Source: Hymenobacter siberiensis (GTDB taxonomy: Bacteria > Bacteroidota > Bacteroidia > Cytophagales > Hymenobacteraceae). From it: a stretch of 64,000 nt of DNA. A model generated the notes under the pieces. It ran no database searches. It saw only the letters and a list, made by a program, of their open reading frames with translations, and had not been told where the DNA came from. The DNA is taken from contig NZ_JAHLZY020000001.1 in NCBI RefSeq assembly GCF_018967865.2, forward strand, positions 124,001-188,000. Direction: 5' to 3'. The position numbers and the translations under genes are program-made. Below are positions 1-64,000 of this stretch, in pieces. How positions within the stretch are numbered: position 1 is the stretch's first letter; each line of letters begins with the position of its first letter.

Positions 1-234
1 GACGGGCAGCAGGTACACAATGCCCATGGCCACGCCAATGCCGCCGGCAAACACGCCGATGAAGTTCCAGAAAGCCGACCAGACCACGGCGACCCAGGGC
101 CGCAACGCGTTGGTATAGATAACGGTAGCCACGGCGTTGGCCGTGTCGTGGAAGCCATTCACGAACTCGAACGCGCAGGCGGCCAGCAGGCACACGCCGA
201 GAAGCAGCAGCACGTGGGGTTCTAAACCAAACAT
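1..234 (-). CDS. Inorganic phosphate transporter, PiT family (N-terminal part, runs off the window)
   Basis: The first 78 codons read leftward from an ATG at 234 and continue past the window edge. The translation has a hydrophobic first segment followed by EFVNGFHDTANAVAT, the signature of PiT/Pho-4 permeases that import phosphate with protons or sodium across the inner membrane. A second hydrophobic stretch (about residues 48-75) follows. No other start lies upstream. Only the N-terminus is visible, so substrate and total length cannot be judged; phosphate is inferred from the family motif. Confidence 0.85.
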   Translation of the reverse strand, partial: MFGLEPHVLLLLGVCLLAACAFEFVNGFHDTANAVATVIYTNALRPWVAVVWSAFWNFIGVFAGGIGVAMGIVYLLPV

Positions 235-323
235 AAAGAGGGGGTTGGTGGGTAATTAGGTTGAATCAAGCGGCAAAGGTAGGGAGGATGGCCCGGGGTG
301 GGTATGTTACTTAATTGTGACGG

Positions 324-432
324 CGTCTGTCATCCTGAGCGTAGCGAAGTACCTTATCACGCCTGCGCCGCTTGCAATCTGCAAATAGTTCTTTGGGTAT
401 AAGGTCCTTCGCTACGCTCAGGATGACAGACG
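324..432. repeat. Family A intergenic palindrome between the PiT gene and glyS
   Basis: The two arms begin CTGTCATCCTGAGCGTAGCG and are inverted copies separated by about 40 unrelated bases. Further copies of the GTCATnCTGAGCG-type palindrome lie near 5365, 8987, 10798, 28358, 35708, 58458 and 59648, always between genes. The element separates two divergent genes and may form a large hairpin. It looks like a REP/MITE-type repeat; no transposase gene is attached. Confidence 0.85.
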
Positions 433-476
433 GACGCGCCTTCTACGCACAAGTTTCAGCTTCCGCCGTACCAGCC

Positions 477-484
477 TACTTTTG
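477..484 (+). promoter_or_regulatory. Bacteroidota -7 promoter element (TACTTTTG) of glyS
   Basis: TACTTTTG matches the TAnnTTTG element read by the primary sigma factor of Bacteroidota. It ends five bases before the ATG at 490, so the transcript probably begins at or very near the start codon. This also argues against the in-frame GTG at 484, which overlaps the element. No convincing -33 TTTG is seen. Confidence 0.55.
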
Positions 485-489
485 TGGGT

Positions 490-1992
490 ATGAACCCAGC
501 AATCGAAACCACCCAGCTTAAGGATATTGTGGCCCACGCCAAGGAATACGGCTTCGTGTTCCAGTCATCGGAAATCTACGACGGCCTGGCCGCCGTGTAC
601 GACTACGGCCCCAACGGCGTGGAGCTGAAAAATAACCTCAAGCGCCTGTGGTGGGAAGCCATGACCCAGCTGAATGGCAACGTGGTGGGCATCGACGCCG
701 CTATTTTCATGGACCCGCGCACCTGGGAAGCCAGCGGCCACATCGCCGGTTTCAACGACCCGCTGATTGACAACCTCGACAGCAAAAAGCGCTACCGCGC
801 CGACGTGCTGCTCGAAGAAAAAGCCGCCGAGTACGAAAACGCCGGCGACCCCGCCCGCGGCGCGGCGCTGACCGCCGAAATGGGCCGCCTACTCACGGCC
901 AACGACCTGGCCGGCGTGCGCGAACTCATCATCAATGAGAAAATTCTCTGCCCCGTCTCCAAAACCGGCAACTGGACCGAAGTGCGCCAGTTCAACCTGA
1001 TGTTCTCGACCCAAGGCTCGGCCGTGGACTCGGACGCGCCGCCCGTGTACCTGCGCCCCGAAACGGCCCAGGGCATTTTCGTGAACTTCCTGAACGTGCA
1101 GAAATCGGCCCGCATGAAGATTCCGTTCGGCATTGCCCAGATTGGCAAGGCTTTCCGGAACGAGATTGTGGCCCGGCAGTTCATCTTCCGGATGCGAGAA
1201 TTTGAGCAGATGGAGATGCAATTCTTCGTGCGCCCCGGCACCGAAGGCGAGTGGTACGACACTTGGAAAGCTTCGCGCCGCAAGTTTCACGAGGCGCTGG
1301 GCCTGCCCGCTACCAAGCTGCGCTTCCACGACCACGACAAGCTGGCCCACTACGCCAAGGCCGCCGTGGACATCGAGTACGAATTCCCCTTCGGCTTCAA
1401 GGAGATGGAAGGCATTCACTCGCGCGGCGATTTCGACCTGACCCAGCACCAGAACCTGAGCCGCAAAAAGCAGCAGTATTTCGACGCCGACATCGACCCC
1501 GCCACCGGCAAGGCCTACGGCAACTACGTGCCCTTTGTGGTGGAAACCTCGGTGGGTGCCGACCGCCTGTTCCTGGCCACGCTCTGCAACGCCTACCAGG
1601 AGGAAACAATCACGGAAGGGGAGGGCGACGCCCAGACCACCAAAACCCGCACCGTGCTGAAGCTGCACCCTGCCGTGGCCCCCGTGAAAGCCGCCATCTT
1701 CCCACTGGTGCGCAAAGACGGCATGCCCGAGAAAGCCCAGGAAATCTTCGATGCCCTGAAGTTCGATTTCCGCCTGGTAATGGAGGAGCGCGACGCCATT
1801 GGCAAGCGCTACACCCGCCAGGACCTCATCGGCACGCCTTTCTGCATCGTGGTCGATGGCCAGACCTTGGAAGACGAAACCGTAACCGTGCGCCACCGCG
1901 ACTCGCGCGAGCAAACCCGCATGCCAATTTCGGAGCTGCGCGCCTACATCGGCGATGCCGTGAGCTTCCGCCGCATCTTCGAGCAGCTGTAA
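490..1992 (+). CDS. glyS: Glycyl-tRNA synthetase, single-chain dimeric type
   Basis: The 500-residue protein is the alpha2-type class II GlyRS, which charges tRNA-Gly with glycine using ATP in the cytoplasm. The class II motifs are visible: RPETAQGIF near residue 189, the FRNE segment of motif 2 near 223, and ETSVGADR (motif 3) near 353. The last ~110 residues form the usual anticodon-binding domain (APVKAAIFPLV onward). The length is normal for the family. ATG 490 is preferred over GTG 484, which lies in the promoter. The gene stands alone, with palindromic repeats on both sides. Confidence 0.97.
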   Translation: MNPAIETTQLKDIVAHAKEYGFVFQSSEIYDGLAAVYDYGPNGVELKNNLKRLWWEAMTQLNGNVVGIDAAIFMDPRTWEASGHIAGFNDPLIDNLDSKKRYRADVLLEEKAAEYENAGDPARGAALTAEMGRLLTANDLAGVRELIINEKILCPVSKTGNWTEVRQFNLMFSTQGSAVDSDAPPVYLRPETAQGIFVNFLNVQKSARMKIPFGIAQIGKAFRNEIVARQFIFRMREFEQMEMQFFVRPGTEGEWYDTWKASRRKFHEALGLPATKLRFHDHDKLAHYAKAAVDIEYEFPFGFKEMEGIHSRGDFDLTQHQNLSRKKQQYFDADIDPATGKAYGNYVPFVVETSVGADRLFLATLCNAYQEETITEGEGDAQTTKTRTVLKLHPAVAPVKAAIFPLVRKDGMPEKAQEIFDALKFDFRLVMEERDAIGKRYTRQDLIGTPFCIVVDGQTLEDETVTVRHRDSREQTRMPISELRAYIGDAVSFRRIFEQL

Positions 1993-1994
1993 GT

Positions 1995-2071
1995 AGTAGC
2001 GCGGACTTTTAGTCCGCGAGTGAACAAGCCGCTGAAACGGTGCCACTCGCGGATTAAAAGTCCGCGCTACT
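1995..2071. repeat. Family B palindrome, possible terminator after glyS
   Basis: The arms AGTAGCGCGGACTTTTAGTC and its inverted copy flank a short loop, and the right arm runs into TTTTT, so the structure could end glyS transcription. Family B copies recur at 13328-13472 and 62115-62189. Each arm is itself partly palindromic (GCGGACTTTTAGTCCGC). Confidence 0.85.
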
Positions 2072-2166
2072 TTTTGGCAACATTCTGACGCCTTGAATAA
2101 AAAAGTCCGCTTGCACCTTTTACCGCTTGCGACACGTTATTTTAGTCAGCCTAACTGTTGAAAACC

Positions 2167-2415
2167 ATGCTCCGCTATATCCACGACCGCATCACCGTTC
2201 ATCCTGATTTGTGCGGGGGGCGACCCACTATTCGGGGCCACCGCCTCACGGTGCAGCAGGTATTAGAATCGTTGACAGCGGGCGATACGCCAGCGGAAAT
2301 TCTGGAGGACTTCGATTTTTTAGAGCCGGAAGATATTACTGCCTGCCAGCAGTTTGCGCTTAAAATTGCTTTGGAAGCCCTGCGCCAGCGCACGTACCTG
2401 CCCGCGGCTGCTTAG
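2167..2415 (+). CDS. DUF433 protein, probable antitoxin of a VapBC-like pair
   Basis: The 82-residue protein has the DUF433 pattern: RITVHPDLCGGRPTIRGHRL near the N-terminus, then LTAGDTPAEILEDF and a C-terminal helix. DUF433 proteins are small winged-helix-like antitoxins commonly encoded just upstream of a DUF5615 PIN-like partner, exactly as here. ATG 2167 is chosen over a TTG at 2158. The partner starts three bases after the stop, so the two genes are surely cotranscribed. The antitoxin would bind the partner and probably repress the operon; that is inferred from the family. Confidence 0.85.
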   Translation: MLRYIHDRITVHPDLCGGRPTIRGHRLTVQQVLESLTAGDTPAEILEDFDFLEPEDITACQQFALKIALEALRQRTYLPAAA

Positions 2416-2418
2416 CGC

Positions 2419-2673
2419 ATGGCCGAGTTTCTGATTGATGCCAATCTGCCCAAACGAATGGCTTTCTGGCACGACGGCTCGTGCGAAATAGTGCCCGATA
2501 CGCAGTGGCATGATTCCCGTATTTGGCGCTACGCCCGGCAGCACGGGCTAACAGTAGTGCCCCGAGATGCCGACTTTGAGCGGCTGGCGCTGCTGGAAGG
2601 GCCACCGGTTGTTATTCTGTTATGTGTGGGTATGGCGAATTGGCGGGAAATCTGGCAGATTCTAAACCAGTAG
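2419..2673 (+). CDS. DUF5615 PIN-like protein, probable toxin
   Basis: The 84-residue product starts with FLIDANLPKRM, matching the first acidic motif of DUF5615 PIN-like proteins (LxDxNLP). It continues with an HDSRIWRYARQHG segment and TVVPRDADFERL, which carries the second acidic cluster. PIN-like proteins are predicted metal-dependent RNases. The gene follows the DUF433 gene by three bases. The ends match the family's usual ~110 residues only loosely, so a slightly shortened form is possible. Toxicity is inferred, not shown. Confidence 0.8.
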   Translation: MAEFLIDANLPKRMAFWHDGSCEIVPDTQWHDSRIWRYARQHGLTVVPRDADFERLALLEGPPVVILLCVGMANWREIWQILNQ

Positions 2674-2811
2674 TGGACCACGGCGCAGGCCGCCAGTCGG
2701 CAGCCCGGCTGCCGGATGGTCCGGGTGTATCCCGATTGGATAGAGGTGGTAGCTACTGAAGCTGCGGGATGATTCTTGATGGAGCAGAGCGGGCTATCGG
2801 TTGACGTCAGG

Positions 2812-2849
2812 CTTCCCTCTCCGCGGGAGAGGTGCCGGGGGTGAGGTTA
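2812..2849. repeat. Short family C element in the 2674-2895 intergenic stretch
   Basis: CCCTCTCCGCGGGAGAGG is a small hairpin followed by the GGGGGTGAGG end typical of family C. The rest of 2674-2868 shows nothing recognisable. A similar single-sided copy lies at 37843-37880. Confidence 0.6.
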
Positions 2850-2868
2850 GCCCCGCGCCGCGCTTACG

Positions 2869-2876
2869 TAACTTTG
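2869..2876 (+). promoter_or_regulatory. -7 element (TAACTTTG) of the MMPL gene
   Basis: TAACTTTG matches TAnnTTTG, twenty bases before the ATG at 2896. The predicted transcript start is near 2883, giving a leader of about a dozen bases. Confidence 0.6.
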
Positions 2877-2895
2877 CCTCTTATACAAGGACTTT

Positions 2896-5343
2896 ATGTG
2901 GGAACAGCTCGCCTTATTCATCATCCGATTCCGTCTGTCGCTGGTCGCGATACTAGCTGCCATCACCGTCTTCATGGCCTACAAGGCCAAGGACGTGGAA
3001 ATGACCTACGACTTCGCCCAGGTAGTGAGCGAGAAGGACCCGGATATGCTCTATTTCCGGCAGTTCAAGCGCACCTTTGGCGAAGATGGTAATGTGCTGG
3101 TTGTCGGCCTGCAGGACAGTTCTATCTACAAGCTCGGCAACTTCAACGAGTTCCGGCAGCTGACCGATACCCTCGCCAAAATAGAGGGCGTGAACGGCGT
3201 GCTCAGTGTGAGTAAGCTCCTGAATATTACCAAAGACACGGCAAACAACAGCTTCAAGGCCGCGCCCATCTTCAAAAACCCGCCCCGCAGCCAGAAGGAG
3301 CTCGACAGCCTGATGCGGGTGGTAAACAGGGTGGAGTTCTACAAAGGTCAACTCATCAGCCCCAATACCGGGGCCACGCTGCTGGCCCTCACCATGGACT
3401 CGAAGTACCTGAACTCCTCGAAGCGCCAGGCGGTGATGAACAAGATTCTGGGCTTTTCCGGGCAGTTTGAGAAGAAAACGGGTATCAAGCTGCACTACGC
3501 CGGCCTGCCCTACGTTCGCTCTACTATGACCAGCAAGGTGGCCGGGGAAATGAAATTCTTCACCATTCTGGCCATGATTGTGACCGGGATTACGCTGCTG
3601 GCCTTCTTCCGAACGTGGTCGGCGGTGGTGTTTCCGCTCATTGTGGTGGGTATTACGGTGGTGTGGTGCATTGGCTCGATTGTGCTGCTGGGCTTCAAAA
3701 TCAACCTGCTCACGGGCCTGATTCCGAGTATTATCATCGTTATCGGCATTCCGAACTGCACCTACTTGCTGAGTCGCTACCACTATGACTACCGCAAATC
3801 GGGCAACCAGATGCTGGCCATGACGCGGGTAATGCGCAAAATCGGCCTCGTGACCCTGATGAACAATACGACCACCGCCGTGGGCTTCATCGTGTTTGCT
3901 TTCACCGACATTGCCATTCTCTACCAGTTTGGCCTGGTGGCTACCATCAATATTTTCGCGGCCTTCATCATCAGCTTTATTCTGATTCCGGCCGCTTTCA
4001 CCTACCTGCCGCCTCCTACCGCCAAGCAGCTGGAGCACCTCGACGCCGCGCCCCTCACCAAGCTGCTGGAGTTTTTCGACCACCTCGTGCTCGACCGGCG
4101 CGGCACGGTCTACATCGCGGCGCTGGTGCTGGTGGCAGGGGCCGCCATTGGCATTTCGCGCATCGAGTCGGTGTCGTACATGGTGGATGACCTGCCCAAG
4201 AAAAGCTCGGTGAATTCCGATCTGGCCTTCTTCGAAAGCCATTTCAACGGCGTAATGCCGCTGGAATTTGAAGTCGATACCCACAAGAAGCGCGGCCTGC
4301 TGAAGCTTAAAAATCTGGAGAAAATCGACCAGTTCGAGAAGTACCTGCGTACCCAGCCAGAGCTGTCGCCGCCGGTCAGCCTGGTTACCTTCCTCAAGGC
4401 CACCACCCAGGCCTTCTACAACGGCGACCCCAAGTTCTTCCGCCTGCCCGATAACTCGGAGAAAAACTTCATCCTCAGCGCCCTGGCCAATTCCAAAGGC
4501 AACGCCACGGGCGCGGGCATGAACAGCAAGCTCCTGCGCTCCTTCGCCGACAGCACCGGTCAGAAGGCCCGTATCAGCCTGAAAATCGCCGACATCGGTT
4601 CCCAGAACCTGGACACGCTGATGAACACGAAAATCATCCCGGAGATGAACCGCATCTTTAAAGGGACGGGCATGGATATCCGGCCTACGGGCACGACCAT
4701 CATCTTCACCAAGGGCAACGAATACGTCATTCACACCCTGCGCGACAGCTTGTTTATGGCCTTCGGGCTAGTAGGTCTGGTGGTGTTGCTGCTGTTCCGT
4801 TCCTTCAAAACGGTTCTTTTCGCCCTCATCCCCAATGCCGTGACGCTGATTCTCACGGCCGGCATCATGGGCTATTTCAACATCGCGCTCAAACCCAGCA
4901 CAGCCCTCATTTTCGTCATTGCGCTGGGCATTGATGGGGATAACTCCATCCATTTGCTGGCCAAATTCCGCCAGGAAATGGCCCTGAACGGCAACCGCGT
5001 GCGCGAAGCTGTGTCAGTAACGCTAAGCGAGGCGGGCACCAGCATGATTTACACGAGCATCGTGCTGTTCGTGGGTTTCAGCATCTTCGCCTTCAGCGAA
5101 TTCGGCGGCACCAAAGCCTTGGGAATGTTGATGTCGGCTTCGCTGTTGATAACCAACTTCTCCAACCTAATTCTGCTGCCCTCGCTGCTCGTCACCTTCG
5201 AGCACGGCAAGGGCGGCGATATGGATACCAACGCCCTCATCCGGCACTACGACGAGTCGTATCACGAAGAAGACGATGACATCGATTTGAACCTGAAAAA
5301 CATGCAAAAAGCCGCCGAGTACGAAGGCGACTACACCATCTAG
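2896..5343 (+). CDS. MMPL/RND-superfamily membrane exporter
   Basis: The 815-residue protein has the twofold RND plan. There is one N-terminal membrane helix (about residues 8-28), a periplasmic loop with FGEDGNVLVVGL, and five helices at about 225-375 that include GLIPSIIIVIGIPNCTYLL. A second helix near 405 leads into a second loop and a final helix block (about 615-770, with LIFVIALGIDGDNSIHLL). This matches the MMPL/Patched-like group used for lipids, hopanoids or pigments rather than the longer AcrB drug pumps. The C-terminus is acidic and cytoplasmic. No membrane-fusion partner is adjacent, so the substrate is unknown. Confidence 0.88.
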   Translation: MWEQLALFIIRFRLSLVAILAAITVFMAYKAKDVEMTYDFAQVVSEKDPDMLYFRQFKRTFGEDGNVLVVGLQDSSIYKLGNFNEFRQLTDTLAKIEGVNGVLSVSKLLNITKDTANNSFKAAPIFKNPPRSQKELDSLMRVVNRVEFYKGQLISPNTGATLLALTMDSKYLNSSKRQAVMNKILGFSGQFEKKTGIKLHYAGLPYVRSTMTSKVAGEMKFFTILAMIVTGITLLAFFRTWSAVVFPLIVVGITVVWCIGSIVLLGFKINLLTGLIPSIIIVIGIPNCTYLLSRYHYDYRKSGNQMLAMTRVMRKIGLVTLMNNTTTAVGFIVFAFTDIAILYQFGLVATINIFAAFIISFILIPAAFTYLPPPTAKQLEHLDAAPLTKLLEFFDHLVLDRRGTVYIAALVLVAGAAIGISRIESVSYMVDDLPKKSSVNSDLAFFESHFNGVMPLEFEVDTHKKRGLLKLKNLEKIDQFEKYLRTQPELSPPVSLVTFLKATTQAFYNGDPKFFRLPDNSEKNFILSALANSKGNATGAGMNSKLLRSFADSTGQKARISLKIADIGSQNLDTLMNTKIIPEMNRIFKGTGMDIRPTGTTIIFTKGNEYVIHTLRDSLFMAFGLVGLVVLLLFRSFKTVLFALIPNAVTLILTAGIMGYFNIALKPSTALIFVIALGIDGDNSIHLLAKFRQEMALNGNRVREAVSVTLSEAGTSMIYTSIVLFVGFSIFAFSEFGGTKALGMLMSASLLITNFSNLILLPSLLVTFEHGKGGDMDTNALIRHYDESYHEEDDDIDLNLKNMQKAAEYEGDYTI

Positions 5344-5364
5344 AACGTCGTCATGCACCACCCG

Positions 5365-5474
5365 AACGTCATGCAGAGCTTAGCGAAGCATCTCGCGTGT
5401 GGTGGTAGCTGATGACGCCAAAACGATTGATTTTACTGCCCCACGCGAGATGCTTCGCTGCGCTCTGCATGACG
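5365..5474. repeat. Family A palindrome upstream of ileS
   Basis: The arms (CGTCATGCAGAGCTTAGCG and its inverted copy) extend through GAAGCATCTCGCGTG, with about 37 bases between them. It fills most of the gap between the MMPL gene and ileS. Confidence 0.85.
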
Positions 5475-5496
5475 GCCTTACTGACCGAGTAACAAA

Positions 5497-8400
5497 ATGA
5501 AATACCCCGAATACAAGCAGCCGCTCAACTACGGCCAGCTCGGCGAGGACATCCTCGCCTGGTGGAAGGAGCACGGCATCTTTGAAAAGAGCGTGAGCAG
5601 CCGCGAAGGCCAGCCCACGTTCGTGTTTTACGAAGGCCCGCCTTCCGCCAACGGCGCGCCCGGCATCCACCACGTGATGGCGCGCACGGTGAAGGACATC
5701 TTCTGCCGCTACCAAACGCTGCTGGGCAAGCAGGTGCCCCGCAAGGGCGGCTGGGATACCCACGGCCTGCCCATCGAGCTGCAGGTAGAGAAGGAGCTGG
5801 GTATCACCAAGGAGGATATCGGCCACAAAATCAGCATCGCCGACTACAACCAGCGCTGCAAGGAAACCGTGATGCGCTTCAAGACGCAGTGGGACGACCT
5901 GACCGAGAAAATGGGCTACTGGGTCGACCTCGACGACCCCTACGTGACTTTCGAGCCCGAATATATCGAAAGCTGCTGGGCGCTGCTCAAGAAGCTATAC
6001 GACAAAGGTTTGCTCTACAAGGGCTACACCATCCAGCCGTACTCGCCGGCCGCCGGCACCGGCCTGTCGTCGCACGAGTTGAACCAGCCCGGCACCTACA
6101 AGGACGTGAAGGACACGACCGTGGTAGCGCAGTTCAAGGTGAAGCACGGCCCAGTTTCGGAGAAGCTTTTCGCTGCTGCTGGCGCTGACGCTAATGTGTA
6201 CATCCTGGCTTGGACGACGACGCCCTGGACCCTGCCCGCCAACACCGGTTTGGCGGTGGGCAAGAACATTCCGTACCAGCTCATCCGCACCTTCAACCCC
6301 TACACCTACGAGCTTATCTATGTGGTGCTGGCGAAGGCGTTGGCTGGTCGTTATTTCACCGAAAAAGGCGCTACAGTGCCGCTGGAAGGCTACGCCGAAG
6401 GCGACCACAAGGTGCTGCCCTGGCGGTTGGAAGCCGAATTTACCGGTGCCGACCTCATCGATATCAAGTACGAGCGCCTGTTCGATTTCACGCCTTTTGA
6501 AGGCGAGGAGCGGGCTTTCCGCGTCATCAACGGCGACTTCGTGACCACGGAGGACGGCACGGGCATCGTGCACATCTCGCCCACGTTTGGCGCCGATGAC
6601 TTCCGTGCCGCGCAGCTGGCCGACATCCCCGCCCTGATGGTGCCGGATGCCGAAGGCACGCTCGGCCCCATCGTGGACCGGACGGGCCGCTACGTGCCCC
6701 AAATGGGCGAGTTTGCGGGCCGCTGGGTGAAGAATTACGACGGCCACGACGAAACCGGGGCCGATTACAAGACGCTGGATGAAAGCATTGTTATCAAGAT
6801 GAAGGGCGACGGCACGGCCTTCAAAGTGGAGAAGTACGAGCACACCTACCCGCACTGCTGGCGCACCGACAAGCCCGTGCTCTACTACCCGCTCGATTCC
6901 TGGTTCATCAAGACCACGGCGGTGAAGGACCGGCTCATCGAGCTCAACAAAACCATCAACTGGAAGCCCGAAAGCACCGGCACCGGTCGCTTCGGCAACT
7001 GGCTGGAGAACTTGGTAGACTGGAACTTAAGTCGCTCGCGCTACTGGGGCACGCCGCTGCCCATCTGGCGCAGCCAGGACCGGACGGAGGAAATCTGCAT
7101 CGGCAGCATCGCCGAGCTGAAGGCGGAGATTGACAAGGCCGTAGCGGCCGAAATCATGACCCACAACCCCTACGCCAACGGCGAAAAAGTGGACCTGCAC
7201 CGGCCCTACGTCGACGATATTTTCCTCGTTTCGCCCACGGGCCAGGCCATGTACCGCGAGGCTGACCTCATCGACGTGTGGTTCGACTCGGGGGCCGTGC
7301 CCTACGCCCAGTGGCACTATCCGATTGAAAACGCCGAGAAATTTCAGAAGAATTTTCCCGCCGATTTCATCGCCGAAGGCGTGGACCAAACGCGCGGCTG
7401 GTTCTTCACGCTGCACGCCCTGGCCGTGATGCTGGAAGACTCTGTGGCCTTCAAAAACGTGATTGCCAACGGCTTGGTGCTGGCCAAGGACGGCCAGAAG
7501 ATGAGCAAGCGCCTCGGCAACGCCGTCGACCCGTTTGCCACCATCAAGCAGTTCGGCCCCGATGCCACCCGTTGGTACCTCATCGCCAACGCGCCGCCGT
7601 GGGACAACCTCAAGTTCGACTCGGCCGGGGTGACCGAGGTGCAGCGCCGTTTCTTCGGTACGCTGTTCAACACGTACTCGTTCTATGCGCTTTACGCGAA
7701 CCTGGATGCGTTCGAAATGGACGAGAAATCCCGTGTGCCGCACGCCGACCTGAGCGAGCTGGACCGCTGGATTCTGAGCAAGCTGCAGTCGCTGATTGCC
7801 GAAGTGCGCGGCCACCTCGATACCTACGACCCCACGAAGGCCGCCCGCGCCATCCAGGATTTCGTGACTGACCAGCTCTCGAACTGGTACGTGCGCCTCT
7901 CGCGCCGCCGCTTCTGGAAAGGCGAATTGACGACCGACAAGCGCGCCGCGTTCGAGACCCTGAACGAGTGCTTGCAGACTGTGGCGCAGCTCATGTCGCC
8001 CATCGCGCCCTTCTTCGCCGAGTGGTTGTACCGCAACCTGACCGGTGGTGAAGGCATCGAATCGGTGCACCTCACGCTGCTGGTCGAAGCCGACGCCGCC
8101 CGCATCGACCACAAGTTGGAAGAGCGGATGGAGCTGGCTCAGCGCATCAGCTCGCTGGCCCACTCGCTGCGCAAAAAGTCGGTGCTCAAGGTGCGGCAGC
8201 CGCTGCTGCGCATCCTGGTGCCAGTGCTCAACGACACGACCAAGGAGCAAGTCGGCCTCGTGGAGGATTTGATTTGCGCCGAAATCAACGTGAAACACAT
8301 CGAATTCCTGGACGATACCAGCGAAAGCGGCGTGCTGGTGAAGTCGGTGAAGCCCAATTTCAAGCGCCTCGGCCAGCAATACGGCCCGCGCCTGAAGGCC

Positions 8401-8868
8401 GTGGGTGCCCGCATTCAGCAGATGACGGCCGCTGAAATCAGCCGACTGGAGAAGGAGGGAAGCCTCGCCGTGGAAGTCGATGGCCAGCCCATCACCCTGG
8501 CCCCCGACGACGTGGAAATCCGCACCGACGACCTGCCCGGCTGGCTCGTGGCCACCGACGGCCCCCTCACCGTGGCCCTCGACGTGACCCTGACCGACGA
8601 GCTGCGCCAGGAAGGCCTCGCCCGCGAGCTGGTAAACCGCCTGCAAAACCTGCGCAAAGACTCGGGCCTGGAAGTGCAGGACAAAATCCGCGTCACGCTG
8701 GCAGATGGCCAGCCCGAGCTCACGGCCGCCGTGGCCGCCTTCGGCGACTACATCCGCACCGAAACGCAGGCCCTCGCCCTCACCTTCGCCGCCGATGTGA
8801 ACGGCGGCTCGGTGCTCGAGTTTGATGACTACTCCGTGCCCGTGTATTTGGAGGTTGCAACTGCCTGA
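5497..8868 (+). CDS. ileS: Isoleucyl-tRNA synthetase (long, eukaryote-like form)
   Basis: The 1123-residue class I synthetase attaches isoleucine to tRNA-Ile. The HIGH-type motif appears as GIHH near residue 56 and KMSKR near 670. The connective-peptide editing domain lies between (about 190-400), and SRSRYWGTPLPIW marks the catalytic core. The length and the C-terminal extension after the anticodon domain resemble the eukaryote-like IleRS2 group common in Bacteroidota, a group often naturally less sensitive to mupirocin; this assignment is from pattern only. ATG 5497 is the only sensible start. The stop overlaps no real gene. Confidence 0.97.
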   Translation: MKYPEYKQPLNYGQLGEDILAWWKEHGIFEKSVSSREGQPTFVFYEGPPSANGAPGIHHVMARTVKDIFCRYQTLLGKQVPRKGGWDTHGLPIELQVEKELGITKEDIGHKISIADYNQRCKETVMRFKTQWDDLTEKMGYWVDLDDPYVTFEPEYIESCWALLKKLYDKGLLYKGYTIQPYSPAAGTGLSSHELNQPGTYKDVKDTTVVAQFKVKHGPVSEKLFAAAGADANVYILAWTTTPWTLPANTGLAVGKNIPYQLIRTFNPYTYELIYVVLAKALAGRYFTEKGATVPLEGYAEGDHKVLPWRLEAEFTGADLIDIKYERLFDFTPFEGEERAFRVINGDFVTTEDGTGIVHISPTFGADDFRAAQLADIPALMVPDAEGTLGPIVDRTGRYVPQMGEFAGRWVKNYDGHDETGADYKTLDESIVIKMKGDGTAFKVEKYEHTYPHCWRTDKPVLYYPLDSWFIKTTAVKDRLIELNKTINWKPESTGTGRFGNWLENLVDWNLSRSRYWGTPLPIWRSQDRTEEICIGSIAELKAEIDKAVAAEIMTHNPYANGEKVDLHRPYVDDIFLVSPTGQAMYREADLIDVWFDSGAVPYAQWHYPIENAEKFQKNFPADFIAEGVDQTRGWFFTLHALAVMLEDSVAFKNVIANGLVLAKDGQKMSKRLGNAVDPFATIKQFGPDATRWYLIANAPPWDNLKFDSAGVTEVQRRFFGTLFNTYSFYALYANLDAFEMDEKSRVPHADLSELDRWILSKLQSLIAEVRGHLDTYDPTKAARAIQDFVTDQLSNWYVRLSRRRFWKGELTTDKRAAFETLNECLQTVAQLMSPIAPFFAEWLYRNLTGGEGIESVHLTLLVEADAARIDHKLEERMELAQRISSLAHSLRKKSVLKVRQPLLRILVPVLNDTTKEQVGLVEDLICAEINVKHIEFLDDTSESGVLVKSVKPNFKRLGQQYGPRLKAVGARIQQMTAAEISRLEKEGSLAVEVDGQPITLAPDDVEIRTDDLPGWLVATDGPLTVALDVTLTDELRQEGLARELVNRLQNLRKDSGLEVQDKIRVTLADGQPELTAAVAAFGDYIRTETQALALTFAADVNGGSVLEFDDYSVPVYLEVATA

Positions 8869-8986
8869 TGCTGAACGACTCGCCGGGAGGTGAAATCCCC
8901 GGCGAGTCCTCTGCCGCACAAACGGTCGATAAGCTCGTCTTTGCGGGTTTAAAACATCAGATAATCAGCTATAAAAGGTATAAAAT

Positions 8987-9089
8987 AGAACGTCATACCG
9001 AGCGTAGCCGAGGTATCTCGCATGGAGTAGTAAACCAATCGTTCAACGAAGTAAGCGAGATGCCTCGGCTACGCTCGGTATGACGTTCT
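8987..9089. repeat. Family A palindrome between ileS and lspA
   Basis: AGAACGTCATACCGAGCGTA and its inverted copy frame an inner GAGGTATCTCGC / GCGAGATGCCTC pair. It is a diverged family A copy (ACCGAGCG instead of GCTGAGCG). The stretch 8869-9137 holds no credible gene. Confidence 0.85.
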
Positions 9090-9137
9090 GTTGAATCCTA
9101 ACGACTCAATTCCCGCTTTCTTCCTGCTCCTGCCTTA

Positions 9138-9809
9138 ATGCACCCAACCCTCACCAATCGCCAGCAGTCTGCGGCTAAATTCTTCCTACTGGCGCTGTTC
9201 GTCATTGCCCTCGACCAGCTGTCGAAGTGGGCCGTGCACACCTACATGCAGCCCGGCATGGCGGGCGAAATCCCGCTCATCGGCCACTGGGCCAAGCTGC
9301 ACTACACGCTGAATCCCGGCATGGCCTTCGGCGCCGAGCTGCCCGCGCCGTATGGAAAGCTGGTGCTCAGCGGATTCCGGCTGCTGGCCGTGTTTGGCCT
9401 GAGCTACTACATTATCCGCCTCTGCCGGCAGCGCGCCGCCGCCGGCTACATCGCCTGCATGGCCCTCATCCTCGGCGGCGCGGTCGGCAACCTGATTGAT
9501 TCCATTTTCTACGGCATCATTTATGACAACTCTCCGTTTGGCTCGCCCTCGCGCTGGTTCTATGGCCAGGTTATCGATATGCTCTACGTGGACATCTACG
9601 AAGGCTTCCTGCCCCAAAACTGGCCGTTGCTAGGAGGGAAGTACGTCTCGCTCTGGCCCATCTTCAACATCGCTGATTCGGCCATTTTCATTGGCGTAGC
9701 CGTTATTCTGTTAAATCAGAGCCGTTTTTTCAAGCAGGACGAGCCTGCGGCTGTAGCTGAGAATCACAGCGAACCGCTGGTAGCTCCCGACTCGGAGAAT
9801 CTGGCGTAG
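9138..9809 (+). CDS. lspA: Lipoprotein signal peptidase, copy 1
   Basis: The 223-residue inner-membrane aspartic protease cleaves prolipoprotein signal peptides after diacylglycerol transfer. Four hydrophobic segments are visible. The two conserved blocks carrying the catalytic aspartates are NLIDSIF (about residue 120) and FNIADSAIF (about 180). It is longer than the ~165-residue enterobacterial enzyme because of an insert between these blocks, as in many Bacteroidota. A near-identical paralogue follows at 10094. The start ATG has no competitor. Confidence 0.96.
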   Translation: MHPTLTNRQQSAAKFFLLALFVIALDQLSKWAVHTYMQPGMAGEIPLIGHWAKLHYTLNPGMAFGAELPAPYGKLVLSGFRLLAVFGLSYYIIRLCRQRAAAGYIACMALILGGAVGNLIDSIFYGIIYDNSPFGSPSRWFYGQVIDMLYVDIYEGFLPQNWPLLGGKYVSLWPIFNIADSAIFIGVAVILLNQSRFFKQDEPAAVAENHSEPLVAPDSENLA

Positions 9810-9865
9810 CGAACTGTGCCGTGGACTCTGCGAGTCCGCGCGTGGGTCGGTCGTTCACGCGTCCA

Positions 9866-10032
9866 CCTCACCCCCTGACCCCCTCTCCAAAAAAGAGGGG
9901 GCACCGGAAATGCTTCAATGAGGCAGTACAAAGCAGAGAGCCCGCTATTCAGCGGGCTCTTTTCGTATTCGGTGGTTTCGTCCTCACGGGCCGGTGCCCC
10001 CTCTTTTTTGGAGAGGGGGTCAGGGGGTGAGG
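9866..10032. repeat. Family C palindrome between the two lspA genes
   Basis: CCTCACCCCCTGACCCCCTC begins the left arm and its inverted copy ends the right arm, with AAAAAAGAGGGGGCACCGG inside each. A smaller hairpin sits in the loop. The same element, with almost the same arms, recurs inside the ABC ATPase gene at 12366-12493. Confidence 0.9.
9937..9964 (+). terminator. Intrinsic terminator of lspA copy 1
   Basis: GAGAGCCCGCT / AGCGGGCTC form a nine-to-ten-pair stem with a three-to-four-base loop, followed by TTTT. It sits in the centre of the family C repeat. Confidence 0.75.
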
Positions 10033-10093
10033 TTGACGCGGAGGGCGATTCCGTGCAAACGCACCGTTCTTTGCAGCTCCAATCCCCACCGAA

Positions 10094-10762
10094 ATGCTCC
10101 CAACGCTCACCATCCGCCAGCATTCCGTGGCTAAATTCTTTCTGCTGGCCCTGTTCATCATCGCGCTCGACCAGGCCTCGAAGTGGGCCGTGCACACCTA
10201 CATGCAGCTCGGTTCGGCCGGCGAAATCCCGATTTTTGGTCAGTGGGCCAGGCTCACCTACACGCTGAACCCCGGCATGGCCTTCGGGGCCGAGCTGCCC
10301 GCGCCCTACGGCAAGCTGGTGCTCACCGGCTTCCGCATGCTGGCCGTGGGCGGGCTGATTTACTACATCATTCGCCTCTGCCGCCAGCGCGTGGCCGCCG
10401 GCTACATCGCCTGCATGGCCCTCATCCTCGGCGGCGCGGTAGGCAACCTGATTGACTCGATTTTCTACGGAATTATCTACAATAACTCCCCGGTAGGTTC
10501 GCCCACGCGCTGGTTCTACGGCCAAGTCATCGACATGATTTTCGTGCCGCTGTACGTGGGTTATTTCCCCAAATCCTGGCCCCTCATCGGCGGCTCGTAC
10601 AGCAACGGCTTCCCTATCTTCAACATCGCTGATTCGTCCATCTTCATCGGCGTCGCCCTGATTCTGCTCAACCAGAGCCGCTTTTTCAACGAATCGCAGC
10701 CCGCCGCCGCTCCCAACGAGCCCCAGCCTCTAGTCGCCGCCGATGCTGAGAAGCTGGCGTAG
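10094..10762 (+). CDS. lspA: Lipoprotein signal peptidase, copy 2
   Basis: The 222-residue paralogue aligns with copy 1 over its whole length. Long shared runs include SKWAVHTYMQ, MAFGAELPAPYGKLVL and YIACMALILGGAVGNLIDS. Both catalytic blocks (NLIDSIF and FNIADSSIF) are intact, so both enzymes should be active. Differences cluster in the insert after residue 150 (FVPLYVGYFPKSW against YVDIYEGFLPQNW) and in the last 25 residues. The pair looks like a tandem duplication, now separated by a family C repeat with its own terminator, so the copies are probably transcribed separately. Confidence 0.95.
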   Translation: MLPTLTIRQHSVAKFFLLALFIIALDQASKWAVHTYMQLGSAGEIPIFGQWARLTYTLNPGMAFGAELPAPYGKLVLTGFRMLAVGGLIYYIIRLCRQRVAAGYIACMALILGGAVGNLIDSIFYGIIYNNSPVGSPTRWFYGQVIDMIFVPLYVGYFPKSWPLIGGSYSNGFPIFNIADSSIFIGVALILLNQSRFFNESQPAAAPNEPQPLVAADAEKLA

Positions 10763-10797
10763 CAGGGGAGAGGCCCGGCCGTTGAACGGTAATCGTA

Positions 10798-10917
10798 GAA
10801 CGTCACGCTCCAGAAGGGTCATGCTGAGCGCAGTCGAATCATCTTTACCGCGTGACTAATCCCATTCAATAGATTCAGTATGTGATGTAGCTTCGGCAAG
10901 CTTAGTATGACGTTCTT
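10798..10917. repeat. Degenerate family A palindrome after lspA copy 2
   Basis: GAACGTCA at the left and TGACGTTC at the right bound the element. The left half holds GTCATGCTGAGCGCAGTCGA; the right arm is strongly diverged. It appears to be an old copy. Confidence 0.65.
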
Positions 10918-10944
10918 GCTTAAGAAAAAACGTGTTTTACACAT

Positions 10945-11283
10945 ATGCAGACGCTTGGCCTCTTACTTTTTGGCGTGATGTTCACTCACATCTTCGCCTT
11001 AGTCGTTTTTAACAAGTACCGGGTTAAGCAACTCATCAAATACATAAGCTTAAGCAGGGGTAGAGAACTAACAGAACGTGAGTTTCTAGAATTACTGGAT
11101 AACTACACTTCTTTTCTGGGCTATTCATCATTCTCTCCAAGCAAGAAATATTATCCACGCCTCTATACAAATCAAAAGTTTGCAGCTTTTGCCAAGAGGT
11201 CAAAAGACATAATGATTTACATATTTTCAGCTTTGGCAGTAGGCGTAGTTGGAAGCGTAATTGTTGATTCTTTGCAACGATAA
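10945..11283 (+). CDS. Hypothetical membrane protein, AT-richer than its neighbours
   Basis: The 112-residue product has a hydrophobic N-terminal helix (about residues 4-22), a basic middle with [20 protein letters not shown], and a C-terminal helix (about 90-106). No family is recognised. Codon use is clearly richer in A/T than the flanking lspA and ABC genes, suggesting transfer or weak constraint. It ends 42 bases before the ABC gene and has no recognisable partner. The start ATG follows an A-rich stretch. Confidence 0.6.
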
Positions 11284-11325
11284 ATACGCCTTTCGAATAT
11301 TTCTGAATCTCCTTTAATTCCCTCC

Positions 11326-13326
11326 GTGCCCAACCCGCTGCTCACCGTTTCCAACCTCACCATCGACTTCTCCAGCCACCGCGGCGACGTGCGGGCCGTG
11401 GACAACGTGTCGTTTGAGCTGCACCGGGGCGAAACGCTGGCCATTGTGGGCGAATCCGGCTCGGGCAAATCCGTGACGTCGCTGGCGCTGCTGGGGCTGA
11501 TTCCGATGCCGCCCGGCCGCATTGCCAGCGGCGAGGCCCTCTTCCAGTCCGAAAAGCTGGGCCAGACCGACCTGCTGAAACTCTCCGAAACCGACCTGCG
11601 CCAGGTGCGCGGCAACGACATCGGCATGATTTTCCAGGAGCCGATGACCTCGCTGAACCCCGTGTACACCTGCGGCAGCCAGGTGGTGGAAGCCCTGCGC
11701 CTGCACACCGACCTCACCGAGGCTGCCGCCAAGCAGCGTACCATCGAGCTGTTCACCGAGGCGCAGTTGCCGCGCCCCGAAGCCATTTTCAGCAGCTATC
11801 CGCACGAAATCTCGGGCGGCCAGAAGCAGCGCGTGATGATTGCCATGGCCATGGCCTGCCGCCCGGCCCTGCTCATCGCCGACGAGCCCACCACCGCCCT
11901 CGACGTGACGGTGCAGGCCCAGATGCTGCGCCTCATCGACGACCTGCGCCGCCAGCGCAACACGGCCGTGCTCTTCATCACCCACGACCTGGGCGTGGTG
12001 GCCGAAATCGCCGACCGCATTCTGGTCATGTATCGGGGCAAAGTCGTGGAGCAGGGGAGGGTGCTGGATATTTTTTCAAATCCGCAACATCCGTACACAA
12101 AAGGCCTTTTGGCGTGCCGTCCACGCCTCTCTGTGGGTAAAAAACGCCTGCCCGTAGTGGCCGATTTCATGGGGCAAGATGCCAGCGGCCAGCTTTTCGC
12201 CCAGCCCGCTCCCGTGGTTGCGCTGGAAGATGAGGCGCTTACGGATTCGTCGCCCGAAATTGAGGCTCAGCATTTACACGATAAAACTGATACTGCCAAA
12301 ACGTTCCCCGTGGAACATGGCGTTTTGGGGGATGTTCCACGGGTGGAAACGGGTGCGGCTCCGTTCACCTCACCTCCTGAACTCCTCTCCAAAAAAGAGG
12401 GGGCACCGGTTCGTGAGGACGATTCTTCAACTGAACTCACCAAGAGCATTTCCGGTGCCCCCTCTTTTTTGGAGAGGGGGTCAGGGGGTGAGGTTTCGTC
12501 CGCGCCTCTCCTCGAAGTCCTGAACCTCCAGGTCTACTTCCCCCTCCGCAAGGGCTTCTTCCGCCGCGCCACCGATTACGTCCGCGCCGTGGACGATGTC
12601 AGCTTCACGCTCTACCCCGGCGAAACCATCGGCCTCGTGGGCGAGTCGGGCTGCGGCAAAACCACCCTCGGCCGGGCACTGCTCCGCCTCACGGAACCAA
12701 CGGCGGGCAGCATCCTGTTTGAAGGGACCGATTTGGCGAAGCTGTCGAGCGGGGATTTACGCCGCCGTCGGCGCGATTTGCAACTGGTGTTCCAGGACCC
12801 ATACGCCGCGCTGAATCCGATGCTGACCGTGGGCGAGGCTATCTGGGAGCCCATGCGGGTGCACAACGTGGGCGGCACGCGCCAGCAGCAGAAGGCGAAG
12901 GTGTTGGAGCTGCTACGCACCGTAGGGCTGCGCGACGAGCATTTCCAGCGCTACCCGCACGAGTTCAGCGGCGGGCAGCGGCAGCGCATCTGCATTGCCC
13001 GGGCGCTGGCTTTGCAGCCCAAATTGATTGTCTGCGACGAGTCGGTTTCGGCCCTCGATGTTTCGGTGCAGGCGCAGGTGCTGAACCTGCTCAACGACCT
13101 CAAGCGCGAGTTCGGCATCACCTATCTGTTCATCACGCACGACCTGTCCGTGGCTCGGTTTATGAGCGACCGGCTGCTGGTCATGCATCAGGGCCGCATT
13201 GTGGAGAGCGGCCCGGCGGCCGCCATCTACGCCGCCCCGCAGCACGAATACACCCAAGGCCTGCTGGCCGCTATTCCCAAAGACAGCCTGGCCGACATCG
13301 AAGCGGCCGTAGCCAGCCGGGCGTAA
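11326..13326 (+). CDS. Fused dipeptide/oligopeptide ABC transporter ATPase (DppD-DppF type)
   Basis: The 666-residue protein joins two ATP-binding cassettes. The first has Walker A GESGSGKS (residues 42-49), signature SGGQKQR (about 162) and LLIADEPT (about 183). The second has GESGCGKT (about 439), SGGQRQR (about 547) and LIVCDES (about 567). Each carries the HPYTKGLL / HEYTQGLL tail typical of peptide and nickel importers. The start is GTG 11326; no better ATG exists. The linker, about residues 328-390, is translated from palindromic repeat DNA. No permease or binding protein is adjacent, so the substrate is inferred from family only. Confidence 0.93.
12307..12493. repeat. Two nested-type palindromes inside the ABC ATPase gene (family C copy plus a 12-bp inverted repeat)
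   Basis: First, CCCGTGGAACAT (12307-12318) pairs with ATGTTCCACGGG (12332-12343). Second, a full family C element (12366-12493) has the inner arm AAAAAAGAGGGGGCACCGG and its inverted copy. Both stay open in the reading frame and encode the interdomain linker, for example [14 protein letters not shown]. Everywhere else in the window family C is intergenic. Confidence 0.88.
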
Positions 13327-13327
13327 C

Positions 13328-13472
13328 GTAGCGCGGACTTTTAGTCCGCGAGTTCAACCTCCCGCCCTGAACTCGCGGCCAACTGATACCTTGCAGCAGC
13401 AGATGCAGCTTCAGTTGCTCGTTTCTGATTTAACCATTGCCTTGCCACGCGCGGACTAAAAGTCCGCGCTAC
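13328..13472. repeat. Family B palindrome between the ABC gene and rnr
   Basis: GTAGCGCGGACTTTTAGTCC starts the left arm and its inverted copy ends the element, with about 95 bases between. It begins two bases after the ABC stop codon. Confidence 0.88.
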
Positions 13473-13582
13473 AACCTCTCGGCCCGTCCCGCGTTTCACT
13501 AAGTGGCACGGCTCTGCCGGCCCATTCATTTTCCGCTCTCGCCGCCTGCGACCAATCAACTTTTCGGCGGCTACTTTTTTAC

Positions 13583-16066
13583 ATGAATACCCCCGAAGAA
13601 AACCCGAAGGCTCCCCGCGCCAAGCGCGAAAAGCCCGACCCCACGGCCATCACCCAGGACCAGGTCCTGCACGTCTTCGCCGACAACCCCACCAAAGTCA
13701 TCGCCTACCGTCAACTCTCGCGCCGCCTCGGCGTCACGACCAAGGGCCAGCGCGAGGAGATTTTTGCCCACATCAAGGTGCTGCGCAAAAATGGTCTGAT
13801 TACGCTGCTCCAAAACGACGAGTACCGCCTTGCCGATGCCGACGCTGTTGCGGCGGCCCTGATGCCGTCCAGTGCCAAAAAATTGACTAAAAAGAGTGAC
13901 TCGGCAGTGAAGCCCCCGCGTAACATCTCGGTGCAGGACCAGTTCGGCCGCGACCCCATTGTGCACCGCCGCCGCGAGGCCGGTTTCGACTACGTCGACG
14001 GCGACGACCGCCCCGAGCGCGCCCCGTCCAACACCATTATCGGCACCGTCGATTTGGCCACGCCCAACTTTGCTTTCGTGGTGCCCGAGGGCGTTGATGG
14101 CGGCGATGACATCCGCGTGTTCACCGACCAGCTCAAGTTTGCCCTGCAGGGCGACGTGGTGCGGGTGAAACTGCGCAGCGGCTCGCGCGACGGCCGGCCC
14201 ATGGGCGATGTGGTGGAAGTGCTCAAGCGCGTGCGCCCCGAAGTGGTGGGCCGCCTCCAGATTCAGGGCACGCTCGGCTTCGTGAAGGCCGACAACCGCA
14301 AGGTGTATTTCGACGTGTTCGTGCCGCCGCACCAACTGCACGAGTCGCGCAACGGCGACAAGGTGCTGGTCCGTATCACCGAATTCCCGACTGACCCCAA
14401 CCGCCAGCCGGTAGGGGAGGTCATCCGCAACTTCGGCCAGGCCGGCGGCAACGAGGCCGAGATAAACGCCATCATGGCCGAGTTCGGCCTGCCCTTCGAA
14501 TTCCCCGAGGAAGTACAGGAGGAATCGGAAGGCATTAGCGAGGTGATTCAGCCCGATGAGATTGCCCGCCGCCGCGACTTCCGCGCCATCACCACCTTCA
14601 CCATCGACCCCGCCGATGCCAAGGATTTCGACGACGCCCTAAGTATTCAGAAGCTGGAAAACGGGCATTGGGAAATCGGCGTGCACATCGCCGATGTTAC
14701 CCACTACGTGCGCCCCGGCACCGAGCTGGAGCGCGAGGGCAAGCACCGCGCCACCTCCGTTTACCTCGTTGACCGCGTGATTCCGATGCTGCCCGAGCGC
14801 CTCTCCAACGGTCTCTGCTCGCTGCGCCCCAACGAGGATAAGCTGACCTTCTCGGCCGTGTTCGAGCTCGATGAGAACGGCAAGCTCTACGAGTCGTGGT
14901 TCGGCAAAACCATCATTCACTCCGACCGCCGCTTCAGCTACGAGGACGCCCAGGAGCGCATCGAAAGCAAGGAGGGCGAGTACGCCGAGGAGATAAATAT
15001 CATGAACGACATGGCGCATAAGCTGTGTGCGCTGCGTTTCAAGCAGGGGGCCATCACCTTCGAAACCCAGGAGGTGAAGTTTCGGCTCGATGCCAACGGC
15101 AAGCCCCTCGGCGTGTACGTGAAGGAGCGCAAGGATGCCCACAAGATGATTGAGGAGTTCATGCTGTTGGCCAACCGCAAGGTGGCCGAGTTCGTGTTTA
15201 ACCTCAAAAAGACTAAGCCGCGCTTTACCATGGTGTACCGCACCCACGACGCGCCCGAGCCCGAACGCCTCCAGACTTTCGCCCTCTTCGCCCAGAAATT
15301 CGGCTATAAGCTGAAGCTCGAAAACCCGAAGAAAATCAGCACCGAGCTCAACAACCTCAGCTCCGAGGTGATGGGCAAGCCCGAGCAAAACGTGCTCCAG
15401 GGCCTGGCCATTCGCACCATGAGCAAGGCCATTTATACCACCGAGCCGCTCGGTCACTTCGGCCTGGCCTTCGACCATTACTCGCACTTCACCTCGCCCA
15501 TCCGCCGCTACCCGGATATGATGGCCCACCGCTTGCTGGAGCACTACCTGCTCGGCGGCAAGAACGTGCCCGTCGACCCCGTGGAAGAAGAGTGCAAGCA
15601 CTCCTCGGCCCGCGAGAAACTTGCGGCCAACGCCGAGCGCGCCAGCATCAAATTCAAGCAGGTCGAGTTCATGGCTAATGAAATCGGTAACGAGTTCAAG
15701 GGCGTGGTATCGGGCCTCACCGAGCGCGGCATGTACATCGAAATCGAGGAGAACAAATGCGAGGGCATGGTCCGCATCAGCGATATCCCCGGCGACTTCT
15801 TCGAGTTGGATAAGGACAACTACCGCATCGTGGGCAAGAATAACAAGCGCATCATTCAATTCGGCGACGAGATGATGGTCATCGTAAAATCCGCCAACCT
15901 GCTCGACCGCACCATCGACTTCGAGCTGGTGGACGACCGCCCCGACCACGTAAAAAAGCGCGAAGCCGACGAGCGCAAGCAGCGCAGCAGTGAGCCTCGT
16001 GGCTACCGCGACCACAGCGGCGGCAAGGGCGGGAGCAAGGGCGGGTTCAAGGGGAAGCGCCGGTAG
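13583..16066 (+). CDS. rnr: Ribonuclease R (VacB-type 3'-5' exoribonuclease)
   Basis: The 827-residue protein degrades structured RNA from the 3' end. A winged-helix/cold-shock N-terminal part (residues 20-330) precedes the RNB catalytic domain. The metal-binding motif DPADAKDFDDAL lies near residue 342, and HFTSPIRRYPD is further on. An S1 domain follows (about 700-775), then a Gly/Lys/Arg-rich tail typical of RNase R rather than RNase II. TACTTTTTT at 13572 resembles a -7 element just before the ATG. A strong terminator follows at 16121. Confidence 0.96.
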   Translation: MNTPEENPKAPRAKREKPDPTAITQDQVLHVFADNPTKVIAYRQLSRRLGVTTKGQREEIFAHIKVLRKNGLITLLQNDEYRLADADAVAAALMPSSAKKLTKKSDSAVKPPRNISVQDQFGRDPIVHRRREAGFDYVDGDDRPERAPSNTIIGTVDLATPNFAFVVPEGVDGGDDIRVFTDQLKFALQGDVVRVKLRSGSRDGRPMGDVVEVLKRVRPEVVGRLQIQGTLGFVKADNRKVYFDVFVPPHQLHESRNGDKVLVRITEFPTDPNRQPVGEVIRNFGQAGGNEAEINAIMAEFGLPFEFPEEVQEESEGISEVIQPDEIARRRDFRAITTFTIDPADAKDFDDALSIQKLENGHWEIGVHIADVTHYVRPGTELEREGKHRATSVYLVDRVIPMLPERLSNGLCSLRPNEDKLTFSAVFELDENGKLYESWFGKTIIHSDRRFSYEDAQERIESKEGEYAEEINIMNDMAHKLCALRFKQGAITFETQEVKFRLDANGKPLGVYVKERKDAHKMIEEFMLLANRKVAEFVFNLKKTKPRFTMVYRTHDAPEPERLQTFALFAQKFGYKLKLENPKKISTELNNLSSEVMGKPEQNVLQGLAIRTMSKAIYTTEPLGHFGLAFDHYSHFTSPIRRYPDMMAHRLLEHYLLGGKNVPVDPVEEECKHSSAREKLAANAERASIKFKQVEFMANEIGNEFKGVVSGLTERGMYIEIEENKCEGMVRISDIPGDFFELDKDNYRIVGKNNKRIIQFGDEMMVIVKSANLLDRTIDFELVDDRPDHVKKREADERKQRSSEPRGYRDHSGGKGGSKGGFKGKRR

Positions 16067-16071
16067 GCTCA

Positions 16072-16237
16072 CCTCACCCCCGACCCCTCTCCTTGGGGAG
16101 AGGGGAGCCTGACGGTTTCTAAAGTCCCGACTCAACCCAGAGTCGGGACTTTTTTGTTGATGCGAATAATACCGGGACCTCATCTGCAGGTGCCTCTCGG
16201 TTCCCCTCTTCCCAAGAAGAGGGGCCGGGGGTGAGGT
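16072..16237. repeat. Family C palindrome after rnr
   Basis: The element begins CCTCACCCCCGACCCCTCTC and ends in the inverted form GGGGCCGGGGGTGAGG. Each arm also contains its own short hairpin (CTCTCCTTGGGGAGAG and CCCCTCTTCCCAAGAAGAGGGG). Confidence 0.85.
16121..16156 (+). terminator. Intrinsic terminator of rnr
   Basis: AAGTCCCGACTC pairs with GAGTCGGGACTT across a loop of about six bases and runs into TTTTTTG. It lies in the middle of the family C element, the same arrangement as after lspA copy 1. Confidence 0.88.
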
Positions 16238-16267
16238 TCCCCGCGCCTGCCGTTATTTGCACCACCT

Positions 16268-17239
16268 ATGACCCCAGCCGACTTCCCCGCCACCATCACC
16301 GCCGCCCTCGCCCAGCTCGACTACGGGCAGGCCCCGGAAACCCTCTACGCCCCCATCCGCTACATCATGGGCCTTGGCGGCAAACGCATCCGCCCGCTGC
16401 TCACGTTGCTCGGGGCGCACCTCTTCACCGATGACTTCAGTAGCATCCTCAAGCCCGCCCTGGCCACCGAAGTCTTCCACAACTTCACCCTCCTGCACGA
16501 CGACCTGATGGACCAGGCCCCCCTGCGCCGCGGCCAGGCTACCGTGCACGAAAAGTGGAATCCCAACGTGGCCATCCTTTCCGGCGATGTGATGCTGGTG
16601 CGCGCCTACGAGCTGTTCCTGGACGTGAAGCCAGAGCTACTGCCGCGCATCCTCGCTCGCTTCAGCCAGACGGCCGCCGAGGTCTGCGAAGGCCAGCAGT
16701 GGGACATGAATTTCGAGACCGAGCCCCAGGTCAGCATCGCCCAATACCTGGACATGATTCGCCTGAAAACAGCCGTCCTCCTTGGTTTCTGCCTGGAGCT
16801 GGGGGCTCGCCTAGCCGGTGCTTCCGAAGATGATGCTGAGCACCTCCGCCAGTTTGGTACCGACGTTGGCCTGGCCTTCCAGCTGCGCGACGACCTGCTC
16901 GACGTGTACGGCGACGCCGCCACCTTCGGCAAGCGCGTGGGCGGCGACATCATCTCCGACAAGAAAACCTTCCTCCTGCTCTCCGCCCAGGCCCAGGCCA
17001 GCCCCGCCCAGCAGGCCATCCTGGCCCGGTACATCGGCCAGCCCGTCGCCGACGCCGAAGCCAAAGTAGCCGCCGTGCGCGCCATCTACGACGAGCTCCA
17101 AATTCGCCCCCAGACGGAAGTACTCATCAACGACTACTTCCAGGATGCCCTGCAGCATCTGGAGCGCGTAGCGGCCTCTAACGAGCGCAAAGTGCCCCTG
17201 CACCACCTCGCCCTCCAGCTCATGGACCGCGAACAGTAA
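16268..17239 (+). CDS. Polyprenyl (long-chain trans-prenyl) diphosphate synthase
   Basis: The 323-residue protein condenses isopentenyl diphosphate units onto an allylic primer. Both Asp-rich motifs are present: HDDLMDQAPLRRG near residue 78 and LRDDLLDVYGD near 207. The GGKRIRP segment binding the homoallylic substrate is at about 37-43. It probably makes the side chain of menaquinone in this group; octa- versus hepta-prenyl specificity cannot be read from sequence here. The gene is monocistronic, with repeats on both sides. Confidence 0.92.
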   Translation: MTPADFPATITAALAQLDYGQAPETLYAPIRYIMGLGGKRIRPLLTLLGAHLFTDDFSSILKPALATEVFHNFTLLHDDLMDQAPLRRGQATVHEKWNPNVAILSGDVMLVRAYELFLDVKPELLPRILARFSQTAAEVCEGQQWDMNFETEPQVSIAQYLDMIRLKTAVLLGFCLELGARLAGASEDDAEHLRQFGTDVGLAFQLRDDLLDVYGDAATFGKRVGGDIISDKKTFLLLSAQAQASPAQQAILARYIGQPVADAEAKVAAVRAIYDELQIRPQTEVLINDYFQDALQHLERVAASNERKVPLHHLALQLMDREQ

Positions 17240-17349
17240 TGCGGGCTTCAGCCTGCAGTTGCCTGTTACACGCTACTGCAATCCGGGCTGCCTGCGCTGT
17301 CGCTTATTTCTGTTTCTCTATTCTGTTTCCTGCGGGCTGAAGCCCGCAA
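17240..17349. repeat. Inverted repeat between the prenyl synthase and rhomboid genes
   Basis: TGCGGGCTTCAGCCTGCA at the left and TGCGGGCTGAAGCCCGCA at the right are each palindromic and are inverted to one another. About 70 bases separate them. This family is seen once in the window. Confidence 0.75.
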
Positions 17350-17354
17350 TACTT

Positions 17355-18017
17355 ATGTTCAACCCCATCCTCATTCTCGTCGGCCTCACGGTCCTCGTTT
17401 CCGCCTACGCCTGGTCCAACCACGACCTCATGGAGTCGTGGATACTGCGGCCCTACCGCATGGCCCGCGACAATAGCCAGTGGTACCGCTTCCTCACTTC
17501 CGGCTTTCTGCACGCCGACTGGGGCCATCTGCTCTTCAACATGATTGCCTTCTACTCCTTCGGCGGCCTTGTGCTGAGTGTGCTGGCCAACGGTACCGGC
17601 GCACCCGGCCTCGATGGCTTCGGAGCCTTAGGTGGTATCTGGCGCTTCCTGCTGCTCTACCTGGGCGGCATTGTGGTGTCCGATATCCCCACCTACTTCC
17701 GCCACCGCGACGACCGCGACTACGGCAGCCTCGGTGCCTCGGGAGGCGTGGCCTCCGTGCTCTTCGCCGGCGTCATCTACTCGCCCCTGAATAAAATCTA
17801 CATGATGTTTATCCCGGTGGGCATTCCCGGCTTCATCTTCGGCTTCCTCTACCTGGCGTATTCCTACTACCAGGGCCGCCGCCGGGGCGACAACATCAAC
17901 CACGATGCCCACTTCTATGGGGCCATCTACGGCGTGGTACTCACGCTACTCTTCATGCCGGCCGCCGGAATGGAGTTTGTTCGCCAAATAGGTGGTTTTG
18001 TTGGGTTAAATAACTGA
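17355..18017 (+). CDS. Rhomboid-family intramembrane serine protease
   Basis: The 220-residue protein has about six hydrophobic segments. The nucleophile motif GASGG is near residue 127 and a histidine lies in NHDAHFYGA (about 183-187), so the Ser/His dyad is intact. The HxxWxHLxxN signature of loop 1 appears as HADWGHLLFNM near residue 53. It would cleave membrane proteins within the bilayer. ATG 17355 is chosen because an upstream extension to 17259 would be encoded by the inverted repeat. Substrates are unknown. Confidence 0.92.
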   Translation: MFNPILILVGLTVLVSAYAWSNHDLMESWILRPYRMARDNSQWYRFLTSGFLHADWGHLLFNMIAFYSFGGLVLSVLANGTGAPGLDGFGALGGIWRFLLLYLGGIVVSDIPTYFRHRDDRDYGSLGASGGVASVLFAGVIYSPLNKIYMMFIPVGIPGFIFGFLYLAYSYYQGRRRGDNINHDAHFYGAIYGVVLTLLFMPAAGMEFVRQIGGFVGLNN

Positions 18018-18117
18018 TTTTTAACTAGTTAATATCGAAAAAGCCGCATTTGTATATCTTATTCTGAAATCCTTGCGTAATGGGGCAATACACTCTTTCA
18101 CCTTGCTCCCCTGTCTC

Positions 18118-18387
18118 ATGCAAACCCTTCGTCATTACGCCTCCCGCTTGCCACTCGTCGCGCTCATGCTGCCACTGATGCTGGTAGCCACCTCCTGCAG
18201 CCGCTACAACGACAATGGCAGCCTTTCCATTGCTGGCGTCATCTACCTCATCCTGGCCATTGCCGCTATCATCAGCCTGCTCAAGCAGGACTGGGATGTT
18301 ACCAAAAAAATAATCTGGGGCGTAGTCATCTGGTTCTTCCCCATCGGCGGTTCCATTATCTACTTCCTGTTCTCAGGCCGGAAATAA
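18118..18387 (+). CDS. Small membrane protein with a PLDc_N-like C-terminal segment
   Basis: The 89-residue product begins with a hydrophobic signal-like helix ending in ATSC, which could be a weak lipobox. A second helix (about 40-56) and a third near the C-terminus follow. The end, WFFPIGGSIIYFLF plus a basic tail, resembles the PLDc_N motif found at the start of cardiolipin synthases and in small stand-alone membrane proteins. Function unknown. ATG 18118 is preferred over a TTG at 18073. A strong bidirectional terminator follows. Confidence 0.65.
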   Translation: MQTLRHYASRLPLVALMLPLMLVATSCSRYNDNGSLSIAGVIYLILAIAAIISLLKQDWDVTKKIIWGVVIWFFPIGGSIIYFLFSGRK

Positions 18388-18401
18388 CCTGGCTCACACC
18401 A

Positions 18402-18448
18402 AAACGCAAAGAGCCCCGGCCAATGACTGGCCGGGGCTCTTTGCGTTT
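18402..18448. terminator. Bidirectional intrinsic terminator
   Basis: Twenty-base arms (AAACGCAAAGAGCCCCGGCC and its inverse) form a perfect hairpin with a seven-base loop, with A-run and T-run edges. It serves both the rightward PLDc_N-like gene and the leftward DUF2939 gene. Confidence 0.92.
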
Positions 18449-18469
18449 CACTGCTATGAGGTAGCTGGG

Positions 18470-19090
18470 CTAGTTCAGTAGCCGCTTCTTTTCGAGGCGG
18501 GCCACGCCGCGCAGCAGCTCCGCGCTGTTCGTTATTTGCGTCATCTGCCAATGGTCGCCCAGGCGGCGCATCTTCACTTCCACCACCATCGTGGTATCGT
18601 ATTTGGGCTGCGTCACCTCCAGGCCCACGAAAGCATTGTCGCCCTCCTCCCGGGTGTATTTGATGCCCTTGAACTCGCTGTCCGGGCTCACAATTTTGCT
18701 GGCCAGGCCCGTGAGCGATACGCTGACCGTGCGCTTCGGTGCTGCGGCTGCGGCCGCCTCCAGCGAGCCCGTTTCTACGTAGCGCTGCACTTCCTGGTGG
18801 GCGGCTTTGTCCAGGGCGGGCTTCAGCAGGCGCATGGCTCCGCCCATCATCAGGCTGCCGCCGGGCATCAGCGAAGTCAGGGCCGAACTCTGTTGGGCTA
18901 CGTCATCCACAAGGTGGCTGGTCACGCTGCTCACATCAACGTACTTCTCAAACATCGCCATGTCGTGTGTCTGCACTGCGGCAGCGGCCGAAACCAATGC
19001 GCCACTCGGCCCTTGCTTCAGGTTTCGGTAGTAATAATACCCGCCGGCTGCCAGAGCCAGTAACACAACAAGTAGCAGTAGTTTTTTCAT
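18470..19090 (-). CDS. DUF2939 family exported protein
   Basis: The 206-residue protein has an N-terminal membrane anchor (LLLLVVLLALAAGGYYYY), then AVQTHDMAMFEKYVDVSSVT, which matches the DUF2939 pattern of an alanine-rich helix followed by a YVD segment. The remainder is a mixed domain ending in a basic tail. The role of the family is unknown; it is probably periplasmic and membrane anchored. ATG 19090 is chosen because the upstream extension lacks a signal peptide. Confidence 0.78.
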   Translation of the reverse strand: MKKLLLLVVLLALAAGGYYYYRNLKQGPSGALVSAAAAVQTHDMAMFEKYVDVSSVTSHLVDDVAQQSSALTSLMPGGSLMMGGAMRLLKPALDKAAHQEVQRYVETGSLEAAAAAAPKRTVSVSLTGLASKIVSPDSEFKGIKYTREEGDNAFVGLEVTQPKYDTTMVVEVKMRRLGDHWQMTQITNSAELLRGVARLEKKRLLN

Positions 19091-19221
19091 GGATTCGTAA
19101 GTGGTTAAGTTGAGCTGTAAAATTACCCCAAACCACGTAGCTAACACCGCCCGCCGTGCGCGACCCGCGCACGGCGGCGCCCAACGCGGCACTCTTCAGT
19201 TTCACATCACCCCTCCACTCT

Positions 19222-20073
19222 ATGCCAGCCCCTTCGCATTCCCGCATTCCGGAGCTTCATGGCCATCGTGGCTGCCGGGGCCTGCGCCCCGAGAACACCT
19301 TGCCTTCCTTCCTTCACGCCCTCGCGCTGGGCGTCGATGTGCTGGAAATGGATGTTATCATCTCTGCCGACTACCAGGTTGTCGTTTCCCACGAGCCCTG
19401 GCTCAACCCTGCCATTTGCCTTGACCTGGAGGGCCAGCCCATCGAAAGCAGCCCCACCCCGCGCTTCAACCTCTACCAGATGCCCTATGCCACCATTCGC
19501 CAATGCGACTGCGGCCTGCGGCGTCATCCGGCCTTCCCCGAGCAGGTTTCGGAGCCAGCCCACAAGCCCTTACTCCGCGAAGTACTGGCGGCTGCCGAGG
19601 TCGTAGCACGACCCGCCGGCCGCCCACCAATCCGCTACGCCATTGAAATAAAAAGCGCCCCAGACGGGGATAATATCTTCCACCCAACCCCCGACTACTT
19701 CCTGTCCCTGGTCCTAGCCGAAATCAACAAAGCCCGGGTTTCAGCCCGTGCCACTGTGCTCTGCTTTGACCCGCGCATTCTCCGGCTTGCGCATCAGCAC
19801 CAGCCAGCCCTGGCCACCTGCCTCCTCCTCGAAGCCGACCAGCCCTGGCTTGCCAGCATCCAGGCGCTAGGCTTTGTGCCCACCACATTGGGTCCCGATT
19901 TCGCCACTGTTACAGCCGCATCCGTGCAGCAGGTGCGGAGCCTGTACCCAAGCCTGCGGCTTGTACCCTGGACCGTAAACCAACCGGCCGATATGATGCA
20001 GTTAATCGCCCTCGGCGTGGACGGTATCACTACCGACTACCCCGACCGGTTTTTGGCCCTAACAATCGGGTAG
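19222..20073 (+). CDS. Glycerophosphodiester phosphodiesterase
   Basis: The 283-residue protein hydrolyses glycerophosphodiesters to glycerol-3-phosphate and an alcohol. It shows the GDPD landmarks: HGHRGCRGLRPENT near residue 13 (catalytic His, Arg and Glu), LEMDV near 45 (metal-binding acids), SHEP near 59 and IEIKS near 142. The end has WTVN and the usual GVDGITTDYPD. No signal peptide is seen, so it is probably cytoplasmic. ATG 19222 avoids a low-quality N-terminal extension. The stop precedes the AT-rich parS region. Confidence 0.92.
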   Translation: MPAPSHSRIPELHGHRGCRGLRPENTLPSFLHALALGVDVLEMDVIISADYQVVVSHEPWLNPAICLDLEGQPIESSPTPRFNLYQMPYATIRQCDCGLRRHPAFPEQVSEPAHKPLLREVLAAAEVVARPAGRPPIRYAIEIKSAPDGDNIFHPTPDYFLSLVLAEINKARVSARATVLCFDPRILRLAHQHQPALATCLLLEADQPWLASIQALGFVPTTLGPDFATVTAASVQQVRSLYPSLRLVPWTVNQPADMMQLIALGVDGITTDYPDRFLALTIG

Positions 20074-20169
20074 CATCATGCCTGCAGGCAGGCCGCATTT
20101 TGTTCCGGGCTTGTGCTGTATCGTTCTGACCGGATAGTTGCCTGTTGTATCAAGTAGCGTTTGTACCCA

Positions 20170-20593
20170 TGTTACAGCTGTTGATTGTAACGCGTGGCAA
20201 ATAACGACTGTATCAGTATTTTGTAATAATGTAACAATACTTCCTGAGCAAAACAACATTGTTACAAGTGTAATTTTTGTGTCACTGTATTTGTTTAATC
20301 GGCTTTCATTAAACATATTTACATAAGCGTTACGTAATACCTTTTCTATGCCACATCAGGGCGAAATCCTTCAAGATGCCATCAAAAACAGCGGTATTTC
20401 AATCACTCGTATTGTCGAGGAGTTGGGTATTACACGCCCGACTATCTACCGTAAATTCAAGGATGAAACAGTTGATTACAGCTTTGTAAAGAAAGTCGGC
20501 GATATAATCAATTACGATTTTTCAGCTGAATTTACTGTGTTACAGCAGGCCGATTCATCGGTTGTAACGCCGGTTGCTAAAGCGGTTGTTACA
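20170..20593. repeat. Array of TGTTACA / TGTAACA motifs around the HTH gene
   Basis: Exact copies begin at 20170, 20230 and 20260 in the promoter region and at 20538 and 20587 inside the gene. Six-base versions (TGTAAC) begin at 20186 and 20563. The copy at 20259-20267 is TTGTTACAA. Such density is far above chance, and the copies continue into the coding region. They could be the operator of the encoded HTH protein, or a multi-site locus for a DNA-organising protein. Confidence 0.7.
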
Positions 20594-20734
20594 AATACTG
20601 TCACACCTCGTATGATACAGACGCTTAATACCGACCCTGACCACTCTAAACAGCTATTAGCGCTTCAGATTAAGTACATAGCCCTCCTTGAAGCTTATAA
20701 TGAGCTCTTGCTAAAAGTGTATGGCCCGAAGTGA
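20348..20734 (+). CDS. Small helix-turn-helix DNA-binding protein next to parS
   Basis: The 128-residue protein has an N-terminal HTH (about residues 5-50) with ITRIVEELGITRPTIYRKF, a classic helix-turn-recognition helix. A variable middle follows, then a C-terminal helix (LLALQIKYIALLEAYNELLLKV) that could be a dimerising coiled coil. No named family is recognised. Base composition is AT-richer than the flanking genes. It is surrounded by TGTTACA motifs, and its stop codon lies six bases before a parS site. Self-regulation or a role in chromosome organisation is inferred from this context only. Confidence 0.75.
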   Translation: MPHQGEILQDAIKNSGISITRIVEELGITRPTIYRKFKDETVDYSFVKKVGDIINYDFSAEFTVLQQADSSVVTPVAKAVVTNTVTPRMIQTLNTDPDHSKQLLALQIKYIALLEAYNELLLKVYGPK

Positions 20735-20740
20735 CAAAAA

Positions 20741-20756
20741 TGTTCCACGTGAAACA
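20741..20756. other. parS-type centromere site (ParB-binding)
   Basis: TGTTCCACGTGAAACA matches the conserved ParB-binding consensus TGTTnCACGTGAAACA at all 16 positions. It is framed by AAAAA and TTTTT, giving a longer near-palindrome. Its leftward translation would start MFHVEHF. parS sites normally cluster near the replication origin. No parA or parB gene is in the window, so the matching proteins must be elsewhere. Confidence 0.88.
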
Positions 20757-20903
20757 TTTTTGTTTTAACAACTTCTTTTGTAGTCCGATACAGAAGCGCT
20801 GTCGGAACAGAAGTAGGGGTAAGCCCGGGAGAAGTAACCGTCTGCTGAAGCTGGCTTACCGTCCATAACTGATTCAATCTAGACCAGTATCAGTATTACT
20901 TCA

Positions 20904-20990
20904 TGGCATGTAAAGCCGCGATACTTCGCGCCTCCTTGCGTGGGAGTCGTTCAACGAGGAGCCGCGAAGTGTCGCGGCTCTACATGCCGT
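20904..20990. repeat. Inverted repeat in the 20757-21350 gene-free stretch
   Basis: GGCATGTAAAGCCGCGATAC and its inverted, slightly diverged copy lie either side of about 18 bases. The rest of 20757-21350 holds no credible gene; a short leftward frame at 21070-21291 has no recognisable features. Confidence 0.75.
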
Positions 20991-21350
20991 GTACGTGTAG
21001 CTTTGGATAGCGCGCTATAGGCGCTGCTCCCATTGTGAGTGTTATCCGTGGCTCGACTGGCCGAGCCCGTTAAATAAATTGCCAGCAGGGTAAGGGGGCG
21101 AATCGGTCAGCGTCGTGCCGGCAGACAAACGCTCGGCCAGGCTGAATCACTAAACTGCTGCGGTTTTTTAAAGTATACGCCGAGTGCAGAGCCCCCCCTT
21201 CATTACCTGCCGAGGGGCGGACAGTATTCGGAATTACAGCTTGCTCGTCGCGCAATGGATTACGAACATCTGGTGGATATGTGAGGTACACAGTGTGGCA
21301 GCTCTATCGCATTCCAGAAACCCGCAATAAATGATATGGTGGGTGGAGGG

Positions 21351-21662
21351 CTAAAGGAAGATGACTTCCGTTACGACTTTCTCCCCGACCTCCGCATTAA
21401 TGAGTTCGGCCACGCGGGTCTTGGCCATGAGCAGCTCGTGCTTGAGCGGTGCGGAGCTGAGGCGCACAAATAGCCGGCCTTTATTAACGTACACCTCCTG
21501 GGTCTTCAACGCCACTGCCTTCCCCATCACCCGCTCCCAGCTCGATACCACCGTTACCTCGTTGAGCTTGCCCTGGAGCCGGTATGCCCGAACCAATGCT
21601 TCGAGGCCTTCCTTGAGCGGAATGATATCGCCGGAGCGGGAGAAAGCGGAAGGTTTTTTCAC
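21351..21662 (-). CDS. DUF721 protein, DciA-like replicative helicase loader candidate
   Basis: The 103-residue protein has the DUF721 pattern: LVRAYRLQGKLNEVTVVSSWERVMG, then VYVNKGRLFVRLSSAPLKHELLMAK. DUF721/DciA proteins load the replicative helicase DnaB in bacteria that lack DnaC or DnaI. It starts with GTG at 21662, with no ATG available. It follows recF on the same strand by 72 bases, a pairing often seen near bacterial origins. Involvement in replication is inferred from family and neighbours. Confidence 0.85.
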   Translation of the reverse strand: MKKPSAFSRSGDIIPLKEGLEALVRAYRLQGKLNEVTVVSSWERVMGKAVALKTQEVYVNKGRLFVRLSSAPLKHELLMAKTRVAELINAEVGEKVVTEVIFL

Positions 21663-21734
21663 GAGGGTTCAGAGCAAAGTCAGCCAGCGGAAGGATGCCG
21701 GTTGAGCAGCCACAAAGGTACTGCCGCCCGCTGC

Positions 21735-22850
21735 CTAAACGGGTGCCACGGTACCATTCTGCACCCGAAACCTAAGGATGGGAACGGTTACCCGCGCCAG
21801 GGCTTGGTCGGTGCGTTCCAGGTTGGTATCGGTCAGAAAAACCTGGCCGAAGGTTTCGTCGGCCACCAGCTCCAGCAGGCGTGCAATGCGCTTGTCATCG
21901 AGGCGGTCGAATATATCATCGAGCAGGAGCAGGGGCTTGTTGTGCTGCTTGGCCGCCAGCAGCTCAAACTGGGCAAGCTTGAGGGCAATGGCAAACGACT
22001 TCTGCTGGCCCTGAGAGGCGTAGCTTTTCACGGGCAGCTCATTCATCAAAAACATAAAGTCGTCGCGGTGCGCGCCCACGGTGCTGCGTTGCAGCACGAA
22101 GTCCTTGCGCTCATTCAGGCGTAGCAGCTGGGCAAAGTCGGCCCCTACCAGCTGGCTCTTATAAGTAAGCATTACCTGCTCACGGCCGTCGGCCAGCTGC
22201 TCGTAGTGCCGCTGAAAGATGGGGAGGTAGTCGATAAGAAAAGCCTCGCGCAGCGCCGTGAGCTGTTGGCCCAACGGCGCCAGCTGCTCATCGAGCGCCA
22301 GCAGGTAGTCGCGGTCGAAGCCGTGGGCGTTGCTGTACCCGCCTTGCTTGAGTACGGCATTGCGCTGGCGCAGTAAGGAGTTGTAGGAGATGAGCTGCTC
22401 CAGAAACGCGTGGTCGAGTTGCGCCATGAGGCTGTCGAAATACTTGCGGCGCTCTTCGCTGCCCTGGCGAATAAGGTCGGTATCATACGGCGAGATAAGC
22501 ACGGCAGGGTAGCGGCCAATGTGGTCGGCCATGCGCTCATAGGGCTGTTTATCGTGGGTAACGGTCTTTTTTTGCCCCTGGCGCAGGCTCACCTGGATGG
22601 TTTCTTTGTCAGGCGTCGTATTTGAAGAAAAAATACCCTTAACTACAAAGAAATCAGCGTCTTGTTTTATACAAAGGGCGTCGGAAGCCGTGATGGCGCT
22701 TTTGGTCAGCGATAGGTAATGAATGGCATCCAACAAGTTGGTTTTGCCGCTCCCATTGTCACCGATGAAGCAATTGAGGCCGGGCGATAAACGAAGCGCG
22801 GCATCGTCGTAATTTTTAAAAAAAAGAAGCTGGAGGGAGTCAAGAGTCAT
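21735..22850 (-). CDS. recF: DNA replication and repair protein RecF
   Basis: The 371-residue SMC-like ATPase helps load RecA at single-strand gaps. Walker A GDNGSGKT occupies residues 30-37, the signature SQGQQKSFAIALK lies near 280, and Walker B LLLLDDIFDRLDD near 310. ATG 22850 is chosen because the longer frame adds 15 residues before MTLDSLQLL, where RecF proteins normally begin. It is divergent from pdhA, with only 74 bases between the starts. Confidence 0.95.
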   Translation of the reverse strand: MTLDSLQLLFFKNYDDAALRLSPGLNCFIGDNGSGKTNLLDAIHYLSLTKSAITASDALCIKQDADFFVVKGIFSSNTTPDKETIQVSLRQGQKKTVTHDKQPYERMADHIGRYPAVLISPYDTDLIRQGSEERRKYFDSLMAQLDHAFLEQLISYNSLLRQRNAVLKQGGYSNAHGFDRDYLLALDEQLAPLGQQLTALREAFLIDYLPIFQRHYEQLADGREQVMLTYKSQLVGADFAQLLRLNERKDFVLQRSTVGAHRDDFMFLMNELPVKSYASQGQQKSFAIALKLAQFELLAAKQHNKPLLLLDDIFDRLDDKRIARLLELVADETFGQVFLTDTNLERTDQALARVTVPILRFRVQNGTVAPV

Positions 22851-22924
22851 AAGGTGCGGATTTGCCAGCAGTTTTACGTAATTTCGCCCTCCCAACGCGA
22901 ATTATTTCTTTCTTTAAAACTGCT

Positions 22925-24106
22925 ATGGCGGATACGAAAGTAAAAGCTGCTTCTAAAAAACCGACGGCCTCAAAGGCTACCAATGGTTCAGCCGCCAAAG
23001 CTGCCAAAGGAAAGAGAAACGGTGTAATCACCGCGCCCCAGCCCGAAGCCCTCCTGCCCGGAACCGATAAGCCCACTGCGGCTGCTTCGGGTTCTGCTAC
23101 GACTGTGCCCGCCTCTACGGCTACGTTCCCGAAGGAGACGTATATGCAGTGGTACGAGCAAATGCAGCTCATGCGCAAGTTTGAGGACAAGGCCGGGCAG
23201 CTCTATGGTCAGCAAAAAATCAAAGGCTTCTGCCACCTCTACATCGGCCAGGAGGCTTGCGTAGCCGGTGCCGTGTCGGCTTTGGAAAAAGGCGACAAGT
23301 ACATCACCGCCTACCGCGACCATGCCCATCCGCTGGCGCTGGGCACTTCGCCCAATGCCGTGATGGCCGAGCTGTTTGCCAAAGCCACCGGCTGCTCGAA
23401 AGGCAAGGGCGGCTCGATGCACATGTTCGATAAGGAGGTTGGTTTCATGGGTGGCCACGGCATTGTGGGTGCCCAGGTGCCAATGGGCGCGGGCATTGCC
23501 TTCGCCGAAAAGTATAACAAGACGGGCAAGCTCTGCATTTGCTCGATGGGCGATGGCGCGGTGCGTCAGGGTGCCCTGCACGAGGCCTTCAACATGGCCA
23601 TGCTGTGGAAGCTGCCGGTCATCTTCGTAATTGAGAACAACGGCTACGCCATGGGCACGTCGGTGGCCCGCACATCGAACGTGACGGACCTCTATAAGAT
23701 TGGCCTGAGCTATGACATGCCTTCCGAGCCCGTGAACGGCATGCGCGTCGAAGACGTGCACGAGGCCGTGGCCCGCGCCGCCGAGCGCGCCCGCGCCGGC
23801 GAAGGCCCCACGCTGCTCGAGCTCAAGACCTACCGCTACAAGGGCCACTCGATGAGCGACCCGGCCAAGTACCGCACCAAAGAGGAGCTGGAGGACTACC
23901 GCCACCGCGATGCCATCGAAGGCGTGCGCCACACCATCCTCACGAATAACATGGCCACGGAGGCCGACCTCGAAGCCATTGATGAGCGCATCAAAGCCGA
24001 AGTACAGGCTTCGGTGGAGTTCGCCGAAAATTCGCCCTACCCCACGCCCGACGAACTGTACAAGGACGTGTACGTGCAGACCGACTATCCCTACATCCAC
24101 GACTAA
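22925..24106 (+). CDS. pdhA: Pyruvate dehydrogenase E1 component, alpha subunit
   Basis: The 393-residue protein is the thiamine-diphosphate E1 alpha subunit. The TPP motif GDGAVRQGALHEAFN begins near residue 209 and ends with IENN. HGIVGAQVP and the phosphorylation-loop-like YRYKGHSMSDPAKYR are present. The first ~75 residues are Ala/Lys/Ser-rich and low complexity, unlike the compact family core that starts at about 80. The beta subunit and E2 are not adjacent. Expression is probably from the short region shared with recF. Confidence 0.94.
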   Translation: MADTKVKAASKKPTASKATNGSAAKAAKGKRNGVITAPQPEALLPGTDKPTAAASGSATTVPASTATFPKETYMQWYEQMQLMRKFEDKAGQLYGQQKIKGFCHLYIGQEACVAGAVSALEKGDKYITAYRDHAHPLALGTSPNAVMAELFAKATGCSKGKGGSMHMFDKEVGFMGGHGIVGAQVPMGAGIAFAEKYNKTGKLCICSMGDGAVRQGALHEAFNMAMLWKLPVIFVIENNGYAMGTSVARTSNVTDLYKIGLSYDMPSEPVNGMRVEDVHEAVARAAERARAGEGPTLLELKTYRYKGHSMSDPAKYRTKEELEDYRHRDAIEGVRHTILTNNMATEADLEAIDERIKAEVQASVEFAENSPYPTPDELYKDVYVQTDYPYIHD

Positions 24107-24163
24107 TTAACCAGGCCCCCAGGCCCCCCGGCCGGCTTGCGGGCCGTCGTAGCACCCATTGTA

Positions 24164-24940
24164 ATGTCGAAGATTCCCTACACTGGCAAGAGCCAGCAGG
24201 CCCGCCAGGGGCAAGCAAACCAGCCGACCAACGTGCCCGCCGACCCGCTGGCCCCGGCTGAAGAATTTGTTCCGTCCGAAAACCCGCTGCTGGAAGACCC
24301 GGACGCCCTGGCTGCCCGCCTGGCCGAGTCCGAGGATTTTGTGCGCAACAACCGCAGCCTGCTGCTGGGGATTCTGGCCGTGGTGGTGTTGGCCGTGGTG
24401 GGAGGCTTTGGCTACTACACCTGGCGCAACCAGCAGGACTCGAAGGCCCAGGCCATCATGTTCCGCGCCGTGAACAACTGGGAGGCCGACTCGCTCAGCA
24501 AAGCCATCAAAGGCGACGGCAAGGCTCCTGGCCTGACCACCGTGGCCAACGAGTACGGCAGCACGAAGGCCGGTAACCTCGCCAATTTCTATGCCGGCGT
24601 GGCTTCCCTGAAGCAGGGTAAGTTTAAGGAAGCCCTCGATTTCCTCGAAGATTTCAGCTCCGACGACTATCTGGTGCAAAGCCGCGCCTACTCGCTGATG
24701 GGCGATGCGCAGCTGGAGCTGAACAAGCCCAAGGAAGCTGCCGACCTCTACGCCAAAGCCGCCGACCACAACGCCAATGAGTTTTTCTCGCCCGGCTATT
24801 TGTTGAAAGAAGGCACGGCCCGCGAGCTTGCCAAAGATGACGAAGGCGCCGTGAAAGCCTACGACCGCATCATCACCGATTACCCCACGGCCCAGGAAGT
24901 GGCGGAAGCCCGCCAGTACAAAGCCAAGCTGGAAAAATAA
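24164..24940 (+). CDS. Membrane-anchored TPR protein (YfgM-like arrangement)
   Basis: The 258-residue protein has a proline-rich cytoplasmic N-terminus and one membrane helix (about residues 70-88, LLLGILAVVVLAVVGGFGYY). TPR-like helices follow: AGVASLKQGKFKEALDFL, YSLMGDAQLELNKPKEAADLY and a final KDDEGAVKAYDRII repeat. The layout resembles YfgM/TPR_21 proteins that work with periplasmic chaperones at the Sec translocon, though sequence alone does not prove this. ATG 24164 is preferred over an upstream in-frame start at 24137. Confidence 0.82.
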   Translation: MSKIPYTGKSQQARQGQANQPTNVPADPLAPAEEFVPSENPLLEDPDALAARLAESEDFVRNNRSLLLGILAVVVLAVVGGFGYYTWRNQQDSKAQAIMFRAVNNWEADSLSKAIKGDGKAPGLTTVANEYGSTKAGNLANFYAGVASLKQGKFKEALDFLEDFSSDDYLVQSRAYSLMGDAQLELNKPKEAADLYAKAADHNANEFFSPGYLLKEGTARELAKDDEGAVKAYDRIITDYPTAQEVAEARQYKAKLEK

Positions 24941-24956
24941 ATCACTGCTTTTTGCG

Positions 24957-25116
24957 GATTAACCGTGATTTCGCTGATTATTATTGCGCTTCCCCAAACT
25001 TTGGGGAAGCGCAATTTTTTTAAGTAGCATTGAAAAGTAAAGGAAAAGCCCTTTCACAAGGCACAGACGGTCGACGCGGGCAGTGGCCATGTAAATCTGT
25101 GTAATCACGGTTAATC
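24957..25116. repeat. Inverted repeat GATTAACCGTGATT between the TPR gene and ribH
   Basis: GATTAACCGTGATT (24957-24970) has an exact inverted partner at 25103-25116. They flank the terminator and sit partly in the ribH leader. Confidence 0.75.
24983..25022 (+). terminator. Intrinsic terminator of the TPR gene
   Basis: ATTGCGCTTCCCCAAA pairs with TTTGGGGAAGCGCAAT and leads into TTTTTTT. The stem is about 16 pairs with almost no loop. Confidence 0.9.
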
Positions 25117-25134
25117 AGCGAGAATCAACGATTT

Positions 25135-25611
25135 ATGGCGACTTCCCTTCAACACCTGAGCGAATACGACGCTTCTGCATTCATCGACATCAGCAACAAG
25201 CGGTTTGGGCTGGTGGTGTCCGACTGGAACCGCGAGATAACCGACGTGCTCAGCACCGGGGCCTACGATACCTTGATAAAGCACGGGGCCGTGGCCGACA
25301 ACATTTACCGCAATAGCGTGCCCGGCAGCTTTGAGCTGACCCTGGGCGCACAGTTTCTGGCTCAGCACGAGGAGATTGATGCGGTCATTTGCCTGGGCGT
25401 GGTCATTCAGGGCGAAACCAAGCACGACGACTATATTTGCCACGCGGTGGCACAAGGCATCACCCAGGTAGGCCTGAAGTTCAACAAGCCCGTAATTTTT
25501 GGGTTGGTGACCACCAATACCCTGGAGCAGGCCCTGGACCGGGCTGGTGGAAAGCACGGCAATAAGGGAGTAGAAGCCGCTGTGGCTGCTATCCAAATGC
25601 TAAGCTTTTAA
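25135..25611 (+). CDS. ribH: 6,7-dimethyl-8-ribityllumazine synthase
   Basis: The 158-residue enzyme joins the ribityl-uracil intermediate and dihydroxybutanone phosphate in the penultimate step of riboflavin synthesis. Visible landmarks are VVSDWNREIT near residue 28, VPGSFELTLGAQFL (about 62-75), CLGVVIQGETKHDDYI (about 87-102) with the catalytic His, and PVIFGLVTTNTLEQA (about 121). Length is normal. It stands alone, without other rib genes, and no FMN riboswitch is seen upstream. Confidence 0.96.
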   Translation: MATSLQHLSEYDASAFIDISNKRFGLVVSDWNREITDVLSTGAYDTLIKHGAVADNIYRNSVPGSFELTLGAQFLAQHEEIDAVICLGVVIQGETKHDDYICHAVAQGITQVGLKFNKPVIFGLVTTNTLEQALDRAGGKHGNKGVEAAVAAIQMLSF

Positions 25612-25640
25612 TATTGGGCGGAAAAGCGCGCCGAACCGCG

Positions 25641-25648
25641 TAACTTTG
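25641..25648 (+). promoter_or_regulatory. -7 element (TAACTTTG) after ribH
   Basis: A perfect TAnnTTTG element lies 30 bases after the ribH stop, predicting a transcript from about 25655. The next long gene starts at 25798, so the leader would be about 140 bases and includes a possible 18-codon reading frame. Confidence 0.5.
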
Positions 25649-25665
25649 AACCCGCAAAAACAAGC

Positions 25666-25722
25666 ATGCAAGGGCTTGGATTGGTGGTGATAATGGCTTT
25701 TACAGTTTGCCAAATGATTTAG
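25666..25722 (+). CDS. Possible 18-residue hydrophobic peptide in the leader of the DksA-like gene
   Basis: The frame ATG to TAG encodes a hydrophobic peptide with VVIMAFTVC at its centre. It begins 18 bases after a -7 element, a spacing like that of real genes here. It could be a membrane micropeptide, a leader peptide, or chance. No homologue is known to me. Confidence 0.25.
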   Translation: MQGLGLVVIMAFTVCQMI

Positions 25723-25797
25723 CAGGCTGCTGCGTTGCGCGGTAGCTGCCACTAGTAATTTCTTAACATTCTCTAGCAGTCCTTTTTTCTCAATTCA

Positions 25798-26181
25798 ATG
25801 AACGACGACAACATTCGCTATTCGCGGGAGGACTTGAATGAGTTCGACCAGATTATCCAGGAAAAACTGACATCTGCCCGCAAGGAACTGTCTTTCATCA
25901 AAGAAACCCTGAACCGCAGCAACGAATCGGGTACCGACACCACGGCCTCATCGGCCAAAGTATTGGAAGACGGTGCCGAAACTGCTGAGAAGGAAAGCAT
26001 GAACCAGCTGGCCTCGCGCCAGCTGAAATTCATTCAGCAGCTCGAAAACGCGCAGATTCGCATCAAAAACGGCACTTACGGCGTGTGTATCGGCACTGGT
26101 AAGCTCATCCCCAAGGACCGCCTGCGGGCCGTGCCCCATACCCAGCATTCTATTGAAGCCAAAATGGCCCGGCGCGACTAA
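25798..26181 (+). CDS. TraR/DksA family regulator with an incomplete zinc-finger motif
   Basis: The 127-residue protein is a coiled-coil DksA-like factor; these bind RNA polymerase through the secondary channel. A long helical N-terminus (residues 8-85, with FIKETLNRSNESG and QLKFIQQLENAQIRI) precedes the family tail NGTYGVCIGTGKLIPKDRLRAVPHTQ. The usual four zinc cysteines are reduced to one, in GVCIGT. Such one-cysteine versions are common in Bacteroidota and probably fold without zinc. A hairpin at 26199 ends the transcript. Confidence 0.88.
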   Translation: MNDDNIRYSREDLNEFDQIIQEKLTSARKELSFIKETLNRSNESGTDTTASSAKVLEDGAETAEKESMNQLASRQLKFIQQLENAQIRIKNGTYGVCIGTGKLIPKDRLRAVPHTQHSIEAKMARRD

Positions 26182-26198
26182 GCCGCCGCTTTTTTGGT

Positions 26199-26294
26199 AG
26201 TCGGTATTGAATAGCCGGTAGTCAGAATTTTATTCGGGTTGATTTTGTTGACCCCTTTCTGACTACCGGCTTTTCAATACCGACTTCTTTTTTT
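26199..26294 (+). terminator. Long hairpin terminator after the DksA-like gene
   Basis: AGTCGGTATTGAATAGCCGG and GTAGTCAGAA pair with their inverses, with a loop of about 30 bases, ending in CTTTTTTTTT. One bulge interrupts the stem. Confidence 0.85.
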
Positions 26295-26334
26295 AACCTG
26301 TACCGTAGCGATACGGCACGCAACTTTTCTCCCC

Positions 26335-28332
26335 ATGGGCAAGAAACATTTTTCAGAAGATAAAGCGGACCGTCGCGGCGGCCGCAGTGCCGGCGGTCCC
26401 GGTGGCTTTGGTGGCGGTGCTGCCGGCCGGAGCGAGCGGCCTGGCGCAAGCCGTGGTGGTGAGCGTGGTGGTGAGCGCAGCAACGACCGTGGGAATTCCG
26501 GCGGCAACGGCCGCCCGGCTTCAAACGGCGCATTTGGCCGCCCCGCAACCAATGGTGCCTTCGGCCGCCCATCGGGCGGAGCCTTTGGCGGTGGTAGGAA
26601 ATTTGACGGCGGTGGCGAGAAGCGTCCCTATGGCAGCAGCTACGGTGGCGGCGAGCGTCGCGAAGGCGGTAGCAGCTTCGGCGGCGGCAAAAGCTTCGGC
26701 AACGACCGGCCTTTCGAGCGCCGCGACGAGCGGCCCCGCTTGGGCAAGGAGCAGCGCACCGGCACCAGCTACGGCCGTAGCGCCGAGCCCCGCCCCGAGC
26801 GCGGCAGCTTCGGTGGCGACCGCAGCGACCGTGGCGAGCAGCGTGGCCCCGCCACCGATGCCCGGCCCGTGCGCCCGTATCAGCCCAAAGAAAACTGGAA
26901 TGGCCAGCCCTACCGCCGCGACGGCGAAAAGGCCGTGCCCCGGGGCGAGCCCGGTGAGCGCAACCGCAAATTCCAGAAGAGCAACCCCTACGAGCCGGCC
27001 GCCGACAGCAGCCCGCGCGGCGGTGGCAGCTTCGGCCGCAGCACGCCCCGCGAAACGGAAAGCTTCGACCGCAGCGAGAGCCGCAGCGATGAGCGCGGCC
27101 CGAACCGGCCCATCCGCTCGGCCCGGCCGTTTGAGGCCAACCCGCCACAGCCCCGCGAGGAGCGTGGCGAGCGCAATGAGCGCCGCGATGCCAACATTGA
27201 GCGCGCCGACGCCGGCAATGCCGACTACCGCGCCGACCAGGCCGCGTTTGGCCGCAAGTTCACGCCCGGCGCCTTTGGCCGCCGCGATGGTGCGCCGGCC
27301 ACTGGCCGCAGCACCGGCGAGCGTCCCGGTGCCTACGAAAAGCGCAGCACCGAGCGTTGGACGCCCGCACCCGGCAGCTTTGCCGAGCGCCGTGAGGCTC
27401 TGAAAGCGCAGGAACGTAGCGTGCGCCGCTCAGGCACGGGCTATGGTGCCAGCGTGGACAAGCCCCGGCCGGCCCGCCCCACCGTGCAGGAAAACCGCGC
27501 CGACAAGCCCCGCTTCGGCGAGCGCCCCGGCGAGGCGCCCGACTACAAAAACCTGAAGCACTACGAGCAGGACAAAACCCGTGGTAACAAGCGCCGCCGT
27601 GAAGAGGAAGATGATTCCAACACCGACGAGCTGCGCCTGAACCGCTATATCGCCAACGCGGGCATTTGCTCGCGCCGCGAGGCCGATGCCCTGATTGCCG
27701 CCGGCGAAATCAAGGTAAACGGTGAAGTGGTTACCGAAATGGGCTACAAAGTGCTACCCGAGGACACCGTGCAGTACGGCAAGACCAATCTTAACCGCGA
27801 GAAGTCGGTGTACGTGCTGCTGAACAAGCCCAAGGACTTCATCACGACCACGGAAGACCCGGAGGGCCGCCGCACGGTGATGGACCTGGTGGCTAGTGCC
27901 TCGAAGGAGCGCATTTTCCCGGTGGGCCGGCTCGACCGCAACACCACGGGCCTGCTGCTCTTCACCAACGATGGTGAGGTAGCCCAGAAGCTTTCGCACC
28001 CTTCGCACAAGAACAAAAAAATATACCAGGTAGAGCTGAGCCAGCCGCTGGCCGAGGAGGACCTGCGCAAGATTGTGGAAGGCCTGGAGCTGGAAGATGG
28101 CAAAGCCGAGGTGGACGATGTGGCCGTAGTGGCCGGCAACGCGCACTTCGTGGGCATTGAAATCCATATTGGCCGCAACCGCATCGTGCGCCGCATTTTC
28201 GAGCACCTCGGCTACGAAGTCGTGGCCTTGGACCGTGTGCAGTACGCCGGCCTCACCAAGAAGGACCTGCCGCGTGGCAAATGGCGCTTCCTGAGTGAGC
28301 AGGAGGTGATTCGTATGAAGTACTTCCTGTAG
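26335..28332 (+). CDS. RsuA/RluB-type pseudouridine synthase with a ~430-residue disordered N-terminus
   Basis: The 665-residue protein ends in a standard rRNA pseudouridine synthase. An S4 RNA-binding domain begins near residue 433 (RLNRYIANAGICSRREAD). The catalytic domain carries GRLDRNTTGLLLF near 531, whose Asp attacks uridine, and HIGRNRIVRRIFEHLG. The first ~430 residues are Gly/Arg/Ser/Pro-rich, with many FGRR, GGGxR and ERR(D/E) segments and no predicted fold. Long basic tails of this kind occur on this enzyme in Bacteroidota. The choice between RluB, RluE and RsuA cannot be settled. Confidence 0.92.
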   Translation: MGKKHFSEDKADRRGGRSAGGPGGFGGGAAGRSERPGASRGGERGGERSNDRGNSGGNGRPASNGAFGRPATNGAFGRPSGGAFGGGRKFDGGGEKRPYGSSYGGGERREGGSSFGGGKSFGNDRPFERRDERPRLGKEQRTGTSYGRSAEPRPERGSFGGDRSDRGEQRGPATDARPVRPYQPKENWNGQPYRRDGEKAVPRGEPGERNRKFQKSNPYEPAADSSPRGGGSFGRSTPRETESFDRSESRSDERGPNRPIRSARPFEANPPQPREERGERNERRDANIERADAGNADYRADQAAFGRKFTPGAFGRRDGAPATGRSTGERPGAYEKRSTERWTPAPGSFAERREALKAQERSVRRSGTGYGASVDKPRPARPTVQENRADKPRFGERPGEAPDYKNLKHYEQDKTRGNKRRREEEDDSNTDELRLNRYIANAGICSRREADALIAAGEIKVNGEVVTEMGYKVLPEDTVQYGKTNLNREKSVYVLLNKPKDFITTTEDPEGRRTVMDLVASASKERIFPVGRLDRNTTGLLLFTNDGEVAQKLSHPSHKNKKIYQVELSQPLAEEDLRKIVEGLELEDGKAEVDDVAVVAGNAHFVGIEIHIGRNRIVRRIFEHLGYEVVALDRVQYAGLTKKDLPRGKWRFLSEQEVIRMKYFL

Positions 28333-28357
28333 GAGTTTGTCGGACAACCGGATAAAG

Positions 28358-28390
28358 AACGTCATGCTGAGCACAGCATGACGTTCTTTT
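28358..28390 (+). terminator. Minimal family A hairpin acting as a terminator
   Basis: GAACGTCATGCTG and its inverse CAGCATGACGTTC close on a three-base loop and run into TTTT. It is the outermost 13 bases of a family A palindrome with the centre missing. Confidence 0.8.
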
Positions 28391-28406
28391 ATTCAACCCC
28401 AACCTA

Positions 28407-29147
28407 ATGCGGACACTGGTTCTGGACATTGGCAATACGGCCGTGAAGGCGGGCAGCTTCGATGGCCCGCTGCTGCGCGAAATGGTGGCCGGCCTCACGC
28501 CGGCATCGGTGCGGGAGCTGGTGCTGCGCTGGCAGCCCTTGCACGTCATCGTGGCCTCGGTGGCGGAGGCGGCGGTGCTGGCCGTGGAAGAGTTGCAGGA
28601 CATCGTGCCGGGCCAGGTGCTGGGCTTTAGCCCGGGCACTACGCCCGTGCCGCTGCGCAATACCTACGCCACGCCCCACACGCTGGGGGCCGACCGGCTG
28701 GCGGCCGCCGTGGGCGCGGCCGGCCTGCGCCCCGGCCAGGATACGCTCATCATCGACGCGGGCACGGCCCTGAAATTCGACCTCGTGACGGCCGACGGTA
28801 CCTACCACGGCGGCAGCATTGCGCCGGGGCTGGCCATGCGGCTGCAGGCGCTGCACACCTTCACGGGGCGGCTACCGCTGCTGGAATTACCCGCTCCCGA
28901 TGCAACGATTTCGCTCCTTGGCGACTCCACTACCGGGAGCCTGCTGAGCGGCGTAGTGAACGGCACGGTGGCCGAAATCACTGGTTTAGTGGCTCGTTAT
29001 CAGCAGCAATACCCCGGTATTGGGGTGTTGCTGACCGGGGGCGATGCGGCGTTTCTGGCAGCGCGGCTCCCGGCTCGTATCTTTGTAGTGCCCGAGCTGG
29101 TGCTGCTTGGTCTTAATCGGATTCTAGTTTATCATGTTGACAAATAA
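28407..29147 (+). CDS. coaX: Type III pantothenate kinase
   Basis: The 246-residue acetate/sugar-kinase-fold enzyme phosphorylates pantothenate in the first step of CoA synthesis. DIGNTAVK (residues 6-13) is the phosphate loop. TLGADR near 94 and IIDAGTALKFD near 115 carry the catalytic and metal acids, and GGSIAPG follows. Length is normal. It ends four bases before the next gene, the start of a conserved envelope cluster with a porin-like gene, lptC and ppiD. Confidence 0.95.
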   Translation: MRTLVLDIGNTAVKAGSFDGPLLREMVAGLTPASVRELVLRWQPLHVIVASVAEAAVLAVEELQDIVPGQVLGFSPGTTPVPLRNTYATPHTLGADRLAAAVGAAGLRPGQDTLIIDAGTALKFDLVTADGTYHGGSIAPGLAMRLQALHTFTGRLPLLELPAPDATISLLGDSTTGSLLSGVVNGTVAEITGLVARYQQQYPGIGVLLTGGDAAFLAARLPARIFVVPELVLLGLNRILVYHVDK

Positions 29148-29151
29148 AGAG

Positions 29152-30465
29152 ATGAAGCGTTTGGTGCTGGCAAGCCTGGCGGTAGTGGCGGCGGGCGGCG
29201 CGCAGGCGCAGGGCCTGGGCAACTCGCCATACTCACGCATCGGGCTGGGTGAATACAACGCCAACACCGGCGGCGTGCGCCAGATGGGCATGGGCGGCGT
29301 TGGCCTGGCGGCCCCCAATTCTGTCAATGTGAACGAGTTGAACCCGGCCTTGCTGTACTACACGGGCCGCACTACGTTTGAGGCGGGCTACAACGGCCAG
29401 TATAAAACCGTGAAAAACGCTAGCGCCTCCAGCCGCAGCGGCAACGGTACGCTGGGCTATTTCGCGCTGTCGGTGCCGCTGAGTACGAAATGGGGCGCGG
29501 CCGTGGGCCTGAAACCCGTCAGCGCGGTCGATTACGAGTCGAACATCGTGAAGGACGTAGCCAACACGCCTACCGGGCAGCCGGCGCAGTCGCTCACGCA
29601 GCTGAAAGGCACAGGCGGCGTTTCAGAAGCCTATCTGGCCCAGGGGGTTCGCATCACCAAGGCATTCACGCTGGGCTTCACCGCTTCGTACGTATTTGGC
29701 GTGGTGGATGAGACGGCCGGCACTACGGTGGTGGTTGCCAATAGCACCAATTCGCTGCAAAAAGCCGTGGACCGCACCCACACCCGCTACTCGGATTTTG
29801 CCTTCCGGGCTGGCGCGCACTACCGCCAGAAGTTGGGTAAGTCGCTGAACATGAACTTGGGCGGCGTGTACAGTTTCGCGCACAACCTGAACGGACAGCA
29901 AACCATTACCAAGGAAACCGAAGACACCAACGGTACCCTCATAAGCACGGCCACAACGGTGAGCGACGGCCGCGGCCGCACTTTCGTGCCCGCCCTGTCG
30001 CAGCTGGGTGTCAGCTTCGACAACGATAAGAACTGGAGCCTGAACCTGGATGTGGCGCAGCAGCAGTGGTCGAAATACCGCAGCTTCGACGGCACGGGGC
30101 CGGGCCTGAGCAATACCCTGCGCTTCGGACTGGGTGGGGAAATTACGCCGGACCCGGGTTCGGTGGAGCACTACTTCCAGCGGGTGGCCTACCGGGCCGG
30201 CATCTCGCTGGCGCAGCTGCCGTACCAGCCGGGCGGCAAAATGCTCTACGACCGGTCGGTGAGCTGGGGCTTTGGTTTCCCGCTGCCCACGGCCACGCCA
30301 CTCGAAGCCACGACCATCAGCCTGGCCTTTACCTACGGCGTGCGCGGCAATACAGAATTGCTGGGGGGCACCACGGGTAGCAGCAACGTGCAGGAAAATT
30401 ACATCCGGGGCCAGCTAGGCGTTACGCTCAATAACCGTTGGTTCATCAAGCGCCGCCTGCAATAA
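29152..30465 (+). CDS. Outer-membrane beta-barrel protein, OmpP1/FadL-like
   Basis: The 437-residue protein has a signal peptide (about residues 1-18, ending AQA). It then has NSPYSRIGLGEY and RQMGMGGVGLAAPNSVNVNELNPA, the start of the OmpP1/FadL-type barrels seen in Bacteroidota. Alternating polar and aromatic strands continue to the end. It may bring hydrophobic molecules across the outer membrane; the ligand is unknown. ATG 29152 is chosen because the longer frame from 29134 overlaps coaX and would spoil the signal peptide. Confidence 0.82.
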   Translation: MKRLVLASLAVVAAGGAQAQGLGNSPYSRIGLGEYNANTGGVRQMGMGGVGLAAPNSVNVNELNPALLYYTGRTTFEAGYNGQYKTVKNASASSRSGNGTLGYFALSVPLSTKWGAAVGLKPVSAVDYESNIVKDVANTPTGQPAQSLTQLKGTGGVSEAYLAQGVRITKAFTLGFTASYVFGVVDETAGTTVVVANSTNSLQKAVDRTHTRYSDFAFRAGAHYRQKLGKSLNMNLGGVYSFAHNLNGQQTITKETEDTNGTLISTATTVSDGRGRTFVPALSQLGVSFDNDKNWSLNLDVAQQQWSKYRSFDGTGPGLSNTLRFGLGGEITPDPGSVEHYFQRVAYRAGISLAQLPYQPGGKMLYDRSVSWGFGFPLPTATPLEATTISLAFTYGVRGNTELLGGTTGSSNVQENYIRGQLGVTLNNRWFIKRRLQ

Positions 30466-30491
30466 GGCGAGCGTAACTAATTAATATTCAA

Positions 30492-31070
30492 GTGAAAGCA
30501 TCGTGGCGCGTGGCAGGAGTGGGGGCGGTGCTGGCCGCGCTGGCGCTGGCTGGCTGCGACAAAAAAGCCGCCACCGGCCCCATGCAGGTCTACACCGGCC
30601 CGCTGATGGAAACCACCAACGTGCTCACGCTGGTGAGCGACTCGGCCAAGCTGAAGTTTCAGCTGACCGCGCCGCTGGAGCAGCAGTTTGAGAACGGCGA
30701 CATCATTTACCCCAAAGGTATGGTGGTCACGTTCTACTCGGCCGATGGCAAGAAGAACGTTATCAACATGCTGAAAGCCAACTACGGCAAGTCGGACAAG
30801 GCCAAAAACCTCTACATCATGCGCGGCAAGGTGAACGTGATGAACGTGCCCGAGCAGCAGAACATGGACACCGAGGAGCTGTTTTTTGATAAGAACAAGC
30901 AGCTGATTTACACCGATTCGGCCATGTTCGTGAAAGTCACCACGCCCACCGAATACCTGACGGGCTACGGCCTGAAGGCCAACCAGAACTTCTCGCGCTA
31001 CAAGATTACCCGGCCCACCGGCGTGTTTGCCGCGCCGCAGGCCGTGGCCGCGCCTCAGCCGGCGCGCTAA
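30492..31070 (+). CDS. lptC: LPS export ABC transporter periplasmic protein LptC
   Basis: The 192-residue lipoprotein-like LptC bridges the LptBFG transporter to LptA. It starts at GTG 30492, with a signal segment ending LALAGC, a plausible lipobox. The beta-jellyroll region has GPLMETTNVLTLVSDSAKLKF and MNVPEQQNMDTEELFFDKNKQLIYTDS, which fit the LptC family; the tail is Ala/Pro-rich. It lies in a cluster with a porin-like gene and ppiD, consistent with outer-membrane assembly. Confidence 0.88.
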   Translation: MKASWRVAGVGAVLAALALAGCDKKAATGPMQVYTGPLMETTNVLTLVSDSAKLKFQLTAPLEQQFENGDIIYPKGMVVTFYSADGKKNVINMLKANYGKSDKAKNLYIMRGKVNVMNVPEQQNMDTEELFFDKNKQLIYTDSAMFVKVTTPTEYLTGYGLKANQNFSRYKITRPTGVFAAPQAVAAPQPAR

Positions 31071-31092
31071 CGGCTACTTAAACAGCAATCCC

Positions 31093-31356
31093 ATGAAATT
31101 CGACAAAGACCTGTTGCGCACCGTGTTCTTCGCCGTGGGCGTGGTGGCCATGGTAATTGGTGTTTACCAGACGCTGCTGTTCAACGACCTGATGCGCAAC
31201 TATTGGATTTTCATGGTGGCCATGGCCTGCTGGATGCCGCTGCTCTACTGGCGGCAGCAGGAGCGGCTGGAAGCAAAAATTGCCGAGCAAAAAGAGAAGC
31301 AGGCCCAGCAGGCCCGCGCCAAAACCCCGGCCAAATCGACCAAAAAACGCCGTTAG
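31093..31356 (+). CDS. Small two-helix membrane protein
   Basis: The 87-residue product has two membrane helices (about residues 8-28 and 36-52) and a Lys/Gln-rich tail ending in KKRR. It starts 22 bases after lptC, so it is probably cotranscribed. No family is recognised. ATG 31093 is preferred over an earlier start that would overlap lptC. Confidence 0.7.
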   Translation: MKFDKDLLRTVFFAVGVVAMVIGVYQTLLFNDLMRNYWIFMVAMACWMPLLYWRQQERLEAKIAEQKEKQAQQARAKTPAKSTKKRR

Positions 31357-31445
31357 GCCAGCTTTGGGCCCAAATGTGGCCTTGGCCGGCGGGGCACCGC
31401 AATCGGTTGGGAAGGTTTGAGCGAAGACTTTAAAAACCGTAAAAC

Positions 31446-31476
31446 TTTGATTGCCGGCCAAATTCTGGTTATTTTG
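31446..31476 (+). promoter_or_regulatory. Two-part promoter of ppiD
   Basis: TTTG at 31446-31449 and TTATTTTG at 31469-31476 are 19 bases apart, close to the Bacteroidota -33/-7 arrangement, with one mismatch in the -7 element. It places the transcript start near 31483. Confidence 0.5.
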
Positions 31477-31520
31477 CGCCTCTTTTGACCAACACAGACT
31501 TCGATTCTTTTGACAAGTAA

Positions 31521-33647
31521 ATGGCTTTAATTAACACGATTCGGGAAAAATCTGGCTGGGCGGTAGGTACCGTAGCCGTCGGGATGCTGCTCTTCATTGT
31601 GGGCGGCGACCTGGTGGGCGGCAAAAACAAGCTTTTCGGCGGCAACGACCAGACCGTAGGTGAGGTAGCCGGCAAGAAAGTAGAGCTGGCCGATTACAAC
31701 AACGCCCTGGAGCAGGCCAAGCAGGCGTTCATTGCCCAGCAGCAGCGCCAGCCCGACGACCAGGCCATGGGCTACCTGCGCGACCAGGCCTGGAACCAGA
31801 CCATCTACCGCATGGCCTTCCGGCCGGAGTGGGACAAGCTGGGCCTGACCGTGAGCGACGACGAATTGGTGGACATGGTGCAGGGCGACAACATCAGCCC
31901 CGGCATCAAGCAAGCCTTTACCGACCAGAAAACGGGCCAGTTCGACAAAGCTCGCCTGGTGGAATACCTGAAAAACCTCGACAAGCTGCCTCCCGAAAAC
32001 CAGGCCGCCTGGCACAATTTCGAAGACAACCTGCCCGCCGAGCGCCTCGCCAACAAGTACAACGCCTTGCTGAAAAACTCGGTGTACGTGACCACGGCCG
32101 AAGCCAAGCGCTTCGACGCCAGCCAGAACACCAAGGCCACGGTGAAGTACCTGTTCGTGCCCTACGGCAGCATCTCCGACTCGGCCGTGAAAGTGACCGA
32201 CGCGCAGCTGCAGGCTTACCTCGACAAGAACAAGGGCAAGTACAAGGTGGAAGACGGCCGCTCGGTAGAGTACATCACCGTGCCGGTGGTGGCCTCGAAG
32301 GAGGACAGCGCCGCCGTGAAAACCTCGATGGGCGAGTTCGCCACGCAGTTTGCCTCGGCCCCGGTCGATTCGCTGTTTGTGATGCAGAACTCGGAGCAGC
32401 CCTACAACAAGGCGTTCCGCAGCCCCGCCGACCTGCCCGAGGAGCTCCGCAAACAGCTGCCCCTGGCCGCTGGCAAAATCTACGGCCCGTATGCCGAAAA
32501 CGGCACTTACTCGCTGTATAAAGTGACCGGCACCAGCACCGGTAAAGAGCCGGCTGCCCGCGCCAGCCACATCCTCATCAAGGCCGACGGCACCACGCCC
32601 GAAGCCAAAGCCGCCGCGAAAGCCAAGGCCCAGGACATCCTGAACAAAATTAAAGGCGGAGCTGATTTTGCGGCCCTGGCCCGCCAGTTTGGCACCGACG
32701 GCACCAAGGAGCAGGGCGGCGACCTCGGCTGGTTTGGCAAAGGCCGGATGGTACCGGAGTTCGAGAAAGCCATTTTTGGCGCTACGGCCACTGGCCTGCT
32801 GCCCAACGTAGTGGAAACTTCGTTCGGCTACCACATCATTAAAGTAACCGCCGCGCCTACCAATCAGACCTACCAGGTAGCCGAGGTGAAGAAGACCATT
32901 GCCCCGAGTGACGCTACCCGCGAAGCCGCCTACGCCAAGGCGCAGGAGCTGAAAGGCGAGGCTACCGACCTGGCCAGCTTCCGCGCCCTGACCACCAAAG
33001 ACAAGACCCTGCAAAAGCAGGAAGCCAAAAACCTGGACCGTGGCGCCCGCAGTGTAAACAACCTGCAGAACGCCCGCGAGCTGGTGCGCTGGGCCTTCGG
33101 CTTCAGCCCGAACGGCTCAGAAACCAAGGTGGGCGACATCTCGGAAGTGTACGAAATGGGTGACCAGTACGTCATTGCTGCCCTCACCGACGAGCGCGCC
33201 AAAGGCACGGCTACCATTGCCAACCTGAAGCCCGAACTGTCGGCCATGGTGCGCAACGAGGAGAAAGCCCAGCAAATCATGGCTAAGCTGCCCAAGACCG
33301 GCAGCCTGGAAGAAATGGCCACCAAATACGGCCCCACCGCCCAGGTAGGCACCGCTGACAATGTGATTCTGGGTCAGGGCAGCATTGCCAACATCGGCTT
33401 CGAGCCGCTGGCCGTGGGCAAAGCCTACGCGCTGAAGCCCGGCCAGAAGTCGGCCCCAATTCAGGGCGAGCAAGGCGTGCTGGTGATTGAGCCCGTGAGC
33501 GTGTCCGAGCCGCAGGTGGCCAACACCAACCTGAAGGCCGTGCAGCAGCAGCTGGCGCAGCAGCGCGCCCAGCAGCAGGACGGCAAGATTTACGAGGCCG
33601 TGAAGGCCCACGCCAACGTGAAAGACAACCGCACGAAGTTTTTCTAG
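31521..33647 (+). CDS. ppiD: PpiD-type peptidyl-prolyl isomerase (SurA N-terminal and parvulin domains)
   Basis: The 708-residue envelope chaperone helps outer-membrane proteins fold. One N-terminal membrane helix (about residues 12-32) anchors it. A SurA_N-like helical region follows, with FGGNDQTVGEVAGKKVELAD. A parvulin domain lies at about 348-445 (ASHILIKADG, GADFAALARQFG, GGDLGWFGKGRMVPEFEKA). A second, weaker parvulin-like or linker region runs to the end. Length is normal. A terminator follows at 33668. Confidence 0.93.
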   Translation: MALINTIREKSGWAVGTVAVGMLLFIVGGDLVGGKNKLFGGNDQTVGEVAGKKVELADYNNALEQAKQAFIAQQQRQPDDQAMGYLRDQAWNQTIYRMAFRPEWDKLGLTVSDDELVDMVQGDNISPGIKQAFTDQKTGQFDKARLVEYLKNLDKLPPENQAAWHNFEDNLPAERLANKYNALLKNSVYVTTAEAKRFDASQNTKATVKYLFVPYGSISDSAVKVTDAQLQAYLDKNKGKYKVEDGRSVEYITVPVVASKEDSAAVKTSMGEFATQFASAPVDSLFVMQNSEQPYNKAFRSPADLPEELRKQLPLAAGKIYGPYAENGTYSLYKVTGTSTGKEPAARASHILIKADGTTPEAKAAAKAKAQDILNKIKGGADFAALARQFGTDGTKEQGGDLGWFGKGRMVPEFEKAIFGATATGLLPNVVETSFGYHIIKVTAAPTNQTYQVAEVKKTIAPSDATREAAYAKAQELKGEATDLASFRALTTKDKTLQKQEAKNLDRGARSVNNLQNARELVRWAFGFSPNGSETKVGDISEVYEMGDQYVIAALTDERAKGTATIANLKPELSAMVRNEEKAQQIMAKLPKTGSLEEMATKYGPTAQVGTADNVILGQGSIANIGFEPLAVGKAYALKPGQKSAPIQGEQGVLVIEPVSVSEPQVANTNLKAVQQQLAQQRAQQQDGKIYEAVKAHANVKDNRTKFF

Positions 33648-33667
33648 GTCGTCAATCCGCGCGTTTG

Positions 33668-33700
33668 AAAAGGGCCGTACCTTCGGGGGCGGCCCTTTTT
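33668..33700 (+). terminator. Intrinsic terminator of ppiD
   Basis: AAAAGGGCCG pairs with CGGCCCTTTT across a 12-base loop and ends in TTTTT. Confidence 0.85.
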
Positions 33701-33779
33701 CGTTTTTCGGGCAAGCGTTTTTCGGGGCCGGGCCGGTGCTTCGACTTTGAACGAAGCGGCCGTGGTCCGGCGTTTTGGA

Positions 33780-33820
33780 GCTGGCCGCTGGCCGCTGGCC
33801 GCTGGCCGCTGGCCGCTGGC
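33780..33820. repeat. Tandem heptamer (GCTGGCC), nearly six copies
   Basis: Five full GCTGGCC units in a row are followed by GCTGGC. It lies 47 bases before the start of the TPR gene, in DNA without other features. Slippage would alter spacing in single-heptamer steps. Confidence 0.85.
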
Positions 33821-33867
33821 GGTGCTTTGCCGGCCCACTATTGCTTCGTGAATTGACTTTTGAATCT

Positions 33868-35694
33868 ATGCGCTCGTCTTCCTTCCTCGTCGCTGCTGCA
33901 CTCCTGCTGACTTTGCCCGCGCACGCGCAGCCCTCCAAAGGCTGGGCCCCCGTGAGCAATACCGCCCTGGCCCAGGACTACGCCCGCCGGGGCGAGCATG
34001 AGAAAGTAGTTTTTCTGTTTGAAAAGCTGCCGCTGGAAGAGCAAACCAGCCTGGCCACCTTCCCGGTCTACATCGCGTCGCTGCAGGCGTTGAAGCGCTA
34101 TAAGGATGCCGAGAAGCTGGCCAAAAAAGCCATTAAGCTGCGCCCCGAGGATGCCACGCTGGGCGTGGCGCTGGGCGGCGCCTATCAGGCGGCCGGGGAT
34201 AAGCCAGCCGCCGAAAAGCAGTGGCAGAAAGTGCTGAGCCAGCTCGCGCCCACGCAGGTGCAGCCGGTAGCCACCGAATTCAGCCGCCGCGAGCTGCCCG
34301 AATGGACCGAGCGCACCTACCTGCGCGGCCGCGCCCTGGCCAAAAACGACACCGAGTACGCCCCGCAGCTCATCCAGCTTTACACTCAGGCGGGCGACCA
34401 GCCCAAAGTGCTGGCCGAAACCCTGCGCCTGATAGCCCAGGACGACCGGCAACTGCCCTACGTGCGCAACATGCTGCAAAATGCGCTGCACGAGGAAAAA
34501 GACTTCGACGCGCTGGAAAAACAGCTGATTACCGCCATCCAGGAGCACCCCGACCAGTCGGCTTACAGCGAGCTGCTGCTGTGGCTGCAGGTGCAGCGCC
34601 GAGACTTTGGTGGGGCGCTGGTGCAGGCCCGCGCCCTGGACCGCCGCAGCCGCAGCGAGGGCGTGCGGGTGCTGGAGCTGGCCGCCATCGCGCAGCAGAA
34701 CAAGGACTATGAAACGGCCATCGAAGGCTTTGCCTACGTGGTGAAAGAGTACCGCAACGGCCCGTACTACAACGGGGCCCGGCAGCGCCTGCTGCAAGCC
34801 CGCGAAGCCCAGGTGCGCGAAACCTACCCCGTAGACCAAGCCAAAGTACGCGCCCTGGTCACCGAATACGAGCAGCTGCTCACCGAGCTGGGCCGCACGC
34901 CCGATACCGCCCCCATCATCCGCAACCTGGCCAATCTCTACGCTTTTCAGCTGAATGACCGCGCCAAGGCCATGACGCTGCTCCAGCAGGTAATCGACAT
35001 GCCCCGCGCCAGCGACGAGGTAGTAGACGAAGCCAAAATCACGCTGGGCGACCTCTACATTTTGAAAGGCGAGCCCTGGGAGGCCACGCTGCTCTACTCG
35101 CAGGTTGAAAAATCGCATAAAGACTCGCCGTTGGGCTACGAAGCCAAATTGCGCAACGCCCGCCTGAGCTATTATGCTGGTGATTTCAAGCTGGCCCAAA
35201 GCCACCTCGACATCCTAAAAGAAGCCACCACCCGCGAAATCGCCAACGACGCCATGCAGCTCTCGCTGCTGATTCAGGACAACACCGTGGAGGACACGCT
35301 GGGTCTTGGCCTGAAAGCCTACGCCGCCGTAGAGCAGCTGGTGTTCCAGAACAAGATTCCGGAGGCCATTAAAGGACTGGATGCGCTGCTGGAACGCTTC
35401 CCCGGCCATTCGCTGGCCGACGATACGTACTACCTGAAAGCGCAGCTCCAGCGCCGCACCGGCGACTTCCCCGGCGCCATTGCCACGCTGGAACGCATCA
35501 CCGCCAATCCCCAAACCGACGTGTTGAGCGACGACGCACTATATCTGCTGGCCCGCATTCAGGAAGAAGACGTGAAGGATAAGGGCAAAGCCCAGGAGTT
35601 CTACAACCAGTTGATTGCCAGGTTTCCCGGTAGCATCTATGTGGCTGAAGCCCGCAAGCGCTTCCGCAAGCTGCGCGGCGATGGCGTGCAGTAG
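33868..35694 (+). CDS. Secreted TPR-repeat protein
   Basis: The 608-residue protein has a signal peptide (LVAAALLLTLPAHAQ). An array of TPR-like helix pairs spans most of the rest, for example YARRGEHEKVVFLFEKLP near residue 35 and, near the end, LARIQEEDVKDKGKAQEFYNQL. Paired Ala/Leu-rich helices of 34-40 residues recur. It is probably a periplasmic or outer-membrane scaffold; no partner is evident. ATG 33868 is chosen because the upstream frame runs through the heptamer repeat. Confidence 0.85.
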   Translation: MRSSSFLVAAALLLTLPAHAQPSKGWAPVSNTALAQDYARRGEHEKVVFLFEKLPLEEQTSLATFPVYIASLQALKRYKDAEKLAKKAIKLRPEDATLGVALGGAYQAAGDKPAAEKQWQKVLSQLAPTQVQPVATEFSRRELPEWTERTYLRGRALAKNDTEYAPQLIQLYTQAGDQPKVLAETLRLIAQDDRQLPYVRNMLQNALHEEKDFDALEKQLITAIQEHPDQSAYSELLLWLQVQRRDFGGALVQARALDRRSRSEGVRVLELAAIAQQNKDYETAIEGFAYVVKEYRNGPYYNGARQRLLQAREAQVRETYPVDQAKVRALVTEYEQLLTELGRTPDTAPIIRNLANLYAFQLNDRAKAMTLLQQVIDMPRASDEVVDEAKITLGDLYILKGEPWEATLLYSQVEKSHKDSPLGYEAKLRNARLSYYAGDFKLAQSHLDILKEATTREIANDAMQLSLLIQDNTVEDTLGLGLKAYAAVEQLVFQNKIPEAIKGLDALLERFPGHSLADDTYYLKAQLQRRTGDFPGAIATLERITANPQTDVLSDDALYLLARIQEEDVKDKGKAQEFYNQLIARFPGSIYVAEARKRFRKLRGDGVQ

Positions 35695-35707
35695 GAGGGA
35701 AGCAACA

Positions 35708-35804
35708 GAACGTCATGCTGAGCGCAGTCGAAGCATCTCTACCGGGGAAGTAATTGATTTACTCTCACAGTAGAGATGCTTCGACTGCGCTCAGCATGAC
35801 GTTC
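35708..35804. repeat. Family A palindrome between the TPR gene and a small leftward gene
   Basis: GAACGTCATGCTGAGCGCAG and its inverted copy are separated by a core with GAAGCATCTCTAC paired to GTAGAGATGCTTC. It is the best-preserved family A copy in the window. Confidence 0.92.
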
Positions 35805-35820
35805 TACTTGCCGTTGCGCC

Positions 35821-35934
35821 CTACCTAAAAAACACGAACATCAGTGCCAGGGCCAGGATAAACACCCCGTACATCAGCACATCGGTTCCGATGTATTGGC
35901 GGTATTGGCGGTAGAAATCTCGGAGCTCTTTCAT
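35821..35934 (-). CDS. Short single-helix membrane protein
   Basis: The 37-residue product begins MKELRDFYRQYRQY and ends with one membrane helix (VLMYGVFILALALMFVFF). The start at 35934 is chosen because the longer frame is low-complexity proline. It is divergent from recJ and close to it. Function unknown. Confidence 0.5.
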   Translation of the reverse strand: MKELRDFYRQYRQYIGTDVLMYGVFILALALMFVFFR

Positions 35935-36000
35935 GGTGCGCGGGGCTGGCAAAACGAAGCGCGAAGGTACGGCCGCCGGCGCGGGGGAGGGGTTTGGTCG

Positions 36001-36008
36001 TACTTTTG
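36001..36008 (+). promoter_or_regulatory. -7 element (TACTTTTG) of recJ
   Basis: A perfect TAnnTTTG element sits 23 bases before the ATG at 36032. No convincing -33 element is seen. Confidence 0.5.
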
Positions 36009-36031
36009 GACCCATTTTGACGAAGTATCCG

Positions 36032-37771
36032 ATGCCCGTATCCGCTAGTAAACGCTGGAATTATATCCCCGACCCCGACCCTGCCCAGGTCCATAGCCTC
36101 ACCCAGGCCCTCTTCATTGCCCCCGAGATAGCCGCCCTGCTGGTGCAGCGCGGCATTGCCACGCCCGAAGCCGCCGCCGCCTTCTTCCACCCCGACCTGC
36201 GCCAGCTGCCCAACCCGCTGCTGATGCGCGACATGGACCGCGCCGTGGCCCGCCTGGCTTACGCCCTGCAAGCCGGCGAGAAAGTGCTGGTGCTGGGCGA
36301 CTACGACGTGGACGGCATCACGTCGGTGGCCACGGTGATGAGCTACCTCACGCCGCTATTCGGCGTGGAGCGGCTGCGCGACTACATCCCCGACCGCTAT
36401 ACCGAGGGCTACGGCATCTCGCACAAAGCCATTGACACGGCCGCCGATAACGGCTTTGCCCTCATCATCGCGCTCGATTGCGGCATTAAAGCCGTGGAGC
36501 AGGTGGCCTACGCCAGCAGCCGGGGCGTCGATTTCATCATCTGCGACCACCACCTGCCCGGTGAGGAACTGCCGGCTGCCGTGGCCGTGCTCGACCCCAA
36601 GCGGGCCGACTGCGAGTACCCCTATAAAGAGCTGTCGGGCTGCGGCGTGGGCTTCAAGCTGATGCAGGCGCTGGGCGAGCACCTGGGCCTGCCCCAGGCC
36701 CCCCTGCACGACTTGCTGGATTTGGTAACGGTGAGCATTGCTGCCGACATCGTGCCCATCACCGGCGAAAACCGCATTCTAGCCTCCTACGGCCTGCGGC
36801 GCTTCAACGAAGATGCCCACTTGCTGCGCCCCGGCCTGGCCGCCCTGCGCGAGCTGGCCACCCTGCGCGAAGGCCCGCTGGGCATCAGCAGCCTGATATT
36901 CGGCTTCGCGCCGCGCATCAACGCCGCTGGGCGCATGGGCGATGCCCGCCGCGCCGTGGCCATGCTGCTGGCCCCCGACCAGCAGGAAGCCCGCTACACC
37001 GCCGAAGTGGTGGACCAGATGAACCAGCAGCGGCGCGGCTCCGACCAGCACACCACCCAGGAGGCACTGGATATGATTGCCAGCGACCCCACGCTGCAAA
37101 ACGCCCGCGCCACCGTGCTCTACAAGGCCGACTGGCACCAGGGCGTGCTCGGCATCGTGGCCTCGCGCTGCCTGGACCAATACTACCGCCCCACCGTCAT
37201 TCTCACGCAGCGCGATGGCAAGGCCACCGGCTCGGCCCGCTCCGTGGCGGGGTTCGATGTGCACGAGGCGCTGGAATCCTGCTCGGCGCTGCTCGACCAG
37301 TTTGGCGGGCACCGCGCCGCCGCCGGCCTCACCCTGAAGGTGGAGAACGTGCCCGCCTTCCAGCGCCAGTTCGAGCAGGTAGTGGCCGATACGCTGACCA
37401 CCGAACACCTGGTGCGGCCCGTGGAAATAGCCGCCGTGCTGCCCCTGAGCCGCATCACCGAAGAGTTTTTTGGTGAGCTGCGCCGCATGGAGCCTTTCGG
37501 GCCCGGCAACCCCAACCCGGTATTTGCCTCGCAACGGCTGGTGGCCGTGCCGCACAGCGCCCGCGTGGTGGGCCAGGGCCACCTCAAGCTGCGCCTGGCC
37601 CTGGCCGATGTGCAGGGCCCGGCCGTGGACGCCATCGGCTTTGGCCTGGCCGATTACCTGCCCGAGATTGAGCAGGGCCGGCCCTTCAGCGCCTGCTATA
37701 CCGTGGAGCTGAACGAGTACCGGGGCCAGCGCAGCGTGCAGATGCGCCTGCTGGACGTGCGCTGGGAGTAG
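36032..37771 (+). CDS. recJ: Single-stranded-DNA-specific exonuclease RecJ
   Basis: The 579-residue 5'-3' exonuclease acts in recombination and mismatch repair. DHH-family motifs are clear: GDYDVDGITS near residue 90, LDCGIKAV near 149, ICDHHLPG near 170 and the DHHA1 motif FGGHRAAAGL near 426. An OB-like C-terminal domain follows. ATG 36032 is preferred over in-frame upstream codons in low-complexity sequence, and it lies 23 bases after the -7 element. Confidence 0.95.
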   Translation: MPVSASKRWNYIPDPDPAQVHSLTQALFIAPEIAALLVQRGIATPEAAAAFFHPDLRQLPNPLLMRDMDRAVARLAYALQAGEKVLVLGDYDVDGITSVATVMSYLTPLFGVERLRDYIPDRYTEGYGISHKAIDTAADNGFALIIALDCGIKAVEQVAYASSRGVDFIICDHHLPGEELPAAVAVLDPKRADCEYPYKELSGCGVGFKLMQALGEHLGLPQAPLHDLLDLVTVSIAADIVPITGENRILASYGLRRFNEDAHLLRPGLAALRELATLREGPLGISSLIFGFAPRINAAGRMGDARRAVAMLLAPDQQEARYTAEVVDQMNQQRRGSDQHTTQEALDMIASDPTLQNARATVLYKADWHQGVLGIVASRCLDQYYRPTVILTQRDGKATGSARSVAGFDVHEALESCSALLDQFGGHRAAAGLTLKVENVPAFQRQFEQVVADTLTTEHLVRPVEIAAVLPLSRITEEFFGELRRMEPFGPGNPNPVFASQRLVAVPHSARVVGQGHLKLRLALADVQGPAVDAIGFGLADYLPEIEQGRPFSACYTVELNEYRGQRSVQMRLLDVRWE

Positions 37772-37842
37772 GTTTGCTGCACGAGTGAATACCTTGCTTC
37801 GTCTCACGGGTACAGGTCGCCGGTAATGCGGCACAATCATCT

Positions 37843-37880
37843 GGCTTCCCTCTCCTGTGGAGAGGGGCTGGGGGTGAGGT
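37843..37880. repeat. Short family C element after recJ
   Basis: CCCTCTCCTGTGGAGAGGGG is a compact hairpin followed by CTGGGGGTGAGG, the end sequence of family C. Confidence 0.65.
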
Positions 37881-37903
37881 GTCGGCCGGGTCGTTTCAAA
37901 CAC

Positions 37904-37943
37904 AAAAAAGCTGCCTTGCGAACAAGGCAGCTGGCAGCTTTTT
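37904..37943. terminator. Hairpin terminator between recJ and the DUF4332 gene
   Basis: GCTGCCTTG and CAAGGCAGC form a nine-pair stem with a four-base loop, with an A-run before and a T-run after. It serves best for the leftward gene. Confidence 0.82.
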
Positions 37944-37957
37944 GCAAACGGAAAGGA

Positions 37958-38368
37958 TTAGCGGTAAGCTACTTCCGGCTCCATGGCTTTGGCGTTGTTT
38001 ACCATGTCGACCACCTTCATCATGTCGGGCACCATGTTCACGATGTGATGCTCGTGGTTGGTGGACACCAGCTTGCTGTGCAGGCTAAACGGCGAACGGC
38101 CGCGCAGGTCCAGCAGGGTGGTAATGCCGACTTCCTCGAGCAAGCCGGTCAGCTCGGGGTCCAGGCCGTCGACGCGGGAAAGGTCGGCGTAGTTGACCCA
38201 CTTAAATAGATTGATTTCCTGGATGCCGGTGGCCTTGGCCAGGGCACGGCGAGCGGCGGGCGTGCGGCCTGCGCTTAGTAGCGCATCGGCGGTGGTAATG
38301 CCCTGCTCTTTCAGCTTTTTTATCTGGGCGTTGGGGATACTCGTAATCTCATTGATTTGATATTGCAT
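37958..38368 (-). CDS. DUF4332 helix-hairpin-helix protein
   Basis: The 136-residue protein has the DUF4332 pattern. QIKKLKEQGITTADALLSAG and RRALAKATGI form one HhH-like unit, and LSRVDGLDPELTGLLEEVGITTLLDLRGR a second. HhH pairs usually bind DNA non-specifically; the role of this family is unknown. The promoter matches the Bacteroidota consensus at both elements. Confidence 0.85.
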   Translation of the reverse strand: MQYQINEITSIPNAQIKKLKEQGITTADALLSAGRTPAARRALAKATGIQEINLFKWVNYADLSRVDGLDPELTGLLEEVGITTLLDLRGRSPFSLHSKLVSTNHEHHIVNMVPDMMKVVDMVNNAKAMEPEVAYR

Positions 38369-38405
38369 TATGATTGATTAGGTGAAAAATTGTTTATATC
38401 TGATA

Positions 38406-38437
38406 CAAATGTACGAAAAATATATCAAAAATGCAAA
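38406..38437 (-). promoter_or_regulatory. Two-part promoter of the DUF4332 gene
   Basis: Read leftward, TTTG (38434-38437) and TACATTTG (38406-38413) are 20 bases apart, an exact match to the Bacteroidota promoter pattern. The region 38369-38656 is AT-rich and otherwise holds no gene. Confidence 0.7.
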
Positions 38438-38656
38438 TTTAATGCTAAATTGGTAAGATATAGTGACATTCTAATGCTTGCAAACGGCCCAATAAGCCAC
38501 TAGCCCCCAGGGGATTATGGCAGGGTATTTTCGAAGGGAAAAAAGCCGCCGAAAAACGAGCTAATGCGTTGTTTTTCATTGAAAAACCAAAGAGCATAGC
38601 CGAGCAGCCCGGCCTGTCGGGCGGGCGCGGAGGACCATCCGGACGATGAACTGCTG

Positions 38657-39260
38657 CTACTCGCCGGCCGGGCGGGGGCGGAAGAAGTAGCTCGTTTGCT
38701 GCCCCCCTTTATAGACCAGCGAAACCGACGAGAAAATGTAGCGCAGATAATCGCCGCGCACGAGCAGCCCGCTGCTCACCGGGGCGTTAAATGACTCATT
38801 GTACTCGAACAGCTCAAGCCGGGTCAGTTGGTGCCCTTCGTAGCGCTCGGTGAGCACCTTACGGCCTTTGGCATCGTGGTACACTACTTTCTCCAGCTCG
38901 ATGCCGTAGCGTTGCTTGATGGTCTGCTCCTTTACTACGCCCGAACTGGTTTGAACACCCACGGCATTGACCATGCCTTTGGGTGTGCCAGCATATCCGC
39001 ACCTTGCGGTGGAGCCCGCCAAAGGAGCCCTGCGTGGCTTTAAAGGAAGAAACACGGGCTTCGGCCTGGCTCCGCGTGCGTGCCACACGGTGCAGGAGCG
39101 AATTATTGGCTGCCGCGAAGGAGTTCAGGTTGAGGGCCGCCGGCTGTACAGGTGTGGGTGGTTGCGGCGCGGCCGGGGTGTTCTGGGCGTTGGCTTGCGG
39201 GCAGGTAGCCAGTAACAGTACCGTGAGGACCGGAAGGAAATTCTTGGCGTTTGTTGGCAT
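38657..39260 (-). pseudogene. Exported hypothetical protein gene, broken by a one-base frameshift
   Basis: The first frame starts at 39260 with a signal peptide (FLPVLTVLLLATCPQANAQ) and fails near 39015. A second frame carries the rest (GYAGTPKGMVNAVG to the stop at 38657). Removing one C from CCC at 39015-39017 gives one continuous frame of 200 residues. No family is recognised. It lies just downstream of the IS-split DoxX gene and would share its transcript, so loss of expression could explain decay; a sequencing error is the other explanation. Confidence 0.7.
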
Positions 39261-39646
39261 CTGGTAATGGTAGAAAATGCGCCCGCAATACAGGCTGGTA
39301 CTACCGCTGGCGCATTACCCGCCACACCCACCACAGTAGCGGCAACTGCAAGGGCAGGCGGCCCCAGGCTAGCCAGCCAGGAATGTGCAGCTGCTCATGA
39401 ATCAGGGCCATGTGCACATTGGCCGGAAACACGGCCACCAGCAGCGCCAGCAGGCCCCCGCCGGCCAGCCGCCTGGTCCGGGCCGGCAGCAGCCCCAGGC
39501 CGCCCAGCATTTCAAAAAAGCCACTCAGGTACACCAGGGCCAGTGGGACTGGCAGCATGGGCGGCATAATGGCCAGGTAAGTGGCCGGGTGCACAAAATG
39601 CCAGATGCCGGCCAGCGTGAATAATAGACTTGTTGCGAGCTATTAA

Positions 39647-40066
39647 TCACAGATTTAAGCTGAAATTCCACAAGCCCGCACACACTCCCAGCACGTCATT
39701 GTACAGGTTCAAATTATGCAAACGTAATCGGTCTTCCAAAATTCGATAACGTTTCAATCCGCCAATGCTATGCTCTACGGTAATTCGTTCACTTGCTTGT
39801 TTTGTATTTATTTCTCGTTGTTCATCGGTGAGTTCTTTCCCTTTCGGCTTTTTGATAGGAATAAAAACTTTCCGGCAAACGTAGTCTTTCGCGAAGCCCA
39901 AAAACCCCAGGTCCAACCGCACCTTGAACTTTTTAAACCACTCTTTATCAACTGGTAAAATGCTTTTTAGCACACTGTAGTCGTGGTGTCTTCCGCCGTA
40001 ACAACGGCTGATAAAACCAATCCAGCGGATGGTCGTTGAAATAACTATCTCTTTTACGGCGTGCAT
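39647..40066 (-). CDS. IS5-family transposase, downstream frame (orfB)
   Basis: The 139-residue part carries the second half of the DDE catalytic domain: GGRHHDYSVLK near the start, LDLGFLGFAKD, and the Glu in ERITVEHSIGGLKRYRIL. It overlaps orfA by 13 bases and is in the -1 frame. A run of nine A's on the coding strand (40066-40074) lies at the overlap, so a fused transposase would be made by ribosomal slippage. Confidence 0.85.
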   Translation of the reverse strand: MHAVKEIVISTTIRWIGFISRCYGGRHHDYSVLKSILPVDKEWFKKFKVRLDLGFLGFAKDYVCRKVFIPIKKPKGKELTDEQREINTKQASERITVEHSIGGLKRYRILEDRLRLHNLNLYNDVLGVCAGLWNFSLNL

Positions 40067-40545
40067 TTTTTTTTACCGCTATAGTAGTCTTTTTGCATCT
40101 CTTTATTTCCTGGTCGTTGCTTGCGTTGCTCCGTTCCATCGACCAATAACGTCTCGTGTTCCTGAAAATAGGCTTCAAATTCGGCCACTGTCGTAAATTC
40201 CCGCTTTGGCGCATGCCCGGTTTGCTCCAGCGCTTCTTGGAGCACCGTAATGCCTAATTCCTGGTTGCGTTTCGCGTTGGAACCGTCCATCCCACTGACC
40301 AATCCCAACAAATCATACGTCAAGTTTGCTTTGAAGCTGAATAGGGTGAAAAGCAGTAATTCTTCTTCTGTTTTAAGGGCTACTTCATACGGCGCAAAAG
40401 CCCCACGTTCAATCATATCTGTTCCATTCAACCGAAAATACGCCTGCTTAAAATGCGCCAAAAGCTGCGCAAAACGCTCCGCCGTGAGTCCCGTGGCAGC
40501 ACGCCATTTACGCGAAGTAGTGAGGTTTTTTACGGAAAAGTTCAT
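40054..40545 (-). CDS. IS5-family transposase, upstream frame (orfA)
   Basis: The 163-residue part has an N-terminal HTH-like region (TGLTAERFAQLLAHF), a middle FTLFSFKANLTYDLLG segment, and LLVDGTEQRKQRP, which holds the first catalytic Asp. It ends just after the A9 run. Alone it lacks the catalytic Glu and would act as a repressor or be inactive. Confidence 0.85.
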   Translation of the reverse strand: MNFSVKNLTTSRKWRAATGLTAERFAQLLAHFKQAYFRLNGTDMIERGAFAPYEVALKTEEELLLFTLFSFKANLTYDLLGLVSGMDGSNAKRNQELGITVLQEALEQTGHAPKREFTTVAEFEAYFQEHETLLVDGTEQRKQRPGNKEMQKDYYSGKKKCTP

Positions 40546-40763
40546 GTTCTAAATTTAAGTACAGTTTGTCGAAAATTCCGCACTTCACTCACTTCGCAAC
40601 AAGTCTAATAGAGCCAGCGCGTAGCGGCTGAGGATGCGAATGGTCATATCCGGGTAAAAGTCGTGCAAAGACTCCGGGTCGCTCCAGAAGGTTGTTTAGG
40701 CAGAAAGGCCACAATCTTTTGTTGGCTAACGGCTGTTAGGGGAGCTGAGGGCAACCGTTCACC

Positions 40764-40794
40764 TTGTCCATCGTGCCCCAAGGCCGTACTTTTG
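40764..40794 (+). promoter_or_regulatory. Two-part promoter of the acyl-CoA dehydrogenase gene
   Basis: TTG at 40764 and TACTTTTG at 40787-40794 are 20 bases apart, a good Bacteroidota match. Transcription would start near 40801, 25 bases before the ATG. Confidence 0.65.
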
Positions 40795-40825
40795 TACCGT
40801 TAAATTAATTATTCCCACCCCGTCC

Positions 40826-41986
40826 ATGCAAACCGCCACATCCTCCAATATTTACCAACTCAATGAAGAGCAGCTGGCCGTGCGCGACGCTGCCCGCGAC
40901 TTTGCCCAGAGCGAGCTTTGGGCCGGTGTAATCGAGCGCGACGAGCACCAGAAATTCCCCGCCGCGCAAATCAAAAAGATGGGCGAGCTGGGTTTCATGG
41001 GCATGATGGTGAGCCCCGAGTACGGCGGCTCCGGCCTCGACACCGTGAGCTACGTGCTGGCGATGGAGGAAATTAGCAAGGTTGATGCTTCGTGCTCGGT
41101 TATCATGAGCGTGAACAACTCGCTGGTGTGCTGGGGCCTGGAGCAGTACGGAACCGAAGAGCAGAAGCAGAAATACTTGCCCCGCCTATGCTCGGGCGAA
41201 ATTATCGGGGCCTTTGCCCTGAGCGAGCCCGAAGCCGGCTCCGACGCCACCAGCCAGCGCACCACTGCCGAGGACATGGGCGACCATTACCTCCTCAACG
41301 GTACCAAAAACTGGATTACCAACGGCACCACCGCCTCGGTGTACCTCGTTATCGCCCAAACTAACCCCGAGCTGAAGTCGCGTGGCATCAACGTGCTCAT
41401 CGTGGACAAGGACATGCCCGGCTTCATCCAGGGCCCTAAGGAGAACAAGCTCGGCATCCGCGGCTCCGACACCTGCTCGCTCATGTTCACCGACGTGAAG
41501 GTGCCCAAGGAAAACCGTATCGGGGCCGACGGCTTCGGCTTCAAGTTTGCCATGCAGGTGCTGGCCGGTGGCCGCATCGGCATTGCGGCGCAGGCGCTGG
41601 GCATTGCCTCCGGCTCGCTGGAGCTCAGCCTGAAATACGCCAAGGAGCGCAAGGCCTTTGGCGTGCCGATTTCGCAGCACCAGGCCATTCAGTTTAAGCT
41701 GGCCGACATGGCGACCAACGTAGACGCGGCCCGCCTGCTCTGCCTGCAAGCCGCCGCCGACAAGGACAACCACGCCGACTATGGCAAGTCGGGGGCCATG
41801 GCCAAGCTCTTCGCCTCCAAAGTAGCCATGGACTCGGCCGTAGAGGCTGTCCAGATTCATGGTGGCTACGGCTTTGTGAAGGAATACCACGTCGAGCGCT
41901 TCATGCGCGACGCCAAGATTACCCAGATTTACGAGGGAACTTCGGAAATTCAGAAAATTGTGATTTCGCGGGATATTCTCAAGTAA
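40826..41986 (+). CDS. Acyl-CoA dehydrogenase
   Basis: The 386-residue FAD flavoprotein introduces the first double bond in fatty-acyl or branched-acyl CoA oxidation. It has both family signatures: GAFALSEPEAGSDA (about residue 130) and QIHGGYGFVKEYHVERFMRDAKI (about 344). The catalytic glutamate of the short-chain group is expected in YEGTSEIQK (about 371). The length is that of short-chain enzymes. No other beta-oxidation gene is adjacent. A terminator follows. Confidence 0.93.
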   Translation: MQTATSSNIYQLNEEQLAVRDAARDFAQSELWAGVIERDEHQKFPAAQIKKMGELGFMGMMVSPEYGGSGLDTVSYVLAMEEISKVDASCSVIMSVNNSLVCWGLEQYGTEEQKQKYLPRLCSGEIIGAFALSEPEAGSDATSQRTTAEDMGDHYLLNGTKNWITNGTTASVYLVIAQTNPELKSRGINVLIVDKDMPGFIQGPKENKLGIRGSDTCSLMFTDVKVPKENRIGADGFGFKFAMQVLAGGRIGIAAQALGIASGSLELSLKYAKERKAFGVPISQHQAIQFKLADMATNVDAARLLCLQAAADKDNHADYGKSGAMAKLFASKVAMDSAVEAVQIHGGYGFVKEYHVERFMRDAKITQIYEGTSEIQKIVISRDILK

Positions 41987-42020
41987 GCGGGGAATTGCCT
42001 AAAATTCAGATTCATTGCAC

Positions 42021-42052
42021 AAAACCCAGCCACTATTTGGCTGGGTTTTTAG
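42021..42052 (+). terminator. Intrinsic terminator of the acyl-CoA dehydrogenase gene
   Basis: AAAACCCAGCCA pairs with TGGCTGGGTTTT over a five-base loop and ends in TTTTT. Confidence 0.9.
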
Positions 42053-42144
42053 TTTTTGTGAATTTCAAGCTGTTATATTGCATTGCGGTAGCCACCCAGT
42101 TACCCCACCCGCATCCCTCAAGGTCCTCTCGGGCCACCTGAATT

Positions 42145-43071
42145 ATGGAAGATTACAATAAAGTCATCGAGTCGTTGGGCGTTCGCTACATCAAGGCCAA
42201 AAACTTGGTGCTGCACCAGCCCTTCACCGTGCGCAATTCCTACGACGTCGGCAACAACCTGATTCTGCTCCACAAAGGCCTCCTCACGTTTGGCGAAGAA
42301 ACGATGGTGGTAGAGGAAGGCGAAATGCTGTTCATCCCCGGCGGCCGGCCCACCCGCGTGAGCTACGGCGAGGATACCAAAAACCGCGTCATTACCAACG
42401 ATGACCTGATTTCGAACAAGGACAAGTTCTTTCATTCCAACGACAGCCTCGACCTCATCGGCGACGCCGAAGAAAGCCACAGCTTTGTGAGCTTCGAAGC
42501 GAAGGTGTTCGACTCGGTGAACTTCTTCGCCTCGCTCGACGTGCCGGCTTTCCTCATCTCGGGCCAGGCCAAGCTGGCCAACTTGGTGATTAAGGTGGTG
42601 GAAGAGAGCATGCAGGACCTGCCCGGCCGCGAGCGCCTCATCAACATTTACACCGAGAACATTGTGGTGGAAGTGGTGCGCTACGTGCTGCGCAACAACA
42701 TGTTTGTGGAGCAGTTGGCCACCAACAGCACCTACTTCAAAGACCCCCGCCTGATTGACCTGTTCAACTACATCAAGGAGAACCTGGGCGGCGACCTCTC
42801 CAACAAGGTGCTGAGCGGCGTAGCCAACGTGAGCGAGGACTATGTGGGCCAGTATTTCAAGATGCTGACCAACATCAACCCGCAGGATTACATCGAATAC
42901 CAGCGCATGGAGCGCGCCGTGTTCCTGCTGCGTACGACAAAGAAAAGCATCCGCGACATCGGCAAGGAAGTGGGCTATAAGGACACCGCCTATTTCTGCC
43001 GCCGCTTCAAGATGATGTTCGGCATTCCGGCCGGCAAGATGCGCCGCCGCGAGTCGGCCATGAATATTTAG
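42145..43071 (+). CDS. AraC-family transcriptional regulator
   Basis: The 308-residue protein has an N-terminal cupin-like sensing region (residues 15-100, with LLHKGLLTFGEETMVVEEGEMLFIPGG) and a C-terminal HTH_18 domain (about 205-300). The domain includes KVLSGVANVSEDYVGQYF and the AraC signature KSIRDIGKEVGYKDTAYFCRRFK. The ligand is unknown. It follows the acyl-CoA dehydrogenase gene on the same strand, but a terminator separates them, so regulation of that gene is only a guess. Confidence 0.9.
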   Translation: MEDYNKVIESLGVRYIKAKNLVLHQPFTVRNSYDVGNNLILLHKGLLTFGEETMVVEEGEMLFIPGGRPTRVSYGEDTKNRVITNDDLISNKDKFFHSNDSLDLIGDAEESHSFVSFEAKVFDSVNFFASLDVPAFLISGQAKLANLVIKVVEESMQDLPGRERLINIYTENIVVEVVRYVLRNNMFVEQLATNSTYFKDPRLIDLFNYIKENLGGDLSNKVLSGVANVSEDYVGQYFKMLTNINPQDYIEYQRMERAVFLLRTTKKSIRDIGKEVGYKDTAYFCRRFKMMFGIPAGKMRRRESAMNI

Positions 43072-43097
43072 CCGTCAAAGCTTCATGGAATGTCAGT

Positions 43098-43139
43098 TTG
43101 CCCGCTTCCTGTATTAGTATAGGAGGTGGGCATTTTTTT
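43098..43139 (+). terminator. Intrinsic terminator of the AraC-family gene
   Basis: TGCCCGCTTCCT pairs with AGGAGGTGGGCA with two G-U pairs and a loop of about ten bases, then TTTTTTT. Confidence 0.75.
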
Positions 43140-43221
43140 AATCCCTGCCAACGCCAAGCCCAGCATGAAGAAGTGTTTCATGGGCTAAACGGGAAAAGTG
43201 AAAAAAGTTGGTGACCGCCTT

Positions 43222-43808
43222 TTATGGCTGCTGGCGGTCAAAGCGCCCATCCGTAACCTGGATGGTTTTACTGGGGTCAAGGTTACTGACCGCAGTAAAC
43301 TCAAAAGTGCCAGCCGCAATGCGCTTTACACTCACGTTGGTTAAGTCCACATAGGTGAGGCGAACGGTGCCAGTGTGTTGCACATCAGTGATATATGCCT
43401 CCCTCGGATTGTCATTGGGGAGAAACACTGCGTAATTAGAACATTGGTCTAAAGCAGCAGCGGGCAAAATGGGAGTTGTTTGATTGAGGGCGTATGCGCT
43501 AATCAAAAGTTGTTTCTTATAATCCGGGACGCTATTCAGAAAAATCTGTAAGCTTCCTTCCCGATTGCCAAACTTCCCATTCAGCCGCAGGTAGTAGGCG
43601 CTATCGTACGCGAACCCCCCGCCGATGCCCTGCACTTTTCCCAGCCCGCTTCCGTACCCCGTGGCCACAAAGGGCTGCCCGTTGATGTAGCAACCGGCGG
43701 TATTGGCCCCTGTGTGGGTGGCCGCCGGCAGGTCAGCTGCCGGGTATCTTTCTTGCAGCTGCTGGCAAGGAGCAGCAACGAAACCAGACAATACAAAGCG
43801 ACTTTCAT
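43222..43808 (-). pseudogene. DUF6252-like lipoprotein gene with a one-base frameshift
   Basis: The start at 43808 gives a lipoprotein signal (LVSLLLLASSCKKD), then the frame is lost. The remainder (DLPAATHTGANTAGCYINGQ onward) matches DUF6252-type lipoproteins, which have exactly this GANTxGCxxNG motif soon after the lipid-modified Cys. Adding one C at the CCC encoded by 43742-43744 restores 195 residues without a stop. It is either a real mutation or a sequencing error. Function of the family is unknown. Confidence 0.75.
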
Positions 43809-44493
43809 AGCTGATGGATTAAGAGTTAGATGATTTGAATAAAGATAGAGGAGTTGATAATGAGATTGGATTATAAAATGTAGCAGTAACGGACTTTTAA
43901 ATTCAGCTTTTCCGTAGTGGCATTATGACTTCAGGCGCAATAGTGGCACATTATGGCTGCAAAAGCGTCCCAAAAAAAGGACTTTACGAAAGGGCGTATT
44001 TACCTTCTAGTGCAATAAGGCAAAGGCAAACAGGGGGCAGGAGCGTTACCGGGAATAGCTTGGGCTTGCAGTGAATCAAAGCACACTCCTAGCAGCCTCA
44101 AAAAAGGACACAATACACTTGAATGTGACTGGTGCTTTTGAGCTATTAATGTTAATGCGGGAAAAATGCTTATATGCACAAACAGACAATTTGCAACAAT
44201 GCGTCTTGGGATGCTTTTCGGCCACTGCTGAATCTCGCGCATCAATCTAACGCATTATTCCGCACAAGCTTTATTTTGTAAAACTATAAAAGCAACTGTT
44301 TTAAAACGCTTCCTCCTCGCCCTATGAGGTCAGTTTACTGGCACCATATCTCACGAAAAGCAGGCACATTAAGACATTGCAGGGAAAAAGTTAGCTAGAG
44401 GGGCGGCGTTCGTTCGGTCCCGGCAGGGCGCTGGTGCCGTCGTGGCGCAGGACCACGCATCAATCGGCCTGACTATCCAAGAAATGAAGAAAG

Positions 44494-44708
44494 CAAAAAG
44501 CCCCGCTTCGATGAGAAGGCTTGTCCTTACCCAAAACTCAAACGCCCTTCCGGCCATGTGGCTAGAAGGGCGTTTTTGCGCGGTTGCCTAGTTGGTTTGC
44601 CGCTTTTCAAGCGGGGTCAGCCAGCAAAAAAGGTCCTCTGCGTTACCTCGGGGAAGTTAGAAAAAGATTTGGGTAAGGACAAGATTCGATGAGAAGCGGG
44701 GCTTTTTG
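44494..44708. repeat. MITE-like inverted repeat in the 43809-44725 gene-poor stretch
   Basis: The outer arms are CAAAAAGCCCCGCTTC (44494-44509) and its inverse (44693-44708). The inner arms are CTTGTCCTTACCCAAA (44520-44535) and its inverse (44668-44683). The centre holds a separate terminator-like hairpin. It has no coding capacity and no obvious target duplication. The rest of 43809-44493 holds only short frames with no recognisable features. Confidence 0.75.
44540..44578. terminator. Hairpin inside the MITE-like element
   Basis: AAACGCCCTTC pairs with GAAGGGCGTTT over a 14-base loop and ends in TTTTTG. Confidence 0.65.
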
Positions 44709-44725
44709 TTTAGAAAATCACAGGG

Positions 44726-45538
44726 CTATTCGATGCTACGGAAACCGTCGTCTTTCGAGTGGGAGCGGTGTTCAGAAGCCTGCGCGCCGTGGTCGGTGTG
44801 GGCCGAGGCGCTGGGGCTGCTCTCGCTGCGGCCGCTACCCGAGTGGATGCCGGTGTTGCCGGACGACTTGGGGGCGCTGGCATCGGTGCTGGAGCCAGTG
44901 CTGCTGCTACCGAAGCGGCTGCCACCGTTGGCATAGACCGAGCCGCTATCGGAGCGGCCAGTGGTGCCGGCGGCCGGGCGGCTGGTACTCGCGTCGGGGG
45001 CCTGGTAGCCGTAGCTGCGGCGGCCGTAGCCGGCATCGCGCTGGCGGCCATAGTTATAGGAGCTGCTTTCGCTGCTGCCGGACTTGCTCTTGCGGGTAGC
45101 CAGCCAGGCAACGCCACCGGCCAGAATAGCGCCGCCCACTACTTTCTGGGTCGTGCTGAGGCCGTTGACTTTATCGAGGGCGCGGGTGCCGAAGTCCTTG
45201 AGCGACTGCGGCAACTGGTTCACGCTGTTGAGCACGCCGGAATCCTCAATCCACTTTTTGCCGCTGTTCAGGGCCGTATCAACCAGGGAGCCGGCCTGGT
45301 CGTTGGTTTGCTGGCCTTCGCCCTGGCGGTTATCGCCGGCGTTGGCTGTGGTTTGGTTCTGCGCGTCGGGAGTAGGAGAGGAGCTTTGGGCGCTGGGCGT
45401 GGGGGTCGATTTGCGCGAAGCGGCCGAAGCGCCGCTGGCAGTATCCGGCGTGGTGGCCGAAGATTGGGCGTTGCGCTCGGCGTTGCGCTCGGCGTTGGTC
45501 GGGTTCGAAGTTCCGAGCTGGTCTTTCTGGTTATCCAT
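44726..45538 (-). CDS. Low-complexity hypothetical protein with one central membrane-like helix
   Basis: The 270-residue protein has a polar Ser/Thr/Asn/Gln-rich N-terminus and a helical middle (LVDTALNSGKKWIEDSG, LKDFGTRALDKVNG). A short Gly/Ala-rich helix (VVGGAILAGGVAWLA, about 135-149) and a Ser/Gly/Tyr-rich tail follow. No family is recognised. ATG 45538 is chosen because the longer frame adds a non-conserved leader. The tail resembles disordered stress or surface proteins. Confidence 0.65.
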   Translation of the reverse strand: MDNQKDQLGTSNPTNAERNAERNAQSSATTPDTASGASAASRKSTPTPSAQSSSPTPDAQNQTTANAGDNRQGEGQQTNDQAGSLVDTALNSGKKWIEDSGVLNSVNQLPQSLKDFGTRALDKVNGLSTTQKVVGGAILAGGVAWLATRKSKSGSSESSSYNYGRQRDAGYGRRSYGYQAPDASTSRPAAGTTGRSDSGSVYANGGSRFGSSSTGSSTDASAPKSSGNTGIHSGSGRSESSPSASAHTDHGAQASEHRSHSKDDGFRSIE

Positions 45539-45687
45539 GATACTGAGACGGAAAGGGGGGTGGAGAGAAAAAAGCAAAGCCGGACACCGCAGTACCCCAG
45601 GCGTTAGATTTATTCGTAATCAGCTACCGGTTAGTTGCAATTCGCCGACTTTATTTTGGCTTTCGCGGTTCTTAACCCCCCCCCAAA

Positions 45688-46035
45688 TCAGGGCTGCGCG
45701 TGGCGCGGCAGGGGGCGTAGTACGTGGGCGGGGTCGGCCAGCACCACGCGGCGGGCTTCCTCGCGGGCTTCCACTTCAAACTTGTTGTGGTAGTAGCCCA
45801 CGCGGGCCGACTCGATGAGGTATTTCCAGAGGAAGGGAAGCAGGCCGTGCTCTTGGTACTGGCGCAGGTGCACGGCCTCGTGGGCCACCCACTCGGCATC
45901 GGCTAAGAATTCCTCGCGGGAGGCTCCGCTCAGGTGCACGGTTTGGCCCACCACCATGGCCACGCGCCGGGCTTTTAGCACGCGACGAGCAATGAAAGCG
46001 AGGGGAGAATTGGTCCAGGTCCGGAGTTTTTGCAT
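45688..46035 (-). CDS. Small predicted zincin (HEAVH) protein
   Basis: The 115-residue protein contains HEAVHLRQYQEHG near residue 52, an HExxH motif, and a following glutamate in KFEVEAREEA that could be the third zinc ligand. The layout resembles DUF4157-type minimal metalloproteases. No signal peptide is visible. It stands between the low-complexity gene and the NlpC/P60 gene, in the opposite direction to the latter. Activity is inferred from the motif only. Confidence 0.65.
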   Translation of the reverse strand: MQKLRTWTNSPLAFIARRVLKARRVAMVVGQTVHLSGASREEFLADAEWVAHEAVHLRQYQEHGLLPFLWKYLIESARVGYYHNKFEVEAREEARRVVLADPAHVLRPLPRHAQP

Positions 46036-46116
46036 GAAGTAGGATATATGAATATTTTGACCGCGCAGATACGAAGTAAAGAGGAGCTTGGTTGCAAGCT
46101 ATAAGGTTAATATTTG

Positions 46117-46148
46117 TTGATAAAATTATCTTTTGTAAAGTATTTTTG
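46117..46148 (+). promoter_or_regulatory. Candidate promoter of the NlpC/P60 gene with a long leader
   Basis: TTG at 46117 and TATTTTTG at 46141-46148 are 21 bases apart. The predicted leader is about 214 bases, long for this window. No known riboswitch is recognised in it; the remainder of 46036-46368 holds no gene. Confidence 0.4.
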
Positions 46149-46368
46149 CCCTTTTTAAAGAAAAAGTGCCGGACTTACGAAAAGTTTAACCTAGCTTTAC
46201 CCTGTGACCTGTTCTACGAACAATAGAAATTATCGGGTACAACTGTTTTTCATCACATCTTCACTTGGCTGCAGTCAGCCTTGCCTATCGCCTAAGAAAG
46301 CTACTACTCCGGCTCTTCCGCCCTCACCTTGGAATCCGGTTTTTTGCCCCCAATCCTAACGACGGACA

Positions 46369-47085
46369 ATGAAACACAGCCTCCTGTATTGCCTCGCCGC
46401 TACCTCGCTGGCCCTCTCCTTCTTCTTTGAACGCGCCCCCGAAGCTTCGGTTATGGCCCGTGCCTCCTTGGCACCGGTCGTGGCCGAAGCTTCGCTGCTT
46501 CCGGCCCTGACGATAGGAAAGCCCGCCACCGAGCCCCGCGACTTTGGCAACCCACCGGCCACCAGGCCCACTGCCGCCGAGCTGGCCGCCTCCCGCGACT
46601 CGCTCACCTACCACTACTACGCCCAAACCCTGGGCCTGCACCTGGCCTTCGACGAAAACAAGGACTTGCTGCGCATGGTAACCGACTGGATTGGCACGCC
46701 TTACAGCTACGGCAGCAATTCGCGCAAGGGCACCGACTGCTCGGGTTTTGTAACCCGCGTATTCCACGAAGTATATGGCATCAACCTCATTCACTCGTCG
46801 CGCGCTATGTTTAGCAACACCAAGCGTGTGGCCAAGAGCGAGATGGAAACCGGCGACCTGGTGTTTTTCCGCCGGGGCAAGGGTCCGATTTATCACGTTG
46901 GTATTTACCTGAAAGACGGCAAATTTGCCCACTCGGCCTGCAATGGCGGCGTAATGGTGAGCTCGCTGAACCAGCCCTATTACCACCGTAATTTCTACGC
47001 CGCCGGCCGCGTGCCCGCCGTCGTAGCCGCCGATGCTGCCGCGCTGGAAGAAGCCGCCACGGCCCTGGCTTCCGCCACCGAATAG
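46369..47085 (+). CDS. NlpC/P60 (C40) cell-wall peptidase
   Basis: The 238-residue protein has an N-terminal signal-like segment, a linker, and an NlpC/P60 domain from about residue 100. The catalytic Cys is in GTDCSGFV near 124, the His in YHVGIYL near 177, and the third polar residue is expected in HSACNGG. These enzymes cut the D-Glu/diamino-acid bond of peptidoglycan stem peptides. It is probably periplasmic. A terminator follows. Confidence 0.9.
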   Translation: MKHSLLYCLAATSLALSFFFERAPEASVMARASLAPVVAEASLLPALTIGKPATEPRDFGNPPATRPTAAELAASRDSLTYHYYAQTLGLHLAFDENKDLLRMVTDWIGTPYSYGSNSRKGTDCSGFVTRVFHEVYGINLIHSSRAMFSNTKRVAKSEMETGDLVFFRRGKGPIYHVGIYLKDGKFAHSACNGGVMVSSLNQPYYHRNFYAAGRVPAVVAADAAALEEAATALASATE

Positions 47086-47102
47086 GAAATTCGCGCCTGC
47101 CA

Positions 47103-47148
47103 AAGCGCCAGACAGAGCGCCTGACCCTTGTGGTTGGGCGCTTTTTTT
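47103..47148 (+). terminator. Intrinsic terminator of the NlpC/P60 gene
   Basis: AAAGCGCC or AGCGCC can pair with GGCGCTTT, with a long loop, and the sequence ends in TTTTTTT. Confidence 0.7.
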
Positions 47149-47354
47149 GTGGCCGCCCGGAGCTGGCAACCCGGGCCAGGAGGCGGCTGAAACGGCCACC
47201 GCTTCATGCGATGCCCATTAAAAGAAACCCATACTTGCATTAAACCCGAGGCGAAGACTGTAGTCTTTGCTAAACAGCCGGTTAATGCCGTCGTATTCGG
47301 CGGCTGAACGGTGCCTTGTAGCAACGTTTCTGGCCTCATTTTTCGCGCTTATTT

Positions 47355-49106
47355 ATGAACCGTCGACATTTCCTCCAACGAAACGCGGCCGTAATTAATA
47401 CCCCGGTGGCGGCTGTGGCCGGGCGGCCCGCGCCGCTGGCCGGCCCTGCGGCCGACCTGGCCCAGCAGGACCCGCCTGAAACCGTGAGCCGCTACGCTAA
47501 TAAGGAGTTGCCCACCGGCCTGGCCCGCACCACCAGCACGCTCACGCCCTACGCCGGCCCCTGGGGCTACGAGCAGGCCGCGCACCTGCTGCGCCGCTGC
47601 CTGTTTGGCCCCACCCGGCCGGAGATTCTGGCGGCGGCCGGCTCCAGCCTCACGGCGGTGCTCAATGGCCTGCTCACGGCCCCCGCCACCGCCCCCGACC
47701 CGCCCGTGAACGTGTCGGCCACCGATACCAGCGTGCCCATTGGGCAGACCTGGACGGCGCAGGTGTTCGACCAGAACTTTGAGGGCGTGCGCCGCACTTC
47801 GCTGCGCGACTGGTGGCTGGGGCAGGTGCTGGGCCAGGGCACCACGCTGGCGGAGAAGATGACGCTGTTCTGGCACAACCATTTTGTGGTGGAAATCAGC
47901 AACATTAACGATGCCCGTATGGGCTACGAATACGTGCGCCTGCTGCGCGAGCACGCCCTCGGCAACGTGAAGCAGCTGGCCAAGGACGTGACCGTGACGC
48001 CCGCCATGCTGCGCTACCTCAATGGCAACCAGAGCGTAGTGGGTGCGCCCAACGAGAACTACGGCCGCGAGCTGCTGGAGCTGTTCACGGTAGGCAAGGG
48101 GCCGCTCATCGGGCCGGGCAACTACACCAACTACACCGAGGCCGACGTGCAGGCCGCCGCCAAAGTCCTCACCGGCTGGCGCGACCTGGCTACCGTGCCC
48201 GTGGGCAGCTACTACACGGCCAGCCGCCACGATACCACGACCAAGGTGTTTTCCTCGGCCTTTGGCAATGCCAGCATTGTGGCCAGCGGCAACACCGAAT
48301 ACCAGGCGCTTATCAACCTGATTTTTCAGCAGGTGGAAACGGCGCGGTTTATCGTGCGCAAGCTGTACCGCTGGTTTGTGTACTATCTGATTGATACGCA
48401 GGTGGAAACGGATGTTATTCGGCCGCTGGCTACCATCCTCATTAACAATGGCTTCGATGTCGTGCCGGTGCTGCGGGCGCTGTTCAGCTCCGAGCATTTC
48501 TTCGATGCCCTGAATATGGGCTGCCTCATCAAAAGCCCGCTCGATTTCACGGTGGGGCTGTGCCGGCAGATGCAGGTGGCGTTTCCGCCCGCTACCAACG
48601 TGGCCGTGCAGTACGGCATGTGGAACTACCTCAACGGTCTGACCTTTGTGCAGCAGCAAACGCTGGGCGACCCGCCCAACGTAGCCGGCTGGGCCGCCTA
48701 CTACCAGACGCCGCAGTACCACGAACTCTGGATAAACGCCGTGACGCTGCCGCGCCGCAACCAGGTTACGGACCTGTTCATTGGCTCGGGCTATACGCGC
48801 AGCGGGGTCAAAATTGCGATTGACGTGCTGGCGCTCACGCAATCGTTCCCGGCCGCCACGGCCTCAGACTGCAACCTGCTGATTGACGAGTATGTGAAGC
48901 TGATGCTGCCCATCGCCCTCACTACCAACCAGACTGCCTTCCTGAAAACCGCGCTGCTGCCTGGCCTGCCCGATTTTGAGTGGACCGTGGAGTGGCAGCA
49001 GTACCTGGCCGCGCCCACCAACACGGCTAAAAAAGCCGCTGTGACCACCAAACTGCAAGCCATGCTGCGCGCCCTAATGGGCCTGGCCGAATACCATCTT
49101 TCTTAA
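47355..49106 (+). CDS. DUF1800 family protein
   Basis: The 583-residue protein begins MNRRHFLQRNAAV, a twin-arginine-like start, and continues with AAHLLRRCLFGPTRPEI, DWWLGQVL, KMTLFWHNHFV, NENYGRELLELFTVG and DVQAAAKVLTGWRD, all conserved DUF1800 blocks. DUF1800 genes are nearly always paired with a DUF1501 gene, as here. The biochemical role is unknown. The N-terminal signal suggests export. Confidence 0.92.
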   Translation: MNRRHFLQRNAAVINTPVAAVAGRPAPLAGPAADLAQQDPPETVSRYANKELPTGLARTTSTLTPYAGPWGYEQAAHLLRRCLFGPTRPEILAAAGSSLTAVLNGLLTAPATAPDPPVNVSATDTSVPIGQTWTAQVFDQNFEGVRRTSLRDWWLGQVLGQGTTLAEKMTLFWHNHFVVEISNINDARMGYEYVRLLREHALGNVKQLAKDVTVTPAMLRYLNGNQSVVGAPNENYGRELLELFTVGKGPLIGPGNYTNYTEADVQAAAKVLTGWRDLATVPVGSYYTASRHDTTTKVFSSAFGNASIVASGNTEYQALINLIFQQVETARFIVRKLYRWFVYYLIDTQVETDVIRPLATILINNGFDVVPVLRALFSSEHFFDALNMGCLIKSPLDFTVGLCRQMQVAFPPATNVAVQYGMWNYLNGLTFVQQQTLGDPPNVAGWAAYYQTPQYHELWINAVTLPRRNQVTDLFIGSGYTRSGVKIAIDVLALTQSFPAATASDCNLLIDEYVKLMLPIALTTNQTAFLKTALLPGLPDFEWTVEWQQYLAAPTNTAKKAAVTTKLQAMLRALMGLAEYHLS

Positions 49107-49203
49107 GCTGTTAGCTGACAGCTATTGGCTGTTAGCTTCCGCAATATCTCATTCGTCAATTGAAGCTGCTGGCTAACAGCTAACAGCTATTAGCCAGCAG
49201 CTT
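49105..49203. repeat. Inverted repeat between the DUF1800 and DUF1501 genes
   Basis: AAGCTGTTAGCTGACAGCTA at the left and its diverged inverse at the right flank about 35 bases. Several GCTGTTAGC units repeat within each arm. Confidence 0.75.
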
Positions 49204-49207
49204 AATC

Positions 49208-50785
49208 ATGAAACGTCGCGAATTTCTACAGACTACGGCTGCGGCCTCGGTTGGTACTGCTTTTCTGAGCGGGCTGCCCATTGGGGCCTACGGGCATTCG
49301 GCCCAGCTGGCGGCCCTCACCAATGCTACCACGGTTTCGGATAAGGTGCTGGTCATCATTCAGCTGCAAGGCGGTAATGATGGGCTGAACATGATTATCC
49401 CCCTAGACCAGTACCCGGCCCTGCTGGCGGCGCGCAGCAACATCGCTCTGCCCCAGACGGCCGTGTTGCCGCTCACCACGGCCACCGGCATTCATCCGGC
49501 CATGGCCTCGCTCCAGAACCTGTACCAGAACGGCAAGCTGGGCGTGGTGCAGAGCGTGGGCTACCCCACGCCCAACTTCTCGCACTTCCGGGCCACCGAT
49601 ATCTGGACCTCGGGCTCCGAGTCTAATGTGACCTGGACCACGGGCTGGGCCGGCCGCTACCTCGACGGCGAGTTTGCGGGCTTCCCCACCGGCTACCCCA
49701 GCACCCAGAACCCCGACCCGCTGGCCATCAGCATTGGCTCGGTGGTGAGCAACTGCGTGCAGGGTCCCACCGTGAACATGGGCATGGCCATCGCCAGCAC
49801 GTCGTCTTTCTACCAGCTGCTTAGCGGTGGCGTTGATGCCGCGCCGAACACGCCGGCCGGGCATGAGCTCACTTTTATTCGGCAGGTGGTGAGCCAGACG
49901 CAGGTGTACACCACGGCCATTCAGGCGGCGGCCGGGCGGGCCCAGAACCTCTCGCCCCTGTACCCCACGGCCGGTCAGAACTCGCTGGCCGACCAGCTCA
50001 AAATAGTGGCCCAGTTGGTGGCCGGCGGCCTGAGCACCCGCATCTACGTGTGCCAGCTCGGCGGCTTCGATACGCACACGCTGCAAGTGCCCAGCACGGG
50101 CAGCACCACCGTGGGCACCCACGCCACGCTGCTGGGCAAGATTGCGGAGGCCGTGAACGCCTTCCAGGACGACCTGCGGCGGCTGGCCATCCAGGACCGG
50201 GTGGTGGGCATGACGTTCTCGGAATTCGGGCGGCGCATTCGGTCCAATTCCGGCTTCGGTACCGACCACGGCGCGGCGGCCCCGCTGCTGGTTTTTGGCA
50301 CTAAGGTGAACCCCATTGTGCATGGGGCCAACCCCACGCTGCCCACCAGCGCCGGCGTGAACGACAACATTCCCATGCAGTTCGACTTCCGCAGCATCTA
50401 TACCAGCATTCTGAAAGACTGGTTCCAGGTGACGCCGGCCACGCTCACGCAGCTCTTCGGGCAGCCCTTCACCTACGTGCCGGTATTGCGGCCCGGGGCT
50501 GCCACGGCCACAACGGCGGCGGCCGAGGTGGCCGAGTTCACGGTGTACCCCAATCCAGTGACGCGCGACGGCCGCACCACCGTAGCCTACGAAAGCGCCG
50601 GTGGCCACGTCCAAATCGTGATGCTCGATACCCTGGGCCGCGAGGTGCGCCGCACCGTGGACCAGGTGCTGCCCCGCGGCCCCCAGCTGCTGCCCGTGGA
50701 CCTGAGCGGCCTGGCGCCAGGCGCTTACTACTGCCAGGTGCGGGAGGACCGGCGCACGGGCTCGCGCATTGTGGTGATAGAGTAA
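49208..50785 (+). CDS. DUF1501 family protein with T9SS C-terminal sorting domain
   Basis: The 525-residue protein starts MKRREFLQTTAAASVGTAF, a twin-arginine signal. The DUF1501 (sulfatase-like) core has VLVIIQLQGGNDGLNMIIPL near residue 46, LCQLGGFDTH-type QLGGFDTH near 284 and EFGRRIRSNSGFGTDHG near 340. The last ~85 residues (EFTVYPNPV onward) form a type IX secretion sorting domain. So it is probably carried to the cell surface. Substrate unknown. Confidence 0.92.
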   Translation: MKRREFLQTTAAASVGTAFLSGLPIGAYGHSAQLAALTNATTVSDKVLVIIQLQGGNDGLNMIIPLDQYPALLAARSNIALPQTAVLPLTTATGIHPAMASLQNLYQNGKLGVVQSVGYPTPNFSHFRATDIWTSGSESNVTWTTGWAGRYLDGEFAGFPTGYPSTQNPDPLAISIGSVVSNCVQGPTVNMGMAIASTSSFYQLLSGGVDAAPNTPAGHELTFIRQVVSQTQVYTTAIQAAAGRAQNLSPLYPTAGQNSLADQLKIVAQLVAGGLSTRIYVCQLGGFDTHTLQVPSTGSTTVGTHATLLGKIAEAVNAFQDDLRRLAIQDRVVGMTFSEFGRRIRSNSGFGTDHGAAAPLLVFGTKVNPIVHGANPTLPTSAGVNDNIPMQFDFRSIYTSILKDWFQVTPATLTQLFGQPFTYVPVLRPGAATATTAAAEVAEFTVYPNPVTRDGRTTVAYESAGGHVQIVMLDTLGREVRRTVDQVLPRGPQLLPVDLSGLAPGAYYCQVREDRRTGSRIVVIE

Positions 50786-50970
50786 AGCGAGGAATTGTCA
50801 GGTAATGTGTTTTGGTAAATGCTGCTGATAATGAATGATTTGCATTTTGATATTGTGGATTGTTTTGGTTCTCGACCAGAAAAAAGGCAGCCCGGCCCGG
50901 CTCTTTTCCGTACAGCGAGTCAGGGGCGGCAACGGCCCTGTTTCACCTCTCCCTATTCAATACCAGCTTT

Positions 50971-51210
50971 ATGGAAGCGCAAATCGAAAAACAACTCGAA
51001 GACATCCTGCCCGAAGACCTTGCCCGCACTTTCGAGAGCGCCTACCACGTATTTCAAGGCAAAACCGAGCACGTTGACGACCTGCTGAAAAACGGTGGCG
51101 TGCTTCTGCGCAAAGCTGCTCAGCGCTTCACGCCCACGCAGATGGTGCTCGGCATTGCCGCCATCGCCGCCGTGACGGTGGTGCTCATCAACCGCGCCAG
51201 CAACGACTAG
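50971..51210 (+). CDS. Small hypothetical protein with a C-terminal membrane helix
   Basis: The 79-residue product has a helical acidic N-terminus (QIEKQLEDILPEDLARTF) and one membrane helix near the C-terminus (MVLGIAAIAAVTVVLI). ATG 50971 is preferred over earlier starts in a low-quality frame. No family is recognised. Confidence 0.6.
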   Translation: MEAQIEKQLEDILPEDLARTFESAYHVFQGKTEHVDDLLKNGGVLLRKAAQRFTPTQMVLGIAAIAAVTVVLINRASND

Positions 51211-51261
51211 CTGATAGCTGGCTTTCTGCTGTGGAACAGCGGATTGCCAGTCTGATATACC

Positions 51262-51295
51262 AAAGGCGGCCTTCTGCGGAAGGTCGCCTTTTTTG
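51262..51295 (+). terminator. Intrinsic terminator of the small protein gene
   Basis: AAAGGCGGCCTTC pairs with GAAGGTCGCCTTT over a four-base loop with one G-U pair and ends in TTTTTT. Confidence 0.85.
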
Positions 51296-51302
51296 TGTCT
51301 TG

Positions 51303-51506
51303 CCGAAGTTGCGGAGGACCAAACCTTCGCCCCGGAGGGGCGGCATATCGGTCGTAATAATGGTGAAAATGAACGTCAAAGCCCCATCGGGGCGACATTT
51401 ATTAGATGGGTGTCGCCCCGATGGGGCTTTAAAAACAGTAATCAGCGGGTTGTGCTACCGATATGCCGCTCCTCCGGGGCGAAGGTTTGATCCTCCGCAA
51501 TTTCGG
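51303..51506. repeat. Large nested inverted repeat
   Basis: The outer arms start CCGAAGTTGCGGAGGACCAA and include TTCGCCCCGGAGGGGCGGCA, with inverses at 51459-51506. The inner arms AAAGCCCCATCGGGGCGACA and their inverse (about 51379-51432) close on about 14 bases. Two palindromes of different sequence are thus nested. Confidence 0.88.
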
Positions 51507-51537
51507 TGGCCTAAGGGATATCGTAAGCTGCGTCGCC

Positions 51538-52668
51538 TCAGCGAATGTCAATCAGGACCGGTACGGCCAGGCGCACGGCGACCGGCTGGCCGTTATGGCG
51601 ACCGGGCTCGAAGCGGGGGAGGCGCAGGGCAGCCGCTAACACCGCCTCGTCCAGGGCGCTATTGATGGGCTTGAGCATGACCGGGCGCGTGACACGGCCA
51701 TCGGGCTCCACCACGAAGCTGACCTGGCCCTCGCCGCTGCTGGCGCGCTCGGGGTATTCAATTAGCTCCTGCAGGGCGGCTTGCAGGCCATCGGGGCCGT
51801 TGCGGCCGGGCAGCACGGGCATCTGCTCGACTTGGCTGTACACCTGGTTTTCGGGTACCGGCGCGGCCTGGCCGGTGGGCGGCGCGGGCGGGCTGAACGA
51901 GATGTTCACCACCTGGTACATGGCCACGGGCTGGTCGTCGTAGCCCAGGGCGGGCTGCCAGCGCGGGAAGCCGCGCACGAGGCGCAGGGCTTCGTCGTCG
52001 CAGCTGGGGCAGAGGGGGTTAATGACTTCGCTGGCCCCGATGCGGCCATCGGCCTTCAGCACGAAGCGCACCGCGACGCGGCCCTGGAGGTCGCGCTGCT
52101 TTACTTCGGCGGGGGTAGCTTTGTTCTTTTGCAGGTATTGTTCCAGGGCCACATCGCCGCCGGGGAACCGGGCCGGCCGGGTGACTTCCGTGCTGGTAAA
52201 TACGTGGCGTGGCGACAGGAACATCACCGGCACCGTGAGCAGCACCGCCACCGGCTGGCCCTGGTAGCGGCCCGGCAGCAGGCGCGGCATGCGCTTCACG
52301 GCGGCCAGCGCGGCGGCATCGCAGGCAGGGCTGAGCGACTGCACCACGGCTGCCTTTCGCCCCACGCCACTCACCCCCACCACCACGCGCACGAATACTC
52401 GCCCTTCAGTGCGGCCTTCGCGCACTTCCAGCGGCAGCTGAAGCTGCTTCTGCACGGCCTTTACCAAGGCCAGGTTGCCGCCGCCGTCGGGCAGGGTGGG
52501 TACCTGGTCCACGTAGTTGAATATCTGCGTGGTATCGGTGGCGTACTGGCCGTAGGACTGGGTAGCGGCGAGCCTAGGAAGAATAGTAAGGAGTAGAAAG
52601 AACAATCCACCCAACAGCCAGGGGCGGCGGTACAGGGGGCGCAGTCGCTTTAGTTGGTCGGTATTCAT
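51538..52668 (-). CDS. Protein with three tandem TonB_C domains
   Basis: The 376-residue protein has a membrane anchor or signal (LLGGLFFLLLTILPRLAA). Three TonB C-terminal-type repeats of about 100 residues follow, each with the pattern GRVxVRxVV, an AAL(A)AVKRMPR-type helix and a final PVAVxLxVPV strand. Normal TonB has one such domain and a proline-rich linker, which is absent here. It may bind outer-membrane receptors or act as a signalling partner. The neighbouring gene at 52722 has two related repeats. Confidence 0.85.
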   Translation of the reverse strand: MNTDQLKRLRPLYRRPWLLGGLFFLLLTILPRLAATQSYGQYATDTTQIFNYVDQVPTLPDGGGNLALVKAVQKQLQLPLEVREGRTEGRVFVRVVVGVSGVGRKAAVVQSLSPACDAAALAAVKRMPRLLPGRYQGQPVAVLLTVPVMFLSPRHVFTSTEVTRPARFPGGDVALEQYLQKNKATPAEVKQRDLQGRVAVRFVLKADGRIGASEVINPLCPSCDDEALRLVRGFPRWQPALGYDDQPVAMYQVVNISFSPPAPPTGQAAPVPENQVYSQVEQMPVLPGRNGPDGLQAALQELIEYPERASSGEGQVSFVVEPDGRVTRPVMLKPINSALDEAVLAAALRLPRFEPGRHNGQPVAVRLAVPVLIDIR

Positions 52669-52721
52669 GCGGCAAATTTATAGCCGGGCGTAATCTGCGG
52701 CCACCCCAGTAGAGGTCCCAT

Positions 52722-53548
52722 TCAGGGTTTTTGCGGCAGCCGGCCAAACAGCACGGGCACGGTCATGCTCACGGAGGCGGGCAGCCCGTTTAGCTTGCCT
52801 CCTACGAAGCGTGGCAGCTGCTTCACGGCGGCCAACGCGGCGGCATTGCAGTTGGCGCTCAGCCCCCGGATTACTTTAACGTCACGAATCACCCCGCTGG
52901 GGCCGACGATGAATCCCACGAATACCTTGCGGAGCAAAGAATCATTGGCTACCTCAGCGGGCATCACCAACGCCCGTTGAATGGCTTGGGCAATGGGGCG
53001 GCTACCCTCCCCGGACGGGAGGCGCGGCATCTGGTCGACCAGTTGGTAAATGCGAGTCAGCGTGTCGGCAGCTACGGATTTGGTGTCCTGAATATTGAAC
53101 GTGACGGGTACCGTGAAGGAAACTGATACCGGCCTGCCCTGCTGGGTGCCGGGGATAAAGCGAGGTAGAAGCCGTACGGCGGCCAACACTTCCTCATCGC
53201 ACCCCCCTCCGATGCCCTTGACAATCTTGCCGTTCCGCACCTCACCGCTTTCCGTTACCAGAAAGCTGACGAATACCCGGCCCTGCAACTGTTGCCGTAG
53301 GGCCGCTGCCGGGGGTAATGTACCAGCCGCTGAAGCGCTTCCACAATGGCCTTGTTGCCACCGCCGCCGGGCAATTGCGGCATTTGCTCCACATATGTAT
53401 ATTTTTTTCCCACAACCCGTTCAACTTCAGGGCTGGCTGGCGCAGTCGGGGTGACCTGAGCTACGGCAAACCGGGGTGCCGCCAGCCCCAGCAGTAAACA
53501 GAAAGCGGGAAACACAAGGGTTTTGGTGGAAAGCAGAGTAGGTTTCAC
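52722..53548 (-). pseudogene. Two-repeat TonB_C protein gene with a one-base frameshift
   Basis: The first frame starts at 53548 with a signal peptide (FPAFCLLLGLAAPRFAVAQ) and ends after ALQRLVHYPRQ. The rest lies in another frame, MQGRVFVSFLVTESGEVRN to PVLFGRLPQKP. Adding one C to the run CCCCC coded at 53311-53315 joins them as VHYPPAAALRQQLQGRVFV, giving 275 residues and two TonB_C domains. It is a paralogue of the gene at 51538. Confidence 0.8.
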
Positions 53549-53609
53549 CAGCGTTAGATTGAAGAGTTAAAACTTAAGAATTGGCGACGATTGGTCAGCT
53601 TCGCGCAAA

Positions 53610-56045
53610 TTACTTTCCCTGCAGCGTCCAGCTCGTAGCCACCCGCGCATTCGGCTCCTCCGCGTTGCGCAGGAACACCAGTTCGTCGAGCTGGCCCACG
53701 CGCCAGGTTTCCAGCAGGTTATTGTAGAAGGGTGAGCCGGGGTTGCCGCTCTGGCCGCCGGGGTACACGCCGTAGGCGCGTACCTGGGGGCCCAGGGCCA
53801 CCACCATGCGCCAGCTGGGGCCCTGGCGCTCGGTGGTGGCGTTCACGATGCCGGAGCCGCCGCCGCAGTCCACATCCATCTGCCCGAAGCCGGGGAGACT
53901 GAGCAGGTGCAGGATGTCGGTGCTTTTCTGGCTGGCCCAGCGCCATTTGGGGCCTTGCGCGCCGTATTTGCGGGTGAGGCTGTCCACGGCCCAGCGCAGG
54001 CTTTGGCGGGCCAGCAGGGGCAGGGTTTCGCGGGTGCGGGTGCGGCGGTCATCAATCCAGCGGCTGCTGTCTTCGGTCAGAATCAGGTTGTTGGTGCGGT
54101 CGCGGGCGGGGCGGCGGTAGGCCGGGCCTTTGGGGTCGGAAGGAAAATCATCGTCCCAAAGGCGCTTCACCAGGTTTTCGTACCACAGCTCAAACAGGCT
54201 GGGGCCCACGGCATCGGCCGTGTATTGGTAGTCCCAGCGGCGCAGGGCGGCCAGGGCCTGGCCTTCGGGCGTGGTGGCAGCTTGTGCGCCGGCCAGCGCC
54301 AGCATGCGCGGCAGCATCAGCTGGGCATTCAGGCCGAGCACGTCGTTCTGGAGTAGGCGCAGGCTGTCGGCCGTGACTATGGGCATCTGGCCGAGGCGTT
54401 GGTTAATGCGCCGGCCGCGCTCCGACGAGCCGTAATCCCAGTTCATATAATAAGGATAGTCCTGGGGCCGCACCGACGACTGGTTGGCCGACGACACGAA
54501 GCCCCGGGCCGGGTTCTTGGCGTGCGGGTTCTGGGCGGCCGGAATCCAGCCCTGCCAGTCCTGGGCCGGGTCGCGGCCGTCGAGCAGGTACTTGCCCTGC
54601 TCGTGCCACTTTAGCGGCAGGTGGCCGTTGGGCCAGATGGCAATGTCCTGGCCGGCATCGGCAAACACGAAGTTCTGGGCCGGCGCGCCGTAGCTGGCCA
54701 GCGCGGCCGTGTAGTCGGCGTAGGTGTGGGCGCGGTTGAGCTGGTAAAACGTCCGGAACTCGTTGGCCGCGTCGTGGGCCGTCCAGCGCGCCGCGTAGCC
54801 GATGGGCACGTAGGTTAGGAAGGGCTTCTGGGGGCGGTCATACACCACCGGGCCGTGGTGGGTATATAATACGGTATCGAGGCGGTCGGGCTGGCCGCGC
54901 ACCCTAATGCGCTCCACCACGCGGCGCACGGGCTTCCATCGGCCACCGTGCCAGTACTCGCGCTTGTGAGCGTCCCGAAACTGCACCTGGTACCAGTCCA
55001 GCACGTCGGCGTAGGTGTTGGTTACGCCCCAGGCCGCCTGCTCATTAAAGCCGATGATGGCCATCGGCGCGCCCGGAATCGACACGCCGTACACGTTCAC
55101 GCCCGGTGCCGTCAGCTGCACCTGGTACCAGATGCTGGGCAGGTTGAGCTGCAGGTGCGGGTCGTTGGCCAGCATCGGAAAGCCAGTGGCCGAGCGTGCC
55201 CCGCTCACCGCAAAGTTGTTGGAGCCCAGGTCGCGCGAAGGCTCCTGATTGGGCGCATAGGGCGCTTCGGCCGCCACGAAAGCCGGCGGCACGGGCGGCG
55301 TGGCCTGGGGCTTAAAGTCGAGCGTCGTACCCGCCGGAATCACCGGCGACTCGCGGGTGGGGTAGTCCGGAAACAGGTCGCGCATCACCGCCGGGCCGTA
55401 CTTGCGCAGGGCATTGCTCATGCGCAGGTCGTCGGAGCGGCCGGTGAGGTCGAAGGCCATGTATTTGAGGATGAGGGCGCTTTTCAGCGGCTCCCAGGGC
55501 TCGGGCGCGTAGTCGAGCAGCTTGTACTCAAACGGGTAAGTGGCGGGCGTGAGGGTGTTGATATAGGCGTTGATGCCGTCGGAATAGGCCCGCGCCACTA
55601 CGCTGGTCACGGGGTCGGCCAGCACGGCGGCCACCGATTTCTGCGCTCCGAAGCCCAGGCCCATGCGCCGGAAAAACCGGTCCGTTTCCAGCCGCTCCGG
55701 CCCCAGAATTTCGGCCAGCCGCCCGGCTGCTACGTGCGCCACAAAATCCATCTGCCAGAGCCGGTCGCGGGCCGTGAGGTAGCCCTGGGCCAGGTACAGG
55801 TCGTGGTCGTTTTGGGCGAAGATGTGGGGCACGCGGCGGTCGTCGTAGCGCACCGTCACGGGCTGTTGCAGGCCCGCGATAGCCAGCTGCTGCCGGGCCG
55901 GAAAGTCTTCGGGCCGCTCGCCATTCTGCCAAAAGCCCCGGTATGGGCTCAGCAGCTTGCCGAAGGGCGGCAGGTTGCCCTGTTTGGTATTCAGCACCCA
56001 GATGAGGGTGAGGCACGCGGCGAGGGTCAGTAGCGCTTTGAGCAT
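53610..56045 (-). CDS. Penicillin acylase family N-terminal-nucleophile amidase
   Basis: The 811-residue precursor belongs to the penicillin/cephalosporin acylase family of self-cleaving Ntn hydrolases. The nucleophile motif is GSNNFAVSG near residue 274, where cleavage would free the Ser. TARDRLWQMDF and ILGPERLETDRFFRRMGLG in the alpha part, and NDPHLQLNLPSIWY and DVLDWYQVQFRD in the beta part, fit the family. The N-terminal hydrophobic helix suggests export. Substrates may be acyl-homoserine lactones or amides; this is not determined here. Confidence 0.93.
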   Translation of the reverse strand: MLKALLTLAACLTLIWVLNTKQGNLPPFGKLLSPYRGFWQNGERPEDFPARQQLAIAGLQQPVTVRYDDRRVPHIFAQNDHDLYLAQGYLTARDRLWQMDFVAHVAAGRLAEILGPERLETDRFFRRMGLGFGAQKSVAAVLADPVTSVVARAYSDGINAYINTLTPATYPFEYKLLDYAPEPWEPLKSALILKYMAFDLTGRSDDLRMSNALRKYGPAVMRDLFPDYPTRESPVIPAGTTLDFKPQATPPVPPAFVAAEAPYAPNQEPSRDLGSNNFAVSGARSATGFPMLANDPHLQLNLPSIWYQVQLTAPGVNVYGVSIPGAPMAIIGFNEQAAWGVTNTYADVLDWYQVQFRDAHKREYWHGGRWKPVRRVVERIRVRGQPDRLDTVLYTHHGPVVYDRPQKPFLTYVPIGYAARWTAHDAANEFRTFYQLNRAHTYADYTAALASYGAPAQNFVFADAGQDIAIWPNGHLPLKWHEQGKYLLDGRDPAQDWQGWIPAAQNPHAKNPARGFVSSANQSSVRPQDYPYYMNWDYGSSERGRRINQRLGQMPIVTADSLRLLQNDVLGLNAQLMLPRMLALAGAQAATTPEGQALAALRRWDYQYTADAVGPSLFELWYENLVKRLWDDDFPSDPKGPAYRRPARDRTNNLILTEDSSRWIDDRRTRTRETLPLLARQSLRWAVDSLTRKYGAQGPKWRWASQKSTDILHLLSLPGFGQMDVDCGGGSGIVNATTERQGPSWRMVVALGPQVRAYGVYPGGQSGNPGSPFYNNLLETWRVGQLDELVFLRNAEEPNARVATSWTLQGK

Positions 56046-56116
56046 TCGGGTTTTGGGTGTCAGGGTAAAAGCAGAGCCCAATTAACGACAATGTTGCCGT
56101 TCTGTCCTTAAAACCA

Positions 56117-56270
56117 GCCGCGTAGCGGCGGCAGGTTTGTAGCCAGCGGGTCATTCATAATGACAAAAGCCGCGTAGCGGCGACAGAATCCACGCGGGTT
56201 TTCTGTCGCCGCTACGCGGCTTTTATCGGTTGTGATTGGTTTGCTACAAATCTGTCGCCGCTATGCGGCT
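56117..56270. repeat. Cluster of GCCGCGTAGCGGCGACAGA repeats
   Basis: Four related units lie at about 56117, 56168, 56202 (inverted) and 56251 (inverted). The middle pair forms a perfect hairpin of about 20 bases each side. They separate the acylase and rlpA genes. Confidence 0.8.
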
Positions 56271-56280
56271 ACTTATATCG

Positions 56281-57168
56281 TTATCGGAGTGCGACTTCGC
56301 GCACCAGCCCACCGATGCCCCACACCAGCAATTGCTGGCGAATGGCTTCGGCCTCGGGGCGCTCGCCAAACTGGCCCACGAGCACGCGGCTGCGCTGGCG
56401 GCCATCGAGCAAATCTTGGGAGATGGTCACTTTAAGCTCGGGCAGCAGCGCCTTGATGCGGGCCTGCACCGTCTGGGCATTGGCGGCATCAATAAAAGAG
56501 CCGGCCTGAATGAGGAAGCCCGCCGGGCAGTTCACCGATTCGGTGGCCGTGATGACCTCGGCCTTGCTGGTGGTGGAAGCCGCGATGAGCTTTGCCGTAG
56601 CGCCAACCCGGGCCACCGAGTCGGCGGGGCTGATGAGGGCTTCCGGGGTTACGGAGTAGGTGGTGAAGGCGGCGTCGGGGTTGGGGTCGGCGGCGAAGAG
56701 GGCGGCCAGGTTTTCGGGGGTGGAAGCGGGGCCGAGGGGCGTTTCGGGGGCTACTACTTCGGCTACCACGGTGGCGGCACCGCATTCAACCACGCCCAGG
56801 GGCTTAGCGGCAGCCTCGGATAAATCGATGATGCGCTGGTGGCGGTAGGGGCCGCGGTCGGAAACACGCACCACAACGGATTTGCCATTCTTCACATTCG
56901 TAACCCGCAGGCGGGTGCCGAAGGGCAGGGTTTTGTGCGCGCAGGTATATTTGAAGCGGTTGTAGCGCTCGCCGCTGGTGGTGCGTCGGCCTTGGAAGTA
57001 ACTGCCATACCAGGAGGCCCGGCCGCGCAGCACCGTGGTGGCGGTGCGAGAGGCGGGAGCTACTTTGGTGGTACCGGGGGCGGTATGCGCCGAAGCGCCC
57101 AGCAAAGTCAGCAGAAAAAAGAAGCAACTGGAAAGGGCGAGTACTTGTAGGCGACGAAATAAAATCAT
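56281..57168 (-). CDS. rlpA: RlpA-family septal ring lytic transglycosylase-like protein
   Basis: The 295-residue protein has an N-terminal signal (LQVLALSSCFFFLLTLLGASAH) and a double-psi beta-barrel at about residues 48-135. The barrel carries GRASWYGSYFQGRRTTSGERYN, AHKTLPFGTRLRVTN and the catalytic Asp in VRVSDRGPY. A C-terminal SPOR domain (about 215-290) probably binds denuded glycan at the division site. It is predicted to cleave naked peptidoglycan strands. ATG 57168 is preferred to an upstream start that would precede the signal peptide. Confidence 0.92.
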   Translation of the reverse strand: MILFRRLQVLALSSCFFFLLTLLGASAHTAPGTTKVAPASRTATTVLRGRASWYGSYFQGRRTTSGERYNRFKYTCAHKTLPFGTRLRVTNVKNGKSVVVRVSDRGPYRHQRIIDLSEAAAKPLGVVECGAATVVAEVVAPETPLGPASTPENLAALFAADPNPDAAFTTYSVTPEALISPADSVARVGATAKLIAASTTSKAEVITATESVNCPAGFLIQAGSFIDAANAQTVQARIKALLPELKVTISQDLLDGRQRSRVLVGQFGERPEAEAIRQQLLVWGIGGLVREVALR

Positions 57169-57502
57169 GCGATTCGCAGGTGGTGAGCATGACAAACATA
57201 GACCTATCCATTTGAGCAATGCTAAAAATACGCTGACCTCTACTAACCGAATTAGGCTAAAAATTGTCCTTTATCCAGAAATTTTGCATTTAATTAATCT
57301 TCATGTTGGGGTTAAAAGTAGCCGTGAGGTTGTCTCAAAGTATATTTTGCCGAATGAGGCCTTTGGCATTGCGTAGGTGCGAAAATTAGATTATGCGACG
57401 GGTGTAAAATTTGGGCATCGCCCCCACGACTACCTTCGGAACCGGGTTGCGCGAGTCCGTTTTTTTTCGTAAGAGTAGTAGCCCACCGCCGGGCCCCAAC
57501 CC

Positions 57503-57510
57503 TACCTTTG
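57503..57510 (+). promoter_or_regulatory. -7 element (TACCTTTG) of the DUF72 gene
   Basis: A perfect TAnnTTTG element ends four bases before the ATG at 57515, so the transcript may be leaderless. The gap 57169-57502 is AT-rich and holds no gene. Confidence 0.6.
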
Positions 57511-57514
57511 CCCC

Positions 57515-58441
57515 ATGGATTTTGGCCGCCTGCCTGACCTTCGCTATGTTGATTTTAGCCTGCCGCCCGACCACCCCGAAACGGCCCGCGTGCTGGCCCG
57601 CGCCCGGCCCACGCAGCCCACGCCGGCCCGCATCTATGTCGGCTGCCCCATCTGGACGAACAAGGAGTGGCTGGGTACGTATTTCCCCGCCGGCATCAGG
57701 GAGCCCGACTACCTGCGCTACTATGCGCAGCAGTTCAATAGCATCGAGCTGAATACCACGCACTACCGCATCCCGGATGCCACTACCGTGCGGCGCTGGC
57801 GCGAGGCCGTGGGGCCGGCTTCGGGCTTTAAGTTCTGCCCCAAGCTGCCGCGCAGCATCAGCCACGAGCGGGAGTTGTTTCAGGCCGACGACCTGGTGGT
57901 GACCACGGCGCGGGCCTTCGAAGGGCTGGGCGAGAACCTGGGCTGGGCCTTTTTGCAGCTGCCGCCGCACTTCGGCCCCGAGCATTTGCCGCGCCTGGAG
58001 CGCTTCCTCGTCGACTTCCCCACTACCGTGCCGCTGGCTGTGGAGCTGCGCCACCCGCGCTGGTTTGCCGACCCGGTTTTGGCCGATGCCGTATTCGCCA
58101 CCCTCGAAGCCCTGGGCAAAACGCTGGTGATAACCGACGTGGCCGGCCGGCGCGACGTGCTGCCCCTGCGCCTGACCACGCCCACGGTCTTTATCCGCTT
58201 CAACGGCCACGGCCTGCACAGCACCGACTACCAGCGCGCCGACGCCTGGGCCGAGCGCATTGCCGCCTGGGTGGCGCAGGGCGTGCACGAGGTCTACTTC
58301 TTCATCCACCAGAAAGACGTGCGCCACGCGCCGGTTTTCGCCCAGTACTTACTGGAGAAAATCCGGGGGCTTACCGGGATTGTGGTGCCGCCGCCGCACA
58401 TTATTCCGCAGCCGGTGCAGGGAAATCTGTTTGGGTTTTAG
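57515..58441 (+). CDS. DUF72 (YecE-like) protein
   Basis: The 308-residue TIM-barrel protein shows the DUF72 blocks: RIYVGCPIWTNKEWLG near residue 39, YYAQQFNSIELNTTHYRIP near 75, FKFCPKLPRSISHE near 108 and, late in the protein, VYFFIHQKDVRHAP. The function of the family is unknown. Length is at the upper end of the family. No signal peptide is seen. Confidence 0.88.
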   Translation: MDFGRLPDLRYVDFSLPPDHPETARVLARARPTQPTPARIYVGCPIWTNKEWLGTYFPAGIREPDYLRYYAQQFNSIELNTTHYRIPDATTVRRWREAVGPASGFKFCPKLPRSISHERELFQADDLVVTTARAFEGLGENLGWAFLQLPPHFGPEHLPRLERFLVDFPTTVPLAVELRHPRWFADPVLADAVFATLEALGKTLVITDVAGRRDVLPLRLTTPTVFIRFNGHGLHSTDYQRADAWAERIAAWVAQGVHEVYFFIHQKDVRHAPVFAQYLLEKIRGLTGIVVPPPHIIPQPVQGNLFGF

Positions 58442-58457
58442 GGGCTGAGCGACCCGT

Positions 58458-58566
58458 ACGTCTGTCATGTAGAGCGCAGCGAAGCATCTTTACCGCACAA
58501 CGCAATCCAATTAAAAGGATTACTGGTGGCGGGCAAGATGCAGAGCTGCGCTCTGCATGATGGACG
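58458..58566. repeat. Degenerate family A palindrome
   Basis: GTCTGTCATGTAGAGCGCAG at the left and a diverged inverse (GAGCTGCGCTCTGCATGATG) at the right bound about 65 bases, including GAAGCATCTTTACCGC. Confidence 0.75.
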
Positions 58567-58585
58567 TGCTTTAAGCAACTTCCTG

Positions 58586-59176
58586 TTACTGAGCAACCGC
58601 TTGCTGCAACAGCGGCCCCAACACCTGCCACACGTTTTCAGCCAGGATTTTTTGGCCCGCCGCGTTGGGGTGCACGCCGTCGGCCAGGTTCAGCGCGCGG
58701 TTTCCCAGCACGCCTTGTAACAGGAAGGGCACGAAGGGCAGCGTGTTTTTATCGGCCAGGGTGCGGAACAGGGCTTTGAACTCGGTGGCGTAGTGGGCCA
58801 GGCGGTGGCCGCCGAGCGGGCCGAGGTCGAAGGGAAACTCCAGGCCGGCCAGCACCAGTTGGGCCTCCGGATGCTGCCGCCGCACGGCGTCGATGATGAA
58901 CTGCAGGTTTTGGGTGGTTTCGCGGACCGGAATGCCCCGGATGCCGTCGTTGGCCCCCAGGGCCAGCATAAACACGTCAATCGGGTGGCGGGCCAGCACG
59001 GCGGACAGGCGCTGGCGGCCCCCGGCGCTGGTTTCGCCGCTCACGCCGTAGTTGTAGGCTTTATAAAGAAGTGGTTGGTTATCGAGCCGCTGCTGAAGGA
59101 GGCTGGGGAAGCTGTTGGCGGCTGGCAGGCCGTGGCCGGCCGTGAGGCTGTCGCCGAAGAAAATGATGTTTTTCAT
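58586..59176 (-). CDS. GDSL-type esterase (TesA-like)
   Basis: The 196-residue SGNH hydrolase has all four blocks: FGDSLTAGHG with Ser10, the Gly in YGVSGETSAG, LGANDG, and DGVHPNAAG near residue 174 with catalytic Asp and His. It resembles TesA/arylesterases that cleave acyl-CoA or esters, but has no obvious signal peptide. ATG 59176 starts the GDSL domain directly. Confidence 0.92.
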   Translation of the reverse strand: MKNIIFFGDSLTAGHGLPAANSFPSLLQQRLDNQPLLYKAYNYGVSGETSAGGRQRLSAVLARHPIDVFMLALGANDGIRGIPVRETTQNLQFIIDAVRRQHPEAQLVLAGLEFPFDLGPLGGHRLAHYATEFKALFRTLADKNTLPFVPFLLQGVLGNRALNLADGVHPNAAGQKILAENVWQVLGPLLQQAVAQ

Positions 59177-59221
59177 ATAGTGCTGATTTAACAGCAAACG
59201 GGGCGTTTTCGTGCCCGGTGT

Positions 59222-59286
59222 CACCTCACCCCCGGCCCCTCTCCGCAGGCTTCGCGCTTCAAGCGAACCGGGGCCGGGGGTGAGGT
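59222..59286. repeat. Family C palindrome
   Basis: CCTCACCCCCGGCCCCTCTC and CCGGGGCCGGGGGTGAGG are inverse arms enclosing a GCTTCGCGCTTCAAGCG hairpin. Confidence 0.82.
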
Positions 59287-59312
59287 TCCCGCGTGGGGGG
59301 CAGCAAACAAAC

Positions 59313-59615
59313 TTACTCCACCACTTCCAGCACGGTGCGGAACGAGACGTACTTGCCGGCGAAGTGTTTTTCCATGTCGGCGCGCAGGGCCGGGGCGCAG
59401 ATGGCTTGGTACTCTTCCAACTGCTCCAGGCTGAGGCAGTAGTATTGGGCGGCGTAGGTGATGCCGCCTTCTTCCTCGTCGAGCAGGCGCAGAAGCTGGC
59501 TCTTGATGAAAAACCCGGTGTCCATTACTTCAGGAATGTGGGTGGTGCGCATGTAGTCGAGCCATTCGTCGGCGGCGGTGGGCTCGAGGCTGCTGGTGAC
59601 GTTGTAGAGAATCAT
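59313..59615 (-). CDS. DUF4286 family protein
   Basis: The 100-residue protein matches DUF4286 throughout: MILYNVTSSLEPTAADEWL, RTTHIPEVMDTGFF and YVSFRTVLEVV. It looks like a small ferredoxin-fold (ABM-like) monooxygenase-type domain, but the function of the family is unknown. It is a common Bacteroidota single gene. Confidence 0.9.
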   Translation of the reverse strand: MILYNVTSSLEPTAADEWLDYMRTTHIPEVMDTGFFIKSQLLRLLDEEEGGITYAAQYYCLSLEQLEEYQAICAPALRADMEKHFAGKYVSFRTVLEVVE

Positions 59616-59647
59616 AATTCGATGAGATAGTGAGGTGATGAAATGGT

Positions 59648-59737
59648 GAAGCTGTTTAGAAAGGCACTCAACCGGTCATGCAGAGCGCAGCGAAGCATGA
59701 CCGGTTGAGTGCCTTTTGTGACTTTCTAAACAGCTTC
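59648..59737. repeat. Long inverted repeat enclosing a family A core
   Basis: GAAGCTGTTTAGAAA and GGCACTCAACCGGTCATGC have inverted partners at the right. The right arm has a nine-base insert (TTTTGTGAC). The centre (AGAGCGCAGCGAAG) is the family A core. Confidence 0.85.
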
Positions 59738-59804
59738 GGGTGAGTTGAGAGACGGAAATCAAGGGAAATAACTTACTATTCCACCATCTCGCCATTTCAC
59801 CATT

Positions 59805-60251
59805 TCAGACGCGCATGGCGTCGAACTGAAAGTCGGTGATACGGGCCTGAATGTCTTTGGGTGTAAGGTTGGATGTGACGGCGGCCTGGGCCAGGGCGGG
59901 CAACTCGGCGTCGCCGGCCAGGCGCAGGCTCAGGATTTGGCCAGTGCTGAGCTGCTGTTCGAGTGGGGCGAAGCGCTGGCCGCTCACCTCAAAATAGCGC
60001 TGGCGCACTTCGAGCCGGCAGATGCGGTCCTGCAATTGCAGGGCATAGTGCTGGCGCAGCATCACGAGCACTCCGAAGCCGATGACGGCCAGCGCCGCCA
60101 CGCTGAACCAGAGCCGGGCCGTCTGGTCGTCGTCGCCGGCTACTTTGGTATAGTGCACAATGGTGTAGCCGGCCATAAGTAGGGCCAGCGGCAGCAGCAC
60201 AAAATGGTGCCACGGATAATACATGGCAGTGTTTTTAGTAGGCGTGGCCAT
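59805..60251 (-). CDS. DUF6526 family membrane protein
   Basis: The 148-residue protein has YYPWHHFVLLPLALLMAGY (first membrane helix, with the conserved HHFV) and a second helix near residue 48. A cytoplasmic domain follows with LQDRICRLEVRQRY. This is the DUF6526 layout, known mainly from Bacteroidota. Function unknown. ATG 60251 is chosen because upstream sequence is not conserved-looking. Confidence 0.82.
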   Translation of the reverse strand: MATPTKNTAMYYPWHHFVLLPLALLMAGYTIVHYTKVAGDDDQTARLWFSVAALAVIGFGVLVMLRQHYALQLQDRICRLEVRQRYFEVSGQRFAPLEQQLSTGQILSLRLAGDAELPALAQAAVTSNLTPKDIQARITDFQFDAMRV

Positions 60252-60308
60252 ACGGGTAAGAGGGGTTGAGGTGGGCGAAAGTAGGGGCGCGGACTGATAA
60301 GCGGGCAA

Positions 60309-60338
60309 TAAAAAACTCCGGCCGAAGCCGGAGTCTTT
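60309..60338 (-). terminator. Intrinsic terminator of the coiled-coil gene
   Basis: Read leftward, ACTCCGGC pairs with GCCGGAGT across four bases and leads into TTTTTT. Confidence 0.88.
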
Positions 60339-60364
60339 ATGCATACGACGGAATGGCCGCTTCG

Positions 60365-60763
60365 TTATTTCATTTCCTTGGCGCGTTTCTTTTCGGCCTT
60401 GGCCGTGTCGCGGGCGGTGCGCTCCTGCTTCTTGGCTTCCTTAGCGGCAGTGCGCTGCTCTTTAAGCTGTGCTTTCTGTGCTTTCTCTTGCTTGCGCTGC
60501 TCGTGGAGCTGCTTTTTAAGGTCCGATTGCTGGTTGGCGGTTTCTTTCAGCTGGTTGCGGCTGTCGCGAACGGCCTGGTCGCTGCTGTTGGTCTGCTGCT
60601 TTTGGGCGTCGTAAGTGGCTTTGGCGTCGTTGGCGCGCTGCTGCTGCTGCTCAGCGGTGAGAGCCGGCTCAGCAGTGGCGGGAATGGGAGCTAGGGTAGT
60701 CTGGGCGTGGGCAGAGAAGGCCGAGGCCACAATGATGGCCAACAGGCCGAGTGTTTTTTTCAT
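60365..60763 (-). CDS. Exported coiled-coil protein
   Basis: The 132-residue protein has a signal peptide (LGLLAIIVASAFSAHAQ) and then a Lys/Gln/Ala/Glu-rich helix (from about residue 38 to the end) that should form a coiled coil. No family is recognised. A terminator follows. Confidence 0.72.
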   Translation of the reverse strand: MKKTLGLLAIIVASAFSAHAQTTLAPIPATAEPALTAEQQQQRANDAKATYDAQKQQTNSSDQAVRDSRNQLKETANQQSDLKKQLHEQRKQEKAQKAQLKEQRTAAKEAKKQERTARDTAKAEKKRAKEMK

Positions 60764-60866
60764 GGGGAGGGGTGGTGAAACCCGTTAGATTCGGCCTGTG
60801 TACGCCGGGCCTAAAACAAGGTTCTCAGAATTGTAGCTTCGGATAAAGTTCAGCCGAAGCCGTTGG

Positions 60867-62105
60867 CTATTCTTCCACGTAGTCCAGGTCTTTGCCGTAG
60901 CTCTCGGGCAGGGTGCTCACGGCCCAGAAGGCCACCAGCAGCGAAATGCCGCCCAGCACCGCCGCGCCAGGCACAAAGCCCAACACCCCGCTCAGGTACT
61001 TGAAAGCCGGCACCAGGCCCACCACCGCGCCCCGCGCAAAGTTGGGCGCGGTGGTGGCCACCGTGGCCCGCAGGTTGGTGCCAAACTGCTCGGCCGCCAC
61101 CGTCACAAACAAGGCCCAGAAGCCCACCGAAATACCCATCACAAAGCACACGGCATAAAAGGTAGTCGGCGAAGCGCCCTCAATTCCGAATAGGTACACG
61201 CCCACCAGCACGGCGCAAAATACCAAAAACACCTGCAGCGCCTTGTTGCGCGAATGCCACAGCTGGCTGAGCGCCCCACTGATAAAATCGCCAAACACCA
61301 GCCCGAAGTAGCACCAGAACACCGCCAGCCCGGCCGTGACCTCGCCCGTGAGCCCCAGGGCCCGCCCAAACTCGGGCGCCAGCGTCACCAGAATGCCCAC
61401 CACGAACCACAGCGGCACCCCAATCAGCAAAATGCGCAGGTACTTGCCCAGCCGCGCCGGGTTGGTAAACAGGCTCAGGAAATCGCCCCGCGATACCGCC
61501 GCCTGGGCCTGCAGCTGCCGGAACATGCCCGACTCGAATACGCTCACGCGCAACAGTAGTAGCGCCAGGCCCAGCCCGCCGCCCACGAAGTAGGCATTGC
61601 GCCAGCCCAGCTTTTCGCCCACCCAGTAGCCCAGCATGGCCCCGCTCACGCCCACGGTGGCCACTATCATGGTGCCGTAGCCGCGCTTTTCCTTGGGCAG
61701 GCTTTCGCTGACCAGGGTGATGCCCGCGCCCAGCTCGCCGGCCAGCCCCACGCCCGCAATGAGCCGCAACCAGGCATACTGGTCGATGGTCTGCACGAAG
61801 CCGTTGGCAATATTGGCCAGCGAATAGAGCAGGATGGAGCCGAACAGCACCGAAAGCCGGCCCTTCTTGTCACCCAATATGCCCCACAGGATGCCGCCGA
61901 GCAGCATGCCGCCCATCTGCATGTTTATCAGGAACAAACCCCGGTCTGTGACGGCGGCTTTGTCGATAATGCCCAGGTCGTTGAGGCTCTTAACCCGCAC
62001 GATGCTGAACAGAATCAGGTCGTAGATATCGACGAAATAGCCCAGCGCCGCCACAACGACGACAGCCGTGAACACGGTGGTTTTAGTAGGGTGGGAAGCT
62101 TGCAT
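60867..62105 (-). CDS. Major facilitator superfamily transporter
   Basis: The 412-residue protein has 12 predicted membrane helices. The MFS loop motif between helices 2 and 3 appears as GILGDKKGR near residue 75, and the second-half version is degenerate. VSESLPKEKRGYG near 127 recalls the sugar/metabolite:H+ group. The substrate is unknown. ATG 62105 is preferred to a longer frame that would run into the family B repeat. Confidence 0.88.
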   Translation of the reverse strand: MQASHPTKTTVFTAVVVVAALGYFVDIYDLILFSIVRVKSLNDLGIIDKAAVTDRGLFLINMQMGGMLLGGILWGILGDKKGRLSVLFGSILLYSLANIANGFVQTIDQYAWLRLIAGVGLAGELGAGITLVSESLPKEKRGYGTMIVATVGVSGAMLGYWVGEKLGWRNAYFVGGGLGLALLLLRVSVFESGMFRQLQAQAAVSRGDFLSLFTNPARLGKYLRILLIGVPLWFVVGILVTLAPEFGRALGLTGEVTAGLAVFWCYFGLVFGDFISGALSQLWHSRNKALQVFLVFCAVLVGVYLFGIEGASPTTFYAVCFVMGISVGFWALFVTVAAEQFGTNLRATVATTAPNFARGAVVGLVPAFKYLSGVLGFVPGAAVLGGISLLVAFWAVSTLPESYGKDLDYVEE

Positions 62106-62114
62106 GGCCGAAAT

Positions 62115-62189
62115 GTAGCGCGGACTTTTAGTCCGCGAGGCCATTGGCACCCCTTGCTGTATCCCGTGCGGACTAAAAGTCCGCGTTAC
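62115..62189. repeat. Family B palindrome overlapping the end of the CDF gene
   Basis: GTAGCGCGGACTTTTAGTCC starts the left arm; the right arm ends GACTAAAAGTCCGCGTTAC. The right arm lies inside the CDF coding sequence and supplies its stop codon. Confidence 0.88.
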
Positions 62190-63141
62190 CGGCCTTTAGC
62201 TCGCAGTGGCTGTGGCAGCCGCCGGGTAGCTCGCCATCTTCCACCTGCACGGTGCAGTGACGGATGTTGAATTCAATTTCGAGGCCCTTGGTGAGGGTGG
62301 CCAGCCAGGCGGCATCGGCCCCACCGGGGCGCACGAGGTGGGCCATGAGGGCGGCATCGTGGCCGGCGCTGCTCAGGCTCCAGATGTGGAGGTCATGCAC
62401 GGATTCGACTTCGGACTGCTGCAGCAGGTAGTTGCGCACGGCTTCGGGGTCGATGCCATCGGGCACGGCCTGCAGGCTCAGGCGCAGGCTGTCGCGCAGC
62501 AGTCCCCACGAGCTGAAGACGATGATGCCCAGGATGATAAAGCTGATGGCCGGGTCGAGCCAGGTCCAGCCGGTGAGCAGCACCAGGCCACCGCCGGCCA
62601 CTACGCCCGCGCTCACCAGCGCATCCACCATCATGTGCAGGTAGGCCCCGCGCACGTTCACGTCGGCCTTCTGCCCGCTGCGGAAAAGCAGGGCCGTGAC
62701 GCCGTTCACCAAAATGCCAACGCCGGCCAGCAGCATCACCCAACGGCCGTTCACCGGCTCCGGGTGGCGCAGGTGGTCAATGGTTTCCCAGAGGATAAAG
62801 CCCACTGCGGCGTAGAGCAGCGCCGTGTTCAGCAGCGCCGCCTGAATAGTTGCGCCCCGGTAGCCAAACGTGTAGCGCCGCGTGGCCGGCCTGCCTGCCA
62901 GCCAGGCTGCGCCCCAGGCCAGGGCCAGGCTCAGCACGTCGCTCAGGTTGTGGCCGGCATCGGAGAGCAGGGCGCTGGAATTAGCCCAGAAGCCGCCAAT
63001 GGTTTCGGCAATCACAAAGGCCAGGTTGAGGCCGATGCCAATGGCAAAAGCGGCGCTGAAGCCGCCGCCGGGCGGCGGGGCGGCATGCTGGTGGCCGGCG
63101 TGCGAGTGGCCGGGGGCAGAATGGTCGTGGTCGTGGGGCAC
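62173..63141 (-). CDS. Cation diffusion facilitator (Zn/Co/Cd efflux)
   Basis: The 322-residue CDF exporter has a His-rich N-terminus (HDHDHSAPGHSHAGHQHA). Helices follow with the metal site LLSDAGHNLSDV (about residue 58) and its partner HMMVDALVSAGVV (about 167). A cytoplasmic domain with VHDLHIWSLSS and DAALMAHLV follows. It exchanges protons for divalent metals, most likely zinc. The last six residues and the stop are encoded by a family B repeat arm. Confidence 0.94.
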   Translation of the reverse strand: MPHDHDHSAPGHSHAGHQHAAPPPGGGFSAAFAIGIGLNLAFVIAETIGGFWANSSALLSDAGHNLSDVLSLALAWGAAWLAGRPATRRYTFGYRGATIQAALLNTALLYAAVGFILWETIDHLRHPEPVNGRWVMLLAGVGILVNGVTALLFRSGQKADVNVRGAYLHMMVDALVSAGVVAGGGLVLLTGWTWLDPAISFIILGIIVFSSWGLLRDSLRLSLQAVPDGIDPEAVRNYLLQQSEVESVHDLHIWSLSSAGHDAALMAHLVRPGGADAAWLATLTKGLEIEFNIRHCTVQVEDGELPGGCHSHCELKAGNADF

Positions 63142-63314
63142 TGGGCGGAAAACTATTGGGGGCTGCGTCCTAAACGCAGGGCGGCGGGTTTTGGGTGCAT
63201 CGCTACCGTCAGCCCTTGGCCGCTGGAAACCAACACGCCCTAATTCAAAAAAAGCCGCCCGCCCTCCCCGGCGGGGAGAACGGGTTGACCTGGGGCAGTG
63301 CCGCCGCGTCGTCG

Positions 63315-64000
63315 TTACTTGAACGCCAGCGGCACCACCAGCCGCACGCTCACATTCCGGCCTTGGTTAAATACGCCGGTGCGCCCGTTCGCCACATTCA
63401 AATCGGCGTATTTCAACCGGCTCAAATGGCTCTGGTAGCCCACGTCGAACAGGTTATTGGCCGTGATGAACAGCGAGAAAAGCGTACGGCCCCGGGCATC
63501 GGCTAAATCGGTGCCGATGCCGGCGTTGATGAGCGTGTAGCCGGGCGTGGCCGTCTCGGTATCGAAGGCCGAGAAGTAGCGGTTCTGGGTGAAGGTGTGC
63601 TCCAGCTGCACGCGGGCGTAGGGATTGGTGATGCGCTGGCCCTGGCGGCGGAAGTTGGCCCGCAGCTCCGATTGCAGCCGGTCGCCGGGGATGAAGGGCA
63701 GGTATTTCTCGGCGGCGGCCACGTTCAGCTGCTCGGCGCGCACCATCGAGAACGAGTTTTCGAAGTGCAGCCAGTCGAGTGGGTGGGGGTGGAAATCGAA
63801 GCTGACCTCGCCGCCTACCAGCCGGGCCTGGCCCTGGGCGTACTTATAGGCGCGGGTGTCGTTGCGCAGCGAATCGCCCCCGCTGGCCGTGAGCAGCCGG
63901 CGCGTGAAAATGTAGTTGCTGATGCTGTTCTCAAACGCATCGACGCTGAACCGGACGTGGTCCGTGACGTAGCTCACGCCGGCATCCACCTGCAGGCTGG
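63315..64000 (-). CDS. TonB-dependent outer-membrane receptor (C-terminal part, runs off the window)
   Basis: The visible 228 residues are the last beta-strands of a TonB-dependent receptor barrel: VDAGVSYVTDHVRFSVDAFEN, WLHFENSFSMVRAEQ, LFITANNLFDVGYQ and the terminal VRLVVPLAFK with its aromatic end. The plug and TonB box lie beyond the edge. Next to a CDF exporter, metal uptake or sensing is possible, but no evidence fixes the ligand. Confidence 0.85.
   Translation of the reverse strand, partial: SLQVDAGVSYVTDHVRFSVDAFENSISNYIFTRRLLTASGGDSLRNDTRAYKYAQGQARLVGGEVSFDFHPHPLDWLHFENSFSMVRAEQLNVAAAEKYLPFIPGDRLQSELRANFRRQGQRITNPYARVQLEHTFTQNRYFSAFDTETATPGYTLINAGIGTDLADARGRTLFSLFITANNLFDVGYQSHLSRLKYADLNVANGRTGVFNQGRNVSVRLVVPLAFK

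Follow-up and report, generated by a model that had tools for sequence, protein, structure and literature searches.

A small helix-turn-helix gene carrying TGTTACA arrays beside parS in Hymenobacter, a putative partner of a bacterial centromere

A gene for a 128-residue helix-turn-helix (HTH) protein of Hymenobacter siberiensis was found to end directly before a parS site and to carry copies of a 7-bp word, TGTTACA, both in its promoter and within its own coding region. We propose that the locus is a centromere with a dedicated SinR-like protein that regulates its own gene, and that the site arrays of this protein make up one nucleoprotein unit together with parS; we assign this reading a probability of roughly 0.55. 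The data suggest, at the level of sequence, that the small HTH protein is a previously undescribed partner of a bacterial centromere; no description of the HTH-parS arrangement was found among the open-access papers listed, nor, by title, any on parS in Hymenobacter. The comparisons of relatives established the arrays, their conservation, selection on the coding cluster at the DNA level, and the fixed spacing to parS.

Layout of the locus and abundance of TGTTACA

The features of the locus are collected in Table 1, with positions given for the window, the whole 64,000-nucleotide stretch of DNA analysed. The HTH gene is flanked upstream by a GDPD-like gene and downstream by a DUF721 gene, presumably dciA, and by recF. 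Genome-wide, this parS is the sole match to TGTTYCACGTGRAACA, the 16-bp parS palindrome, when one mismatch is allowed, and its own sequence lies one mismatch from what we take to be the symmetric parS consensus. An Rfam scan of 19000-22000 gave no matches.

Table 1. Coordinates of the features of the HTH-parS locus and the basis of each assignment
Feature	Position	Strand	Basis
TGTTACA, promoter cluster	20170..20176	+	exact-word search; cluster conserved
6-base version TGTAAC, promoter cluster	20186..20191		read from sequence
TGTTACA, promoter cluster	20230..20236	-	exact-word search
TGTTACA, promoter cluster	20260..20266	+	exact-word search
Possible core promoter, TTTG ... CATATTTACA, 3' of promoter cluster	20290..20323	+	by eye
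Partial motif GCGTTACG, closely 3' of possible -7 element	20327..20334	+	place by eye
HTH protein gene, 128 aa	20348..20734	+	HTH_7 Pfam match, AlphaFold2 model, homologue in 61/61 genus genomes
Disordered-linker codons (residues 61-96), carrying the intragenic cluster	20528..20635	+	motif mapping, AlphaFold2, VT codon count
TGTTACA in linker codons (V-L-Q)	20538..20544	+	exact-word search
6-base version TGTAAC in linker codons	20563..20568		read from sequence
TGTTACA in linker codons (V-V-T)	20587..20593	+	exact-word search
Extended dyad around parS, ACAAAAA...TTTTTGT	20734..20763		dyad analysis, RNA folding
parS, TGTTCCACGTGAAACA, 6 nt past HTH stop codon	20741..20756		genome-wide pattern search, relatives

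A preliminary description of this DNA had reported five exact 7-mers in both orientations, in the promoter and in the coding region, together with two 6-mers and a chance expectation well below one. All seven words were present, and the expectation was borne out: 5000 dinucleotide shuffles of 20080-20740 gave a mean of 0.22 copies and a maximum of 4, so that none reached the 5 observed. Elsewhere in the window TGTTACA occurs at 17264, 19908 (within the upstream gene) and 58716, and it is rare genome-wide, with 74 copies in 4.83 Mb versus 244 for the word read backwards. Chance repeats in AT-rich DNA might be invoked, as the HTH gene is AT-rich (43% GC), but this was judged exceedingly unlikely from the shuffles and from a conservation across 73 loci that also lies beyond shuffled expectation.

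In a search for a possible regulon, close pairs of TGTTACA were numerous at the HTH-parS locus among the matches listed, with others elsewhere in some genomes; in the window's own genome the pair pattern used gave 0 hits, versus 5 for the reversed control, again among the matches listed. Two other pairs within 100 bp in the same genome (G000:C1:4301808/4301898 and 4368157/4368240) had no evident link to segregation, and the 6 kb of the parAB region contained no TGTTACA.

The arrays had also been called iteron-like. This term was found to be only loosely apt: the orientation of the repeats is mixed and the upstream spacing is irregular. Replication iterons are evenly spaced direct repeats at an origin. 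The idea that the locus is an iteron system or a remnant plasmid origin draws on the combination of an HTH gene, a nearby origin and multiple short repeats. It was considered very improbable in view of the mixed orientation and spacing, a DnaA-box cluster that stands apart at a distance of about 24 kb, and searches with the HTH protein, in which phages gave no match and plasmids a single weak one over 45% of its length. A replication iteron system was rejected, as the repeats are not evenly spaced direct repeats and the predicted oriC lies elsewhere.

Conservation of the arrays, the linker and the parS spacing

A homologue of the HTH gene was found in 61/61 genomes of the genus and in 35/60 of a family sample, the latter being partly diverged homologues. 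The main comparison used 73 distinct loci. Hymenobacter supplied 65 of them, 60 from as many of the 61 genus genomes and 5 others, and genus g5 (Solirubrum-type) supplied 8. The remaining genome, G011, whose HTH gene is interrupted by a contig break, did not enter these counts; there too parS lies 6 nt behind the stop of the fragment. The preliminary description had named conservation in related genomes, both of the motifs and of the adjacency to parS, as the check on its proposal. Both were observed: at least one exact 7-mer was present in the coding region at 68/73 loci and in the 260 bases upstream at 67/73, and parS was at the HTH gene end in 73/73. The five loci lacking an exact coding 7-mer, three of them among the eight of g5, have kept parS; the intragenic cluster is therefore no absolute requirement.

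TGTTACA was the top 7-mer both in the 300 bases upstream (167 copies) and in the coding regions (164 copies) of the 73 loci. The coding count compares with 46.7±5.7 in synonymous-codon shuffles, and the 164 copies in the 260 bases upstream compare with 17±4.3 in Markov simulations, in both cases with no down-weighting of related sequences. In a profile from −1.5 kb to +1 kb relative to parS, two peaks were resolved, at about −700 to −400 (167 copies) and at −200 to −100 (158 copies), with 6 copies from −400 to −200, 5 in the kilobase past parS and 4 upstream of −700. The profiles of TGATACA and TGTAA resembled that of TGTTACA. A control word, ACATTGT, was also raised in the AT-rich upstream stretch, with 25 copies versus 151 of TGTTACA from −600 to −400. 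Two 7-mers exactly 5 bp apart were present in 18/73 main loci, a separation that we infer would suit a dimer.

Words like the putative core promoter were seen by eye at a similar place in many of 30 upstream sequences, and a strict Bacteroidetes promoter consensus, in the version we assumed, was found in just 2/73 loci. GCGTTAC, in either orientation, occurred within 300 bases upstream in 19 of 20 loci counted, these 20 being taken from the 73.

The coding sites sit in an otherwise variable linker, where across the 73 loci they occur in both orientations and at shifting positions with the motif kept. Most are in frame as xVT, which raises the possibility that selection on the protein favors Val-Thr repeats and that the DNA motif is a by-product. 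The codon data argue strongly against this. The dipeptide VT was found at 8.62 per 100 residues of linker versus 0.34 in 41 control genes of the window's genome, and it was spelled T|GTW|ACA in 149/200 linker cases versus 2/53 in the control genes. The commonest control spelling, GTGACC (15/53), was not among the six commonest of the linker. Furthermore, 12/164 sites are read in another frame, as V-L-Q or similar, and the same 7-mer tops the non-coding upstream region. The by-product explanation is thus highly unlikely. From the spelling bias it was deduced that the DNA dictates the peptide in the linker, and the counts demonstrate, as far as sequence can, that the arrays, including the coding-region cluster, have been selected as DNA.

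The parS site was present at the HTH gene end in 61/61 genus genomes; 59 have the exact sequence, and G017 and G023 deviate from it by one mismatch. The same position was found in 53/53 named Hymenobacter/Solirubrum records (3 of them MAGs) of a second collection, which partly overlaps the first genome set and from which two remote proteobacterial matches were excluded out of 55 loci returned. No other site within one mismatch was found in 55/61 genus genomes; the other six (G004, G010, G016, G027, G029 and G030) have one extra one-mismatch site 8-10 kb from parS. The distance from the stop codon to parS was 5-8 nt (sd 0.7, n=73). For the loci with a usable neighbour match, the gap from parS to dciA was 38-1252 (n=55), and that from the upstream gene to the HTH start was 162-392 (n=66). 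Since the whole block is syntenic across the genomes compared, the adjacency of the HTH gene and parS is by itself weak evidence.

In a separate observation, a degenerate parS-like site, CGTTCCCCGTGGAACA, was noted at 12302-12317, within the ABC-transporter gene 11326-13326. A one-mismatch form of parS lies 9-10.5 kb before the main parS in 8/8 genomes of genus g5; in the six g5 loci compared this second site is within the same ABC-transporter gene, and half-parS words are often found close by.

A different account of the spacing would be ordinary autoregulation with an intragenic operator, in which the protein represses itself by bridging of the two clusters, parS landed behind the gene, and its spacing was kept since the dyad is a terminator. 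We give this explanation a sizeable minority chance. The two-cluster layout fits looping, and the RNA from 20725-20780 forms a predicted hairpin of −13.8 kcal/mol (z −2.75), which could end the transcript and so explain the fixed spacing with no need for the protein to act at the centromere. The dyad also reaches about 15 bp on each side of parS, with an excess of Watson-Crick pairs at position 10 (60/73 versus 47.6 under independence). However, the parS strand giving a C.A mismatch in the RNA stem was the commoner one (54/73, versus 18/73 for the strand giving a U.G pair), which is the wrong way for a selected terminator, and a terminator as the sole reason for the spacing was therefore set aside.

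The HTH protein, its paralogues and known parallels

In the AlphaFold2 model, the helices of the HTH part lie between residues 4 and 54, followed by a linker (about 61-96) and a C-terminal helix (97-125). Block means of pLDDT were 79-86 for residues 1-60, 48-59 for 61-100, 88-92 for 101-120 and 73 at the end. A Pfam scan of the protein gave 14 matches in all, with HTH_7 alone above the cut-off and no ParB or ribbon-helix-helix model among them; the model is likewise all-helical and strandless. The best Foldseek matches included SinR, HipB and XRE proteins, although these were weak, with E 0.015 at best (0.03 at best for SinR). The PDB sequence search gave nothing below E 0.6 and no SinR chain, and NCBIfam returned 0 families.

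Evidence on motif recognition was sought in diverged copies of the gene. Fourteen paralogue loci were fetched from genera g1 and g5 and one, L090, was dropped as tblastn had missed the gene, leaving 13 with 27-42% identity. In the 300 bases upstream, 11/13 contain the related word TGAGACA, 19 copies in total, and no copy was seen elsewhere in the DNA fetched for them. Two loci (L081 and L082) read TGAGACA-N4-TGATACA-N4-TGTCTCA, an 11-bp phasing, and a close variant was seen by eye in L084, L089 and L092. Because the paralogues carry TGAGACA and TGATACA, words of the same frame as TGTTACA, in their own promoters, the protein family was tied to words of the form TGnnACA, and the HTH protein probably binds the TGTTACA repeat. 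Since these paralogues have promoter arrays and none has parS within 50 bases past the stop, autoregulation is probably the older role of the family, a point that equally favors ordinary autoregulation as the whole explanation. Against the latter, both TGTTACA and TGAGACA are absent from the coding region in 13/13 of these parS-free paralogues. Nine homologues of genus g3 had no TGTTACA array, with two single copies only; one of the nine has a TGTTACA in its coding region. No parS was found near the seven checked nearby or within 50 bases in all nine. Three further loci of g4 and g6 (L094, L095 and L098), outside both counts, likewise lacked TGTTACA, both upstream and within the coding sequence.

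The preliminary description had offered a small autoregulated locus or an accessory chromosome-organising system. The former was well supported by the paralogue comparison. The latter is a reading of the anatomy, suggested by parS, its fixed 5-8 nt spacing, the proximity of the origin and the association of coding sites with the parS-linked copies.

At the order level, 63/148 genomes matched the HTH protein, and none of the 20 loci inspected (L260-L279) had parS. Small-genome relatives of about 1-2 Mb (family f21; L261-L265 and L268-L270) had 1-5 HTH-family matches, with their 8 fetched loci lacking parS. A diverged second HTH copy was present in 11 genus genomes; it lies 26-38 kb from parB in five (G014:C32, G038:C11, G047:C17, G020:C1 and G005:C1), about 840 kb from it in G023, and on another contig in five others.

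The mechanism proposed for a centromere with its own SinR-like protein is as follows. The protein, SinR/XRE-like, would use its N-terminal HTH to bind 7-bp sites of the TGTTACA type and its C-terminal helix to oligomerise. It would regulate its own gene via the promoter cluster and via the second cluster in its own linker codons, the two being about 350-400 bp apart, a distance that may suit bridging or looping. A protein-DNA complex would then occupy some 450-600 bp beside parS, on the side towards the origin, on DNA shared with ParB spreading from parS. As the least certain step, this complex might couple ParB occupancy, expression of the HTH gene and organisation of the origin region.

Known systems offer parallels. 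MaoP has its own Pfam family, which is missing from the 14 Pfam matches obtained with the HTH protein. In E. coli, MaoP and maoS are described, in the part of the report drawn upon, as a protein and a single site acting on the Ori region (PMC5023128). Unlike that pair, the sites here are repeats, some of them coding, and lie beside parS. SinR of Bacillus subtilis binds 7-bp sites present in several copies and orientations, and its C-terminal part tetramerises; its authors noted, in the sections used here, that DNA looping would be necessary for simultaneous binding to three or more sites (PMC3163267). The present protein resembles SinR in having an HTH, a C-terminal helical part and multiple 7-bp words in mixed orientation to which it is predicted to bind, and SinR is listed by Foldseek; in contrast, those sections of the SinR report (PMC3163267) link SinR neither with parS nor with sites inside its own coding sequence.

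The ribbon-helix-helix ParB (omega) of pSM19035 is a small protein which, according to the part of the source used, controls its own and partner genes via promoter arrays of 7-bp words in the partition locus (PMC9499535). A small putative regulator on arrays of 7-bp words at a partition site is common to both, as far as that part describes the plasmid system, but the protein here is helix-turn-helix rather than ribbon-helix-helix, there is no adjoining parA, and a separate canonical parS would serve a distant ParB. For Bdellovibrio, parS-flanking DNA (fragments of 242 bp and 330 bp) was reported to prevent ParB clustering, and a species-specific factor, not named in the section drawn upon, was suggested (PMC10547168). 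Nothing in that section marks the Bdellovibrio factor as of the HTH-protein kind. These parallels do not make the locus a member of the SinR, pSM19035 omega or Bdellovibrio systems.

If the proposal is true, the locus would show a bacterial centromere equipped in nature with an accessory protein of its own, and its gene would be a coding sequence in which embedded binding sites determine the amino acids. Control of ParB spreading by flanking nucleoprotein complexes, an idea raised in the section on Bdellovibrio (PMC10547168), would also become testable. Even under plain autoregulation, the gene would illustrate unusually clearly how DNA sites can shape a disordered segment of a protein.

Chromosomal position and the history of parS

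The predicted oriC was placed outside the window at about 120.7-122.7 kb of G000:C1 (window −3.3 to −1.3 kb; locus L061 16730-18690), being called by DnaA-box density alone. It consists of many DnaA-box-like words and an AT-rich stretch, does not adjoin dnaA, and lies about 24 kb upstream of parS; the corresponding distance was 22.6-28.6 kb in 7/7 genomes examined from 2 genera. The DnaA-box cluster is a few kilobases downstream of a gene that we take to be mnmG, and the name ybeY used below is likewise our own reading of the sequence. GC skew from sampled stretches was too weak for origin placement.

The genome has a single ParA-ParB operon, the ParB of which matches PF02195 and PF17762, with ParA at about 3.317 Mb, parB at 3.318 Mb and dnaA at 3.490 Mb of G000:C1. 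If this contig is circular, parB and dnaA lie about 1.5 Mb and 1.3 Mb, respectively, from the parS region. The distance between parB and dnaA is 171 kb here and 166-219 kb in G012, G032, G052 and G053, and exceeds 1.4 Mb in G020 and G051. A canonical 16-bp parS near the predicted oriC and a ParB gene, whose product is predicted to bind it, are as in ParABS systems. The remoteness of parB is unlike them, as is a parS neighbour encoding a second, unrelated predicted DNA-binding protein.

In three other genera of the family (g2, g4 and g6), parS was found beside a ybeY-like ORF in 12/15 loci inspected, which suggests that the centromere moved. In the four ybeY loci compared by homology (L141, L143, L148 and L164), mnmG is on the other side of parS; the remaining three of the 15 (L140, L145 and L146) have one-mismatch sites within another gene. 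The ybeY-mnmG gap of G000, G012, G032, G064 and G074, which represent the window's genus and g5, contained no site within one mismatch. In the simplest history, parS would have moved about 30 kb to the other side of the origin in the ancestor that Hymenobacter shares with its sister genus, a direction that we infer from these positions. If true, relocation of a chromosomal parS would be traceable between genera.

A more elaborate reading is a two-protein centromere, in which the lineage of the two genera moved parS beside the array of a second, self-encoding DNA-binding protein. This protein would gate or shape how ParB loads and spreads on the side of the origin, and part of the centromere would have been written into the codons of its linker. 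This version is tentative, and we regard it as possible but rather doubtful.

As a minor observation, G090 of genus g4 has a second one-mismatch parS-like site (L198; G090:C1:1211499) downstream of a rhomboid gene, near the place of the Hymenobacter HTH-parS locus and amid DnaA-box-like words.
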